The notes under the pieces: generated by a model
Databases searched by the model: none
Told to the model about the DNA's origin: nothing
The model's input: the letters and a program-made list of their open reading frames with translations, nothing else
From: Ruminococcus sp.
Lineage (GTDB): Bacteria > Bacillota > Clostridia > Oscillospirales > Ruminococcaceae
Length of the DNA: 43,628 bases
Direction: 5' to 3'
Assembly (NCBI GenBank): GCA_031262495.1
Contig: JAISHV010000045.1
Location: 1 to 43,628 of the forward strand
Program-made: the position numbers and the translations under genes
Part shown: one piece after another, positions 1-43,628 of the stretch
Layout: each line of letters opens with the position of its first letter
Numbering within the stretch: position 1 is the first letter of the stretch

Positions 1-764
1 GTATCATTTGTGGTCTGCGGGTTAACCGAAATGCGGCGTACACCATGCTTTTTTAAAATTTGCAGTTTTTCCGCCGAAAACGTATCGGGTCTGCCCGCTT
101 CTACAGTATATTCATTTACGGCTAAAATGTTAAAGTTTTTCGCGATTTCACTCAAAATTATGTCAATTTCTTCCGATTTTAATGCAGTCGGAGTGCCGCC
201 GCCGACATAAATTGTTTCCGGTTTAAGCCCTAAATCGTATGCAACCTCTGCTGTTTTTTTTATTTCTTTACATAAATTTTCTATATATGGCTTTACAGTA
301 CGTTTCGCACTCTGACTTTCAACAGAATGTGAAACAAACGAACAATAAGCACATCTGCTCGGGCAATAGGGAATTCCTACGTATAATGAGAATTTGTTAC
401 TTTCGCTTTTTAAAAATTTCGCTTGATTTTCGGCGATATTTTTAATCAGATTAAATTTCTCATCGGATAAGAAGAATTCGTTTTTTAAGAAATTACTTGC
501 TTCATCATAGCTTTTCCCGCTGAAAATCAGGTCGTTGAGTTTTTTCACAGGGCGGATGCCTGTTAAAATCCCCCATGGCTGTGAATGTCCTGTTAGGTCA
601 ACAAGTTTTGTATACAGATTTTTACAGGCGGCGTGTTCATAGGATTTGTCGTATTTCGTTTTGTCGCCTGTGAAATTGAATTCAAATTGCTCTGACGGGA
701 AGAATGTTTTTAAAATGGCTTCAATTTCGTATTTATAATCACAATTATTAAAGGTAATTTTCAT
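1..764 (-). CDS. hemZ: HemZ-like radical SAM coproporphyrinogen dehydrogenase, 3' end cut by window
   Basis: Oxygen-independent, HemN-like radical SAM protein; family members are proposed to convert coproporphyrinogen III to protoporphyrinogen in haem synthesis. The frame opens with ATG at 764 (MKITFNNCDYKYEIEAIL) and stays open to base 1, giving about 254 residues; the C-terminal part lies outside the window. The cluster motif C134-x3-C138-x2-C141 sits in VGIPYCPSRCAYCSF, and GGGTPT at 188-193 is the SAM-binding glycine motif. The roughly 130-residue N-terminal extension before the cysteines, with PWGILTGIRPVKK, is the feature that separates HemZ from HemN and HemW. It is the last gene on the minus strand, downstream of clpX and separated from it by a hairpin cluster. 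The exact substrate is inferred from the family. Confidence 0.85.
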   Translation of the reverse strand, partial: MKITFNNCDYKYEIEAILKTFFPSEQFEFNFTGDKTKYDKSYEHAACKNLYTKLVDLTGHSQPWGILTGIRPVKKLNDLIFSGKSYDEASNFLKNEFFLSDEKFNLIKNIAENQAKFLKSESNKFSLYVGIPYCPSRCAYCSFVSHSVESQSAKRTVKPYIENLCKEIKKTAEVAYDLGLKPETIYVGGGTPTALKSEEIDIILSEIAKNFNILAVNEYTVEAGRPDTFSAEKLQILKKHGVRRISVNPQTTND

Positions 765-782
765 ATTTTTATACTATTCTCC

Positions 783-947
783 ATTAAAAAACGCCATGCG
801 TTTTTTAATGCTCGTCAGCTTTGCTGACGAGAGCTGCCCGTAGGGCGGCAGAGAAGCCGTTCAATACTAATATCTGCGGCTTTAGCCGCCCGCCGCTTTG
901 CGGCGGCAATAAAAACATTTTCAATGTTTTTATTGGATATTAGTATT
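783..947. repeat. Family E: cluster of six small-loop hairpins including a cloverleaf
   Basis: Six perfect or near-perfect hairpins lie in 165 bp. Hairpin 1: 783-794/798-809, 12 bp, loop CAT. Hairpin 2: 811-819/823-831, 9 bp, loop TTT. Hairpin 3: 833-839/843-849, 7 bp with one G.T pair, loop GTA. An outer 12-bp stem, AATACTAATATC (863-874) with GATATTAGTATT (936-947), then encloses three more: 876-881/884-889 (loop TT), 890-896/900-906 (7 bp, loop TTT) and 907-919/923-935 (13 bp, loop TTC). Only base 875 is unpaired at the junction, so 863-947 can form a four-way cloverleaf. It lies between clpX and hemZ. No open frame or rRNA/tRNA similarity is seen. Confidence 0.85.
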
Positions 948-954
948 ACTATCA

Positions 955-984
955 AAGCGTTCACACATTAATGTATGAACGCTT
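955..984 (-). terminator. 12-bp hairpin after clpX, possible weak terminator
   Basis: AAGCGTTCACAC (955-966) pairs with GTATGAACGCTT (973-984) with one mismatch and loop ATTAAT. It lies 28 bases past the clpX stop codon in the direction of transcription. There is no T-run behind it on the minus strand, so termination is uncertain; it may belong to the hairpin cluster next to it. Confidence 0.4.
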
Positions 985-1011
985 ATTCAGGTGTTTTTTG
1001 GGGGAAGCTGC

Positions 1012-2304
1012 CTACGCCTTTTTTATCGCACTTTGCGGACGTTTTCCGTATTCGTATTCCGGCTTTTTGTTCTCGGTGACGGAGTTGGCATCGACTTTTA
1101 TTTTTATGATTTCCTGATTCGCCGGTGCTTCAAACATCGGCGGCAACAGGAGTTTTTCCATAATTGAACGAAGTCCTCTTGCGCCTGTTTCGAGTGCCAA
1201 TGCTTTTTTTGCTACAGCATCTAAGGCTTCGTCTGTGATATCAAGGGTTACGCCGTCCATCTCAAAGAGCTTTTTATATTGCTTTACAATGGCGTTTTTC
1301 GGGTCTTTTAAGATTTTTACTAGTGCATCTTCGGTGAGTTCATCAAGCACTGTGATTACCGGCAAACGCCCTACGAGTTCGGGGACAAGTCCGTATTTCA
1401 CTAAATCGTGGGCTTCTACATCTTTGAAAATCCCGCCTAAGGCTCTTTCTTTTTTTGTTTTGAGTTCAGAACCAAAACCCATAGCAGAGGTATTCTGACG
1501 TTTTTGTATAATCTTCTCAAGCCCGTTGAATGCCCCGCCGCAGATGAAAAGGATATTTTTGGTGTCGATATGAACAACTTCCTGATTCGGGTGTTTACGT
1601 CCGCCTGATGGCGGTACATTTGAAATTGTACCCTCGACAATCTTTAATAGTGCTTGCTGAACGCCCTCGCCGCTTACATCACGCGTAAGAGAGGTATTCT
1701 CGGATTTTCGGGAGATTTTGTCAATCTCATCAATATAGATAATCCCGCGCTGTGCAGCATCGACATTGCCGCCCGCCGCCTGTAAAAGACGAACAAGTAC
1801 ATTTTCAACGTCATCACCGACATAACCGGCTTCCGTTAAGGTCGTAGCATCGGCTATCGCAAAGGGGACTTCTAAAATCTTCGCGAGGGTTTGAGCTAAG
1901 AATGTTTTGCCGGTGCCTGTGGGACCTACGAGTAAGATATTGCTCTTTTGGAGTTCCACATCATCTATATATGGGGTCATTATGCGTTTATAGTGGTTAT
2001 AAACGGCTACAGAAAGTGCGATTTTTGCATCTTCCTGACCTATTACGTATTCATCAAGTGTGGATTTAATCTCATTCGGGCGCAGAAGCTTTATAACAGA
2101 GGGTTTGTTTTCGCTGCCGCGTTCGCTCTTTGTGGGTTTTGCGCCGGAGAGGGGTGCCTGACTGCTCTGCATAAGCATTTCATAGCAATACACCACGCAT
2201 TTGTCACAAATATGCGAACTCCCTGCCGAGAACATATTCACAACTTCTGTATCTGTTTTTCCGCAAAAAGAACATCTTTTTGTGTTGCGGTCGTTAAATG
2301 CCAT
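1012..2304 (-). CDS. clpX: ATP-dependent Clp protease ATP-binding subunit ClpX
   Basis: AAA+ unfoldase that recognises tagged proteins, unfolds them and feeds them to ClpP in the cytoplasm. 430 aa, the usual length. The N-terminal zinc-binding domain has C11, C14, C33 and C36. Walker A is GPTGTGKT (127-134), Walker B is IIYIDEID, the pore loop is GYVG, and the RKH loop is GGRKHPNQE. The ClpP-docking loop reads MGFG where many ClpX proteins have IGF or LGF; this conservative variant should still dock. The arginine finger region VPELVGRLP is intact. It follows clpP by 11 bp, and tig-clpP-clpX is the classical order. It probably shares the promoter ahead of tig. Confidence 0.97.
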
Positions 2305-2315
2305 TTTTTTATCCT

Positions 2316-2906
2316 TTAACGGTGTTCTAAAACTTTATCAATAAGCCCGTATTCGGCGGCTTCGGCGGCGGACATAAAATTGTCGCGGTCGGTGTCGCGT
2401 TCTATGGTTTCAAGGGGTTTGCCTGTATTTTCGGCTAAGATTTGATTCAGTTTAGCTTTGGTTTTTAGTAAGTTTTCGGTGCGGATTTGAATATCCGTTG
2501 CCTGTCCTGACAGTCCGTGACCGCCGATTAGCGGCTGGTGAATCATTACCTCTGCGTTCGGTAAGCAATAACGTTTGCCTTTTGCACCGCTTGAGAGCAG
2601 GAAAGCCCCCATAGATGCCGCTAAACCAACGCAAATGGTCGATACATCGCACTTGATATACTGCATAGTGTCGTAAATAGCGAATCCCGCCGTAACAGAC
2701 CCGCCCGGGCTGTTTATATAGAGGTTGATGTCTTTTTCGGCGTCCTGTCCTTCAAGGTACAAAAGCTGTGCAACCACAAGGCTTGCTGTTTGGTCGTTAA
2801 CTTCATCATGCAAAAGTATAATTCTGTCATTTAAAAGACGTGAAAAAATATCATACGAACGTTCACCGTGACCTGATTGTTCAATGACGTAAGGAATATA
2901 AGGCAT
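2316..2906 (-). CDS. clpP: ATP-dependent Clp protease proteolytic subunit ClpP
   Basis: Serine peptidase forming the tetradecameric degradation chamber used by ClpX. 196 aa, standard length. By comparison with the E. coli enzyme the triad is S98 (in GLAASMGAF), H123 (in VMIHQPL) and D175 (in DTDRDNF). The oxyanion strand NSPGGSV is at 65-71. The short N-terminal propeptide ([16 protein letters not shown]) is typical of Firmicutes ClpP1. The axial-loop sequence [12 protein letters not shown] is intact. It sits 33 bp downstream of tig and 11 bp upstream of clpX, on the same strand. Confidence 0.97.
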
Positions 2907-2939
2907 ATAAAACTCACTTTCTGTTATCTGTATTGATAA

Positions 2940-4226
2940 TTACTCTACGATATCCATTACTACATTATCTTTGACAATCTTTGAAGCTTCGTTTACGGCT
3001 AAATCTGATTTAATGCCGCGAACACTGATTATGTTGCGTATCTTTTCAACCGGCATTTTATAGTCTTCTGCCATTCTTGCGATTTCGGCTTCTGCCTGTT
3101 CGTCGGAAATAACAATGCCCTCAAGCTCTGCAATTTTTTCAAGTGCTAAGCGGATTTTTACCTGAAGTTCTGCCTTTTCTTTATATTGTTCACGATTTTG
3201 CTCTGCTGTTGTGCCCGTTAATGCGTAATATGTGTCCATATCAAGCCCCTGTGCGCGCACACGATATTCAAATTCGCGCACAAGCTGGTCAATCTGTTTT
3301 TCATACATTATCTCGGGGATTTCATCTTTAACCATCTCTGCGAGAGCCTTAAACGTAGCATCTTCAGCTTCTGCTTCTGCATAGTCTATGTTTGACTTCT
3401 CGAGACGCTCTTTTAAATCTGCCGTGAATTCATCGACAGTGTCAAATTCCGAAATGTCCTTAACAAATTCATCGTCAAACTCCGGAAGTTCCTCTGCTTT
3501 AACGGTGTGAAGCTTAATTTCAAATTCGGCGGGTTGACCGGCTAATTCTTCCATTTGATAATTCTCGGGGAATGTCACGTTAATTGTGAACTCATCGCCG
3601 GGATTTTTGCCGACGATTTGGTCTTCAAAACCCGGAATAAGCGTGTTTGAACCGAGTTTGAGGTCATAGTCATGACTTTCGCCGCCGTCAAAAGCTACGC
3701 CGCCGCGGTATCCTTTAAAGTCGATAGTCACTGTATCGCCGTTTTGTGAGGGGCGGTCTACTGTAATTATTCTTGCGTTTTTACTTCTGATTGTTTCTAT
3801 TTCGGCTCTAACGTCTTCATCTGTCACGGGTTTGATATTTTTAACAACGTGAATACCTTTATAATCCCCGACTGTTATCTCAGGTTTAGAATACCCCGTT
3901 AATTTGAATTTAACGCCTGATTGTTTTGTAATTTCTTCTATCTCAAGTTCCGGCTGTGTAATAAGCTCAACGCCGCTCTCTTCGATATCTTTTTCAACCA
4001 CCTGAGGAATCAGGAGTTCAACGGCATCTTCAAAAAAGCAGTTGCCGCCGTAGATTTTTTCAATCATCTTCCGCGGAGCTTTGCCTTTGCGGAATCCGTT
4101 TACCGTTATTTTTCCTCTTGCTTTGAGGTATGCGTCATTTAAAGATTGTTCAAATCTTTCGGGAGATACAGTCACAATAAATTCGTATTTATTGGTTTCT
4201 ATTCTGCTTTTTTCAAGTAAACTCAT
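2940..4226 (-). CDS. tig: Trigger factor (ribosome-bound chaperone and prolyl isomerase)
   Basis: Binds the large ribosomal subunit at the exit tunnel and shields nascent chains. 428 aa, usual family size. The N-terminal ribosome-docking signature GFRKGKAP is at 44-51. The FKBP-type isomerase domain covers about 160-245 (GDTVTIDFKGY, then LIPGFEDQIVGKNPGDEF). The rest is the helical C-terminal chaperone arm rich in Glu and Lys. The start is supported by AAGGGG about 9 bases upstream on the minus strand. First gene of the tig-clpP-clpX group, with its own promoter at 4347-4375. Confidence 0.96.
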   Translation of the reverse strand: MSLLEKSRIETNKYEFIVTVSPERFEQSLNDAYLKARGKITVNGFRKGKAPRKMIEKIYGGNCFFEDAVELLIPQVVEKDIEESGVELITQPELEIEEITKQSGVKFKLTGYSKPEITVGDYKGIHVVKNIKPVTDEDVRAEIETIRSKNARIITVDRPSQNGDTVTIDFKGYRGGVAFDGGESHDYDLKLGSNTLIPGFEDQIVGKNPGDEFTINVTFPENYQMEELAGQPAEFEIKLHTVKAEELPEFDDEFVKDISEFDTVDEFTADLKERLEKSNIDYAEAEAEDATFKALAEMVKDEIPEIMYEKQIDQLVREFEYRVRAQGLDMDTYYALTGTTAEQNREQYKEKAELQVKIRLALEKIAELEGIVISDEQAEAEIARMAEDYKMPVEKIRNIISVRGIKSDLAVNEASKIVKDNVVMDIVE

Positions 4227-4346
4227 TTTGGATTTCCCCTTATTTTTGCCGCAAATTATTATGTAACGGCATTTGTTTATTTTTTAAATTAACTTTTTAA
4301 GTTTCGGCGATTGACTATAGTATAATATAATATAACATACTAAAAG

Positions 4347-4375
4347 ATTATATCACATTTAAAAAAATTATGCAA
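4347..4375 (-). promoter_or_regulatory. Promoter of tig-clpP-clpX
   Basis: On the minus strand TTGCAT (4375-4370) and TATAAT (4352-4347) are separated by exactly 17 bases, about 120 bp ahead of the trigger-factor start. The region is strongly A+T-rich. Housekeeping sigma-factor consensus; read by eye. Confidence 0.7.
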
Positions 4376-4399
4376 GAGAATTACTGCTTTTTAGGCATT

Positions 4400-5098
4400 T
4401 TACATATTTTGAAGTATTATTTTTGGGCAAAATTGCACAAAATCTGATGACACAAGGTCGAAATCTATCCCGGCACGTTCGCCTAAAAACGCCATCGCGT
4501 GGGCTTTTTTACCATGAAGATGCCCGTAATAGACTTTTTTTACGCCGTACTTCTTGAAAATTTCAAAGAATTCCGGAATGCGCCCGTTTATAGTTATAGG
4601 CGGGTAATGTAAAAACACAATCGGTTGAAGACCTTCATTTACAGCAGATAAAACACTGTTTTCAAGCCGCATAGCCTCACGGCGTATGAGTTTTTCGTCG
4701 TGTTCTGTTTCGCCTAAAAAATCCCAACCGCGTGTCGCACATATACCATATTTGCCGAAAGTGTAATGGTTATTATTGACAATTTTAATTGAATGTATAC
4801 CGTGTTCTGCAAAAAAAGCGTTTATTTTTGTTGTTCCCGCCCACCAGCGGTCGTGATTGCCTTTTGAAATTATTTTTATACCGGGGAGACTATCCAAAAA
4901 AAGAAAATCGGGGGCGGAACTTTTCAGATTCTCCGCCCACGAAATATCACCCGGGATAACTACGGTGTCGTCACGCTTCACAAAGGTTTTGAAGTTTTTT
5001 TCGATTTTCTCGGTATAATTTTCAAATCCTTCAAAGATGTCATGCGATTTATCAGCCGAAAACGGTAAGTGTAAATCGGCTATAGCCCATAAATTCAT
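4400..5098 (-). CDS. Calcineurin-like metallophosphoesterase
   Basis: Predicted cytoplasmic phosphoesterase of the calcineurin-like fold, 232 aa. The two-metal motifs are complete: D8-L-H10 in MNLWAIADLHL, GD51 in VVIPGDISWA, GN81H82D83 followed by RWW, a histidine in FLHYPP, and GHLHG near the C-terminus. The natural substrate cannot be told from sequence. It is preceded on the minus strand by a family A repeat (5158-5389), whose GACATTCA array ends about 60 bp before the ATG. No clear -10 box was found between the array and the start. Similar short phosphoesterases with GDISWA and GNHD motifs are common in Clostridia, but I assign no name. Confidence 0.85.
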   Translation of the reverse strand: MNLWAIADLHLPFSADKSHDIFEGFENYTEKIEKNFKTFVKRDDTVVIPGDISWAENLKSSAPDFLFLDSLPGIKIISKGNHDRWWAGTTKINAFFAEHGIHSIKIVNNNHYTFGKYGICATRGWDFLGETEHDEKLIRREAMRLENSVLSAVNEGLQPIVFLHYPPITINGRIPEFFEIFKKYGVKKVYYGHLHGKKAHAMAFLGERAGIDFDLVSSDFVQFCPKIILQNM

Positions 5099-5157
5099 AT
5101 TTATCTCTTAGCGGTTTTGCTGTGGTTGTTAGTTTTTGCTATTTTTTCTCGTTTTTG

Positions 5158-5389
5158 TGAATGCCGCGTTTGGATGTCGTATGATTGTCAATATGAATGT
5201 CGTGAATGTCACGTTTGCATGAACTTGTCAGGGGCAAGAGGGAGAGGGGGCGGCTATTCGAGGTGGCAGGCATGACGCCGCCCCCTCTCCCTCTCACCCC
5301 CGACACCCCCCTCTCCCTCTCCCCCTGCGCAGTTGCTCGACTACTTGTCAGGTCTTACTCATCCGGCAGGGGAAATATCTTCAAGCGGC
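5158..5389 (-). repeat. Family A element, copy 1
   Basis: Fills most of the 355-bp gap between thrC and the phosphoesterase gene. Read on the minus strand (the sense of both genes): a start GCCGCTTGAAGATA, about 80 nt of variable sequence ending in a G-rich tract, a 29-bp stem (5305-5277 with 5254-5226) with a 22-nt loop, the conserved ATGCAAACGTGACATTCAC, then an array of GACATTCA-like units ending near 5158. On the minus strand the stem has no mismatch, only three G.U pairs. No plausible gene is seen in the gap. Confidence 0.8.
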
Positions 5390-5453
5390 ATACAAGATAA
5401 AACCATAATAATTTCAAAATGCAAAGACTTAGTTTAACATAGTATTTACTTAA

Positions 5454-6947
5454 CTAAATCGACAATGTTTTCGTTACGTAATCCGATATCTTGTCTTTAG
5501 GGGAAACATCTTTAAAGCGAATGGGTTTGCCCGCTAAATCTGCTAATGTCTTCGGTATTTCGGTATGCGTGAGGGTGCGGAGTTCTGCGGCACTGCCGAA
5601 TTCATCGCCCTCAAAAGGTTTGCCTGTCAAAGCCTCGATAACACTCCCGCCGAATTTATAGGGGCTTGCGGTTGAAGCTATGATTACGGGGGTTTTATCG
5701 CCTGTTTTTTCGGCGTAATCTGAATATACCTTTGAAGCTACCGCCGTATGGGTATCAAGCGTATATGAATATTTTTCAAAAACCCTGCGGATTTCAGCCT
5801 TGGTTTCTTCATCATTACAGCAGCCCGCAACAAAAGTTTCGGCAATCAAAGCCTTAACTTCGGGCGTAACCTCATAACGTCCTGTTTCTGACAGGGATTT
5901 AAACCACTGCCTAACGTGTTCGGCATCTGACAAATGATAGAGGAGGCGTTCTAAATTGCTGGAGATAAGTATATCCATTGAGGGCGAGAGGGTTGTGTAG
6001 AACTCTCTGTTTCGGTCGTATATGCCTGTGTTTATGAAATCTGTCAAAATATTATTCGTATTTGAAGCACAAACGAGTTTATTTACGGGGAGTCCCATTT
6101 GTTTAGCGTAAAAGGCGGCTAAGATATTGCCGAAATTCCCGGTGGGTACACAGATATTTACTTTTTCAGAGGTTTTAATTTTGCCGTTTTTAACTAAGGT
6201 TGCATAGGCAGAGATATAGTAAACTATTTGCGGCACAAGTCGTCCCCAGTTAATGGAGTTTGCGCTCGAAAAGGTTTTCCCGGATTTCTCGAGCTTTTTT
6301 GAAATCACGGGGTCAGTAAAAATCTCTTTTACCGCTGTCTGACAGTCGTCGAAATTCCCGTCAACCGCACAAACACCGACATTCACCCCCTCTTGAGTAA
6401 TCATCTGGCGTTTTTGCATCTGCGAAACACCGTCAACAGGGTAGAATACGATAATTTCAGTGCCCGGGACATTACTGAATCCCTCTAATGCGGCTTTCCC
6501 CGTGTCGCCTGAGGTTGCAACCAAAATGACGACATTTTCGCGCCCCTCGGTCTTTTTCATTGACGTGGTGAGCAAAAACGGTAAAATTTGCAGTGCCATA
6601 TCTTTAAAAGCGCACGTCGGACCATGCCACAGTTCTAAAATATACGTGCCGTCAAAGAGTTCGGCTATTGAAGTAATGCTGTCTGTATCAAAATTCACGA
6701 CATTATATGCCGATTCGGTGCAATAAACAAGTTCTGCCTGTGTAAAGTCGGTTAAAAACTCGTTGAAAACGAGTACAGCGCGCTCGGCATAACTCATTTC
6801 CCCCATCGCTTCAATCTGTTCCGGTTTGATTTGCGGTATACTTTCGGGTACGTAAAGTCCGCCGTCCGGAGCTAATCCATCGACGATTGCCTGTGCTGAT
6901 GAAATGGCTGAAACCTCGCTGCTGCCGCGTGTGCTTATATATTTCAT
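5454..6947 (-). CDS. thrC: Threonine synthase
   Basis: PLP enzyme converting O-phosphohomoserine to threonine, the last step of threonine synthesis. 497 aa, matching the long form with the N-terminal module (MKYISTRGSSEVSAIS; DGLAPDGGLYVPE at 23-35). The PLP lysine is K115 in HGPTCAFKDMALQ; the phosphate-binding stretch is VPTGNFGNILAAF. GAGGTAA lies about 6 bases before the ATG on the minus strand. It follows pth by 11 bp, suggesting co-transcription. No other threonine genes lie in the window. Confidence 0.96.
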   Translation of the reverse strand: MKYISTRGSSEVSAISSAQAIVDGLAPDGGLYVPESIPQIKPEQIEAMGEMSYAERAVLVFNEFLTDFTQAELVYCTESAYNVVNFDTDSITSIAELFDGTYILELWHGPTCAFKDMALQILPFLLTTSMKKTEGRENVVILVATSGDTGKAALEGFSNVPGTEIIVFYPVDGVSQMQKRQMITQEGVNVGVCAVDGNFDDCQTAVKEIFTDPVISKKLEKSGKTFSSANSINWGRLVPQIVYYISAYATLVKNGKIKTSEKVNICVPTGNFGNILAAFYAKQMGLPVNKLVCASNTNNILTDFINTGIYDRNREFYTTLSPSMDILISSNLERLLYHLSDAEHVRQWFKSLSETGRYEVTPEVKALIAETFVAGCCNDEETKAEIRRVFEKYSYTLDTHTAVASKVYSDYAEKTGDKTPVIIASTASPYKFGGSVIEALTGKPFEGDEFGSAAELRTLTHTEIPKTLADLAGKPIRFKDVSPKDKISDYVTKTLSI

Positions 6948-6958
6948 AAAAAATTACC

Positions 6959-7582
6959 TCATTTGCTGTATTGGTTCATCGCTTGCGCTATTTTTCCGTC
7001 TGCTATCAATTCTGCCGCCGCTGCCGCATTTTCGAGTGCGGGTTTTAGTGAATCTGTTTCGGGCGGGGTGAATTTACTTAATACCCAATCGGCTAAATCG
7101 TATCCCGGAGGCTTTTTCCCGATGCCGATTTTTATACGCGGGAAATTTTCAGAGCCTGTCAGCTCAAAAATTGATTTTAAGCCGTTATGTCCGCCGTGAG
7201 AGCCTTTTTGGCGTATGCGGATATTCCCCGGGTCTGCGTAAATTTCATCACAGAGGATTAGGGTGTGTTCGGGTTTTATTTTGTAGAAATTCATTGCGTC
7301 ACATATTGCTTCGCCGCTGCGGTTCATATAGGTTGTAGGTTTTAGCAGCAAAACTCTTGTCTGCCCGACTGTTATATCGCAAATCTGCGACTTAAATTTA
7401 AGTTTGTTAAAATCCACGCCGTGTTTTTCGGCTAACAGTTCTATAGCCATAAAACCCGCGTTGTGGCGAGTATTTTCATATTGCAGCCCGGGATTGCCGA
7501 GACCCGCAATAATCCAAGAAATTTTCCCGGCAGGGGCATTTTCGGACTTATGAAGTCCTTCAAAAATTTTAAAAATATCCAT
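6959..7582 (-). CDS. pth: Peptidyl-tRNA hydrolase
   Basis: Releases tRNA from peptidyl-tRNA that drops off the ribosome. 207 aa including an N-terminal extension of about 20 residues relative to common Pth (core begins WIIAGLGNPG at 23). The catalytic His is H40 in NTRHNAGF, with N41; KPTTYMNRSGEA and GGHNGLKSI are the substrate-binding motifs. No ribosome binding site is visible: the bases just upstream are family C tandem repeats. The extension may mean the original start is internal, but no better start with a binding site was found. Followed by thrC 11 bp later. Confidence 0.93.
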   Translation of the reverse strand: MDIFKIFEGLHKSENAPAGKISWIIAGLGNPGLQYENTRHNAGFMAIELLAEKHGVDFNKLKFKSQICDITVGQTRVLLLKPTTYMNRSGEAICDAMNFYKIKPEHTLILCDEIYADPGNIRIRQKGSHGGHNGLKSIFELTGSENFPRIKIGIGKKPPGYDLADWVLSKFTPPETDSLKPALENAAAAAELIADGKIAQAMNQYSK

Positions 7583-7589
7583 TAATATA

Positions 7590-7668
7590 GATGTAAGATG
7601 TTAGACGTAAGAAATAAGAGATAACCGCCGGTTGTAGAGTCTTACATCTCACATCTAACCTCTAATCT
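7590..7668. repeat. Family C tandem repeats in inverted arrangement
   Basis: The left half has units like AGATGTAAGATGTTAGACGT and the right half the reverse-complement type (CTTACATCTCACATCTAACC). The centre is the palindrome AACCGCCGGTT (near 7623-7633). The whole can fold into a long imperfect hairpin between the glycosyltransferase stop codon and the pth start. It may end or attenuate transcription of the upstream gene; no T-run is obvious. Confidence 0.7.
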
Positions 7669-7671
7669 CTT

Positions 7672-10600
7672 TCATAGCCAACGATACACTTTCGATTTTT
7701 CCATTTCGTGGGCGATGAAATTTTTCAGCCCGGGTTCTGCTTTGAGTGCTAAGCGCAGCATACGCAAATGTTCTGTTATATTTTTATTCTGTCGGTGCAG
7801 GAAGGACATCAGCAGGAAATATACTGCTCTGACGGTCGGCGGGATGTGTTCGGCGTTCTCTTCTGTCGTTATTTCAACAGGGAAGACTTTTTCTAAATAT
7901 TTATCGCACACAAAAAGGAGTTCCTGCGCCGCCGCATCACAAGTATCAAAACCGCGGTTATCAAAATCTATAAGAATACTTACGCCGATTTTCAAAATGA
8001 ACAGCTGACTGCGGGCACTCAAATTCTCAAGGATTCCCGATTCACAGTAATCGACGAATATTTTGTCAAAGTTCTCTTTGAAGATATAGATTGATGAATA
8101 AAACCTCTCCATATCTTCGGGGGCTGTTTTTTCACTGATTAAATCAACCGACAAACCAAGCAGCATCAAGAGCGGCACAATATCAGCCGAAAGAAGACTT
8201 ATTTTTTTTGTCTGCGATACTAAATTCTCTACGTTTTCGGCTGTCATTACTTCACCTATTTCGCGGTTGTGAAGCATAACAAAGAGTAATGCATAATCCG
8301 GCGGAATGTAGGCTGTACCAAGGCGGCGGTAAGCTATAATTACGCTGTCGATACAATCTATCGGGTTGTCAATTTCAGCTACGTTGTTTCGTAGTGCCGC
8401 AAACAGATAATCCTTTATGTTTTCAGGCATCTCAGGGGTAATGAATTCTTTGATAAACACGTCTATACGGTTGTAGTTGCCAAGTTTGCGCATGATGAGA
8501 ATACGCTGTAAAATCCGCATTTGAAGTTTCTTTTCGCCGTCTTCGGGTGTAGCAGGCGGTGATTGTTCAGCTGCTCCCATAGCGGCTTCCCAGTCGCCCA
8601 GTTTAATAAGCGTATCTGTAAAGTCATCCATCGCCGCACTGAAACGCTCGGGCGATATATTTATAGGAGTGTCTATCATTACCTGAACACTGTCAAGTTT
8701 TCCGTCTAAATAAAGACGATAGAGCAGAATATACCGTTCATAAGCTTCGCGGGCTTCCTGAAGTTTCCCTAAGGCGTGACAGGTGAATCCCCAATAGCAC
8801 ACACAGTCTATATCATAAGCAAAACCCTGTTCAATTTTTACACGAGCGGGGGCTAAGTCTTTTAACAATTCATAGCATTTGTCATACTGATGATATGCCA
8901 GATAATGCTTTGCCATCGTATTAACAAAGGTTTCCGCCATCCAATCGTTGCCGCGTGCCATACAGACGTCATACCCTTTTTGAAGCCACTTGAGCATTGT
9001 TTCATCGTCATTTCCGTTGTATGATACTGCAAGCTGTTTTATAATAATGGGGTCATCGGGATTTTTTTTGATTTCATCAAGGAGATAATTGATATTTCGG
9101 GAATTCTTTTTAGTTGATGTTCCTCCGTAATATCCGTAATGATGAACGTAATCCGTAAAATATTTTACGGGGGTGAGTAGATGCAAACTCTCGTGAATAG
9201 TCTTAAAGAAACATTGTTCGGGTGTCAGGCGCGTCATTCGCGGGGCACGGAAGTCGTTTTGTCCGTTTCTTATATAGTTGCGCTGAAAATATGTGCCGAA
9301 ATTATAGTATACATATTCGCCGCTATTGAAAAATTCCTCAATCTGAGCGGTTGATTCAAACCATTCATCACCGTCGATAAACATAAACCAGTCGCCTTTG
9401 CCGTCACGCATAGACTCATTGCGCGCCGCCGAAAAGTCATTTATCCACTTAAAATGACGTATCTCATCGGCATATTTTTCGGCTATCGCAACAGTTCCGT
9501 CTTCTGAACCTGTATCAACGATTATAAGCTCGCATTTTACATTTTTTCGCAACGAATTAAGCGACGAAAGGCATTTTTCTAAGGTTTTGGCTTCGTTTTT
9601 AACAATCATTCCGATTGTCAGAAGGGTTTCATCCCAGTTTGGATATTTATTATGCCGCCACTGTCTGTATATACGGTCGGCGGCTTTATAGTCCCCTGTT
9701 TCACAAAGAGCTTTAGCATATTCGCGTATAATTACATAATAATTCGGGTTGTTTGAAATCATCAGCGGACTGTTTATCAAAACATCCGGTGTGCGCAGTC
9801 CCCCTTCTTCATAGCGGGCAACCATTTTCACATAATCGCGCAGCAGCCGTGCTGCTTCTTTATATTTTTTAGCCTTACTGAGTGTTAACCCCGTAAGCCC
9901 GAAAATATCTATTTCCGCCGCTAAAAAGCCGTTCTCTCTTTTAAGCTTGATATTAGCCTTTCGGTATAAATCATAGGTTGCAAGCACTGTTTTTGTGTCA
10001 TTCTGTGCTGCTGATGCTGTAATTATCAAAGCATAAAACACAGGCGTAATTTTATTATCGGGTTTGCAGTATTTCAAGCCCTGCTGCAAATATGAAACAA
10101 ATTTCTGTTTATCTTCATTATAAATCGACTGGGCAATATGCAAATAAATCATGGGATTTTTAGGGTCGCGTTTGAGCTGTTTTTCAAGCAGTTTTAAATT
10201 GCGCTCGGAGCGGTTTTTACCCGTCTCGCCTATATATGAATAGTGTTCGGCAAAAGCCTCAATCAAAAATACAGTACCGTGAATATTTAAATACTCATGC
10301 ACGATATCGGTAAATTTTAAACCGTTAAAATTTTTCGCGATACGGCAGACAGGGAAATCATTATAAACGCCGTCACCTATAAAATTTCTCTGATAATATG
10401 ACGCGCCGCCGTATTTTTTAGAATCGGGGCTTAAGAAAAAATCAATCAGCGGCTGTGTATCAATAAATGCCTCATCGGCATCAATAAACATAAACCATTC
10501 GCCTTTTGCGCCGCGCAAAGACTCATTGCGCGCTGCCGCAAAATCATCACGCCACTCAAAATCACGCACTTCGGCTTTATACTGCGCGGCAATTTCTTTT

Positions 10601-10734
10601 GTATTATCAGTCGAACCCGTGTCAACGATAATAAGTTCATTGCTGACATTCTCGCGGAGTTTCGCCAGTGATTCAAGGCATCTTGTGAGGTTTTGTGATT
10701 CGTTTTTCACTATCATTCCGATTGTGAGTTTCAT
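7672..10734 (-). CDS. Tandem family-2 glycosyltransferase with TPR-like helical domains
   Basis: 1020 aa with two GT2 domains. The first is at about 1-210 (TIGMIVKNESQNLTRCLESL, nucleotide-binding loop VDTGSTDNTKEIA, metal motif FIDADEAF). The second starts near 369 (LLTIGMIVKNEAKTLEKCL, VDTGSEDGT, FIDGDEWF). Each is followed by a helical stretch resembling tetratricopeptide repeats; the last 440 residues are helical with no clear motif. Both active sites look intact. No signal peptide or membrane segment, so it probably acts in the cytoplasm, perhaps glycosylating a protein or cell-surface precursor; the acceptor is unknown. AGGA precedes the ATG. It lies 15 bp after a shorter relative (10750-11898), giving three GT2 copies in a row. 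Confidence 0.88.
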   Translation of the reverse strand: MKLTIGMIVKNESQNLTRCLESLAKLRENVSNELIIVDTGSTDNTKEIAAQYKAEVRDFEWRDDFAAARNESLRGAKGEWFMFIDADEAFIDTQPLIDFFLSPDSKKYGGASYYQRNFIGDGVYNDFPVCRIAKNFNGLKFTDIVHEYLNIHGTVFLIEAFAEHYSYIGETGKNRSERNLKLLEKQLKRDPKNPMIYLHIAQSIYNEDKQKFVSYLQQGLKYCKPDNKITPVFYALIITASAAQNDTKTVLATYDLYRKANIKLKRENGFLAAEIDIFGLTGLTLSKAKKYKEAARLLRDYVKMVARYEEGGLRTPDVLINSPLMISNNPNYYVIIREYAKALCETGDYKAADRIYRQWRHNKYPNWDETLLTIGMIVKNEAKTLEKCLSSLNSLRKNVKCELIIVDTGSEDGTVAIAEKYADEIRHFKWINDFSAARNESMRDGKGDWFMFIDGDEWFESTAQIEEFFNSGEYVYYNFGTYFQRNYIRNGQNDFRAPRMTRLTPEQCFFKTIHESLHLLTPVKYFTDYVHHYGYYGGTSTKKNSRNINYLLDEIKKNPDDPIIIKQLAVSYNGNDDETMLKWLQKGYDVCMARGNDWMAETFVNTMAKHYLAYHQYDKCYELLKDLAPARVKIEQGFAYDIDCVCYWGFTCHALGKLQEAREAYERYILLYRLYLDGKLDSVQVMIDTPINISPERFSAAMDDFTDTLIKLGDWEAAMGAAEQSPPATPEDGEKKLQMRILQRILIMRKLGNYNRIDVFIKEFITPEMPENIKDYLFAALRNNVAEIDNPIDCIDSVIIAYRRLGTAYIPPDYALLFVMLHNREIGEVMTAENVENLVSQTKKISLLSADIVPLLMLLGLSVDLISEKTAPEDMERFYSSIYIFKENFDKIFVDYCESGILENLSARSQLFILKIGVSILIDFDNRGFDTCDAAAQELLFVCDKYLEKVFPVEITTEENAEHIPPTVRAVYFLLMSFLHRQNKNITEHLRMLRLALKAEPGLKNFIAHEMEKSKVYRWL

Positions 10735-10749
10735 ATTTTAAAATTCCTG

Positions 10750-11898
10750 TTAATTTAAGTTTTTAATCGTATCAATTACACGTATACACTCGGCGCATTG
10801 GTTATAAATCTCCGGGTCATTGCGGGACTTCATTCGGATTTTCGTAATTATATCACGGATTTCGTTAACGCTTTTCTTATTCGCAAATGATGGTTTGTGA
10901 AAATAATAGTCGGCGGAAAAGAGTTCGCCGTTTTGCAGTTCGGCAATTAAAGCCGCCGCCGTTGACAGTGCGGCAACCGCCGCCTCTGTGTTCTTATGTT
11001 TATAAGCGCAAAACCCCATTACGGTGAAAATATCTATGTCATTTGCCATTGCGGGCACTTCACCATCGCTGCCCAATGCCTTTGCGCGTATCAGACCGAG
11101 GCTATACGCCTTGTCATATTCGCCGCGTTCATAGGCGTATTTTGACAGTTTCGCCGTGAAAACCATTTTCGTATAAGGATAAACCGCCGGTTCATCCGCC
11201 AACGCAAACCCTTTTTTATCGTAATCCTCAGCTAAGTTTTTGTCATATACAAGTGCCGCTTCGGAAATTTCATTAAAATCTAATGCTAAAGCATTGAGGT
11301 CACCGTTTTCGCGGTCTGATTCTGACTTTTTTTGAAGTTGTCTTACGCGTTCGCGGGCTTTGATTTTTAAGTTGTCATTATCGGAAATATATCCGTAATG
11401 AAGCACTATAGCATCTAAATTTTTTATAGGTTCTCCGAATGTAGTAAGTGCTTCGTGGACTATCCCTTTAAAACTCGTTTCGGGCGAAATCTTAGTCATT
11501 CGCGCCGGGCGGAAATCACTGTAACCCGCGCCTTGTGCGGTGAATAGATTGCGCTGAATATAGGTTGCGGAGTTGTAATTTTTATATTCGCCGGAACTGT
11601 AAAACCGGATTATCTGCTCGGGGTTTTCTAAAATTTCATCAGCGTCAATAAACATAAACCATTCGCCGCTGCTGCGCTTTAAAACCTCATTCCGCGCCGC
11701 CCCGAAATCATCTTCCCACGGAATACGAATGAATATATCGGCATACTGTTCGGCTATTTTGTCAGTCCCGTCGTTTGAACCCGTATCGGCTATAATCAGT
11801 TCGCTGTCTGCGCTTTCAGTGAGCGGTTTCAGTGCTTTCAGACAATCTTCAATATGTGAAATCTCATCTTTGACAATCATTCCGATTGATAAAATCAT
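10750..11898 (-). CDS. Family-2 glycosyltransferase with helical C-terminus
   Basis: 382 aa. The N-terminal GT2 domain (MILSIGMIVKDEISHIEDCL, ADTGSNDGTDKIAEQ, FIDADEILEN, SATYIQRNLF) is closely related to both domains of the next gene, so the two genes arose by domain duplication. Residues from about 200 on are alpha-helical and TPR-like, with DIDIFTVMGFCAYKHKNTEAAV as one recognisable repeat. Donor and acceptor are unknown. 15 bp separate it from the tandem enzyme, so both are probably on one transcript. The ribosome binding site is weak (CGGAAATTG region). Confidence 0.87.
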   Translation of the reverse strand: MILSIGMIVKDEISHIEDCLKALKPLTESADSELIIADTGSNDGTDKIAEQYADIFIRIPWEDDFGAARNEVLKRSSGEWFMFIDADEILENPEQIIRFYSSGEYKNYNSATYIQRNLFTAQGAGYSDFRPARMTKISPETSFKGIVHEALTTFGEPIKNLDAIVLHYGYISDNDNLKIKARERVRQLQKKSESDRENGDLNALALDFNEISEAALVYDKNLAEDYDKKGFALADEPAVYPYTKMVFTAKLSKYAYERGEYDKAYSLGLIRAKALGSDGEVPAMANDIDIFTVMGFCAYKHKNTEAAVAALSTAAALIAELQNGELFSADYYFHKPSFANKKSVNEIRDIITKIRMKSRNDPEIYNQCAECIRVIDTIKNLN

Positions 11899-11940
11899 AA
11901 ATTTTCAATTTCCGTATTATTATTTGGATAGTATTACAGC

Positions 11941-12585
11941 TTATGCCGGCTGAAAGCACGAAACAATATCAAAATTTTCAAAATCACGTATGGTTTTATA
12001 TGAAATGCTCTTCATTTCACTCAGTTCATCTGCGTGTTGGGGGTTTTCCATACCGATTACTATACATCCGGCATCATGTGCTGCCTTTGCGGCATAAAAA
12101 CTGTCTTCAAAAACGAGGGTTTCGCGAGGGTCTGAACCGAGTTTCTCGCAACATTTTAAAAAACTTTCCGGCTGTGATTTATCAATTTTCAGTTCGTCCG
12201 CCGCCGCGACAAATTCAAAAAATTCATACATTCCGTAGAATTCGAGTGCCGCCTGTGCCAAACGGCGTATGCCCGACGTAAGTACACACATCTTTATTCC
12301 GCTTTTATAACAATTATTTACAAACTCATATGCATTTTTGATAAGCGGGCTTTTAAGGTAATTCTTTTCAAGCAGAAGAAAATACTGTTCTGCGGCTTTT
12401 TCGGGTGTTAAATCGCAAAATTTGCAGAGATATCGGCAGGCATCGTGAAATCTCATTGTTTTAACAGTTTCATACATTACCTCTGTATACCGAAACCCGT
12501 TTTGTTCGCCGAATTCTATATCTGCATCAATCCAAGCCTGTGTGCTGTCAATAAGCGTGCCGTCCATGTCGAAGATAATGTTCAA
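11941..12585 (-). CDS. HAD-superfamily phosphatase (phosphoglycolate phosphatase-like)
   Basis: 214 aa. Motif I is DMDGT (D6, D8), motif II is VLTSG, motif IV is VFEDSFYAAKAA, and a helical cap of about 70 residues follows motif I, as in the phosphoglycolate phosphatase / beta-phosphoglucomutase subfamily. Substrate not determinable. The start codon is TTG at 12585; the first residues MNIIFDMDGT fit the usual HAD beginning and no ATG lies upstream in frame. AGGG lies about 11 bases upstream. Upstream of the two glycosyltransferase genes, 42 bp away, so it may be in the same transcript. Confidence 0.9.
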   Translation of the reverse strand: MNIIFDMDGTLIDSTQAWIDADIEFGEQNGFRYTEVMYETVKTMRFHDACRYLCKFCDLTPEKAAEQYFLLLEKNYLKSPLIKNAYEFVNNCYKSGIKMCVLTSGIRRLAQAALEFYGMYEFFEFVAAADELKIDKSQPESFLKCCEKLGSDPRETLVFEDSFYAAKAAHDAGCIVIGMENPQHADELSEMKSISYKTIRDFENFDIVSCFQPA

Positions 12586-12623
12586 TCGTTTAAAAACCCT
12601 TTACTGAAATTAATTAAAACTGC

Positions 12624-12651
12624 GGAGCAATTTTTTAATAAAAATTGCTCC
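12624..12651. terminator. 12-bp hairpin between hydrogenase-like and HAD genes
   Basis: GGAGCAATTTTT (12624-12635) pairs perfectly with AAAAATTGCTCC (12640-12651), loop TAAT. It lies about 80 bp after the stop codon of the hydrogenase-like gene, on the expected side to end its transcript, although the run of T is inside the stem rather than after it. Confidence 0.5.
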
Positions 12652-12728
12652 TAAAGGTAAATTTTACTGTAACTTTGTTATCATCACGTGAACCCGCAAT
12701 CTTTTTCTGCATTGTTCATCTGAATTGG

Positions 12729-14432
12729 TTACTGTAATGCAATTATAAGCTCGTGAACCTGCGAGTTTAACGCTACTGCCGAATCGGCAACCGTTTTCAT
12801 TGAATTTCTGATTTCACCGGAATTTGTTACTGTGGTTGTAAAGGACTCGCGGAGTTTTGTCAGAGCATTTTGGAGTGTCGTCAATGTATTGATTAAAGTC
12901 GGTAAATCCTGTCTTTCGATAGAGCTTGAAGCCCTGCACATATCAATTATCTTGGTCAGAATACTGATAATGATATTTACATATTTATCTGATTCTTCGT
13001 GGTTGCGGTCAATGCCGGAGAGAGCGGCGTAAATACTCTCGATATCAGCCATAAGCTTCTCGGCGAATGTTGAAACTGTCTCGGAAACATTGTTGATTTC
13101 GTCGATTTTATCTTCAAGGTGTTCATTTTCACCCGACAGCATTGTTTTTGCATACACGATACAGTTGTCTTTGAGGTTAAGTCCGCGCAGAACTGCTCCC
13201 GCCATTTCTGTACACGTATCATAGCCGCATGAATGGCAATTGAAGTTTCTTTGTGCTTCGGTTTCTTTGCCCATTGCCGTAAATACTTCGTCAAGTTCTG
13301 CTTTTGTAGGAGTAAGTGACGGACGGCGTTGTTTTTTAAACTCGCGGAGGAATTTTTTATATTCAAGTTTCTCGTCGAATTCTTTGCGCTGGGCATCGGC
13401 GGGTTTTTGGTTGCCGAGGAAGGATTTTATAAATGTGCGGCGTGATTTGGCGTTGTTTTCAACGTCTTTCATCACCGTCATTATTTCAAATACATCTCCG
13501 GTAAAACCTGTTCCCACACCGGCGTTACAACCGCTCGGACAGCAGAGTACATCAAAGAGTTCGGGGTGTTTATAGCTCGGCATATTGCCGTAGAGATCCA
13601 GTTCATGGAATGTACGTTCGCCGTCGCTTGATACTATATTGCGTTCGGGGTCGTGAAGCCAGATATTATCGCGAAGCCCGCCGGAACGCGGATATATGCC
13701 GCCCATAATACCTTGTATATCATCAAATTTGTATAATACGTCCGAGGCGGTAGTAGCTCTTACTTTTGCTTTGCTTTCCTGAATGTGTTTCCAAAGTCTG
13801 TCAACTGTGATGTTATACTTTATTTGTTCAGAATCAAGGAATTCAACCTTCTTAGCGGGACAGGGCGAAAGCACTGCAATTTCATAGGGCACATGAACCA
13901 CTTCGCGCAGGTAAATAGCTTCGCACACCTCAGGACCCCATATCGGAATGAGATTATCAAGCATGAGGTGGTTATATTTTTCTATGTAGTCTACGAGTGA
14001 AGCGCAGGTTGCACTGACAAGCCCTTTGTTGTTTTTGGTAGTTTCGAGATATTTTGTATATACCCACGTTGAAATATCTGCCCCCAGCGAACCGTCATAG
14101 ATACCCACAACACCCTGTGAGCGAAGCCAGTCAAGCATACCCTGCCACATCTCAGGCTGAGAGGCTTTTACAGCGGGCGATACGATTACGACAAATTTCG
14201 CAGCATTTGCAACTTCATTTAAGAAGGCTTCGGTATCGTCAATATACGAACGTGCGCCGTGAACGCAGTGACGAATACACGCACCGCACATAACACAGCT
14301 CTCAGAATCAACTTCTGTTACAAATTTGCCCTCGTCGGTCACTGTAACACGGTTAGCATCCCTTGACGGACAAGTACGTATACACACGTTACATCCGACA
14401 CATTTCGCCTTGTCAACAGTAATAAGTTCCAT
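12729..14432 (-). CDS. [FeFe]-hydrogenase-like Fe-S sensor protein
   Basis: 567 aa. Two [4Fe-4S] ferredoxin motifs (C11, C14, C17, C21 and C46, C49, C52, C56) are followed by the hydrogenase large-subunit domain. The three H-cluster motifs are present in altered form: L1 as SATC143AS, L2 as SPC191PAKKVE, L3 as CC298PSGC302. All four cluster cysteines are kept, but the cysteine that relays protons in catalytic enzymes (first C of TSCCP) is Thr142. A further Fe-S domain follows (CHSCGYDTCTEMA plus a later Cys), then about 150 helical residues resembling a chemoreceptor-like coiled coil. This resembles the group C/D, putatively sensory, hydrogenases. No maturation genes or kinase lie nearby. Own promoter at 14502-14530 and GGGAGAAA ahead of the ATG. 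Confidence 0.85.
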   Translation of the reverse strand: MELITVDKAKCVGCNVCIRTCPSRDANRVTVTDEGKFVTEVDSESCVMCGACIRHCVHGARSYIDDTEAFLNEVANAAKFVVIVSPAVKASQPEMWQGMLDWLRSQGVVGIYDGSLGADISTWVYTKYLETTKNNKGLVSATCASLVDYIEKYNHLMLDNLIPIWGPEVCEAIYLREVVHVPYEIAVLSPCPAKKVEFLDSEQIKYNITVDRLWKHIQESKAKVRATTASDVLYKFDDIQGIMGGIYPRSGGLRDNIWLHDPERNIVSSDGERTFHELDLYGNMPSYKHPELFDVLCCPSGCNAGVGTGFTGDVFEIMTVMKDVENNAKSRRTFIKSFLGNQKPADAQRKEFDEKLEYKKFLREFKKQRRPSLTPTKAELDEVFTAMGKETEAQRNFNCHSCGYDTCTEMAGAVLRGLNLKDNCIVYAKTMLSGENEHLEDKIDEINNVSETVSTFAEKLMADIESIYAALSGIDRNHEESDKYVNIIISILTKIIDMCRASSSIERQDLPTLINTLTTLQNALTKLRESFTTTVTNSGEIRNSMKTVADSAVALNSQVHELIIALQ

Positions 14433-14501
14433 TATTTTCTCCCGGTTGAATATATTAGTAAATCAAGCAATTACTATTTCTTTATAAATTTAGACATAAC
14501 T

Positions 14502-14530
14502 ATTATAACGCTTTTTTCTCTCTATGTCAA
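14502..14530 (-). promoter_or_regulatory. Promoter of the hydrogenase-like gene
   Basis: On the minus strand TTGACA (14530-14525), 17 bases, TATAAT (14507-14502): a perfect housekeeping consensus, about 70 bp before the ATG at 14432. It faces away from the MscS gene, which ends at 14628. Confidence 0.85.
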
Positions 14531-14627
14531 GCAGTTTTAGAGTATTTTTTATATATTTTTTTAAGAATTAATATTTCTATTATTTTGATTTTTATAAATT
14601 AGACATAATTTAAAATTTAAGATTTGT

Positions 14628-15452
14628 TCATATTTCACCGCTAACCTGTCTGACAGCGGTCTCGGCAATGAGAGAGATGTTATTTTCATCGAAGCTGTCG
14701 GAAATTTTTTCTAAAATATCGGCATTAACATTCCAATATTCGTCAGTTGAAGTAAATGCCCGCGCTGTAACGATACGTGAAGTTTCTCCGAGTGACGTAA
14801 TACGGACAAAAATACCGTCAGCGAAAACGCGTTTATCAGATTTTAAAATATCAGAAATAATTTCCAACGCTTTCTTTACATCAGACCGATAGGGAACGCT
14901 GAAAGTCCACTCTAAGCGGCGTTTATCCTGTGTGGTGTGGTTTATTACAACTTCGGACGCGACAGTCGTATTCGGGATATACATTACGCGGTTATCAACC
15001 ATAACGAGTTTTGTTGTAAAAAGCCCGATAGAATCTACAGTACCGGCGTTTCCGCCGATATCGACAAAATCGCCCGCTTTAAACAGCTTTGAATAAAGTA
15101 TAACCAGACTGCTTGCGACATTTGATAGACTGCTCTGCATAGCAAGCCCGATAGCAAGCCCGGCAGAAGCAATCACGGCGATAATCGAATTCATCGGTAT
15201 TCCGAGCAGGGTGAGAACAATTACCAAAATCACGGCATACGCCAATACGCGTACGACATTTTGGACGAATGAAGTTATGGTGCGGTCGAGTTTACTGCGC
15301 CTCATTCCGCGCCCGATTATTTTGAAAATGAGTTTATTTAAAAGAATTCCGATTATAAAGACAATGAGTGCAATAAAAAGCGTCGGCAAAAAATCAAGGA
15401 GATTTTGTGCCAATGCTTTTAAAAAATCTACGCCTGAAAAATCAATTTTCAT
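14628..15452 (-). CDS. Small-conductance mechanosensitive channel, MscS family
   Basis: 274 aa membrane protein releasing solutes on hypo-osmotic shock. Three hydrophobic segments: about 18-40 (FLPTLFIALIVFIIGILL), 67-90 (VLAYAVILVIVLTLLG) and the pore helix around 98-125 (IAVIASAGLAIGLAMQSSL), whose Gly/Ala packing pattern is the MscS hallmark. The beta domain follows (FKAGDFVDIGGNAGTVDSIG; VYIPNTT-like MYIPNTTVASEVVINHT). Length is typical of YggB-type MscS. AGGA precedes the ATG. It lies downstream of a small anchored protein (39 bp gap). Confidence 0.93.
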   Translation of the reverse strand: MKIDFSGVDFLKALAQNLLDFLPTLFIALIVFIIGILLNKLIFKIIGRGMRRSKLDRTITSFVQNVVRVLAYAVILVIVLTLLGIPMNSIIAVIASAGLAIGLAMQSSLSNVASSLVILYSKLFKAGDFVDIGGNAGTVDSIGLFTTKLVMVDNRVMYIPNTTVASEVVINHTTQDKRRLEWTFSVPYRSDVKKALEIISDILKSDKRVFADGIFVRITSLGETSRIVTARAFTSTDEYWNVNADILEKISDSFDENNISLIAETAVRQVSGEI

Positions 15453-15491
15453 TTTTTTAAATCCTGTTAATTTTTATTAATCTAATTCTTT

Positions 15492-15893
15492 TCAAATGCC
15501 TTTTATGCCTGTAACTCTCCATGAAAAAGAACCGTTTTTTTCTAGTGACATAAAAGCATTGTCAAAAACACGGCTTCGCTCATCATCGAAGGCAGTAATT
15601 TTCACGTAAACCGTATAAATTTCATCAGAAAGAGTGGTTTTACCGCGATAAGAAACCTCAAATTTAGGTTCATCGGCGGTTGTAAACCCGGAGGCAGATA
15701 ACATGGCTTTTTTCAATGAATCAAAATTCAATGAGGTAGTTTTTTCAAAAAGTGCTATATCATCAGAAGACAAGGCATCAAAAAACTTGTCCGCCGTCTT
15801 CATTCGCCCGCCAGAATAATTTGTTAAAATGATTATGCCGACGGTGAGAAGAAGGGTAAATATTAGTAGGGCTTTGGATAATTTTTTGTTCAT
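15492..15893 (-). CDS. Small membrane-anchored protein, unknown function
   Basis: 133 aa. Residues 8-25 (ALLIFTLLLTVGIIILT) form one membrane anchor or uncleaved signal; the remaining 105 residues are polar and exported in prediction, with alternating beta-rich segments (PKFEVSYRGKTTLS, IYTVYVKITAF) that recall NTF2-like or DUF4878-type domains. I cannot name the family. No lipobox cysteine. Upstream is a family A array whose last unit is followed by a TATAAT (15935-15930 on the minus strand); an array unit (ATGACA) lies 19 bases before it and could serve as its -35. Next downstream is the MscS gene. Confidence 0.75.
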   Translation of the reverse strand: MNKKLSKALLIFTLLLTVGIIILTNYSGGRMKTADKFFDALSSDDIALFEKTTSLNFDSLKKAMLSASGFTTADEPKFEVSYRGKTTLSDEIYTVYVKITAFDDERSRVFDNAFMSLEKNGSFSWRVTGIKGI

Positions 15894-15937
15894 TTTTTTA
15901 TTATAGGGATTTTTAATCGTAAATTTTTCATTATATT

Positions 15938-16180
15938 TGAATGTCGCGTTTGAATGTCATTATGAATGTCATTATGAATGTTTGTTTGAATGTCTGTGAA
16001 TGTCCGTTTGCATGACTTTGTCAGGGGACAGAGGGAGAGGGGGCGGCTATTTATCGTGGCAGGCGTGACGCCGCCCCCTCTCCCTCTATCCTCCGACACC
16101 TCCAACCCCCACACCCCCTGCGCCGCTTCTCACCTGTCTGCTTAGTCTTACGCCACCCGGGTAGGGTATTATCTTTAAGC
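15938..16180 (-). repeat. Family A element, copy 2
   Basis: Fills the 348-bp gap between the ROK gene and the 133-aa gene. Minus-strand order: TTGCTTAAAGATAA start, variable GC-rich part, a 29-nt stem (16098-16070 with 16047-16019) with loop of 22, then ATGCAAACGGACATTCAC and the GACATTCA array to 15938. On the minus strand the stem has two G.U pairs and one A.C mismatch. No gene seen. Confidence 0.8.
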
Positions 16181-16241
16181 AACTACTTATACTAATCCGC
16201 ACTTCGCTGTCTTTTTATTTCAGCTAAAATCCGGGCGTTCA

Positions 16242-17255
16242 TTATCTGTCCTCTGTCTTCTGACATCTGACCTCTGTTCTGACTTCTGACCTCTGACCTC
16301 TGATTTCTGTGTTCCCTAAGAACGCTGCTCCTATGATGCCGGCGTCGTTTCCGAGTTTGGCTACGTGGATTTCGGTGTTTTTTTCGAGCATTTTGGTGTA
16401 GATTTGTTCTTTTACCTGTTCGCGCAGGGGTATAAGCAGCGGGTCGCCTTCGTTGCAGACACCGCCGCCGATACAGAGTATATCGGGTTGAAAAATATTT
16501 ATTACGTTGGCAATACCGATACTTAAATATTTAATATAGCAGTCTACTACATCTTTCCCGGGCTTGTCTCCTGCTCTCATTGCATTAAAAGCGTGGCGCG
16601 CCGAAACGTGCCCGTCTTCTTCGGCATAGCGGGCTATCAGGCTGTCGGGGAATTCACGAATTTTCTCTTTTGTCATTTCAATAAGTCCCGTAGCACTGGA
16701 AAAAACCTCAAAACAGCCGTCTCTGCCGCAAGTACAGCGTCTGCCATTCGGGTCAATAACCATATGACCTATTTCGGTTCCGGCTAAATTTCGCCCTGTG
16801 AAGATTTTACCGTCTATGATTACACCCGCGCCGACACCGGTCCCGAGTGTAATACAAACAGCGTCGGCAGCACCCATCGCCGCTCCCGCTAAATATTCGC
16901 CGTACGCCGCCGCATTGGCATCATTGGCTATATAGACATCCTTTTTTATAGTGCGGTTTATATATTCGCGCATTGGAACATCTTTAAATCCCAAATTGTT
17001 TGAATAGGGGATTGTGCCGCTTATATTGTCGGCGATACCCGGCGTACCTATACCTATCCACTCTACATCATCAATGGAAATCCCCGCTTTCTCGGCGGCT
17101 TCAATGCTTAAACGTGCCATATCGGCGGCTATTTCTTCTGCCGGGCGGTGTGAGTGAGTTCTTGCCGAGACTTTTGACAGAATTTCGTAATTTTCATTTA
17201 CTGCCCCGGCTTTGATGTTCGTGCCGCCGAGGTCTATGCCGATGTAATATTTCAT
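16242..17255 (-). CDS. ROK-family sugar kinase (glucokinase-like)
   Basis: 337 aa. ATP motif DLGGTNIKAG at 8-17; the ROK signature runs from GTGVGAGVIIDG through GTEIGHMVIDPNG, and the zinc motif is CTCGRDGCFE. The family phosphorylates glucose or other hexoses; glucokinase is the likeliest role given manA next to it. The enzyme core ends near IIGAAFLG, and the last 23 residues (NTEIRGQRSEVR...EDR) are encoded entirely by family C tandem repeats (16245-16306), so they are probably not functional. AAGGT precedes the ATG. Lies 42 bp after manA on the same strand. Confidence 0.93.
   Translation of the reverse strand: MKYYIGIDLGGTNIKAGAVNENYEILSKVSARTHSHRPAEEIAADMARLSIEAAEKAGISIDDVEWIGIGTPGIADNISGTIPYSNNLGFKDVPMREYINRTIKKDVYIANDANAAAYGEYLAGAAMGAADAVCITLGTGVGAGVIIDGKIFTGRNLAGTEIGHMVIDPNGRRCTCGRDGCFEVFSSATGLIEMTKEKIREFPDSLIARYAEEDGHVSARHAFNAMRAGDKPGKDVVDCYIKYLSIGIANVINIFQPDILCIGGGVCNEGDPLLIPLREQVKEQIYTKMLEKNTEIHVAKLGNDAGIIGAAFLGNTEIRGQRSEVRTEVRCQKTEDR
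16245..16306 (-). repeat. Family C tandem repeat encoding the ROK kinase tail
   Basis: Minus-strand units such as CAGAGGTCAGAAGTCAGA repeat every 7-8 nt and read in frame as TEIRGQRSEVRTEVR. The run ends in GACAGATAATGAACGCC, where TAA is the stop codon; almost the same ending occurs after rqcH and, degenerate, after the penicillin-binding protein. Confidence 0.85.
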
Positions 17256-17297
17256 GTTTTCTTACCTTTTTACAATTTTTAACTTCTTCTGAAAAAT

Positions 17298-18263
17298 TCA
17301 CTCAACTGACGTAAGTATAAGTGACAAATCACCGTTTATCGAGAATTTACCGCACCCTGCCGGGATAAATATGCTGTCGCCTTTATAAAGCGGCATTTTT
17401 AAGTCAAGATATGTCAATTCGCCCTCTCCGTCTATAATTAAGAGGCTCAAAAACGTATCGCTCCCCGCGAAAAAGTTTTCTGCCTTTATGTTCAGTCTCA
17501 AAGCACTGAAATATTCACACGCGCCTAAAAATTCTTCCGCATTTCCCACATTTCTGTCTGACCCGGTTAATGATGTAGTAAGAGATTTTTCTGACACGTT
17601 TGAATTTATAACTTCAAGTGCTTCTTTTATATGAAGCGGACGCGGCTGTCCGTCAGAACCCGTTCTGCCGTAATCATAAACGCGGAATGTAGTGTTTGAA
17701 TTCTGTTGAATCTCTGCAAGCAGAATACCTTTTCCGATCGCGTGAATTGTTCCCGCTTCAATAAAAACAGTATCGCCTTTTTTGACAGGAACGTAGTTTA
17801 CACAGTCGAGCAACGTATTATTCTCTATCGCTTCGGCAAATTCGTCTTTTGTAACGCCGCTTTTTAGCCCCGAAATAATCAAAGCACCCGGCTCGCAGTC
17901 CAAAATATGCCACAGTTCGGTTTTACCGTAGCCGCCGCCGTGATTTTTCATATATTCATCAGTCGGGTGAACCTGAATTGACAGGTTTTCTTTAGCGTCA
18001 ATAAATTTTATCAAAATCGGGAAGATATCATACTTAGCGCAGTTTTTGCCGAGAAGAGCTTTACCGTTTCGCTTTATAAATTCTGAGAGTGTAAAACCAT
18101 CAAAATCACCGCCGACAATTGTAGATTCTCCGTCGGGGTTACAGGAGAGTTCCCAGCTTTCGGCGATTGTTTCTTCTTCACTGTGTTTATTAAAATCAGT
18201 GCCAAGCTTTTTGCCGCCCCATAAGTAATTTTTTACGGCGGGTTTGAGTTTAAATGGTTGCAT
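17298..18263 (-). CDS. manA: Mannose-6-phosphate isomerase, class I
   Basis: Interconverts mannose-6-phosphate and fructose-6-phosphate. 321 aa, the short Firmicutes form. N-terminal KNYLWGGKKLGTDF, the zinc-site motifs IQVHPTDEY and KTELWHIL, then DTVFIEAGTIHAIGKG with the third metal histidine, and NTTFRVYDYGR, which is diagnostic of the family. GGGAG lies 7 bases before the ATG; a promoter lies at 18302-18330. Followed by the ROK kinase, so the pair may feed hexoses into central metabolism or nucleotide-sugar synthesis. Confidence 0.95.
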   Translation of the reverse strand: MQPFKLKPAVKNYLWGGKKLGTDFNKHSEEETIAESWELSCNPDGESTIVGGDFDGFTLSEFIKRNGKALLGKNCAKYDIFPILIKFIDAKENLSIQVHPTDEYMKNHGGGYGKTELWHILDCEPGALIISGLKSGVTKDEFAEAIENNTLLDCVNYVPVKKGDTVFIEAGTIHAIGKGILLAEIQQNSNTTFRVYDYGRTGSDGQPRPLHIKEALEVINSNVSEKSLTTSLTGSDRNVGNAEEFLGACEYFSALRLNIKAENFFAGSDTFLSLLIIDGEGELTYLDLKMPLYKGDSIFIPAGCGKFSINGDLSLILTSVE

Positions 18264-18301
18264 AAAACTCCCATTAAATTTCAGAACAATTTATGTAAAA
18301 T

Positions 18302-18330
18302 ATGATAGCATATTATTCTCTAAAAGTCAA
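18302..18330 (-). promoter_or_regulatory. Promoter of manA and the ROK kinase
   Basis: On the minus strand TTGACT (18330-18325), 17 bases, TATCAT (18307-18302), about 40 bp before the manA ATG. Confidence 0.7.
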
Positions 18331-18363
18331 GTGAAATACAAAAACTTTATAACTCATGAAACT

Positions 18364-18681
18364 TTATAACTCATATTGCGGATATACAGCAGTTCCCAAG
18401 AATCTCACTTCTGACCTCTGACCTCTGACTTCTGTGTGGTCTTCTGTTCTTACTAAAATAGTGTCCTTTCCGATAAGTTCAATATCCTCTGTGTTTATAT
18501 AGAGGTCGTCTTCACGCCCCATCAGCCCGAAAAGCCTGTTTCTGCCGTAGATAATGAGCGTTGTTACGTGACACAAACCGCCCTCATTTATCATCTCAAG
18601 GTCATCAACATAACCTATTCTTGCACCGTTTTGAAGATTTATAACTTCTTTTCCGCGTATGTCTGAAAATGTGTATTTCAT
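18364..18681 (-). CDS. PRC-barrel protein of the YlmC/YmxH type
   Basis: 105 aa from ATG 18681 (MKYTFSDIRGKEVINL). This start is preferred over an upstream in-frame ATG at 18726 because GGAGGTG lies 6 bases before it and the family begins this way. The PRC-barrel core (KEVINLQNGARIGYVDDLEM; IIYGRNRLFGLMGREDDLYI; EDIELIGKDTILVR) matches small proteins often found near sporulation genes in Firmicutes; function unknown. The C-terminal stretch TEVRGQRSEVR is family C repeat sequence (about 18405-18436) added to the normal end. The binding site is embedded in a hairpin (18684-18714). Confidence 0.85.
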   Translation of the reverse strand: MKYTFSDIRGKEVINLQNGARIGYVDDLEMINEGGLCHVTTLIIYGRNRLFGLMGREDDLYINTEDIELIGKDTILVRTEDHTEVRGQRSEVRFLGTAVYPQYEL

Positions 18682-18683
18682 AA

Positions 18684-18714
18684 AAAACACCTCCGAATAT
18701 ATTATATTCGGAGG
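18684..18714 (-). promoter_or_regulatory. Hairpin that hides the PRC-barrel gene's ribosome binding site
   Basis: CCTCCGAATAT (18690-18700) pairs perfectly with ATATTCGGAGG (18704-18714), loop of 3. On the minus strand the 3' arm ends in GGAGG, the ribosome binding site of the next gene, and is followed by TG and six T. One structure therefore looks both like an intrinsic terminator for the DUF1700 gene and like a cover for the binding site. Confidence 0.7.
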
Positions 18715-18734
18715 GTACTTGTACAAAGTACAAC

Positions 18735-20093
18735 TTAATCTTGTGAATAAAAATTTACAGTGTTATCGCCGTCACTGCCTATTGTTGTTAATGTCAGGGT
18801 TTTGCTTGCGTTTGTATCAGGGGGATTAATAATAACAGAATCATCTTGTGTAATTCTGTCAAAACCTTTTGTGACGAAATCGTCAATATGCCCGTTGATA
18901 TTCAGTTCCGCCGAGCCGCCTACATTACCTATAGTTGTTTCGGGACCGAGTGTCAGTCCGTTGAAGTTTAACCATGTTGAAACTGCTTCTATATTTAAAT
19001 TGTCATAAAATGCCGTATCATACATCGACAGACCGCCCGATACAACAGAAATATCTGCATAACCGTAAACGGCAAGCGAACTTAAATTTACAGAATCACT
19101 ATTCACGGCATCAAGCTGTAAACCGCCCGTTATAGTAAACCCATAAAGCCTTAAGTCGGCGAAATCTTTGTCGTTAACATAAGAGATATCCATATCATGG
19201 ACTGTAGGAAGATATAAATTCACTTCTGAATCCATGCCCTCTACATCTATAGTTAAAACCCCTTCTGCGAATGTATAATCCACCTCCGACGAGTATTCCA
19301 TATACGACTGACTGTTATGTTCAATACTTACATCGCAATTCACTGCATTTATTTGAACGCTGCTTATCGGGGCGGCAAAATCTACTTTTGTAAGTCCCAT
19401 AGGCGGCATTTCATCGTAATAACCGTCATTAAAACCGTCAATGAAAGCTGTTGCCGCTTCTTCAACGTAAGTATTACCGAAACCGATTGCGCCCACCAAA
19501 ATATTCACAAAAAATGAAAATGCCATCAATCCGCCGAATATTGCCGCAAGAATAAGGAAGACCTTCGCGCCGGACGTTTTTCCGGTATTCGTTTTTTGTT
19601 TGTTATTCTGATGATACGCATGATACGCGGGCGGCGTATAAATATTTTTACCCTTTTCGGCATTTTTCACATTGGGGATAAAATCGGGTTCATGATAAGT
19701 AACGGCGGGTTTATCCGGGAAAATTTCCGCCCTGTCGGCGAAATTCTCCTGTACCTTTTGCCGCATCGGGTAAATCTCATTTGCGTTTATATCAGGCGTT
19801 TCCGGCTTTTCTGAAACAGCCGACGGATAAATTTCTTCCGCCGTTAAGAGATTTTCGGGGACGGCTGTGCGTATGCCCGAATTCGCGCCTTTTTCAAGCG
19901 GAGTTGAACGCTCTGCTATAATGCTTTTGGCTAAGTTATAGGGGTTGCCCAGTTCTAAGATAACGCTTAGTTCGTTTGAATCACCCGCTTTATCGAAATA
20001 TTCGCGGTAGAATTTCAATGCGCCATCGCGTTTTTCAGGGTCTAACACCGCTAAATAGTCTTCAAGTTCTTTTAAAAATTGCTCTTTGTCCAA
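18735..20093 (-). CDS. DUF1700-type membrane protein with adhesin-like beta domain
   Basis: 452 aa from TTG at 20093 (MDKEQFLKELEDYLAVLDPEK), preferred because AGAGGTGA lies just before it and DUF1700 proteins begin this way; a GTG at 20108 is the longer alternative. Residues 1-60 are the DUF1700/HAAS-like helical domain (YREYFDKAGD; ELGNPYNLAKSIIAE). A polar linker follows, then one membrane helix (VFLILAAIFGGLMAFSFFV, about 180-200), and a C-terminal beta-helix-like region of repeating short strands (LRLYGFTITGGLQLDAV), similar to DUF4097. In relatives DUF1700 genes often pair with PadR regulators; none is seen here. Function unknown. Confidence 0.8.
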   Translation of the reverse strand: MDKEQFLKELEDYLAVLDPEKRDGALKFYREYFDKAGDSNELSVILELGNPYNLAKSIIAERSTPLEKGANSGIRTAVPENLLTAEEIYPSAVSEKPETPDINANEIYPMRQKVQENFADRAEIFPDKPAVTYHEPDFIPNVKNAEKGKNIYTPPAYHAYHQNNKQKTNTGKTSGAKVFLILAAIFGGLMAFSFFVNILVGAIGFGNTYVEEAATAFIDGFNDGYYDEMPPMGLTKVDFAAPISSVQINAVNCDVSIEHNSQSYMEYSSEVDYTFAEGVLTIDVEGMDSEVNLYLPTVHDMDISYVNDKDFADLRLYGFTITGGLQLDAVNSDSVNLSSLAVYGYADISVVSGGLSMYDTAFYDNLNIEAVSTWLNFNGLTLGPETTIGNVGGSAELNINGHIDDFVTKGFDRITQDDSVIINPPDTNASKTLTLTTIGSDGDNTVNFYSQD

Positions 20094-20133
20094 GATTTCA
20101 CCTCTCACAGTGTTTCACAAGGTTAATACTTAT

Positions 20134-20162
20134 ATTATACATTATATCATATTGTTTGTCAA
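20134..20162 (-). promoter_or_regulatory. Promoter of the DUF1700 gene
   Basis: On the minus strand TTGACA (20162-20157), 17 bases, TATAAT (20139-20134), a perfect consensus about 40 bp before the start codon. Confidence 0.85.
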
Positions 20163-20191
20163 TAGATAAATTGTTAATTATAAATTATGAA

Positions 20192-22708
20192 TTATTCTTT
20201 AGCATCATACCACGTTTTAGCGCAGTGAACATCTGCAATCAATGGTACATCCAAATTCGCGGCGTTTGCCATCTGCTCGCCTAAAATCTTTGAAGCCTGT
20301 ACTGCATTTCTTTCGGGACATTCTAAAATCAATTCGTCGTGGATTTGCAGAATAAGTTTCGCGGTTGGACATTCATTTTTAAGCGTGTTGAAAACTTTCA
20401 CCATTGCGATTTTGATTATATCCGCCGCCGTACCTTGAATGGGGGCGTTCCGCGCCGCACGCAAGCCGAAATTTCTGATATTCTTATTCGCCGACAGGAG
20501 TTCCGGGATTTCGCGTTTTCTGCCGTAGAGGGTTTTTACATAATGATTTTCTTCGGCGAAACGTTCGGTGTCGTCCATAAAACGCTTTACACCGCTGTAT
20601 TTATTAAAATAATTATTAATATATTTCTCGGCTTCTTTGACTGAAACGCCTATATCCTTTGACAGTGAGAATGCGCCTATACCGTAAACTATACCGAAAT
20701 TCACGGCTTTGGCGGTTCGCCTCATGCCCGCTGTAATCATCTCGGCGGGTAAACCGAACACCTGTGAGGCAACGGCGGTGTGTATATCAACCCCGCTGTT
20801 GAAGTCCTGAATCATCTGTTCGTCACGGCTCATATGGGCTAAGATACGGAGTTCAATCTGACTGTAGTCCGCATCAATCAAAACGCTCCCGTCCGGGGCT
20901 GTAAAGAATTTGCGCATACGCCGCCCTAAGTCGGTTCTGACAGGGATATTCTGTAAATTCGGTTCGACAGAGCTAATGCGCCCTGTGCGTGTTTCTGTTT
21001 GGTTGAAAGTCGAGTGAATACGCCCGTCAGGTTTTATACATTTAAGTAAACCCTCTACGTAGGTAGAATTGAGTTTAGAAAGTGTACGATACTCTAAGAT
21101 ATCGTCAACAGGCGGGTATTTTCGCAGTGTTTCCAAAACGTCAATACTTGTGGAATACGCCCCGTTTTTTCCCTTTTTACCGTGGGGCAATCCCATTTTT
21201 TCAAAGAGTATTTCACCGACTTGCTTGGGAGATGAAATATTGAATTGCTCGCCTGCGATTTTGTATATTTCGGCTTCTTTTTGTTTACAGAGTTCTGTTA
21301 GCTCAACGCCGAATTCGCGTATTCCGTCACCGTCAACACAAACGCCTGTATACTCCATAAATCCCAAAGTTTCGGACAATGGGAGTTCGATTTTTTCTAA
21401 AACGCCGTTCATTTCCGAATTTTCTATACCGCTTTTTAGCTTTTGTGTTATAGCCGGAAGCGACGCCGTGTCTTTATATTCATCGGGAACATCTGTTCTG
21501 TAGCGGGTGTTATACGCGGCACAGAGTTTTTCTATTGTATATTCAGCGGCGTTTGTATCAAGGAGATATCCCGAAAGATTTACATCGGCGGTTATATCAC
21601 GAACAATAATATTATGCTCAAAGCCGTATTTATAAACGTTTTTACTCCCGAATGTGATTTTTTCATACTCTGATTCTAAGTATTCTTTTATTTCAGCCGT
21701 GTTTGTGGTTTTACATAATTTGTCACCGGCGGCAACACGCAATGTTTCGCCGTCAAAAAGGAAATATGAAACCTCTTTTATTTCCCTGAAATCTGATATG
21801 GTGTAATTTACCTCCGGGGTTTCCGTTTCAGTTTCCGGTTCTTTTAAAATAACAGGCTTTCCCCCTAATTTCTCGAGGGTTTTAAACATCTGTAGGCGGG
21901 TAAGAATTTCGGAAAGCTTTTCTGTGTCGGTGACGGGCGGTGTGATTTCCGAAAGATTTACACCGGGTACTGAGCAGTTTATGGTTGCAAGCCATTTTGA
22001 TTTTTCGGCATCGCTTTGCCCGTCTTTGAGTTTTTGGAGTGAAGCTTTGCCGAGAGTGACACTGTCTATATTTTTATAGAGATTTTCAATTGTAATATAC
22101 TCCGAAATAAGGGTTTTCGCGGTCTTTTCGCCGATACCGCGTACACCCGGGATATTATCCGAAGCATCCCCCATTAATGCCTTGAGGTCAATCATATTTA
22201 CAGGCGGGAAGCTGTATTCTGATGTGAAACGCTCTGTATCATAGATTTCAAAGCCGCCTTTATTACTCGGTTTAAAGACGCGGGTATGGGTATCAATAAG
22301 CTGAAATGTATCGGCATCGCCAGAAAGTATAACACATTCCGCACTGTTTTCTTCGGCTTGGCGCGACAGTGTACCGAGGATATCATCAGCCTCAAAGCCC
22401 GGAAATTCGAGGGTTTTTATCCCCATAGCGGTGAGAATTTCTTTTATAAGCGGCATTTGGCTTATTAGTTCTTGAGGCATAGGTTTCCTGCCCGCTTTAT
22501 ATTCGGCATATTCTAAGTGGCGGAACGTAGGTTCTTTGCGGTCAAATGCGGCGACAACCCTGTCAGGGTTAATCTCTTTTGAAATACTCATAAAGATATT
22601 TAAAAACCCCAAAACGGCGTTTGTATAAACCCCGTCTTTAGTTGCAAGTGCCTTTATACCGTAGTAAGCACGGTACATAATAGAATTGCCGTCAATATAG
22701 AGGTGCAT
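20192..22708 (-). CDS. polA: DNA polymerase I
   Basis: 838 aa. N-terminal 5'-3' exonuclease domain (MHLYIDGNSIMYRAYYGI; GFEADDILGTL; SGDADTFQLI; GDASDNIPGVRGIGEKTA). The middle 3'-5' exonuclease-like domain (about 300-460) lacks recognisable DEDD catalytic residues, as in many Firmicutes and Thermus. The polymerase motifs are intact: motif A VLIDADYSQIELRILAH, motif B RRTAKAVNFGIVYG, motif C LILQIHDELILE. Role: Okazaki-fragment processing and repair synthesis. Promoter TTGACT-N17-TACAAT at 22740-22768. Upstream is a terminator ringed by family C repeats. Confidence 0.97.
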   Translation of the reverse strand: MHLYIDGNSIMYRAYYGIKALATKDGVYTNAVLGFLNIFMSISKEINPDRVVAAFDRKEPTFRHLEYAEYKAGRKPMPQELISQMPLIKEILTAMGIKTLEFPGFEADDILGTLSRQAEENSAECVILSGDADTFQLIDTHTRVFKPSNKGGFEIYDTERFTSEYSFPPVNMIDLKALMGDASDNIPGVRGIGEKTAKTLISEYITIENLYKNIDSVTLGKASLQKLKDGQSDAEKSKWLATINCSVPGVNLSEITPPVTDTEKLSEILTRLQMFKTLEKLGGKPVILKEPETETETPEVNYTISDFREIKEVSYFLFDGETLRVAAGDKLCKTTNTAEIKEYLESEYEKITFGSKNVYKYGFEHNIIVRDITADVNLSGYLLDTNAAEYTIEKLCAAYNTRYRTDVPDEYKDTASLPAITQKLKSGIENSEMNGVLEKIELPLSETLGFMEYTGVCVDGDGIREFGVELTELCKQKEAEIYKIAGEQFNISSPKQVGEILFEKMGLPHGKKGKNGAYSTSIDVLETLRKYPPVDDILEYRTLSKLNSTYVEGLLKCIKPDGRIHSTFNQTETRTGRISSVEPNLQNIPVRTDLGRRMRKFFTAPDGSVLIDADYSQIELRILAHMSRDEQMIQDFNSGVDIHTAVASQVFGLPAEMITAGMRRTAKAVNFGIVYGIGAFSLSKDIGVSVKEAEKYINNYFNKYSGVKRFMDDTERFAEENHYVKTLYGRKREIPELLSANKNIRNFGLRAARNAPIQGTAADIIKIAMVKVFNTLKNECPTAKLILQIHDELILECPERNAVQASKILGEQMANAANLDVPLIADVHCAKTWYDAKE

Positions 22709-22739
22709 TTTTTAACTCTTTTCTTTTTATTGTGTTTCT

Positions 22740-22768
22740 ATTGTACCATAGATAATCTAAAAAGTCAA
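22740..22768 (-). promoter_or_regulatory. Promoter of polA
   Basis: On the minus strand TTGACT (22768-22763), 17 bases, TACAAT (22745-22740), 32 bp ahead of the ATG. Confidence 0.75.
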
Positions 22769-22880
22769 CATAGATGTTAGAAGTTAGAGGTAAGAATAGA
22801 TGTTAGAATAAACGAAAACCCGGTTTTGGATGAAAACCGGGCTCTCATAATCTAACTTCTAACGTCTAATCTCTAACCTC
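22769..22880. repeat. Inverted family C repeats around an intrinsic terminator
   Basis: Tandem AGATGTTAGAAGTTAGAGG-type units (22771-22808) are mirrored by CTAACTTCTAACGTCTAATC-type units (22850-22878). In the centre CCCGGTTTT (22819-22827) pairs with AAAACCGGG (22833-22841), and on the minus strand TTTTCG follows, so it works as a terminator for the 110-aa gene before polA. Confidence 0.75.
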
Positions 22881-23212
22881 TATGTTCCTTTCAAGTCTCT
22901 GCCGCCGTAGCCTATCATAATGCGTTTTGCTAAAGCGGCATCTTCTTTTCGGCATACTAAAGAGAGGGAACAGGATTTGCTTAGGGTGTCGGGTTGATTT
23001 GTGTCATTTGTAATAAATGTGGTTGACATTACAGGAGAACCTACGCCGCCTGAAAATTGAGGCGAAAACGCCTGAATATTTGTATAACCGCCGTGATAGT
23101 CCAGTTCGGGGGGCGAAACACCTATGTCTACCATGCCCGGAATACGGTGTCGGAGAGCCGCTGCTACTACATCTGCGGTGTCAATACTGTCAAATACTGC
23201 TGTAATTTTCAT
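22880..23212 (-). CDS. Conserved-looking 110-aa protein, unknown function
   Basis: MKITAVFDSIDTADVVAAAL suggests an alpha/beta ferredoxin-like fold with a second half (SCSLSLVCRKEDAALAKRIM) of similar pattern, as in small proteins related to YflT or general stress protein 17M; this is a guess from secondary-structure feel only. No signal, membrane segment or catalytic motif. GGAGGATAA lies before the ATG. First minus-strand gene at the divergence point, back to back with the penicillin-binding protein gene. Its stop codon lies inside the family C repeats. Confidence 0.7.
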   Translation of the reverse strand: MKITAVFDSIDTADVVAAALRHRIPGMVDIGVSPPELDYHGGYTNIQAFSPQFSGGVGSPVMSTTFITNDTNQPDTLSKSCSLSLVCRKEDAALAKRIMIGYGGRDLKGT

Positions 23213-23348
23213 AAAATTATCCTCCGGTCTCTGATTTTTTTCTCTATATAGTTTTGTCCTGTTTTTTAAAAATATTTACGGTTTATTTTTACAAATTTCG
23301 GGCAATATTATTATAGAAAAATTTTACAACGATTAACCGAGTTTGAAA

Positions 23349-24986
23349 ATGAAAAGAATTAAAATTTCTCATAAAATCACAGCATTATCGGCTGTATTCA
23401 TCATAGCCGGAGGGTTTATTTCAGCCAGACTTTATGATTTAACTAACGGAGATGATATTGCCGCCGTTTCTGCCGACAGAGGGAAATTTACCCTCTCAAG
23501 TTCTGCGGCATACGGTAATATCTACGACCGCAGCGGGCAAAGTTTTACAAACACCGAAGCCGTTTACTATGCTGTAATCAACCCGCAGACAGATGATATT
23601 AAAACCGTCCAGCCCTACATCAATAACCGTGAAGCCTTAAACAGCGGCGGCAATTCCCCGTTTTTATGCGCAGTGAGCGCCGAAGCTTTAAACAGTACGC
23701 TTACGGTTTTTAAGACATATAAACGTGTACCCGACAATCTTTCGGCTGAACATATTATCGGTTACAGTAATGAGAGCGGCGGGGTTTACGGCATTGAGAA
23801 GGCTTATAACGACCTTTTGCGCGCCGACAGTGCCATAAATAAGATTACCTTTAATGTTGATGCCGTGGGGGGTGTCCTTCTCGGTACGCCGCCTGAAACA
23901 GAAATCAAAAGCGATATAGATTCCGGCGTAATCTTAACCATTGATAAAGACTTTCAGAAAATCGCCGAAGATGTTGCCGCCGAAAACGGACTGAAAAAGG
24001 GTGCTGTAATTATAATGGACGTAAAAAACGGCGATATTTTAGCTTCGGCAAGTTTCCCGCGGTTTAATGTCAACGATATAGCGGCTGTTTTGGATGACAC
24101 TGACGCGCCGCTTATTAATCGGGTAATGGAAAGCTACGCCGTGGGTTCTGTCTTTAAACTGACGGCTGTTGCAGAAGCACTCGAAGAAGGCATTTCGCCT
24201 GAATACACCTATACTTGCCGAGGTTTAGTTGATATTGACGGGCAAATATTCAATTGCCACAGTTGGGGCGGACACGGGCAAATTGATATCCGCGAAGCTG
24301 TTATTCAGTCATGCAATCCGTTTTTCATCGCTTTAGCGCGTGATATCAGTTTAACAAAATATCTTAACAGAATAGAAACATTCGGTTTCGGCTCATCATC
24401 AATACTTGCTCCGGGTATCGTCGGGGATGCCGGTAATGTACCGAGCTATAATGAACTCCTTGTTCCCGCCGAACGCGCAAATCTTTCATTCGGTCAGGGC
24501 AAACTCACCGCAACCCCTCTGCAAATTTGCCGCTTCACCGCCGCTATAGCAAACGGCGGTATTCTCCCGGAACCGAGGCTTGTTAAGGGGGTTATGACTG
24601 ACGGCATCGCCGAAAATTATCCCGAAAACGGCGGCGTACGTGTTATGAGTGAAGAAACCGCAAAATTTTTGACGCTCAGTATGCGCGACACTCTGCTTCA
24701 AAACACCCGGGCAGGGTTGCCGCGCCTGACTTCTGCCGCCGGAAAGACTTCAACCGCCCAAACCGGCATTATAAAATCAGACGGCGAAGAATCGGTTAAT
24801 GTATGGTTTACGGGGTTTTTCCCTGCTAATAAACCGCAGTATGCTGTTACCGTTTTAGTCGAAGACGGTATTTCAGGCGCAATTTCAGCAGCGCCCATAT
24901 TTGCGCAATGCGCAACACAGATAACAACACAGAAGACAGAAGAGGGAGGACAGAAGACAGAGAATGAATCCCTTGATTTTAGCTGA
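23349..24986 (+). CDS. Penicillin-binding protein, class B-like transpeptidase
   Basis: 545 aa from ATG 23349 (MKRIKISHKITALS; a TTG two codons upstream is the alternative). One N-terminal membrane helix, a short PBP dimer-like region, then the transpeptidase: S267-V-F-K270 (active serine), S321-C-N323, and K466-T-S468 where most enzymes have KTG. Cross-links peptidoglycan outside the membrane; closest in layout to FtsI/SpoVD-type proteins but shorter, so no symbol is given. The tail TQKTEEGGQKTENES is encoded by family C repeats (24930-24965). No strong ribosome binding site is visible. First plus-strand gene after the divergence gap. Confidence 0.9.
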   Translation: MKRIKISHKITALSAVFIIAGGFISARLYDLTNGDDIAAVSADRGKFTLSSSAAYGNIYDRSGQSFTNTEAVYYAVINPQTDDIKTVQPYINNREALNSGGNSPFLCAVSAEALNSTLTVFKTYKRVPDNLSAEHIIGYSNESGGVYGIEKAYNDLLRADSAINKITFNVDAVGGVLLGTPPETEIKSDIDSGVILTIDKDFQKIAEDVAAENGLKKGAVIIMDVKNGDILASASFPRFNVNDIAAVLDDTDAPLINRVMESYAVGSVFKLTAVAEALEEGISPEYTYTCRGLVDIDGQIFNCHSWGGHGQIDIREAVIQSCNPFFIALARDISLTKYLNRIETFGFGSSSILAPGIVGDAGNVPSYNELLVPAERANLSFGQGKLTATPLQICRFTAAIANGGILPEPRLVKGVMTDGIAENYPENGGVRVMSEETAKFLTLSMRDTLLQNTRAGLPRLTSAAGKTSTAQTGIIKSDGEESVNVWFTGFFPANKPQYAVTVLVEDGISGAISAAPIFAQCATQITTQKTEEGGQKTENESLDFS

Positions 24987-25032
24987 AATCAAAAATCCAC
25001 GAATCGCGGATATCACAAAAAGCCGCTTGAAG
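24964..25032 (+). other. 22-codon open frame after family C repeat
   Basis: ATG inside the end of the penicillin-binding protein gene, in another frame, reads MNPLILAEIKNPRIADITKS and stops at TGA near 25032. A related start (MNARILAEIK) follows the family C run at the ROK gene. Probably part of the repeat rather than a gene; recorded because the peptide start recurs. Confidence 0.25.
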
Positions 25033-25287
25033 TGAATATACTAAACGGATGGGAATGACTTAACCGAACAGCTTGGCAACCCCGCCGGGGGATGGGGGAG
25101 GGGGGTGTCGGGGGTGAGGGGGAAGGGGGCGGCGGGGTAATACCGCCGCTATAGCCGCCCCCTTCCCCCTTACCCCTGACCAAGTCATGCAAACGTGACA
25201 GTCACGACATTCATATTGACATTCATCCGACATTCAAACGCGACATTCACAAGACATCCATCACGACATTCAAACGCGACATTCACA
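25022..25287 (+). repeat. Family A element, copy 3
   Basis: Fills the 400-bp gap between the penicillin-binding protein gene and carB. Plus-strand order: AGCCGCTTGAAGTGAATATA, a variable part with a G-rich tract, a 27-bp stem (25107-25133 with 25154-25180; two G.U pairs, no mismatch) and 20-nt loop, ATGCAAACGTGACAGTCAC, then an array of GACATTCA units ending 27 bp before the carB -35 box. The stem sequence differs from copies 1, 2 and 4 on both arms, so pairing is kept by paired changes. No gene seen in the gap apart from a 22-codon frame. Confidence 0.8.
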
Positions 25288-25313
25288 AATCCACATTGTT
25301 CACAAAATAGTAT

Positions 25314-25342
25314 TTGACTTTTTTAAGAACTTATGATATAAT
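25314..25342 (+). promoter_or_regulatory. Promoter of carB
   Basis: TTGACT (25314-25319), 17 bases, TATAAT (25337-25342), 45 bp before the ATG; the family A array ends 27 bp upstream of it. GAGGAAC precedes the ATG as ribosome binding site. Confidence 0.85.
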
Positions 25343-25386
25343 ATAATGTGAATGTAATTGTTTATTAAAAAAACTGAGGAACTTAA

Positions 25387-28300
25387 ATGGCTTTAAGAAC
25401 TGATATAAAAAAAGTAATGGTAATCGGGAGCGGTCCTATCGTCATAGGACAGGCGGCGGAATTTGACTATGCGGGGTCGCAGGCTTGCCGTGCTTTGAAA
25501 GAAGAGGGGCTTGAGGTTGTACTCATAAACTCAAACCCCGCTACAATTATGACGGATAAGACTATGGCGGATAAGGTTTATATTGAGCCTTTGACCCTTG
25601 ATGTCATTAAAAAAATTATCCGCATGGAACGCCCTGACAGTCTGCTCTCTACCCTCGGCGGACAGACTTGTCTTACTCTTTCTATGCAGCTTGCTAAAGA
25701 GGGTTTTTTAGACGAAATGGGCGTGAAACTCCTCGGTGCTGACCCTCTCACTATACATAAAGCCGAAGACAGACAGGCTTTTAAAGATACAATGGAAAAA
25801 ATCGGCGAACCTTGTATTCCCTCAAAGGTTGTCGAGACCGTTCAGGATGCTTTGGAATATGCGGAAAATGAAATAGGCTACCCGGTAATCGTTCGTCCCG
25901 CGTTTACACTCGGCGGTACGGGCGGCGGTATTGCCTACAACTCGGAAGAGCTTCTTGATATTTCCACAAACGGTTTACGGCTTTCGCCCATTACACAGGT
26001 TCTTATAGAAAAATGTATCAGCGGTTGGAAAGAAATTGAATTTGAGGTTATCCGCGATGCTAAAGGGAATGTAATCACCGTCTGTTCAATGGAAAATTTT
26101 GACCCTGTGGGGGTTCATACGGGGGATTCTATAGTTGTCGCGCCCGCTCAAACGCTCGCCGACAAAGAATACCAAATGCTCCGTTCGGCGGCTTTAAATA
26201 TAATTTCGGAGCTTAAAGTTGAGGGCGGCTGTAATGTTCAGTTCGCTTTGCACCCTGAAAGTTTCCGTTATGCTGTGATTGAAGTGAACCCGCGTGTAAG
26301 CCGCTCATCAGCACTTGCTTCAAAGGCTACAGGTTACCCCATAGCAAAAGTTGCGGCGAAAATCGCAATCGGATTTACGCTTGATGAAATCATAAACGCC
26401 GTCACGGGCAAGACTTACGCTTGTTTTGAACCGGCTCTTGACTATATCGTCTTAAAATTCCCGAAATGGCCTTTCGATAAATTTGTCTATGCCAAACGTA
26501 CGCTCGGCACTCAAATGATGGCGACAGGCGAAATTATGTCTATCGGCACAACCTTTGAACAGGCAATGATGAAAGCCGTCCGCTCGGTTGAACTCGGACT
26601 TGATACGCTGAATTTGAAGAAACTATCCGGACTTTCGGATGCTCAAATTGAAGCGGATTTACAAAAGGTTGATGACGAACGCGTTTTTGTAGTATTTGAA
26701 GCCCTCAAACGCGGGATTTCAGTCGATAAAATCCATGAAATTACTATGATTGACGAGTGGTTTTTGTATAAACTCTTAAATTTAGTCAATCTTGAAAAAT
26801 CCCTTGCGGCGGATGAACTTACCGATGAGCTCTATCTGAAAGCTAAAAAACTCGGCTATACCGATGATGTTATTAAAAGAATATCCGGTAAAGAGATAAA
26901 AAATCCCCGCCGGGCAGTATACAAAATGGTTGACACCTGTGCGGGAGAATTCGACGCGCAGACACCGTATTTTTATTCAACCTACGACGACGACAACGAA
27001 GCCGCTTCATTCAAAGCCGAACACACCGACAAATCCAAAAAAACGGTAATTGTTTTCGGCTCGGGACCGATAAGAATCGGGCAGGGGATTGAGTTTGACT
27101 ATTGTTCTGTTCACTGTGTATGGGCACTCAAGGAACTCGGCTACGATGCGGTTATCTGTAACAACAACCCCGAAACCGTTTCGACTGATTTTGACACGGG
27201 CGACAGGCTGTATTTTGACCCGCTCACAAAAGAAGATGTCGAAAGCCTGTTGCTTACCGAAAAGCCTTACGGCGTGGTGGTTCAATTCGGCGGGCAGACG
27301 GCTATTAAGCTTACAAAGCATTTAGTAAACCTCGGCGCGAATATTTTAGGCACACCCGCCGACTCCATAGATGCCGCAGAAGACCGCGAACGGTTTGATG
27401 AACTTTTGACAAAATGCGAAATCCCGCGCCCGGACGGTCACACCGTCATGAACACCGAAGAAGCCCTCAAAGCCGCTGAATCACTGGGTTTTCCTGTGTT
27501 GATGCGCCCCTCTTACGTCCTCGGCGGACAGAATATGATTATCGCGCATGAAGCGGCTGATATCGTCGAATATATGGAAATTATCATGCGCCAAGGACTT
27601 GAAAACCCTGTGCTCATTGATAAATACATGATGGGCAAAGAGGTTGAAGTTGACGCGATTTGCGACGGAACGGACGTATTAATCCCCGGGATTATGGAAC
27701 ACGTTGAGCGCGCCGGGGTTCACTCGGGCGACAGTATTTCCGTGTATCCGTCAATGACACTGACAGAAAAAAGCCGCCGAACGATTCTTGAATACACCAA
27801 AAAGTTAGCACTTGCCTTGAATGTGCGCGGTATGGTAAATATACAATATGTTGTATATGCGGGTGAAGTTTATGTTATTGAAGTAAACCCGCGTTCGTCA
27901 CGGACTGTGCCTTATATTTCAAAGGTAACAGGCGTGCCGATGGTTGATGTTGCCACAAAAATCATGTTCGGGATTACCCTTAAAGAGCAAGGCTACAGCG
28001 ACGGACTTTATAAAAAGGCTGAATATATCGCGGTGAAAGTCCCCGTCTTCTCATTCGGGAAACTGCATGATGTTGACACGGAACTCGGTCCTGAAATGAA
28101 GTCTACAGGCGAATGTCTGGGGATTGCTCATGACTACGCGGATGCGGTGTTCAAAGGATTTGTGGGCGCGGGGTATGAATTCACGAAAGTGGGCGACAGT
28201 ATACTGATTTCCGTGCGTGATTCAGACAAAAAAGAGGTAGTATATTGCGCTGAGAAATTCGAGAGGATGGGTTATAAAATTTACGCAACGTCCGGGACTG

Positions 28301-28587
28301 CAACATACCTCAATAAAAATTTCGTAGCGGCAAATACCGTAAAACGCATAGGCGAGGGTCACCCCGACGTGATGGATTTACTGGACAGCGGCGATATAGA
28401 TTATGTAATTTCAACCTCAAAAAAAGGGCGTCTCCCCGCTCTTGACGGCGTAAAAATCCGCCGAAAAACCGTAGAACGCTCAATCTGCTGTCTCACATCA
28501 ATGGACACAGCAAACGCCGTAGCAGACATCCTCCTCATGGGGAAGGCGATTGATGATATAGAAATGGTAGACATAACAGAAATTTAG
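25387..28587 (+). CDS. carB: Carbamoyl-phosphate synthase large subunit
   Basis: 1066 aa, full length. Makes carbamoyl phosphate from ammonia (supplied by CarA), bicarbonate and two ATP, for pyrimidine and arginine synthesis. Two ATP-grasp halves start at VMVIGSGPIVIGQAAEFDYAG and at VIVFGSGPIRIGQGIEFDYC (about residue 555); each carries its glycine-rich loop (FTLGGTGGGI; YVLGGQNM) and metal-binding EVNPR. The C-terminal MGS-like allosteric domain (about 935-1066) includes YATSGTATYL. carA is not in the window. The final codons run into a family C repeat just after the stop. Confidence 0.98.
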   Translation: MALRTDIKKVMVIGSGPIVIGQAAEFDYAGSQACRALKEEGLEVVLINSNPATIMTDKTMADKVYIEPLTLDVIKKIIRMERPDSLLSTLGGQTCLTLSMQLAKEGFLDEMGVKLLGADPLTIHKAEDRQAFKDTMEKIGEPCIPSKVVETVQDALEYAENEIGYPVIVRPAFTLGGTGGGIAYNSEELLDISTNGLRLSPITQVLIEKCISGWKEIEFEVIRDAKGNVITVCSMENFDPVGVHTGDSIVVAPAQTLADKEYQMLRSAALNIISELKVEGGCNVQFALHPESFRYAVIEVNPRVSRSSALASKATGYPIAKVAAKIAIGFTLDEIINAVTGKTYACFEPALDYIVLKFPKWPFDKFVYAKRTLGTQMMATGEIMSIGTTFEQAMMKAVRSVELGLDTLNLKKLSGLSDAQIEADLQKVDDERVFVVFEALKRGISVDKIHEITMIDEWFLYKLLNLVNLEKSLAADELTDELYLKAKKLGYTDDVIKRISGKEIKNPRRAVYKMVDTCAGEFDAQTPYFYSTYDDDNEAASFKAEHTDKSKKTVIVFGSGPIRIGQGIEFDYCSVHCVWALKELGYDAVICNNNPETVSTDFDTGDRLYFDPLTKEDVESLLLTEKPYGVVVQFGGQTAIKLTKHLVNLGANILGTPADSIDAAEDRERFDELLTKCEIPRPDGHTVMNTEEALKAAESLGFPVLMRPSYVLGGQNMIIAHEAADIVEYMEIIMRQGLENPVLIDKYMMGKEVEVDAICDGTDVLIPGIMEHVERAGVHSGDSISVYPSMTLTEKSRRTILEYTKKLALALNVRGMVNIQYVVYAGEVYVIEVNPRSSRTVPYISKVTGVPMVDVATKIMFGITLKEQGYSDGLYKKAEYIAVKVPVFSFGKLHDVDTELGPEMKSTGECLGIAHDYADAVFKGFVGAGYEFTKVGDSILISVRDSDKKEVVYCAEKFERMGYKIYATSGTATYLNKNFVAANTVKRIGEGHPDVMDLLDSGDIDYVISTSKKGRLPALDGVKIRRKTVERSICCLTSMDTANAVADILLMGKAIDDIEMVDITEI

Positions 28588-28610
28588 AGGTCAGAAGTCA
28601 GAGGTCAGAT
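28586..28610 (+). repeat. Short family C tandem repeat after carB
   Basis: AGAGGTCAGAAGTCAGAGGT directly after the carB stop codon, followed within 5 bases by ATGAACCC, the start of the 61-aa frame. Confidence 0.75.
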
Positions 28611-28611
28611 T

Positions 28612-28797
28612 ATGAACCCTATGAAAAAGAATCTTAACGATATAAAAGATGAGTGGCAAGATTTCAGAAGAGAGCTTTTAACAGATGAAGAAATCGCCGC
28701 AAGTGACCAAAGAATACAGAGTATAGAATTCAAATTACAGAATATAGATTATGAAAACCTTATCTCTAAGCTAAAATTAAAAAATATAAAAAAATAA
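28612..28797 (+). CDS. 61-aa hypothetical protein
   Basis: MNPMKKNLNDIKDEWQDFRR continues as a charged, mostly helical peptide of heptad-like pattern (EEIAASDQRIQSIEFKLQNI). No signal or membrane segment and no recognised family. It lies between carB and ilvE; no clear ribosome binding site precedes it except the purine-rich repeat itself. It could be real or a fragment left beside the repeat. Confidence 0.45.
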   Translation: MNPMKKNLNDIKDEWQDFRRELLTDEEIAASDQRIQSIEFKLQNIDYENLISKLKLKNIKK

Positions 28798-28829
28798 AAA
28801 TCAAAAATATAAAAAAAGGAAACTCAAAA

Positions 28830-29915
28830 ATGCTTGAAATCAAAGTAACCAAAACCGAAAATCCCAAAACCAAACCCGCTCCGGGCACGCCGCTCGGCTT
28901 CGGCAAAATCTTTACCGACCATATGTTCATTATGAACTTTGACACCGGCGAGGGTTGGCATAATGCGCGGATTGTGCCCTATGCGCCGATACCGCTTGAC
29001 CCGGCTTCGATGTGTTTTCATTATGGGCAGGAAGTTTTCGAGGGCTTAAAAGCCTATAAACGCCCGGACGGGAAAGTTTCGCTGTTTCGCCCGGACAAGA
29101 ATTTCGCCCGCTTGAATGTCTCGAACGACCGCCTTTGCATCCCGAAAATTGATGAAGCGTTCGCTATCGAAGCTACGAAACTCCTTGTAGATATTGACAA
29201 AGATTGGATTCCCACGGGCGAGAACGAGTCGCTTTATATCCGACCGTTCATAATTGCGGTAGACCCGTTTGTCGGGGTTCATCCGGCTCACCACTTGCTC
29301 TTTATGATAATTCTTTCGCCGTCAGGGGCTTATTATCCTGAGGGGATTAAGCCTGTTAAGATTTTTGTCGAGAAAAATTACGTCAGAGCGGTTGTAGGAG
29401 GTACAGGTTTCACAAAAGCGGCGGCGAATTATGCTATTTCGCTGAAAGCTCAGGACGAAGCCGAAAAAGAGGGATATATTCAGGTGTTGTGGCTCGACGG
29501 CGTTCACCGTAAATACATCGAAGAAGTCGGCGCAATGAATGTTTTCTTTGTAATAGGCGACGAGGTAATTACACCGATGCTTCAAGGCTCAATTTTGGGC
29601 GGTGTAACGCGTATGTCGTGTATTGAAATTTGCAAAGACTTGGGATTAAAGGTTTCGGAGCGTTTACTTTCAATTGATGAAGTGGTTGAAGCCGCCGAAA
29701 AAGGCACTCTCAAAGAGGCATTCGGCACAGGCACTGCGGCTGTAATCTCCCCGATCGGCGAACTGAAATACGGCGACAAGGTTATTGACGTAAACGGCGG
29801 CAAAATCGGTGAAATCTCACAAAAACTCTACGATACCCTCACAGGTATACAGTGGGGCAAAATCCCCGACAAATTCGGGTGGACACAATGCATTGGGGAT
29901 TGTAACTGTAAATAA
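28830..29915 (+). CDS. ilvE: Branched-chain amino acid aminotransferase
   Basis: PLP enzyme (fold IV) for the last step of Val, Leu and Ile synthesis. 361 aa, the longer form related to mitochondrial BCAT (MFIMNFDTGEGWHNARIVPYAPIPLDP at the start). The PLP lysine is K196 in GTGFTKAAANYAIS; the signature LDGVHRKYIEEVGAMNVFFV follows; SILGGVTRMSCIEI and FGTGTAAVISPIG bind PLP phosphate and substrate carboxylate. AAAGGAAAC is the ribosome binding site. The downstream gap holds family D and C repeats. Confidence 0.95.
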   Translation: MLEIKVTKTENPKTKPAPGTPLGFGKIFTDHMFIMNFDTGEGWHNARIVPYAPIPLDPASMCFHYGQEVFEGLKAYKRPDGKVSLFRPDKNFARLNVSNDRLCIPKIDEAFAIEATKLLVDIDKDWIPTGENESLYIRPFIIAVDPFVGVHPAHHLLFMIILSPSGAYYPEGIKPVKIFVEKNYVRAVVGGTGFTKAAANYAISLKAQDEAEKEGYIQVLWLDGVHRKYIEEVGAMNVFFVIGDEVITPMLQGSILGGVTRMSCIEICKDLGLKVSERLLSIDEVVEAAEKGTLKEAFGTGTAAVISPIGELKYGDKVIDVNGGKIGEISQKLYDTLTGIQWGKIPDKFGWTQCIGDCNCK

Positions 29916-29926
29916 AGAAATGTTGC

Positions 29927-30004
29927 TGTAGGGGGCGATGTCCACATCGCCCCGCAAACAAAAAATTCTACGTAAACGGGCGGATGTGGACATCCGCCCC
30001 TACA
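29927..30004. repeat. Family D palindromes, two units in inverted orientation
   Basis: Unit a: TGTAGGGGGCGATG then GGGCGATGT/ACATCGCCC (29933-29941/29944-29952). Unit b: GGGCGGATGT/ACATCCGCCC (29978-29987/29990-29999) followed by CTACA. The ends TGTAGGGG and CCCCTACA make the pair one inverted-repeat block, about 10 bases past the ilvE stop codon. Confidence 0.8.
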
Positions 30005-30058
30005 ATCTGACATCTCACATCTGATATCTGACTTCTGTGTTGACCTCTGTGTTCTGTT
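30003..30058. repeat. Family C tandem repeat after ilvE
   Basis: CTGACATCTCACATCTGATA-type units with a 7-8 nt period, reverse complement of those in the coding tails. Between here and the tRNA promoter no gene is seen. Confidence 0.75.
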
Positions 30059-30126
30059 CACCAAATGTTAACTAAAATTTAATAAAAAGTGCTTTTTATT
30101 TGCCCTTAAATATTATATAATATAAT

Positions 30127-30152
30127 AACGTTCTGCAAAAAAGCAGAACGTT
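30127..30152. promoter_or_regulatory. Inverted repeat between tRNA promoter and initiator tRNA
   Basis: AACGTTCTGC (30127-30136) and GCAGAACGTT (30143-30152) are a perfect 10-bp inverted repeat with an A6 centre. A TATAAT at 30116-30121 stands just before it (best -35 TTTTTA, weak) and the tRNA begins 6 bases after it. It may be an operator or a folded 5' leader. Confidence 0.55.
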
Positions 30153-30158
30153 ATATAA

Positions 30159-30232
<74 letters not shown>

Positions 30233-30319
30233 GGCGCCTGAGGCGCCGCGCAGTGCAGCAACGCTGCGTATCGCTGATGGAAGTTTTTCAGTTGTCTGAA
30301 GATGCTCACCGCGTAGAAG
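30233..30319 (+). repeat. Family B element, copy 1a
   Basis: Starts on the base after the tRNA. Hairpin GGCGCC-TGA-GGCGCC (30233-30247), a second hairpin GCAGC-AAC-GCTGC (30255-30267), box GTATCGCTGATGGAAGT (30268-30284), 17-nt spacer, tail ATGCTCACCGCGTAGAAG (30302-30319). Confidence 0.85.
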
Positions 30320-30398
30320 TTTTTGATAATTCTTATTTGTTTTATACTAACAGAAGTCAGAATTTCAGTTGCTTCGCAACTGCTTATATGGAGTTTAG

Positions 30399-30507
30399 AT
30401 GCTTACCGTATAGAAGATACAATCATTTGTGCTTCTACGCGGTGAGCATTTTTATTTTTCTGAAAGACTACCATCGCGAAATAACTGCCGACTTGGTCGG
30501 CTTTTTT
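30399..30507 (-). repeat. Family B element, copy 1b, facing copy 1a
   Basis: Reverse orientation. A degenerate tail copy (30399-30416) forms an inverted pair with CTTCTACGCGGTGAGCAT (30432-30449); then 17-nt spacer, box complement ACTACCATCGCGAA, and hairpin GCCGAC-TTG-GTCGGC (30487-30501) followed by TTTTTT on the plus strand, a good plus-strand terminator. Between 1a and 1b (30320-30398) lies another hairpin, CAGTTGC-TTC-GCAACTG (about 30365-30381). No gene is seen in 30233-30508. Confidence 0.8.
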
Positions 30508-30508
30508 A

Positions 30509-30537
30509 TTGACTTTTAGGAATGAACGTAGTATAAT
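30509..30537 (+). promoter_or_regulatory. Promoter of the 135-aa gene
   Basis: TTGACT (30509-30514), 17 bases, TATAAT (30532-30537), 39 bp before the ATG. It starts 7 bases after the family B hairpin. Confidence 0.8.
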
Positions 30538-30576
30538 ATTTACAGAATTCATTTTAACGAGTAAGGACGTGATTTT

Positions 30577-30984
30577 ATGAGATATATAACGGGCATACAC
30601 GCGCTCAACCTTAACTGTTCGCTTGAGACTTGCGGAGATTGGCACCAATTGGCTCTTGCTTGGAAAAATGTCACTTTCGGCGAAAGCGAAGATAGCGTTT
30701 TCGGCGACTGGGGTGTTGAACGAGACCGCGATGTGCCGTTTATTGACGAAAATCAAAAATGGAACGTTGCCAATCATATACGCGCCGCCCTCGACCTTAT
30801 TGACCGCGGCGATTTTGCAAACGCAGGCGGAATGAACAAGGACTTCATATGCAACGATAAATATGATACTGTAATATTTGACAAAGTTGCGCTTCTTCGC
30901 AGTAACAGTAACTGGGCGAAAATTGATAAATTTATGGAAAAAGAATACCGTATGAAATGGATAAGATACAAAAATCTGCAATGA
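30577..30984 (+). CDS. 135-aa protein, unknown function
   Basis: MRYITGIHALNLNCSLETCG begins a soluble, acidic, tryptophan-rich protein (WHQLALAWKN, WNVANHIRAALDLI, NWAKIDKFM, MKWIRYKN). No signal, membrane segment, nuclease or DNA-binding motif that I recognise. It has its own consensus promoter and a ribosome binding site (AAGGACG, about 9 bases before the ATG), so it is a real expressed unit. It is boxed in by family B copies 1b and 2, whose hairpin ends face it from both sides. Being self-contained, it could be a cargo or immunity-type gene, but nothing in the sequence shows that. Confidence 0.75.
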   Translation: MRYITGIHALNLNCSLETCGDWHQLALAWKNVTFGESEDSVFGDWGVERDRDVPFIDENQKWNVANHIRAALDLIDRGDFANAGGMNKDFICNDKYDTVIFDKVALLRSNSNWAKIDKFMEKEYRMKWIRYKNLQ

Positions 30985-30991
30985 CTTATTT

Positions 30992-31108
30992 CTTCTACGC
31001 GGGCGGGCGGCGCGGCAACCGCGCTGTTAGATCGCGATGGAAGTGTCTTAGAAAAATATAAATGCTCACCGCGTAGAAGATACGTATGTACTTCTACGCG
31101 GTGAGCAT
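30992..31108 (+). repeat. Family B element, copy 2
   Basis: A partial tail CTTCTACGCGG (30992-31002), hairpin GCGCGG-CAA-CCGCGC (31010-31024), box ATCGCGATGGAAGT (31031-31044), 17-nt spacer, tail ATGCTCACCGCGTAGAAG (31062-31079) and its inverted copy (31091-31108) around ATACGTATGTA. The 18-bp inverted tails make a strong hairpin that could end transcription either way. Confidence 0.85.
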
Positions 31109-31126
31109 ATTTTGTCATTTCACATA

Positions 31127-31155
31127 TTGACAAACCCCAAAAAACGTGTTAAAAT
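31127..31155 (+). promoter_or_regulatory. Promoter of the secreted repeat protein
   Basis: TTGACA (31127-31132), 17 bases, TAAAAT (31150-31155). The 5' leader is about 100 nt, ending in GGAGGAAC before the ATG. Confidence 0.75.
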
Positions 31156-31261
31156 AAAAAATATAAGAAACCCCCGCCCGTGTATTTAGGCTGTCATTTC
31201 CCTGAATTCTTTTAAAAAAATCCCACTATTTTATCTTTGTATTATCTTTGGAGGAACTTGT

Positions 31262-33802
31262 ATGAAATTCAAAAAAATTTTCGCGCTGTTTTTTTCGGTT
31301 TTTTTGATTGCTTTGGTTTTGCCGGTGACGGCTTTGCCGGTGAGGGCGGCGGAACAAAACATGACGGGTGAGCAAGCAACGCAAAGCGGATATACTTTTG
31401 AGGACGAAAGCATATACGGCGGTGTCAGAATTACCGCGATAGATAGCTCAAAATTCAGCAGTGCGCTCACATTCCCGGCATACATAGATAATAAGCCTGT
31501 CACCATCATAGGAAAGGCAAATAGATCTAACAACTGGGATTGCATTAGTACAGTCAGCGGACATATTACAAGCATTAGTTTACCATCAACAGTAAAGCTT
31601 GTTGATACTATGGCATTTGCTGATTTTACTAATGTAACTTCCATATCTCTTAACGAAGGATTGGAAGGAATAAATTTCAGAGCATTTGACAATGTATATA
31701 TGTTGCCGGCGATAACCATACCGAATAGTGTTAAAGAAATCGCCAACAATGCGTTCCATAGATGTTACTATTTAAGAAGTGTTACATTTTTAACAAGCGG
31801 CAGGGTCTCACTCGGTTGGCGCGCATTTATGCTTGAAGGTAAAAATGCTGTTAAGGTTGAAAATGTATATGTCATAAAAGGCGCAACGATAAGCGGTTCA
31901 ATAGACGGAGAACGCACAGAAATCGGTGCTGTAATTACCTACAACAATGTTGAAGGCGCATCAAACCCGAACCCTACTTATTATCTGTATAACACCGGGA
32001 TTAATAGTTTCTCGCAGCTCTCCGGCAGAGCAGGTTATACTTTCGCCGGATGGTCTCCCTCAAGCATTTCAAATACAGACACCGGTGAAAAAACAATTAG
32101 CGCACAGTGGACACCGAATCAAATAACAGTTTCGCTTGATGAACAAAACGGAAATGCGGTCAACGATGTAGTTTACACCTACGCAACAACCGATAACGAA
32201 AGCATTTTACTCCCCACACCGACACGGACAGGCTTCGTTTTCACAGGCTGGTATACTTCTTCAAGCGGCGGCACTGAGGTTACAACTATAACCAATACGA
32301 CATATTCGGCAAACACAACGCTTTATGCACAGTGGCTGAGAATTCTTGATACCCCGGCAGTTGACATTGATTTTGATGAAGAAAAACTCGTCGGCTTAAG
32401 CGAAACAACATACACAATCGACGGCACTCAAATAACACTAGATGTAGACGGCAGTTTGGATATTGATGAAAATTGGCTCGGGAAAGATATTCAGATAATC
32501 GCCAAAGGCGACAATGTTTTGACAACCGACAGCGCGGTACAAACACTCTCTATCCCCGCCCGCCTGCCTGCTCCGACAGATTTAACGGCAGTTGATGAAC
32601 GTACTTACCAAGGAGAAAACGGCGAAATTCAAGGCTTGGACGATACGAAAATTTATGAATACAGAAAAATCTCAGACGCCCACTATACGCAAGTAACGGC
32701 TTCATCAGCTGAAATTGCGCCGCTTGCGCCGGGAATGTATTACGTGAGACTTGCGGCAACGTCAAACGATTTCGTAAGCCCGGATTCAGCGGCATTAACG
32801 ATTAACGCGTATATACGAAATACAGACGCAACCCTTTCAGACCTGACATTTAACGGCAAAACCATAGCAGGTTTTTCACCGTCACGGACGGCGTATGCTA
32901 TGACGGTCGCATATAAAACAAGCACCGCAACATTGGCGGGAATACCCGCCGACAATAAAAATGCAGAGGTTTCGGGCGATTTAGACAAGAAAATGCTGGG
33001 AGTCGGCGCGAATACGTTCACAGTCACCGTAACAGCGGAAGACGGCAGTACAACCGATTATGTTATTACCATAACAAGGCAGGAAGCCCCGAAAATCGAA
33101 ATCCCCCCATACACCCCGTATCATGCTCCCGCTCCGAGCTACAACCCCGGCGGAACTAATAAATACACCTCAAAAACAGGCATAACATCAACGGTAACAG
33201 TCACCGACAGCGGCGTAACAGTCGATGCAGGGCTGAATAAATCCGGTTCTGTAAACTCGGAAGCGACAGCGGCGGCGGTGAAAAAGGCGGCGGAAATCGC
33301 CAAGAAAAACGGCGAACCGTCCGTTACGATAATAATCCCCGAGGGCGCAACAGGTTTGTCAGCTTCAACAGTTCAGAAGCTTGTCAAAGCCGCAAACGGC
33401 ACAGAAATTGTACTTGCCCTAACATCAATGACAGACGGCGAAGAAGTCGGCAGTATAAGCTTGCCCATAAACAACAAAACAGAACAAATTTTAACAGGAT
33501 TATATTTTGAAACAACGCGGATTTACACCGTTCAAAACTACATCAAAAAGCACTGGAATCCGGGCATCTTAAGCGGATTTGAAACGGCACAAAAAGGCGG
33601 CTGGGGAACTGTAGCGACACTAAAAATTAACCTCGAAAAATTAGGCTTTGAAGCCAAAGAAGGAGAAGAACTTTACGCGCTGATTTACGATACAAAGGCG
33701 AAAAAGTGGTATCAATCGGCGGCAGAAGTTATTGACGGTGAAGTTGTTATCAAAACTAAGCGGACGGGGATAGTAACGATAGTGACCGATTCCGTAAAGT
33801 AG
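31262..33802 (+). CDS. Secreted BspA-LRR / InlB B-repeat protein
   Basis: 846 aa, exported. Signal peptide 1 to about 29 (MKFKKIFALFFSVFLIALVL, cleavage near VRAAEQ). Residues about 50-190 are BspA-type leucine-rich repeats (ITSISLPSTVKLVDTMAFAD; LPAITIPNSVKEIANNAF). About 235-365 are two InlB B-repeat/Listeria-Bacteroides units (GYTFAGWSP; TPTRTGFVFTGWYTSSSGG). About 520-610 is a cadherin-like beta-sandwich (ATLSDLTFNGKTIAGFSPS; TDYVITITRQ), then a Pro-rich linker and a C-terminal domain of unknown type. No LPXTG, SLH or membrane anchor is visible, so it is probably released or held non-covalently. Likely an adhesin or surface-layer component. Family B copies in opposite orientation flank it. 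Confidence 0.88.
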   Translation: MKFKKIFALFFSVFLIALVLPVTALPVRAAEQNMTGEQATQSGYTFEDESIYGGVRITAIDSSKFSSALTFPAYIDNKPVTIIGKANRSNNWDCISTVSGHITSISLPSTVKLVDTMAFADFTNVTSISLNEGLEGINFRAFDNVYMLPAITIPNSVKEIANNAFHRCYYLRSVTFLTSGRVSLGWRAFMLEGKNAVKVENVYVIKGATISGSIDGERTEIGAVITYNNVEGASNPNPTYYLYNTGINSFSQLSGRAGYTFAGWSPSSISNTDTGEKTISAQWTPNQITVSLDEQNGNAVNDVVYTYATTDNESILLPTPTRTGFVFTGWYTSSSGGTEVTTITNTTYSANTTLYAQWLRILDTPAVDIDFDEEKLVGLSETTYTIDGTQITLDVDGSLDIDENWLGKDIQIIAKGDNVLTTDSAVQTLSIPARLPAPTDLTAVDERTYQGENGEIQGLDDTKIYEYRKISDAHYTQVTASSAEIAPLAPGMYYVRLAATSNDFVSPDSAALTINAYIRNTDATLSDLTFNGKTIAGFSPSRTAYAMTVAYKTSTATLAGIPADNKNAEVSGDLDKKMLGVGANTFTVTVTAEDGSTTDYVITITRQEAPKIEIPPYTPYHAPAPSYNPGGTNKYTSKTGITSTVTVTDSGVTVDAGLNKSGSVNSEATAAAVKKAAEIAKKNGEPSVTIIIPEGATGLSASTVQKLVKAANGTEIVLALTSMTDGEEVGSISLPINNKTEQILTGLYFETTRIYTVQNYIKKHWNPGILSGFETAQKGGWGTVATLKINLEKLGFEAKEGEELYALIYDTKAKKWYQSAAEVIDGEVVIKTKRTGIVTIVTDSVK

Positions 33803-33810
33803 AATTAAAA

Positions 33811-33911
33811 ATGCTCACCGCGTAGAAGAACTTAATTGCATCTTCTACGCGGTGAGCATATTTATTTTTCTGAAAGACTTCCATCGCGAAATAACCGGCG
33901 ACTTGGTCGCC
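33811..33911 (-). repeat. Family B element, copy 3
   Basis: Begins 8 bases after the secreted-protein stop codon. Inverted tails 33811-33828 and 33842-33859 form an 18-bp hairpin followed by ATTTATTTTT, a likely terminator for that gene; then spacer, box complement ACTTCCATCGCGAA and hairpin GGCGAC-TTG-GTCGCC (33897-33911). Confidence 0.85.
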
Positions 33912-34019
33912 CCGGCTTATGAAAAAAATATGAAAAAATTTTTTCTCAAAACAAAATAAAATTTACAGCAAATTCACAAAATCACAATGAATTTATCCCT
34001 TAAATGCGTTAAAATGTCC

Positions 34020-34127
34020 TTGTAATATTCTTGTTTTTATTATAGTATAAATTTTTTATTTCAGAGCGGCTTTAATGGTGAAGTCCAAGACTTTCACCAT
34101 TTTTTTGTCTTGTTTTTTAAGACAAAA
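34020..34127 (+). promoter_or_regulatory. Promoter and two-hairpin leader of the chemoreceptor gene
   Basis: A promoter TTGTAA (34020-34025), 17 bases, TAGTAT (34043-34048) is followed by a terminator-like hairpin: ATGGTGAAGTC (34075-34085) with GACTTTCACCAT (34089-34100), one bulge, loop CAA, then a T-run. A second hairpin, TTTTGTCTT (34103-34111) with AAGACAAAA (34119-34127), uses part of that T-run, so the two compete. The gene starts 45 bp later. Looks like a transcription attenuator; no known riboswitch motif was recognised. The rest of the 33803-34171 gap holds family B copy 3 and A+T-rich sequence. Confidence 0.55.
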
Positions 34128-34171
34128 CGAGACAAAAAGAGACACACTCTCTGAATTGGATGGAGTTTTCT

Positions 34172-35821
34172 ATGAAGAAATCTGCTGACGGCGCGATTAT
34201 TGCGCGATTTGTAATCATTATCTTAGCAGTTTTGGCAATGAGTGTTATAACATTTATTTCGCTGGAAAATATCAAGGGCAACAGTGAAAAAATTACTGCG
34301 AATGACGAAATCTTTCAAAGCCTTATGTCGGCGGAGACTGCACACTACAAATGGATAAACGCTCTCTCTGATTCGGTGAACTACGGTTCTGAATTTACCT
34401 CTCAAAAAGACCCCACGAAATGCGCATTCGGGCTGTTTATTTATTCTGAAGCGGTGGAAGTTGACCCGACACTGAAAGAACTCTTTAACACGGTTGAGGA
34501 GATACATAAAAATATTCACGGTTCGGCGGATGAAATTTTAGCGGTTGTAGAGACAGACCGCGCCGCTGCGAATGAAATGCTTCATTCTGACGTTAATAAG
34601 AGTGTTGAAAACCTTGTGGGCATTTTAGACGAGTATATTGCGGACTATAAAGAGTCGTCGGCAACACTTTCAGCAGAGAATTTTGAAATTATTGACAATG
34701 TAATTACGCTGTTCATTATAATGGCTGCCGCCGTTGTAATTATTATCGGCGAAACATTTATTTACATAAAAACCCGCGTGACAGGTCCTCTCGGTGTAAT
34801 CCGCGAAAAATGCGAAAAATTGGCAGACGGCGACTTGTCGATAGATTTCACCACACGTTCAAAAGACGGTGTAGTAAGGGCTTTGTCAGGTGCTTTGAAT
34901 AAATCCGTCGGTGAAATCCGCGATTATGTCGAAGATATAGACAAGGCTATGGACCAATATGCGGCAGGCGACTTCATCAAGAGAAATACGCATGAATTTG
35001 TCGGGGATTTTAAGAGTATCGGCGTATCAATGGATTCATTCAGACATTCATTTAAAAAGACGCTTTTGAGTGTAAAGGACGCGTCTGTACAAGTTTCTTC
35101 GGGAGCGGCGCAAATCGCAGCTGAGTCGGCGGGTTTAGCACAAGGTGCAACAGAACAAGCCGCAACTATTGAGGAACTGACAGCTTCGGTTAAAGAAATT
35201 ACACTCGATACCGCCGAAAGTGCTTCTAAGGCGAAAGAAGCGGCTGCTCTTTCAAAAGATATGTCGAACTTTGCCGATACAAGCAATAAAAATATGAAAG
35301 AAATGACTAAAGCGGTTGAGGAAATCAACGCCGCCGGGGTTGATATTAATAAGGTAATCAAAGTTATTGACGATATCGCGTTCCAGACGAATATTTTAGC
35401 ACTCAACGCCGCTGTTGAAGCGGCACGCGCAGGGGAAGCGGGGAAAGGCTTTGCAGTGGTTGCTGATGAAGTAAGAAACTTAGCCGGGAAATCAGCTTCC
35501 GCCGCAAAAGAGACAGCCTCTTTAATCGCAAACAGTATATCCAAAGCCGAACTCGGCGGGGTAATCGCCGCAAAAACCGCCGAATCCCTCACAGGGATTA
35601 CGTCGGGGATAGATAAAACAGGGAAACTTATTGCCGAAATCGCCGATGCCGCGTCACGTCAGGCAACCGATATTTCGCTCATAAGCAACGGCTTAGAACA
35701 AGTCTCCGAAATCACAAGCCGAAACACCGCCTCATCAGAAGAATGTGCCGCCGCCTCAGAACAACTCGACTCCCAGTCGAAGACTTTAGCCGATACGGTG
35801 AAGAAATTTAAACTAACATAA
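34172..35821 (+). CDS. Methyl-accepting chemotaxis protein with extracytoplasmic CZB zinc-binding domain
   Basis: 549 aa from ATG 34172 ([20 protein letters not shown]), chosen because GGATGGAG lies 7 bases before it; an ATG 4 codons upstream lacks a binding site. Membrane helices at about 9-30 and 174-197 ([20 protein letters not shown]). Between them is a chemoreceptor zinc-binding pattern: H58, C84 ([10 protein letters not shown]), H112 and H116 (IHKNIH), with spacing like known CZB domains. HAMP follows ([21 protein letters not shown]), then the signalling domain with the invariant tip [19 protein letters not shown] and DEVRNLA. No chemotaxis or flagellar genes lie nearby. It probably senses zinc, redox or hypochlorite-type signals, by analogy with CZB receptors. 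Confidence 0.92.
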
Positions 35822-35829
35822 AGGTCAAA

Positions 35830-35883
35830 ATGAAAAAAATAATATCATATCTTTTAGTGTTGATGTCTTTAGCACTGCTATAG
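35830..35883 (+). pseudogene. 17-codon signal-peptide-like remnant
   Basis: AAGGTCAAA then ATG reading MKKIISYLLVLMSLALL and a TAG stop, 8 bases after the chemoreceptor gene. It looks like the first half of a signal peptide with the rest of the gene gone, or a leader peptide ahead of the terminator at 35895-35933. Confidence 0.35.
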
Positions 35884-35894
35884 ATTAAGAATAG

Positions 35895-35933
35895 AAAATC
35901 TCATTACTAACTTAAAGTCGGTAATGAGATTTT
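35895..35933. terminator. Terminator after the chemoreceptor gene
   Basis: AAAATCTCATTAC (35895-35907) pairs perfectly over 13 bp with GTAATGAGATTTT (35921-35933). A and T runs at the two ends allow it to work in both directions. Confidence 0.75.
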
Positions 35934-35959
35934 TGTGTTTAACCTTATTCTCGTTTTTA

Positions 35960-36029
35960 CTCCTACGCGGAGAGCATAAATGAATCTCTAACGCACTTCC
36001 ATCGCGATACGACTGTCGGGTCGCCCGAC
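35960..36029 (-). repeat. Family B element, copy 4, after tRNA-Leu
   Basis: Minus-strand order from the base after A73 of tRNA-Leu: hairpin GTCGGG-CGA-CCCGAC (36029-36015), box TATCGCGATGGAAGT, 17-nt spacer, tail ATGCTCTCCGCGTAGGAG (35977-35960) with two changes from the common tail. Confidence 0.85.
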
Positions 36030-36108
36030 TGCGGGTGACAGGACTTGAACCTGCACGAATTAACATCAGATCCTAAATCTGACGCGTCTGCCATTCCGCC
36101 ACACCCGC
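36030..36108 (-). tRNA. tRNA-Leu (TAG)
   Basis: 79 bases on the minus strand without CCA. Acceptor GCGGGTG pairs with CACCCGC, A73 is base 36030. Anticodon stem TCAGA/TCTGA with loop TTTAGGA gives anticodon TAG. The long variable arm (about TGTTAATTCGT) and the TGGCGGAATGGCAGACGC D region are type II and leucine-like. The only minus-strand gene on the right arm. Promoter at 36118-36146. Confidence 0.93.
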
Positions 36109-36117
36109 ATAAATTAT

Positions 36118-36146
36118 ATTTTATTATATTTCACAAAATTATTCAA
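36118..36146 (-). promoter_or_regulatory. Promoter of tRNA-Leu
   Basis: On the minus strand TTGAAT (36146-36141), 17 bases, TAAAAT (36123-36118), 10 bp before the tRNA. The A+T-rich stretch 36110-36319 holds only this and the ileS promoter. Confidence 0.65.
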
Positions 36147-36252
36147 GTGTTTTTTTGTGAATTTTTTTATTTTTGTGTAAATTAATTGTTTGTTCATATT
36201 TGCAATAAAACTCGTAAAAAATTTCAGTAAAAAATATTACAGAAAAAAATTC

Positions 36253-36281
36253 TTGCTTTTTAATAAAATTTATGGTATAAT
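36253..36281 (+). promoter_or_regulatory. Promoter of ileS
   Basis: TTGCTT (36253-36258), 17 bases, TATAAT (36276-36281), 39 bp ahead of the ATG. The leader is too short for a T-box. Confidence 0.75.
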
Positions 36282-36319
36282 ATAATGAAAAATATTTATA
36301 AAAATTTTGGTGAATAAAA

Positions 36320-39300
36320 ATGCATAGTAAAGTCTCTACAAGCATGGATTTTGTCTCGCGTGAAAAAACTATTCTCGAATTCTGGCAGGACAAAAAAATA
36401 TTTGAAAAAAGCTGTGAATGCGGCTGTCACGCTGATGTTTGCGAAAAAAACGGTCTTAACCGCCAATATGTTTTTTATGACGGACCGCCTACTGCGAACG
36501 GAAAACCCCATATCGGGCACGTCCTGACACGCGCAATTAAGGACATTATACCGCGCTTTCATACGATGAAAGGACAGTACGTTCCGCGTAAAGCCGGCTG
36601 GGATACGCATGGTTTGCCGGTTGAACTTGAGGTCGAAAAACTCCTCGGGATAAACGGTAAAGACCAAATCGAGAATTACGGCATAGAGGGCTTTATTGAA
36701 AAATGTAAAGAATCTGTGTGGAAATATAAAGGTATGTGGGAAAGCTTTTCCGATACTGTCGGCTTTTGGGCTGATATGGAACACCCCTACGTCACATACC
36801 ACAACACCTTTATCGAGTCTGAATGGTGGTCGCTCAAGAAAATTTGGGAGAAAGAGCTGCTCTATAAGGGCTTTAAGATTGTGCCCTATTGCCCGCGCTG
36901 CGGTACGCCGCTGTCGTCTCATGAGGTTGCTCAAGGGTATAAGGACGTTAAAGAACGCTCCGCGATTGTGCGTTTTAAAGTTAAAGATGAAGAAGCTTAT
37001 ATCTTGGCATGGACTACCACGCCTTGGACATTGCCGTCAAATGTGGCTCTTTGTGTTAACCCCGATGAAAGTTATGTAAAAGTCAAAGCGGGGGATTACG
37101 TTTATTATATGGCTGAGGCTCTTGTTTCGGCTGTTTTAGGCGAAGAAACGGAAATACTTCAGCATTTCAAAGGGCGCGATTTAGAGTATAAAGAATATTT
37201 GCCCCTCTGGGATTTTGCCAAAACCGATAAAAAGGGTTTTTATGTAACCTGTGACAATTACGTAACACTCACCGACGGCACGGGTGTAGTTCATATTGCG
37301 TCCGCTTTCGGCGAGGACGACTCGAACGTCGGCAAAAAATACGACTTGCCTTTCGTTCAGCTTGTTGACTCAAACGGCAATATGTCACCCGAAACCCTCT
37401 GGGGCGGCACGTTCTGCAAAGATGCCGACAAACTCATTTTAAAAGACTTAGAAGAAAACGGGAAACTCTTTTCCGCACCTGTCTTCGAGCATAGTTACCC
37501 CCATTGCTGGCGATGTGACACGCCGCTCATATATTATGCGCGTGACACGTGGTTTATCCGCATGACGGCTGTCCGCGACGATTTGGTAAGAAACAACGAA
37601 ACCGTAAATTGGTACCCGAAAAACATCGGTATCGGGCGTTTCGGCGATTGGCTCAAAAACGTTCAGGACTGGGGCATTTCCCGAAACCGCTACTGGGGCA
37701 CACCGCTCAACATCTGGGAATGTAAATGCGGACACCGCGACTGTATCGGCTCAATTGAAGAACTCAAACAAAAGGCGTTTGAATGTCCCGACAATATCGA
37801 ACTGCACCGCCCGTTCATAGATAAGGTCAAAATCAAATGCGAAAAATGCGGCGGTGAAATGACACGCGTACCCGAGGTTATCGACTGTTGGTACGACAGC
37901 GGAGCTATGCCTTTTGCGCAGCACCACTATCCCTTTGAGAATAAGGAGCTTTTCGAGTCGCAGTTCCCGGCGGATTTTATTTCGGAAGCGGTTGACCAAA
38001 CACGCGGCTGGTTCTATTCGCTTATGGCAATTTCTACTTTAATTTTCAATAAATCGCCGTTTAAAAATGTTATAGTAATGGGTCACGTTCAGGACAAAGA
38101 CGGACAGAAGATGTCCAAATCAAACGGCAACGCGGTTGACCCGTTTGAAGCACTTGAAACTTATGGTGCTGATGCCGTGAGATGGTATTTTTACACCAAT
38201 TCCGCCCCGTGGGTACCGAGCAGATGGAACGGCGAATACGTCAAAGAGGGACAGCGCAAATTCATGGGTACGCTGTGGAACACCTATGCTTTTTACGTGT
38301 TATATGCAGAAATTGATAAATTTGACGCAACAAAATACAAAGCCGACCCCGAAACCCTGACTTTGATGGACAAGTGGATTCTCTCGAAGATGAACACGAT
38401 GATTAAAGATGTTGACGAAAACCTCTCAGGATATCGTATTCCCGAGGCTTGTACGGCACTGGAGAAATTCACCGACGACCTCTCGAACTGGTATGTGCGC
38501 CGCTGCCGCGAACGTTTTTGGGCAACAGAACTTACGCCGGATAAGATTAACGCATATTTAACGCTTTACACCGCGTTAGTGAATACCGCGAAATGTGCAG
38601 CTCCGATGATACCGTTTATGACGGAGCAAATTTATCAGAATTTGGTATGCAATCTTGATACAACTGCCCCCGAAAGTATTCACTTAACATTGTTCCCGGA
38701 AGCTGATGTTAACCAAATTGACGAAACTCTTGAGTCGCAGATGGAAATGGTGCTGAAAATAGTTACCGCCGGGCGCGCTGCAAGAAACGGCAGCAGTGTC
38801 AAAAACCGCCAGCCTCTCTCAAAAGCTTACATCAAAACAGAAGTAACGCTCGGTTTGGATTACGCCGATATAATAAAAGACGAACTCAACATCAAGGCTA
38901 TAGAATTCACCGACAACACGGCAGAGTATATTTCATACTCATTCAAGCCGCAACTCAAGACAGTAGGTCCGAAATACGGCAAGCAACTCGGCGAAATTAA
39001 GACGGCACTTACTGAAATTGACGGCTCTGCCGCTCATGCGGAACTGGATTCGACAGGTGTTTTAGTGCTGAAACTCCAAAGCGGCGAAGCAAGACTGTAT
39101 GCAGAGGATTTGCTTATTGATATAAAGCAAAAAGAGGGATATTTTGCCTGTGCGGACGGGGCTGTAACGGTTGTGCTTGATTTAAATCTTACGCCGGAAC
39201 TCATTGAAGAGGGTTTTGTAAATGAGATAATCAGCAAGGTCCAGACCATGCGCAAAAAAGCCGGATTTGTTGTGATGGATAATATTACAATCGGAGTAAA

Positions 39301-39457
39301 CGGCAATGACAAAATCACCGAAATCATAAAGAAAAACGCCGCTCAAATCGGTAAAGACGTTTTAGCCCGAAATTTCACATATGGTGAAACTGCTGGGTTT
39401 ATTGAGGAGTGGAATATTAACGGGGAAGTTGTGACGTTGTCGGTGGAAAAAATTTAA
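36320..39457 (+). CDS. ileS: Isoleucyl-tRNA synthetase, type 2
   Basis: Charges tRNA-Ile; class Ia. 1045 aa, the length of the eukaryote-like IleS2 group, which is typically less sensitive to mupirocin. HIGH is at 64-67 (PTANGKPHIGHVLT) and KMSKS at 597-601. The editing domain (about 200-400) has TTPWTLPSNVALCVNP. The Cys pair motifs CKCGHRDC and CEKCGGEM lie before KMSKS, and the anticodon-binding domain is AEIDKFDATKY...NWYVRRCRERFW. A Cys-rich patch (CECGCHADVCEKNG) sits at 32-45. GGTGA precedes the ATG. A family B hairpin begins on the base after the stop codon. Confidence 0.97.
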   Translation: MHSKVSTSMDFVSREKTILEFWQDKKIFEKSCECGCHADVCEKNGLNRQYVFYDGPPTANGKPHIGHVLTRAIKDIIPRFHTMKGQYVPRKAGWDTHGLPVELEVEKLLGINGKDQIENYGIEGFIEKCKESVWKYKGMWESFSDTVGFWADMEHPYVTYHNTFIESEWWSLKKIWEKELLYKGFKIVPYCPRCGTPLSSHEVAQGYKDVKERSAIVRFKVKDEEAYILAWTTTPWTLPSNVALCVNPDESYVKVKAGDYVYYMAEALVSAVLGEETEILQHFKGRDLEYKEYLPLWDFAKTDKKGFYVTCDNYVTLTDGTGVVHIASAFGEDDSNVGKKYDLPFVQLVDSNGNMSPETLWGGTFCKDADKLILKDLEENGKLFSAPVFEHSYPHCWRCDTPLIYYARDTWFIRMTAVRDDLVRNNETVNWYPKNIGIGRFGDWLKNVQDWGISRNRYWGTPLNIWECKCGHRDCIGSIEELKQKAFECPDNIELHRPFIDKVKIKCEKCGGEMTRVPEVIDCWYDSGAMPFAQHHYPFENKELFESQFPADFISEAVDQTRGWFYSLMAISTLIFNKSPFKNVIVMGHVQDKDGQKMSKSNGNAVDPFEALETYGADAVRWYFYTNSAPWVPSRWNGEYVKEGQRKFMGTLWNTYAFYVLYAEIDKFDATKYKADPETLTLMDKWILSKMNTMIKDVDENLSGYRIPEACTALEKFTDDLSNWYVRRCRERFWATELTPDKINAYLTLYTALVNTAKCAAPMIPFMTEQIYQNLVCNLDTTAPESIHLTLFPEADVNQIDETLESQMEMVLKIVTAGRAARNGSSVKNRQPLSKAYIKTEVTLGLDYADIIKDELNIKAIEFTDNTAEYISYSFKPQLKTVGPKYGKQLGEIKTALTEIDGSAAHAELDSTGVLVLKLQSGEARLYAEDLLIDIKQKEGYFACADGAVTVVLDLNLTPELIEEGFVNEIISKVQTMRKKAGFVVMDNITIGVNGNDKITEIIKKNAAQIGKDVLARNFTYGETAGFIEEWNINGEVVTLSVEKI

Positions 39458-39542
39458 GCCGGTGCCCCGGCAGGGCTGGCAGCAACGCTGCGTATCGCTG
39501 ATGGAAGTATTACTGAACCTCACAATGCTCACCGCGTAGAAG
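39458..39542 (+). repeat. Family B element, copy 5, after ileS
   Basis: Starts on the base after the ileS TAA. Hairpin GCCGG-TGCC-CCGGC (39458-39471), second hairpin GCAGC-AAC-GCTGC (39479-39491), box GTATCGCTGATGGAAGT (39492-39508), 16-nt spacer, tail ATGCTCACCGCGTAGAAG (39525-39542). The second hairpin and box are identical to copy 1a. Confidence 0.85.
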
Positions 39543-39544
39543 TG

Positions 39545-39611
39545 CCTATCTGTCTTCTGTCCTCTCGCTTCTGTCTTCTGTGTAGGGGCAAACAAAGTTC
39601 GCCCCTAAAAA
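39545..39611. repeat. Family C run followed by a family D palindrome
   Basis: TGTCTTCTGTCCTCTCGCTT-type units (39549-39581), then TAGGGGCAAAC with GTTCGCCCCTA, whose outer parts pair. Ends about 15 bases before the rqcH start codon. Confidence 0.75.
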
Positions 39612-39625
39612 AAAGGAAACTAAAA

Positions 39626-41392
39626 TTGTCTCTTGACGGTGCCTACCTTTCCGCTGTAAAGGCGGAAACGTCAGTTTTAATCGGCGGGCGTATTGATAAA
39701 ATCAATGAGCCTACCCCTGATACTATAGTGATTTCTATGCGCAAAGGCGGTTCTGTGCATAGGCTTTTGCTGTCGGCTGAACACAATGCCGCACGGGTTT
39801 CGCTTCTAAAGACCGCTCCCGAAAATCCCGCTTCGCCGCCTATGTTTTGTATGCTTATGCGCAAACATTTAGGCGGCGGACGGCTTGTTAACATTCGCCA
39901 GCCCGGTCTTGAACGCATTTTGCATTTTGACTTTGAGGCAATAAACGAACTCGGCGACCTCACGCGCCTCACCCTCGCCTGTGAGGTTATGGGCAAATAT
40001 TCAAACGTAATCCTCATAGACAGCGGCGGAAAAATCATTGACAGTCTGCGCCGTATTGATGTTTCTACATTCGCCGACAGAATGGTCTTACCCGGGCTGA
40101 TTTATGAGCTGCCGCCGCGCCCCGATAGGCTTGATTTCAGAAATTTTGAGTTTGCGGATTTTCTCACTCGCTTACATGAAACGTCCGGCGATACCGCGAA
40201 ACGCCTGATAACTATTTTTGAGGGCATTTCCCCGATTTTGGCGCGTGAATGGATTTACTCTGCTTACGGCAACGACGATTTGTCGGATTCACACCCGGAA
40301 ATTTTATTTGAAGAAATTAAAAAATGCGCCGAAACTTTGAAAAATAATGAAATTGCCCCGTCCCTAACGGTAACGCCTGACGGCTTGTTCAAAGATTTTA
40401 CATTTATTGAAATAAAACAATACGGCGACTTGATGCGCGTTATAAATAAGCCCTCAGCCTGTGAGCTCCTTGAATATTTTTATCTTGAGCGCGACACGGC
40501 GGTGCGCTTAAAACAGCGTTCAAAGGATTTAGATAAATTCCTGATTAATACGGAAGAACGCATACGCGGGCGCATTTCAGCGCAAACCCTTGAGATAGAA
40601 GAATGTGGCAAACGTTTCGCCTTAAAAACCAAGGGCGATTTGATTTCGGCGAATCTATACCGAATGTGTCAGGGCGACAGCCGGCTTGTTTGTGAAAACT
40701 TTTATGAAGAAGACAGCCCACAAGTGACAATCGACCTCGATATACGCCTGACACCGCCGCAAAATGCCCAAAAATTCTATGCTGAATATAAAAAGGCGGA
40801 AACCCGCGAGCGGATTTTGAACGAACAGATAAAAAAGGGGAATATCGAACTCCGCTATATCGAGAGCGTTTTTGATGCCCTGACGCGCACGGAGACAGAA
40901 GCGGAGATTGAAGAACTGCGCATGGAACTCACCCGCGAGGGTTATTTGAAGCCGACAAAGAAAGATACTCTAAAAAAACGCCCGAAGCTTTCCGCGCCGA
41001 TAAAGATTATTTCGCCCGACGGCTTTGAAATCCTTGTGGGGAAAAATAATACGCAGAACGACTTGTTGACGACAAAAATTGCCGAAAAGACGGATATTTG
41101 GTTTCACACAAAAAATATCACAGGCTCACACGTAATTTTGCGGACAAACGGCAACTCCGAAGTGCCCGAAAGTACGCTTATTTTCGCGGCAGAGACAGCC
41201 GCCTACTACAGCAAAGCCCGGAATTCCTCACAAGTACCGGTCGATATGGTGACGGCGCGCTATGTAAAAAAACCGAACGGAGCTAAACCCGGGATGGTTA
41301 TTTTCACCAATAATAGGACATTATTTGTTAAACCAGAGGACAACACAGAAATCAACACAGAAATCAGATATCAGAAGTCAGAAGACAGATAA
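39626..41392 (+). CDS. rqcH: RqcH/NFACT family ribosome quality-control protein
   Basis: Binds stalled 50S-peptidyl-tRNA and adds C-terminal alanine tails that mark the chain for ClpXP; once annotated as fibronectin-binding protein. 588 aa from TTG 39626 (MSLDGAYLSAVKAETSVLIG). This start is favoured because AAAGGAAAC lies 6 bases upstream and everything before it in frame is repeat sequence. NFACT-N covers about 1-250, with LERILHFDF where D97/R98 lie in the B. subtilis protein (here E-R); a helical coiled coil follows, and NFACT-R is near 460-560 (TDIWFHTKNITGSHVILR). The last 16 residues (NTEINTEIRYQKSEDR) come from family C repeats. Confidence 0.92.
   Translation: MSLDGAYLSAVKAETSVLIGGRIDKINEPTPDTIVISMRKGGSVHRLLLSAEHNAARVSLLKTAPENPASPPMFCMLMRKHLGGGRLVNIRQPGLERILHFDFEAINELGDLTRLTLACEVMGKYSNVILIDSGGKIIDSLRRIDVSTFADRMVLPGLIYELPPRPDRLDFRNFEFADFLTRLHETSGDTAKRLITIFEGISPILAREWIYSAYGNDDLSDSHPEILFEEIKKCAETLKNNEIAPSLTVTPDGLFKDFTFIEIKQYGDLMRVINKPSACELLEYFYLERDTAVRLKQRSKDLDKFLINTEERIRGRISAQTLEIEECGKRFALKTKGDLISANLYRMCQGDSRLVCENFYEEDSPQVTIDLDIRLTPPQNAQKFYAEYKKAETRERILNEQIKKGNIELRYIESVFDALTRTETEAEIEELRMELTREGYLKPTKKDTLKKRPKLSAPIKIISPDGFEILVGKNNTQNDLLTTKIAEKTDIWFHTKNITGSHVILRTNGNSEVPESTLIFAAETAAYYSKARNSSQVPVDMVTARYVKKPNGAKPGMVIFTNNRTLFVKPEDNTEINTEIRYQKSEDR
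41338..41392 (+). repeat. Family C tandem repeat encoding the RqcH tail
   Basis: Units ACACAGAAATCA and CAGAAGTCAGAAGACAGA end at GACAGATAATGAACGCC, the same end as at the ROK gene. Confidence 0.85.
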
Positions 41393-41435
41393 TGAACGCC
41401 TTGATTATCATTAAACCGCACAGTTTTTAGAATGT

Positions 41436-41464
41436 GCGGGCGACCGAGGGCGGTCGCCCCTACA
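41436..41464. repeat. Family D palindrome
   Basis: GGGCGACCG (41438-41446) pairs with CGGTCGCCC (41451-41459), loop AGGG, then CTACA. It lies 45 bp after rqcH. Confidence 0.8.
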
Positions 41465-41519
41465 GAAGAGGTATTCGCTGCCGCGTAGGTAGTCAACGAA
41501 AATATTAAAATCGCTACCA

Positions 41520-41777
41520 GACCGCCACCATGTCGCCACAGGGGGGGTGGGGGAGGGAGGTGTCGGAGGATAGGGGGAGAGGGGGCGGCGGGGTAATACC
41601 GCCTCAGATAGCCGCCCCCTCTCCCCCTGTCCTCTGACAAATTCATGCAAACGTGACATTCACGACATTCATATTGACATTCATATGACATTCATTCTGA
41701 CATTCAAACGGACATTCACAGACATTCATATAACATTCATACGACATTCATTCTGACATTCAAACGCGACATTCACA
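41520..41777 (+). repeat. Family A element, copy 4
   Basis: Plus-strand order: G-rich tract, 29-bp stem (41561-41589 with 41611-41639; two G.U pairs, no mismatch), 21-nt loop, ATGCAAACGTGACATTCAC, then the longest array: about ten GACATTCA-like units at intervals of 9-13 bp ending near 41777, 28 bp before the pyrC -35 box. No gene is seen in the 680-bp gap 41393-42072 beyond repeats and the pyrC leader. Confidence 0.85.
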
Positions 41778-41804
41778 TGAAAAAATGATTTTTTTCAAAA
41801 CCCC

Positions 41805-41890
41805 TTGACATTCCCCTCCGTATATGCTATAATAAACGAGGTTGCAAAAATCAAACGCCTTTAGGAGTAATCCCGATGGGCGTTTTGTTA
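41805..41890 (+). promoter_or_regulatory. Promoter and attenuator-like hairpin ahead of pyrC
   Basis: TTGACA (41805-41810), 17 bases, TATAAT (41828-41833) is a perfect consensus. Transcription from about 41840 would soon meet AAACGCC (41853-41859) pairing with GGCGTTT (41879-41885) and a T4 run, a short intrinsic-terminator shape. The loop contains AATCCCGATGGGCG, which partly resembles the PyrR-binding consensus (11 of 14 by eye). It may be an attenuator for pyrC or a small RNA; pyrC begins 180 bp later. Confidence 0.6.
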
Positions 41891-41921
41891 TACTAATATG
41901 CAATAAAAAATGAAATGATGT

Positions 41922-41992
41922 GCGGGCGGGCGAGGGCGCCCGCCCCTACGGAACAATAGAACTCTGTAGGGGCGACCGCCCTCGGTCGCCCG
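41922..41992. repeat. Two family D palindromes, inverted
   Basis: First unit: GGGCGGGCG/CGCCCGCCC then CTACGG. Second unit: TGTAGGGGCGACCGCC with CGGTCGCCCG (41965-41992). They lie between the attenuator-like hairpin and pyrC. Confidence 0.75.
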
Positions 41993-42072
41993 TTGTTTCG
42001 GAAAAATTTAATCAATTCTTTAAATGCATATTTGTATTATAACTATTTGAATCTTTTTGGTGGAGGTAAAAA

Positions 42073-43143
42073 ATGAACATCGTGAAAATACCTGCTTTTT
42101 TTGACCTCCATGTCCATTTCAGAGACCCGGGATTTACCGAAAAAGAAACGCTTCAAACCGGGAGCGAAGCGGCTTTTTACGGCGGCTATTCCGATGTTGT
42201 CACTATGCCTAATACTAACCCGCCTGTCGATAACGCGCAAACTATTCAGTTTATAAATACGGCAAAAACCCGTGTAAAAATCCATACCGCCGCCTGTATC
42301 ACAGAGGGTATGCGGGGCGAAAAGCTTGCAGATTTCTCTCTATATAAAGAAAACGGCGTAAGAATTATTACAGATGACGGAAAACCTGTAAAAAATAATC
42401 GCCTTATGCTTGAGGCTTTTATCGAAGCCGAAAAATACGGCTTGCTTATCGCCGACCATTGTGAAGACCTTGATATTATAAACGGCGGTATCGTGAATGA
42501 CGGTGAAATTTCACGCGCATTAGGTTTAAAAGGCATGAACCGTCTGTCGGAAGAACTCCTCACTATGCGCGATATTCAGCTTGCAGAATATACTCATGGG
42601 GCTGTCCACATTTGTCATGTTTCAACGGCAAAATCTTTGCAGATGATACGTGAAGCCAAGGAGCGCGGCGTTCGGGTAACCTGTGAAACCGCTCCGCATT
42701 ATTTTGTATATACCGACGAAAAAATCACAAAACTTGATGCCGACTACCGCATGAACCCGCCGCTGAGGACCGAGAGTGACCGCAAAGCGGTTGTAGAAGC
42801 CATTAAAGATGGCACAATCGACTGTATAGCCACCGACCACGCCCCGCATACGCCGAATGAAAAGGCAGATTTCATTACCGCACCGAATGGGGTTATAGGG
42901 CTTGAGACAGCGTTCGCCGCTTCTTATACTTATTTGGTAAAAACAGGTGAAATTACATTTGAAAAGCTCATAGATTTGATGTCAAGAAATCCTCGGAACA
43001 TTTACGGTTTGACTGATGAACCTCCGCTGATTGAAGTTGACCTTGACGAAAAATGGGTTGTAGAGCCGGAAAAATTACATTCTAAAGGGCGTAATTGTGT
43101 GTTTAAGGGTGAAATTTTGTATGGTAAGGTTTTGCGTGATTAG
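42073..43143 (+). CDS. pyrC: Dihydroorotase
   Basis: Cyclises carbamoyl aspartate to dihydroorotate, third step of pyrimidine synthesis. 356 aa, shorter than the usual 420-430 aa of Firmicutes class I enzymes. Metal histidines H13 and H15 (DLHVHFRDPG); VTMPNTNPPVD binds substrate; TDDGKP has Asp where other amidohydrolases carry a carbamylated Lys, as in class I dihydroorotases; then ADHCED, ICHVST and the catalytic D255 in IATDHAPHTP. GGAGGT lies 6 bases before the ATG. It is 13.5 kb from carB; no other pyr gene is seen. Promoter and leader at 41805-41890. Confidence 0.95.
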   Translation: MNIVKIPAFFDLHVHFRDPGFTEKETLQTGSEAAFYGGYSDVVTMPNTNPPVDNAQTIQFINTAKTRVKIHTAACITEGMRGEKLADFSLYKENGVRIITDDGKPVKNNRLMLEAFIEAEKYGLLIADHCEDLDIINGGIVNDGEISRALGLKGMNRLSEELLTMRDIQLAEYTHGAVHICHVSTAKSLQMIREAKERGVRVTCETAPHYFVYTDEKITKLDADYRMNPPLRTESDRKAVVEAIKDGTIDCIATDHAPHTPNEKADFITAPNGVIGLETAFAASYTYLVKTGEITFEKLIDLMSRNPRNIYGLTDEPPLIEVDLDEKWVVEPEKLHSKGRNCVFKGEILYGKVLRD

Positions 43144-43146
43144 AAA

Positions 43147-43162
43147 TGTTCCACGTGGAACA
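43147..43162. promoter_or_regulatory. parS-like palindrome
   Basis: TGTTCCACGTGGAACA, a perfect 16-bp palindrome 3 bases after the pyrC stop codon. It differs from the Bacillus parS consensus TGTTTCACGTGAAACA only at one symmetric pair; C at that half-site position is tolerated in natural parS sites. Candidate ParB/Spo0J binding site. Confidence 0.65.
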
Positions 43163-43176
43163 ATTCATAATACCAA

Positions 43177-43316
43177 TGTAGGGGCGGGCGCCCCGCCCGC
43201 CCGCATATTCTAAAACACTTTATTTTAGAACAACACATGATTTTTTTAATTGGCAGTTTGTGCGTTTAAGGCATAGCATTTTTATAGTACGGGCGGGCGG
43301 GGGCGCCCGCCCCTAC
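43177..43316. repeat. Two family D palindromes after pyrC
   Basis: TGTAGGGGCGGGCG with CGCCCGCC (43177-43204) and GGGCGGGCGG with CGCCCGCCCCTAC (43290-43316). Between them TTCTAAAA/TTTTAGAA forms an 8-bp hairpin that may help end the pyrC transcript. No gene is seen from 43144 to the end. Confidence 0.7.
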
Positions 43317-43344
43317 TACGCTGTAAAATCTAAAAATTTACTTT

Positions 43345-43522
<178 letters not shown>

Positions 43523-43628
43523 GAGAGGCGAGAAGGAGGTGGCAAACTAGAACAAAGGAGGAAGTGTACGCAACACAGTGTCTGAAAGTGGCATGATCGT
43601 AGGTAACGAGTGAGAATATGTTCCATAG
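43523..43628. other. Unexplained tail, possibly chimeric
   Basis: 106 bases after the C-run with composition unlike the neighbouring repeats and no frame, repeat or RNA feature recognised. Probably misjoined or low-quality sequence. Confidence 0.5.

Follow-up and report, generated by a model that had tools for sequence, protein, structure and literature searches.

A 174-bp mobile element of two inverted, hairpin-bearing halves in Ruminococcus sp., with a plan shared across genera

Background

What is a nearly perfect DNA cloverleaf doing between two genes of a Ruminococcus sp. genome, and how large is the unit to which it belongs? The locus lies in a 43,628-nt stretch of DNA (contig JAISHV010000045.1, positions 1 to 43,628; hereafter the window), with clpX upstream and a hemZ-like gene just downstream. 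A first-pass annotation, made from the letters alone, had placed the cloverleaf at 863-947 with three small-loop hairpins beside it (783-849). It argued that such perfect arms must be young or actively maintained, and it named templated hairpin synthesis, a protein landing site and the end of a mobile element as possible readings. It also called for a genome search for related hairpin clusters and for a linked transposase or reverse transcriptase, and it named a match to a known RNA family or to a degraded IS end as the result that would speak against it.

Results

Folding positions 770-960 as single-stranded DNA gave a predicted energy of -63.9 kcal/mol, far better than shuffled sequence (mean -23.7, sd 3.3; z -12.3), and none of 200 dinucleotide shuffles folded as well. 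The outer stem, 863-874 with 936-947, is a perfect 12 bp, as had been annotated. The hairpins that it encloses had been given as 6, 7 and 13 bp; the second and third were found as described, but the first has 5 bp. The three hairpins at 783-849 are also present, yet they are part of the element rather than its neighbors. Limits of 863-947 were thus too narrow, since the real unit runs from 772 to 945, with TTA duplications on either side. Its plan is six hairpins in two inverted half-units (772-861 on the left, the cloverleaf on the right), and no ORF of 80 aa lies within the 174 bp. Features of the window copy, and of one related repeat, are given below.

769-771, no strand: left target-site duplication TTA, equal to 946-948
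772-945, + strand: complete element TACT...AGTA, 174 bp (genome copies; limits set by the empty site of the sister-species copy)
772-786, + strand: left terminal inverted repeat TACTATTCTCCATTA (fold and alignment)
777-781, + strand: TTCTC, pairing with GAGAA at 851-855 (fold and alignment)
782-810, + strand: hairpin H1, 13 bp, 3-nt loop (fold)
811-831, + strand: hairpin H2, 9 bp, 3-nt loop (fold)
833-849, + strand: hairpin H3, 7 bp, one of them a T-G pair; 3-nt loop (fold)
851-862, + strand: joint GAGAAGCCGTTC, a conserved stretch linking the halves (alignment of copies)
863-874, + strand: internal copy of the terminal repeat, AATACTAATATC, the 5' side of the cloverleaf stem (fold and alignment)
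876-889, + strand: hairpin H4, 5 bp here and 6 bp in certain sister copies; loop TTTA of 4 nt
890-906, + strand: hairpin H5, 7 bp, 3-nt loop TTT
907-935, + strand: hairpin H6, 13 bp, 3-nt loop TTC; the most conserved hairpin
936-947, + strand: right terminal inverted repeat GATATTAGTATT, the 3' side of the cloverleaf stem; its last two bases overlap the duplication
946-948, no strand: right target-site duplication TTA
768-848, - strand: left half as matched by the right-half covariance model (cmsearch E 3e-7)
41890-42037, + strand: a family B MITE; its terminal repeats are of the same type, and it is flanked by a TTA duplication

Related hairpin clusters were found when the organism's own genome (2.08 Mb in 104 contigs) was searched with positions 770-1000. 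Thirteen places matched at 81-96% identity over most or all of 180 bp, several of them cut by contig ends. Similarity in the alignment of these copies has abrupt limits, TATACTATTC at the left edge and ATTAGTATTA at the right. The terminal consensus at both ends of the alignment is TACTAWTMTCC. The general end pattern ATACTAATATNCANT matches the genome 100 times and its reversed control 5 times, and many of the 100 matches form inverted pairs 100-300 bp apart; most such pairs belong to a larger family with different interiors, family B.

Flanking TNA duplications were evaluated in 46 elements with ends TACT...AGTA, two copies with uncertain coordinates being left out. Identical 3-mers flank 35 of the 46. 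At the middle base, the informative position, the two sides agree in 38; shuffling gave 17.8 on average and in none of 200,000 rounds reached the observed count. In G004, a genome of the same genus, an element built to the same plan lies within the final codons of a gene, and the occupied site reads GCGCTTA/TACT...AGTA/TTATAAGG. The orthologue in a sister species, G003, is uninterrupted (GCTCTTATAAGG), with a single TTA at the matching place. The element is therefore mobile. Its 174 bp form a discrete unit bounded by inverted ends and flanked by a TWA duplication of 3 bp; the unit is dispersed in the genome, and a related copy has an empty counterpart site in a sister species. The suggestion that the cloverleaf was the end of a mobile element proved correct, in that it is half of a MITE whose outer stem is formed by the terminal inverted repeat and its internal copy.

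These data bear directly on whether the locus could instead be immobile, a structured regulatory RNA or cis element that stands alone and is fixed at this gene. Such a role would suit the very stable predicted fold and the position just upstream of the hemZ-like gene, but it does not fit the dispersed copies, the duplications and the empty site; moreover, the interval between clpX and its neighbor in G003 holds no element, and no Rfam family was matched at gathering score. Because of the dispersal and the empty site, we consider it refuted as the sole explanation and give it virtually no credence. ARAGORN found no tRNA at the cloverleaf, as the first-pass annotation had held, and tRNA, tmRNA and known RNA families were rejected on the ARAGORN and Rfam results; the only matches at Rfam gathering score in the window are two tRNAs, both away from the element. 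The best sub-threshold match was RF02902, AaHKsRNA22 of Aggregatibacter (778-864, 22.8 bits against a cut-off of 39.8), which shares a chain of hairpins with 3-4 nt loops; a match below threshold is no evidence of relationship. AaHKsRNA22, a supposed sRNA, likewise consists of consecutive hairpins with loops of 3-4 nt and may merit a check as a mobile element.

Terminal inverted repeats, a target-site duplication, short length, lack of coding content and multiple copies are all traits of the MITE class, and by these tests the element is a MITE in everything apart from an identified parent. TWA duplications are those of PIF/Harbinger (PMC4482050). With IS5-type bacterial MITEs and PIF-Harbinger 'Tourist-like' MITEs, the element shares a length under 500 bp, inverted ends, no coding content, AT-rich targets and the 3-bp TWA/TNA duplication that marks IS5 and PIF-Harbinger; it differs from them in that no parental transposase was found, and in having two inverted cloverleaf half-units with a shape conserved across genera, an arrangement not described in the sources consulted. 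Since TWA duplications belong to PIF/Harbinger and some branches of the IS5 family make TNA duplications, the enzyme would be a transposase of the IS5 type acting in trans, a class that is read solely from the duplication.

No linked transposase or reverse transcriptase was found. Profile searches of fragmented assemblies, with PF01609 in 10 genomes and with PF13359 and PF13586 in 5 genomes each, identified no transposase carrying the element ends in the own genome or its relatives. Terminal repeats with no partner within 700 bp were read inward, and they led to no recognizable transposase. An IS4-like fragment and an IS1182-like gene (labels that are our own reading of the sequences) were rejected as the parent, as were other profile matches, for want of element ends. 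There was no match in plasmid records, nor any match to the H6-plus-right-end pattern in viral contigs.

Other known repeats were also compared. REPINs and REPs have a GTAG- or CGTC-type foot as their hallmark and are mobilized without duplication by a Y1 transposase (RAYT, TnpA-REP); to our knowledge, Y1 transposases make no 3-bp duplication. The element resembles them in carrying two inverted hairpin units in one mobile piece and in being a many-copy small palindrome, but it has three hairpins and a closing stem per half. Because of its TACT..AGTA ends and 3-bp duplication, it is not a REPIN. BOX, RUP, ERIC, Correia and similar repeats are dispersed, non-autonomous and strongly folding; the element differs from these in sequence, module plan and host group, with homology compared through Rfam only. 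We found no description of a bacterial MITE of two inverted, shape-conserved cloverleaf units in the excerpts of open-licence literature consulted.

Family B is a second MITE family of about 150 bp, with about 30 copies in the same genome (L028-L097), and its ends and TWA duplications are of the same kind as those of the 174-bp element. Its core consists of GC-rich hairpins swapped between copies. The left end of one copy (L081:1522-1675) is replaced by right-end sequence, and the core of another (L077:4510-4632) is inverted relative to L069:3389-3518; both look like the remains of a template switch or an inversion. In both MITE families, and in a variety of contexts, hairpin loops contain a 13-nt hairpin cassette, GTAGCGTTGCTAC (L006:1616-1628, L031, L049, L051, L066, L083, L097). 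GC-rich small-loop hairpins occur in the window at 29932-29999, 41438-41459, 41924-41991, 43182-43202 and 43291-43312; they are mostly of the GGGCG...CGCCC type and resemble the GTAG-footed REP-like hairpins of family B. Repeats with ends like CTAAAACTTTACA and TGTAAAGTTTTAATTGGTGCTGG are inserted within family B copies (L032:1501-1970, L072:1538-1823, L078:3976), and one repeat of this type, which runs into a contig end, may be an IS.

To compare halves and genomes, a covariance model, R1, was built solely from the right halves of two species. Its source alignment (A4) misaligns H5, which leaves the model with only 29 pairs. As R1 nonetheless recovers left halves, on which it was not trained, and members in other genera, it served to detect elements and not to count pairs. 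Left halves were matched on the opposite strand, with E of 3e-7 in the window and down to 1e-11 in other copies, and the halves are therefore mirror versions of one plan. The left half consists of TTCTC, H1, H2, H3 and GAGAA, and the right half of AATACTAATATC, H4, H5, H6 and GATATTAGTATT. Certain genomes show a long closing stem in each half, or halves of different relative length.

Beyond the two species used to build it, R1 detected similar elements in ten genomes that represent four families of the order: G084, G205, G120, G025 and G106, all of the same family, and G542, G249, G267, G286 and G439, from that family and the three others. In several of these genomes the left half was also detected on the opposite strand. 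Most full copies outside the own genome lie between TAA or TTA duplications. G004 has the same six-hairpin order with different hairpins, and the plan is shared by G004, G084, G205, G120, G025, G249, G286 and G439 and, more weakly, by G106 and G267. The G025 copy stands in a larger cluster of perfect small-loop hairpins that extends past the element ends (L131:1365-1480, 1672-1860).

Eight representative types were compared by hairpin. Watson-Crick pairs make up 431 of their 435 listed stem pairs and G-T pairs another two, which is an upper bound because the hairpins counted were picked as hairpins; 37 of 46 loops are of 3 nt. Equivalent hairpins are present at the same places across types, while their inner sequences are unrelated: left-arm identity was 0.41 for H4 and 0.40 for H5, against 0.39 for shuffled arms in both cases, and that of H2 and H3 was only slightly above the shuffled level. 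The best conserved stretches are H6 and the joint GAGAAnCCGTTCAATACTAAT (ACTGACGGCATCCC in a second lineage). These comparisons show a two-half plan that is stable across genera although the sequences of the inner hairpins turn over.

Among copies in the own genome, seven base pairs have substitutions in both partners, such as C-G for A-T in the closing stem and T-A for A-T in H6, a count that none of 500 shuffles reached. This covariation is modest, and much of it comes from two related copies. With the retention across genera, it bears out the idea of active maintenance as far as shape is concerned. The inference of youth from perfect arms held only for the copies of this genome, which are similar (81-96% identity); the plan itself is old. 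G-T pairs outnumber A-C pairs by 10 to 4 in these copies, counts that give no decision between RNA and DNA because they are few and dominated by two related copies.

Discussion

The main question is what keeps the shape. One reading is that the hairpins of a mobile MITE are functionless, and that a polymerase switching template copies arm onto arm, so that positions persist and sequences drift together. Template switching is reported to create and maintain hairpins (PMC8794818). The replaced end of L081 and the inverted core of L077 relative to L069 in family B would agree with this, as would the occurrence of both TTT and AAA loops in sister copies and the rarity of G-T pairs. Taken alone, however, it leaves unexplained the number and order of the hairpins, the pairing of the terminal repeat with its internal copy, and the persistence of both halves across families; family B, with the same ends in the same genome, has long unpaired stretches. 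We regard template switching on its own as possible, if on balance unlikely.

Selection might also keep the shape through RNA, with the element acting in neighboring messages and its hairpin chain controlling mRNA stability or termination. Of 16 complete copies, twelve have co-directional genes on either side, often no more than 60 bp away, and stable stem-loops are common in MITE transcripts (PMC10969869). Against this, both orientations to the flanking genes are common (7 against, 5 with, 4 mixed), with no clear bias, and only 1 of the 16 copies lies in a convergent gap, where a terminator would be favored. The mixed orientation and the single convergent copy argue weakly against a terminator or strand-specific RNA role, and the terminator role itself was rejected on the latter count. 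G-T pairs are few and the loops mostly of 3 nt (37 of 46), which also fits RNA poorly. An RNA role seems quite improbable to us.

The explanation that we prefer, and hold to be probable though with some reserve, is a non-autonomous DNA transposon of the MITE class, made of two inverted half-units and moved in trans, whose shape is kept because folding matters. In each half, the terminal repeat or its inner part pairs with an internal partner, and as many as three tight hairpins are enclosed. The enzyme, supplied in trans, would be a DDE transposase of the IS5/PIF-Harbinger type, as the TWA targets suggest, and would recognize the terminal repeats. The form in which folding matters would most likely be DNA that is extruded or becomes single-stranded in the course of replication. 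The templated hairpin synthesis proposed earlier may survive here in another form, as DNA template switching at hairpins that helps to restore perfect arms. We thus favor selection on the folded nucleic acid, which is most likely DNA, with template switching in a helping role.

The transposase of IS200/IS605 recognizes hairpins in single-stranded ends. The element could represent a DDE-type family whose ends must fold into multi-hairpin cloverleaves for movement or regulation. Shape rather than sequence would then be the recognition or control signal, and the terminal repeat would switch between pairing with its internal copy and exposure to the transposase. This more specific proposal is, in our view, rather doubtful.

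These elements provide a natural case in which the shape of a mobile DNA is kept across genera with nearly all of the inner hairpin sequence changed. A structure model, beyond sequence search, was needed to see the common plan of repeats in different bacteria. They allow a direct test of whether folded DNA serves transposition, and of whether template switching alone can maintain complex hairpins.

Follow-up and report, generated by a model that had tools for sequence, protein, structure and literature searches.

Intrastrand DNA triplex repeats have been known in bacteria since about 2000 (PMC4666352), where the work of Hoyne, Maher et al. 2000 is cited, and the elements named TMECO, PIT and Box C belong to this class (Holder et al. 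2015, PMC4666352). The antiparallel purine-motif triplets are A(T).AT and G.GC, and purine-motif triplexes have been reported not to form in RNA (PMC4666352). For TMECO, NMR gave the imino signals of a triplex rather than those of tetrads, and DMS footprinting in E. coli showed no stable triplex in vivo (PMC4666352).

The window analysed here, a stretch of 43,628 nucleotides from Ruminococcus sp., spans the whole of C91, one of the 104 contigs that make up a 2.08 Mb assembly. It contains four readable copies of a G-rich hairpin element (Table 1), whose stem-end pattern gave four matches against 0.00 expected from 100 shuffles. Read on the gene-sense strand, a copy consists in order of R1, TGTC or TGCA, R2, a loop, Y, GACA or TGCA, and an array of GACATTCA-type units, where R1 is a purine tract of 19-21 nt, R2 a purine arm with CGGC at its end, the hairpin loop 20-22 nt long and Y a pyrimidine arm. 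The sequence-only reading had counted five copies in the window; four lie where it placed them, and the fifth (43345-43522) is a poly-G/poly-C run with no readable stem.

Table 1. Positions of the repeat copies, their parts and neighbouring features in the window.
Feature	Position	Strand	Remark or basis
Copy 1, core	5226-5325	-	readable
Copy 1, R1, third-strand purine tract GGGGGAGAGGGAGAGGGGGG	5306..5325	-	mirrors R2 with one skip at T, 20 predicted triplets
Copy 1, TGTC, 5′ neighbour of R2	5302-5305	-	
Copy 1, R2, stem purine arm GGGGGTGAGAGGGAGAGGGGGCGGC	5277..5301	-	pairs with Y
Copy 1, Y, pyrimidine arm with closing GACA	5226..5254	-	folding
Copy 1, 3′ array of GACATTCA-type units	5158..5225	-	visible in sequence
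355-bp gap with copy 1, threonine synthase and metallophosphoesterase genes on either side	5099..5453	-	read as insertion
Copy 2, core	16019-16118	-	readable
Copy 2, R1 GGGGGTGTGGGGGTTGGAGG	16099..16118	-	mirror score 17 vs direct 11
Copy 2, R2 GGAGGATAGAGGGAGAGGGGGCGGC	16070..16094	-	stem pairing
Copy 2, Y arm	16019..16047	-	folding
Copy 2, GACATTCA array	15938..16018	-	
Copy 3, core	25087-25180	+	readable
Copy 3, R1 GGGGGATGGGGGAGGGGGG	25087..25105	+	mirror 18 vs direct 14
Copy 3, R2	25110..25133	+	stem pairing
Copy 3, Y arm	25154..25180	+	folding
Copy 3, GACATTCA array	25181..25287	+	
Sigma70-like promoter before carB, downstream of copy 3	25314..25342	+	sequence
Copy 4, core	41541-41639	+	readable
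Copy 4, R1 GGGGGGGTGGGGGAGGGAGG	41541..41560	+	score 15, the weakest third strand of the four
Copy 4, R2	41565..41589	+	stem pairing
Copy 4, Y arm	41611..41639	+	folding
Copy 4, GACATTCA array	41640..41777	+	
Sigma70-like promoter downstream of copy 4	41805..41833	+	sequence
Copy 5	43345..43628	-	array 43345-43430, then poly-G/poly-C noise to the contig end; core unreadable

Across the whole genome, the stem-end pattern matched exactly 142 times and its reversed control not at all, and patterns for the two loop types gave about 154 copies, variants included; the stretches around the copies were retrieved, and 142 non-redundant copies were extracted for comparison. Since contig ends commonly lie near copies (about 57 of 208 within 150 bp of one, by our own count from the match lists), the real copy number is probably higher. 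Where contigs break within a copy, poly-G/poly-C noise is present (43420-43530 in the window, the start of L091 and the end of L107), which is possibly a failure of sequencing at the structure, and some copies may be assembly chimeras. The full anatomy of R1-TGTC-R2-loop-Y was found in about 100 copies, and a GACATTCA-type array of at least three units follows on the 3′ side of 80 of the 91 copies with full flanks, while several alternative modules, one per copy, are found in mosaic fashion on the 5′ side. Some variant copies have an extra G in both R1 and R2 together with an extra C in Y, and several stem types appear recombined (L139, L141, L095).

This family resembles TMECO and PIT in being interspersed, intergenic and G/C-rich with a predicted purine-motif triplex on one strand, in a patchy distribution with copy numbers that differ strongly between close relatives, and in that no mobility gene was found beside them. 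Its purine and pyrimidine blocks are consecutive on one strand, as in class I intrastrand triplexes (reverse-Hoogsteen), and its letters correspond to the antiparallel purine-motif triplets G.GC and A(T).AT. Nevertheless, the order here is R1-R2-Y (class I), whereas TMECO has Y-R-R (class II); the third strand measures about 20 nt against 9 in TMECO, and the hairpin loop 20-22 nt against 3-6; many stem types with three-strand covariation are found here, whereas TMECO copies are near-identical; the gene-sense bias has reportedly no counterpart in TMECO, which is without orientation bias; and the attached GACATTCA array is likewise unlike TMECO. The TMECO/Box C sequence family itself was rejected as a candidate, its consensus CCCTCNCCCN3-6GGGNGAGGGN3GGGNGAGGG having 0 matches in the genome. 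With a third strand of 19-21 nt and a loop of 20-22 nt the family lies outside the ITxF search definition (stems of 6-15 nt, loops of 1-6 nt), but that size range is a limit of the database search and not a structural requirement. The family thus appears, as far as its sequence tells, to be a longer and differently ordered variant of the intrastrand triplex repeats (PIT/TMECO) with three-strand covariation, a feature for which no report in such repeats was found in the open-access literature, whose coverage is incomplete.

Other repeat systems share some of these features. REP/BIME elements, which are mobilised by RAYT (Y1) transposases, are hairpin repeats as well, intergenic and present in many copies, with partners in a mosaic and pairs arranged head to head, but the present family has a longer stem and a third strand, and no Y1 transposase (PF01797) was found in the genome, the assembly of which is 93% complete, so that mobilisation of the RAYT/REP kind was rejected. 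H-DNA mirror repeats have in common with it a purine mirror repeat with a short spacer, from which the third, complementary arm on the same strand, covarying with the others, sets the family apart. MITEs are likewise short, non-autonomous intergenic insertions in many copies; in the present family no constant terminal inverted repeats and no target-site duplication came to light, and the end modules vary.

Folding as either DNA or RNA gave a single long stem of about 27-29 bp for copies 1-4, in agreement with what the sequence-only reading had described for the four intact copies. No shuffle of any of the four was equally stable (z from -4.4 to -7.6 for sense-strand DNA, RNA folding agreeing), and in 4 of 4 copies the gene-sense strand was the better folder than the opposite strand, both as DNA and as RNA. 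A count over 28 different combinations of arms, in which the scoring gave wobbles no advantage, found 631 Watson-Crick pairs between R2 and Y, 27 G.T pairs, 1 A.C and 12 others, and none of 20,000 permutations reached the observed R2:Y pairing. Two further earlier claims, that the arms vary while their pairing is kept and that the wobbles fit one strand only, were therefore borne out beyond the window, since the copies collected genome-wide have both paired changes and a one-strand wobble.

On the 5′ side of the stem, R1 is a mirror image of R2 that follows a simple rule: G faces G-C pairs, either A or T faces A-T pairs, and T interruptions are skipped. This is the triplet code of an antiparallel purine-motif triple helix. 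The mirror triplet score averaged 17.43 for 23 distinct R1/R2 pairs, compared with 15.00 ± 0.31 when R1 was permuted (0 of 20,000 as high), 11.8 when the letters of R1 were shuffled and 14.61 in the direct register. The mirror exceeded the direct register in 19 of the 23 pairs, with three ties, and the sole worse pair (L139) looks chimeric. Swapping R1 between copies impaired the fit in 218 of 230 cases and improved it in 2, whereas the same swaps in the direct register gave 118 worse and 61 better. Fourteen copies with an enlarged R1-R2 turn had been excluded from the mirror fit, and among these held-out copies the mirror equalled or exceeded the direct register in 13, the exception (L141) again having a chimeric look. 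The third-strand tally comprises 349 G.G, 45 A.A, 45 T.A and 23 skips at T, with 15 departures in all. Opposite A-T, T was therefore as frequent as A, and it stood opposite G once only, which argues for the purine motif on this strand rather than the pyrimidine motif on the other. Examples are type D, with R1 GGGGGTGAGAGGGT-TGGGGG against reversed R2 GGGGGAGAGAGGGATAGGGGG, and type E, with R1 GGGGGTGTGGGGGT-TGGAGG against reversed R2 GGGGGAGAGGGGGATAGGAGG; the common type B (about 30 copies) has an imperfect mirror fit, with A opposite a bulged T. Both the G.T wobbles and the triplex code are found on one and the same strand.

It is reasonable to suggest that the family is a lineage-specific interspersed DNA repeat whose gene-sense strand, in the form of single-stranded DNA, probably adopts a triplex with about 20 triplets. 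The gene-sense strand could become single-stranded in a replication gap, as the displaced non-template strand during transcription, or as a transfer intermediate; Y would then pair with R2 as a hairpin, and R1 would fold back antiparallel into the major groove of R2:Y, making about 20 G.GC, A.AT and T.AT triplets and skipping each T of R2. From the published chemistry we infer that the fold forms as DNA rather than RNA, single-stranded DNA being the better substrate because purine-motif triplexes are reportedly absent in RNA. Since TGTC pairs with GACA, little linker is left for R1 to enter the groove unless the helix opens; the ACG linker and the extra small hairpin present in some copies may relieve this strain, and otherwise the TGTC:GACA helix must open. 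Hairpins propagate or protect REP elements, and in a comparable manner the fold itself might be what propagates or protects the present repeat. The advantage of the fold could lie in propagation, as with REP hairpins, in protection or polymerase arrest, or in a host function. The likeliest account would be a non-autonomous repeat whose gene-sense strand adopts the triplex whenever it is single-stranded, with the fold under selection. Our results also raise the more speculative possibility, which we regard as doubtful, of a mobile DNA repeat that propagates via a single-stranded triple helix, with a legible third-strand code that includes the skips at T, recognised by a putative enzyme, the three-way covariation being the natural record of selection on a DNA triplex in cells.

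Near-identical E. coli TMECO copies cannot reveal covariation (PMC4666352), whereas more than 12 stem types here change in all three strands; as these stem types share descent, the independent co-changes are far fewer than the copies. The co-changes follow the purine-motif triplet rules together with an apparent rule for interruptions, and three-strand co-change of this kind looks like independent evolutionary evidence for a triplex fold selected in cells. For laboratory tests the stem types offer a ready natural set of third strands, some matched and others mismatched, and the family would be an instance of intrastrand triplex repeats spreading in a lineage-specific way.

With flanking genes taken as simple open reading frames without curated annotation, the element lies in gene sense in 49 tandem gaps and in antisense in 19 (p 0.0004), with 18 further gaps convergent and 5 divergent. 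The placement between co-directional genes that had been noticed in the window thus holds for all four of its readable copies but amounts genome-wide to a bias. The gene on the 5′ side was in sense for 86 copies and antisense for 35 (p 4e-6). No sign of a replication-strand bias was seen in the GC skew of the flanks, which is about zero in the convergent group, and the orientation of the element seems to follow genes, not replication. Such a gene-sense bias could result if copies that place the triplex on the template strand are selected against.

The sequence-only reading had taken the element for a structured RNA or something mobile-like, and its strand-specific structure, compensatory arms, mobile-like character and gene-sense bias all stand, whereas the reading as RNA has lost ground. 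A transcribed RNA element, with the R2:Y hairpin as a 3′-end stabiliser or intergenic regulator and R1 incidental, now seems unlikely to us. The G.U-type wobble on the gene-sense strand, the sense of the 5′-side neighbour and the great stability of the hairpin as RNA would all suit it, and copy 1 lies between genes that are adjacent in relatives, so that read-through is likely and the hairpin may be transcribed in this way. However, such an element leaves the R1 mirror with its purine-motif triplet code unexplained, and that type of triplex is reported not to form in RNA (PMC4666352). Among 65 gaps, moreover, 19 had a sigma70-like promoter separating the element from its downstream gene (3.7 ± 1.8 in shuffled sequence), so that the element is not a leader there; on the other side, towards the upstream gene, a promoter was found in 2 of 85 gaps (1.9 expected). 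Recognisable promoters downstream of the element argue against a typical leader regulator. Rfam models searched against the window matched two tRNAs only, with no match to the element.

An H-DNA structure in duplex DNA, with supercoiling driving the R1/R2 mirror repeat into an intramolecular triplex and R2/Y, as an inverted repeat, forming a cruciform of its own, is improbable. R1-TGTC-R2 is indeed a purine mirror repeat, the classical requirement for H-DNA, which does not need a downstream Y arm. That arm would be left unaccounted for, yet it covaries with R2 beyond every permutation and the wobbles are one-stranded, so that both constraints meet in a fold of one strand. Still less credit can be given to a G-quadruplex element made from the G runs of R1 and R2; each tract has several runs of 3-5 G, and quadruplexes can compete, but a quadruplex requires neither the Y arm nor the letter-by-letter A/T mirror of R1 to the A positions of R2. 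Low-complexity purine tracts with gene conversion might yield a mirror without selection on the fold, and the tracts are G-rich and the stem types L139, L141 and L095 look recombined. Nevertheless, we hold this to be highly improbable, because templated copying yields direct or reverse-complement copies and not mirror ones, shuffled R1 scores far below the real one (11.8 vs 17.4), and the direct fit beats the mirror precisely in the evident chimeras L139 and L141. Competition of the G-rich tract upstream for the C-rich arm, as suggested earlier, found no support, and a two-state switch with R1 as the Watson-Crick competitor of R2 for Y can be practically dismissed, since purine-rich R1 pairs partly with Y but without covariation (R1:Y 13.75 against 13.69 ± 0.17 permuted, 7,681 of 20,000 permutations as high), which speaks against it as a conserved constraint.

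For the lineage-specific triplex repeat favoured above, a DNA-similarity search found no element in 60 relatives, four of them of the same genus, and the stem-end pattern gave 0-2 matches per genome in 296 other genomes of the family against 142 here; the same-genus genomes are 66-81% complete, so that absence from them weighs less than absence from better genomes. In a wider genome collection, which may omit the home genome, the matches listed for the stem-end pattern were scattered, nearly all single, mostly in GC-rich genomes and of no informative value, and no match was found among viral contigs. The threonine synthase and metallophosphoesterase genes abut or lie at most about 60 bp apart in three same-genus genomes (G001, G003, G004) and are separated by 355 bp here; this adjoining of the genes around copy 1 indicates that the family inserted in this lineage, at this gene pair at least. 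An empty-site comparison upstream of carB showed that synteny in relatives differs from that found here. A search for terminal repeats and target duplications gave no consistent or constant ends among the copies, and inverted TGTAGTACC..TTTACA-like ends are present in a minority of them.

Several smaller structures accompany the copies. Head-to-head pairs about 260-280 bp apart occur at G000 C31:7105/7374, C75:5060/5340, C93:34573/34833, C93:39991/40262 and C97:6108/6387, their members mostly differing in stem type. At least 14 copies, drawn from several stem types (L028, L047, L092, L112, L152, L155 and others), have an extra hairpin (GCACTAACAAGTTAGTGC) in the R1-R2 turn, and L053 and L114 have an insert resembling it in the Y arm. 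The GACATTCA arrays of L003, L023, L047, L071 and others contain short hairpins as units, either GCAGCAACGCTGC or GTAGCAACGCTAC and then GGGACATCTC, and the changes in the arms of these hairpins are compensatory. Arrays of the CTGTCTTCTG / CTGTATTCTGTA type adjoin or come after GACATTCA arrays at many loci, including 16250-16320 in the window. A second family of hairpins, in which the arms are exchanged (GGGCGACCG..CGGTCGCCC, GGGCGGGCG..CGCCCGCCC, GGGCGGATGT..ACATCCGCCC), is found at about 41430-41465 and 43290-43320 in the window and at many other loci, frequently beside CTACTAC ends.

Follow-up and report, generated by a model that had tools for sequence, protein, structure and literature searches.

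Hairpin repeats and unrelated heptamer arrays abut gene ends in the genome of a Ruminococcus species

The stretch of DNA analysed here (the window, 43,628 nt, to which all positions refer as a whole) contains several copies of a short repeat, family B, that begin on the base after a gene. The tRNA-Met gene with anticodon CAU, of the initiator type (tRNA-fMet), occupies 30159–30232 on the plus strand and ends with A73 at base 30232; the hairpin GGCGCCTGAGGCGCC of copy 1a starts at 30233. This copy (30233–30319, plus strand), whose left boundary is the tRNA, is formed by the hairpin GGCGCC-TGA-GGCGCC, a second hairpin GCAGC-AAC-GCTGC, a core and the tail ATGCTCACCGCGTAGAAG. The tRNA-Leu gene (UAG; 36030–36108, minus strand) is bordered in the same manner by copy 4 (35960–36029, minus strand; hairpin GTCGGG-CGA-CCCGAC), A73 lying at 36030 and the hairpin GTCGGGCGACCCGAC running from 36029. 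In copy 5 (39458–39542, plus strand) the neighbour is the TAA stop codon of ileS at 39455–39457, right after which the hairpin GCCGG-TGCC-CCGGC begins (GCCGGTGCCCCGGC from 39458), followed by a second hairpin GCAGCAACGCTGC, the core and the tail. Neither tRNA-fMet nor tRNA-Leu has an encoded CCA. A preliminary description of this DNA had placed the three junctions on these same bases and had already noted the lack of CCA; both statements are confirmed.

Inverted partners occur among the copies in the window. Copy 1b (30432–30501, minus strand) is the inverted partner of copy 1a; a separate degenerate tail, with 3 mismatches and no hairpin, lies at 30399–30416 on the plus strand. The hairpin of copy 1b (30487–30501) and the TTTTTT flanking it make a terminator-like site when read on the plus strand; directly after this site, within 30487–30537, there is a good promoter match, TTGACT-17-TATAAT, with its −35 TTGACT at 30509. 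Copy 3 (31010–31079, plus strand) has the hairpin GCGCGG-CAA-CCGCGC, core and tail, and its inverted partner at 31091–31108 is reduced to the tail. Another tail-only copy (33811–33828, plus strand), located 8 nt past the TAG of the ORF at 31262–33802, faces a full inverted copy with hairpin GGCGAC-CAA-GTCGCC (33842–33911, minus strand). A repeat unrelated to family B follows the same rule: a heptamer array (AGGTCAGAAGTCAGAGGTCAG; 28588–28610, plus strand) starts right behind a gene whose TAG ends at 28587. An Rfam scan of the window matched only tRNAs at the gathering score. Forty consecutive G at 43431–43470, beside a long stretch rich in C, may be an artefact of assembly or a G-rich repeat.

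Family B is abundant. With up to 3 mismatches allowed, the tail is matched 9 times in the window, where 0.01 matches would be expected, and 145 times in the genome (2.08 Mb), where a reversed control pattern gives 1. A covariance model trained on 33 copies detects at least 150 copies genome-wide. Its anatomy was studied in 436 kb of stretches around known copies and tRNAs, which yielded 148 cores; a hairpin could be recognised at 127 of them, and two hairpins at 20. The unit of about 70 nt consists of a GC-rich hairpin of 13–15 nt (4–8 GC-rich pairs, loop of 3–4 nt, several sequence classes), then TTCGCGATGGAAGT, an AT-rich stretch and ATGCTCACCGCGTAGAAG; the block TCGCGATG after the hairpin is near-invariant. 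The left side of the hairpin is host sequence, and the bases that follow it are GGTT, AGTT, TGTT, GGGC, AGTC or AGGGC. Past the tail there are about 17 weakly conserved bases, often passing into TCTGTAT-type heptamers, and the right end of the element is not sharply defined.

The hairpin pairs covary, with a score of 0.318 against 0.094 after shuffling, in an alignment that has the class with 4-nt loops out of register. In the core, the candidate stem CGCGATG/CACCGCG offers no covariation because its sequence is nearly invariant. A mini-ORF that can be drawn in the core (ATGGAAGT...GCGTAG) was discarded as not conserved, since about 40% of the copies have an AT-rich stretch whose length differs by one base. 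The loop also covaries with the 3–4 bases on the 3' side of the stem (AAC/GTT, GAC/GTC, GCC/GGC), which resembles guide pairing or an alternative hairpin; the complement of the loop is found 3' of the stem in 69 of 127 copies (shuffle mean 23, maximum 35), a count that overstates the independent events because the copies are related. A few cores without the usual hairpin (C6:2203, C46:8454, C68:4197, C81:16944, C89:3737, C101:3275) are preceded by another repeat, itself a small hairpin, that ends ...CAAAGACTTTGA or with a close variant.

The position relative to stop codons was determined for the 54 copies that have a hairpin, are not nested and have a coding stop in the interval −12 to +60, using gene calls from a simple codon-usage caller. 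The start falls at offset −1 or 0 in 30 of the 54 copies, and within −9 to +6 in 48 of them. Chance is excluded as the origin of this spike (binomial P about 3e-17, even allowing only 21 positions). Rather than lying at random distances from gene ends, the outcome against which the preliminary description had set its claim, the copies keep their precision at gene 3' ends genome-wide, at dozens of protein stops. In copies at offset −1 the third base of TAG is the first G of the hairpin stem, and TAG accounts for 14 of 33 abutting stops compared with 37 of 272 elsewhere (P=2e-4); the boundary is thus as far in as it can be without loss of the stop. The C-terminal end of ileS coincides with that of its orthologs in two congeners. 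Among the other abutted C-termini are what we take to be those of a ferredoxin, GAPDH, YchF and ribosomal protein S11, the last of which suggests a host in the Bacillota. The gene ends abutted by family B therefore look natural. We also considered that the element supplies the stop codon, and rejected it: the stops vary (TAA, TAG, TGA) and ileS finishes at its natural end, so that only the G of TAG may be contributed by the element.

The precise junctions of family B are mostly stop codons rather than tRNA ends. In a survey of 41 tRNA genes, five have a copy starting at or beside the discriminator base and 36 have none, and for this reason insertion specific for tRNA ends was rejected. Of the specificity that the preliminary description proposed, for gene 3' ends or for tRNA acceptor ends, the precision at gene 3' ends stands and the preference for tRNAs does not. 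Further edges are used as well. In a minority of all copies the start coincides with the base of a terminator stem (C4, C23, C60, C93), and inspection by eye shows others starting 1–7 nt ahead of the Shine-Dalgarno sequence of an oppositely pointing gene, or 8–11 nt ahead of a −35 box, the case of TTGACT at 30509 having separate support. No shared target motif was seen by eye at the non-stop junctions. The element has polarity: its hairpin end points toward gene 3' ends 94 times and toward gene 5' ends 28 times. Some copies are nested and begin inside older ones, after ACCGCG (C20, C25, C28, C35, C37, C38, C48, C56, C75) or after TTCGCG (C9, C54, C60, C62, C80). These fixed start points right after CGCG suggest recombination or a site preference at CGCG.

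The heptamer arrays of this genome, of CAGARRT or TAGARRT type (CAGAAGTCAGAGGT...), provide a control that shifts the reading, as they are non-palindromic and their sequence is unrelated to family B. Of the 41 gene ends with such an array within 150 nt, 35 have its start no more than 5 nt from the stop; by eye, an array lies at most 6 nt from N73 in 14 of 40 tRNAs, and these are different tRNAs from those with family B. Arrays in the TCTG orientation ahead of genes end at a median of 20 nt before the start codon, just short of the Shine-Dalgarno sequence. Moreover, at 25 of the 49 family B copies that face a convergent gene, the repeated sequence ends no more than 3 nt from that gene's stop. 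Across 329 gene ends, repeat coverage is 0.08 at −10, 0.33 at 0 and 0.44 at +20; these ends come from regions chosen around family B copies and tRNAs, which inflates the levels and leaves the position of the step unaffected. The window had not been selected with this analysis in view; there, repeated 12-mers cover 31–38% of intergenic and 3–8% of coding bases. Since unrelated arrays and both edges of the spacers obey the same rule, the sharp boundary is a general property of the repeats of this genome. Two findings weaken the case for an insertion mechanism specific for family B: the heptamer arrays lie against stops and tRNA ends just as well, and terminator stems, Shine-Dalgarno sites and −35 boxes are likewise bordered by hairpin edges. 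The position seems to be set by the gene edge rather than by tRNA-seeking insertion.

The core pattern was absent from 40 relatives, four of them congeners, and the commonest hairpin from 24 relatives. Among the exact matches to the tail in other genomes, the four contexts inspected have neither core nor hairpin and were rejected as family B, and so was a single match in a viral contig that lacks both. Congener genes, where matched, are mostly 66–77% identical in DNA, and several of the congener spacers are very short, with a Shine-Dalgarno sequence about 5 nt past the stop in several operons. In two congeners the next gene follows ileS at once, with no family B between them, and tRNA-fMet and tRNA-Leu have no element in the one congener examined for them. 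The comparison with empty sites that the preliminary description suggested gave a partial answer: the element is absent after the congener tRNA-fMet, tRNA-Leu and ileS, but the flanks are too diverged to be aligned. Heptamer-like arrays occur after 9 of 44 congener tRNA flanks. Directly past the discriminator base of several congener tRNAs (e.g. L242, L236, L259) there is a short motif, GTCCGTGCC or GTCCGCCTTAAT.

Several known repeat systems resemble family B in part. REPs tagged with GTAG or CGTC are GC-rich hairpins with stems of 5–13 bp and loops that are often CMA, which hug gene 3' ends and often supply a TAG stop codon (Di Nocera 2013, PMC3733652). Both kinds are short GC-rich hairpins of high copy number, intergenic, with dimers and compensatory stem variants. 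The family B hairpin fits the size and copy number of those 20–40 nt palindromic units, yet it belongs to a larger unit (about 70 nt), in which a conserved core and tail extend for about 50 nt past it; it has no GTAG or CGTC tag beside it, and the RAYT/Y1 transposase of the GTAG class was not found in its 93%-complete genome. Unlike a MITE, family B has no terminal inverted repeats, as its hairpin and tail ends are unrelated and only tail-to-tail pairs form inverted repeats. Lacking REP tag, transposase and terminal inverted repeats, it is filed neither as a REP nor as a MITE. A derivative of a group IIC intron was rejected too: the reverse transcriptase model PF00078 has no match, only a minority of copies lie at terminator stems, and Rfam matches in the window are tRNAs only. 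An effect has been reported for E. coli REPs that lie no further than 15 nt from a stop codon (discussed in PMC12306157). Family B shares with them hairpins at 15 nt or less from stop codons; however, E. coli REPs are spread over 1–20 nt or more, whereas the mode of family B is exactly 0 and the rule here extends to tRNAs and to non-hairpin repeats. The TAACTGA heptamer arrays of Beggiatoaceae are intergenic, lie a few nt from start codons and in some cases overlap stops, their mechanism being unknown (PMC4679880). The heptamer is a different one here; its arrays lie against stops and tRNA ends, and they are linked with a hairpin element. We read family B as a dispersed, non-autonomous hairpin repeat, restricted to the species, of the REP or small-dispersed-repeat kind. 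Small dispersed repeats (SDRs) of Nostoc, reportedly described by Elhai in 2008, are very short hairpin repeats near heptamer arrays that are apparently mobile with no known enzyme. Their sequence and host appear unrelated to those of family B.

We think that the zero-gap rule probably results from fast turnover of spacer DNA limited by selection, and we give this reading a probability of about 0.58. Insertion into genes would be harmful, and for this reason, we propose, the copies are confined to spacers. The spacers would turn over quickly, repeats entering them while unconstrained bases are lost, and in a lineage with short spacers the repeats would come to extend to the first base under selection, be it of a stop codon, a tRNA discriminator base, a terminator stem, a Shine-Dalgarno sequence or a −35 site. 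One rule would then hold for different repeats and host features because turnover stops at the last constrained host base, and the base after a tRNA would be the edge of constrained host sequence rather than a recognised target. Some observations go against turnover. Most hairpins are intact at the junction, whereas random insertion and deletion should give ragged, truncated ends; the nested copies have fixed starts, resembling site preference or recombination at CGCG; and there is the 94:28 polarity. The intact hairpins and the polarity are poorly accounted for by turnover, and therefore a serious, if improbable, rival is a machinery, common to family B and the heptamer arrays, that attaches new copies to gene 3' ends or to the 3' ends of the RNAs made from them; its targets could be RNA ends left by processing or some structure where genes end. 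A zero-gap spike with hairpins intact and directed mostly toward gene 3' ends is what such a machinery would produce, and a functional 3' boundary is what tRNA N73, the stop codon and the terminator stem have in common. It would, however, have to serve two unrelated repeat types, and the edges of Shine-Dalgarno and −35 sites of oppositely pointing genes are abutted too, with no common motif seen by eye at the non-stop junctions; besides, neither the Y1 transposase (PF01797) nor the reverse transcriptase (PF00078) has a match in the 93%-complete genome. That a process in the genus sets unrelated repeats exactly at gene edges, guided by gene or RNA ends and not by DNA sequence, is in our opinion slightly less probable still.

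Functional explanations fare worse than selection-limited turnover. The strong covariation of the hairpin, its abutting position and the effect reported for stop-proximal REPs (PMC12306157) would suit a 3'-UTR module kept by selection, in which the hairpin adjoining the stop acts on the ribosome or on the 3' decay of mRNA or tRNA. We consider this quite unlikely, as heptamer arrays with no hairpin obey the same rule, many family B copies lie antisense between genes, and the element is missing from congeners, even behind ileS; a stop-proximal hairpin function is insufficient because it leaves the arrays unaccounted for. A role in transcription termination or tRNA 3' processing, the other possibility raised in the preliminary description, might be imagined from the two window tRNAs carrying family B and from the terminator-like site of copy 1b. 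That site is an exception on the opposite strand, though: in the sense direction the hairpin is followed by GGTT, AGTT, GGGC or AGTC and by no U-tract, terminator-like hairpins stand further downstream at many loci, and the great majority of tRNAs have no copy. The proposed role in termination finds no general support, and we regard an element for either purpose as very improbable.

If turnover limited by selection is the true origin of the rule, the edges of the repeats would map, base by base, where constrained host sequence stops; for example, nothing past A73 would be needed for tRNA-fMet and tRNA-Leu. If, on the other hand, repeats are inserted at functional boundaries, a new mode of targeting common to unrelated repeats would be at work. 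Under either reading, adjacency to a tRNA is no evidence for a tRNA-specific integrase.
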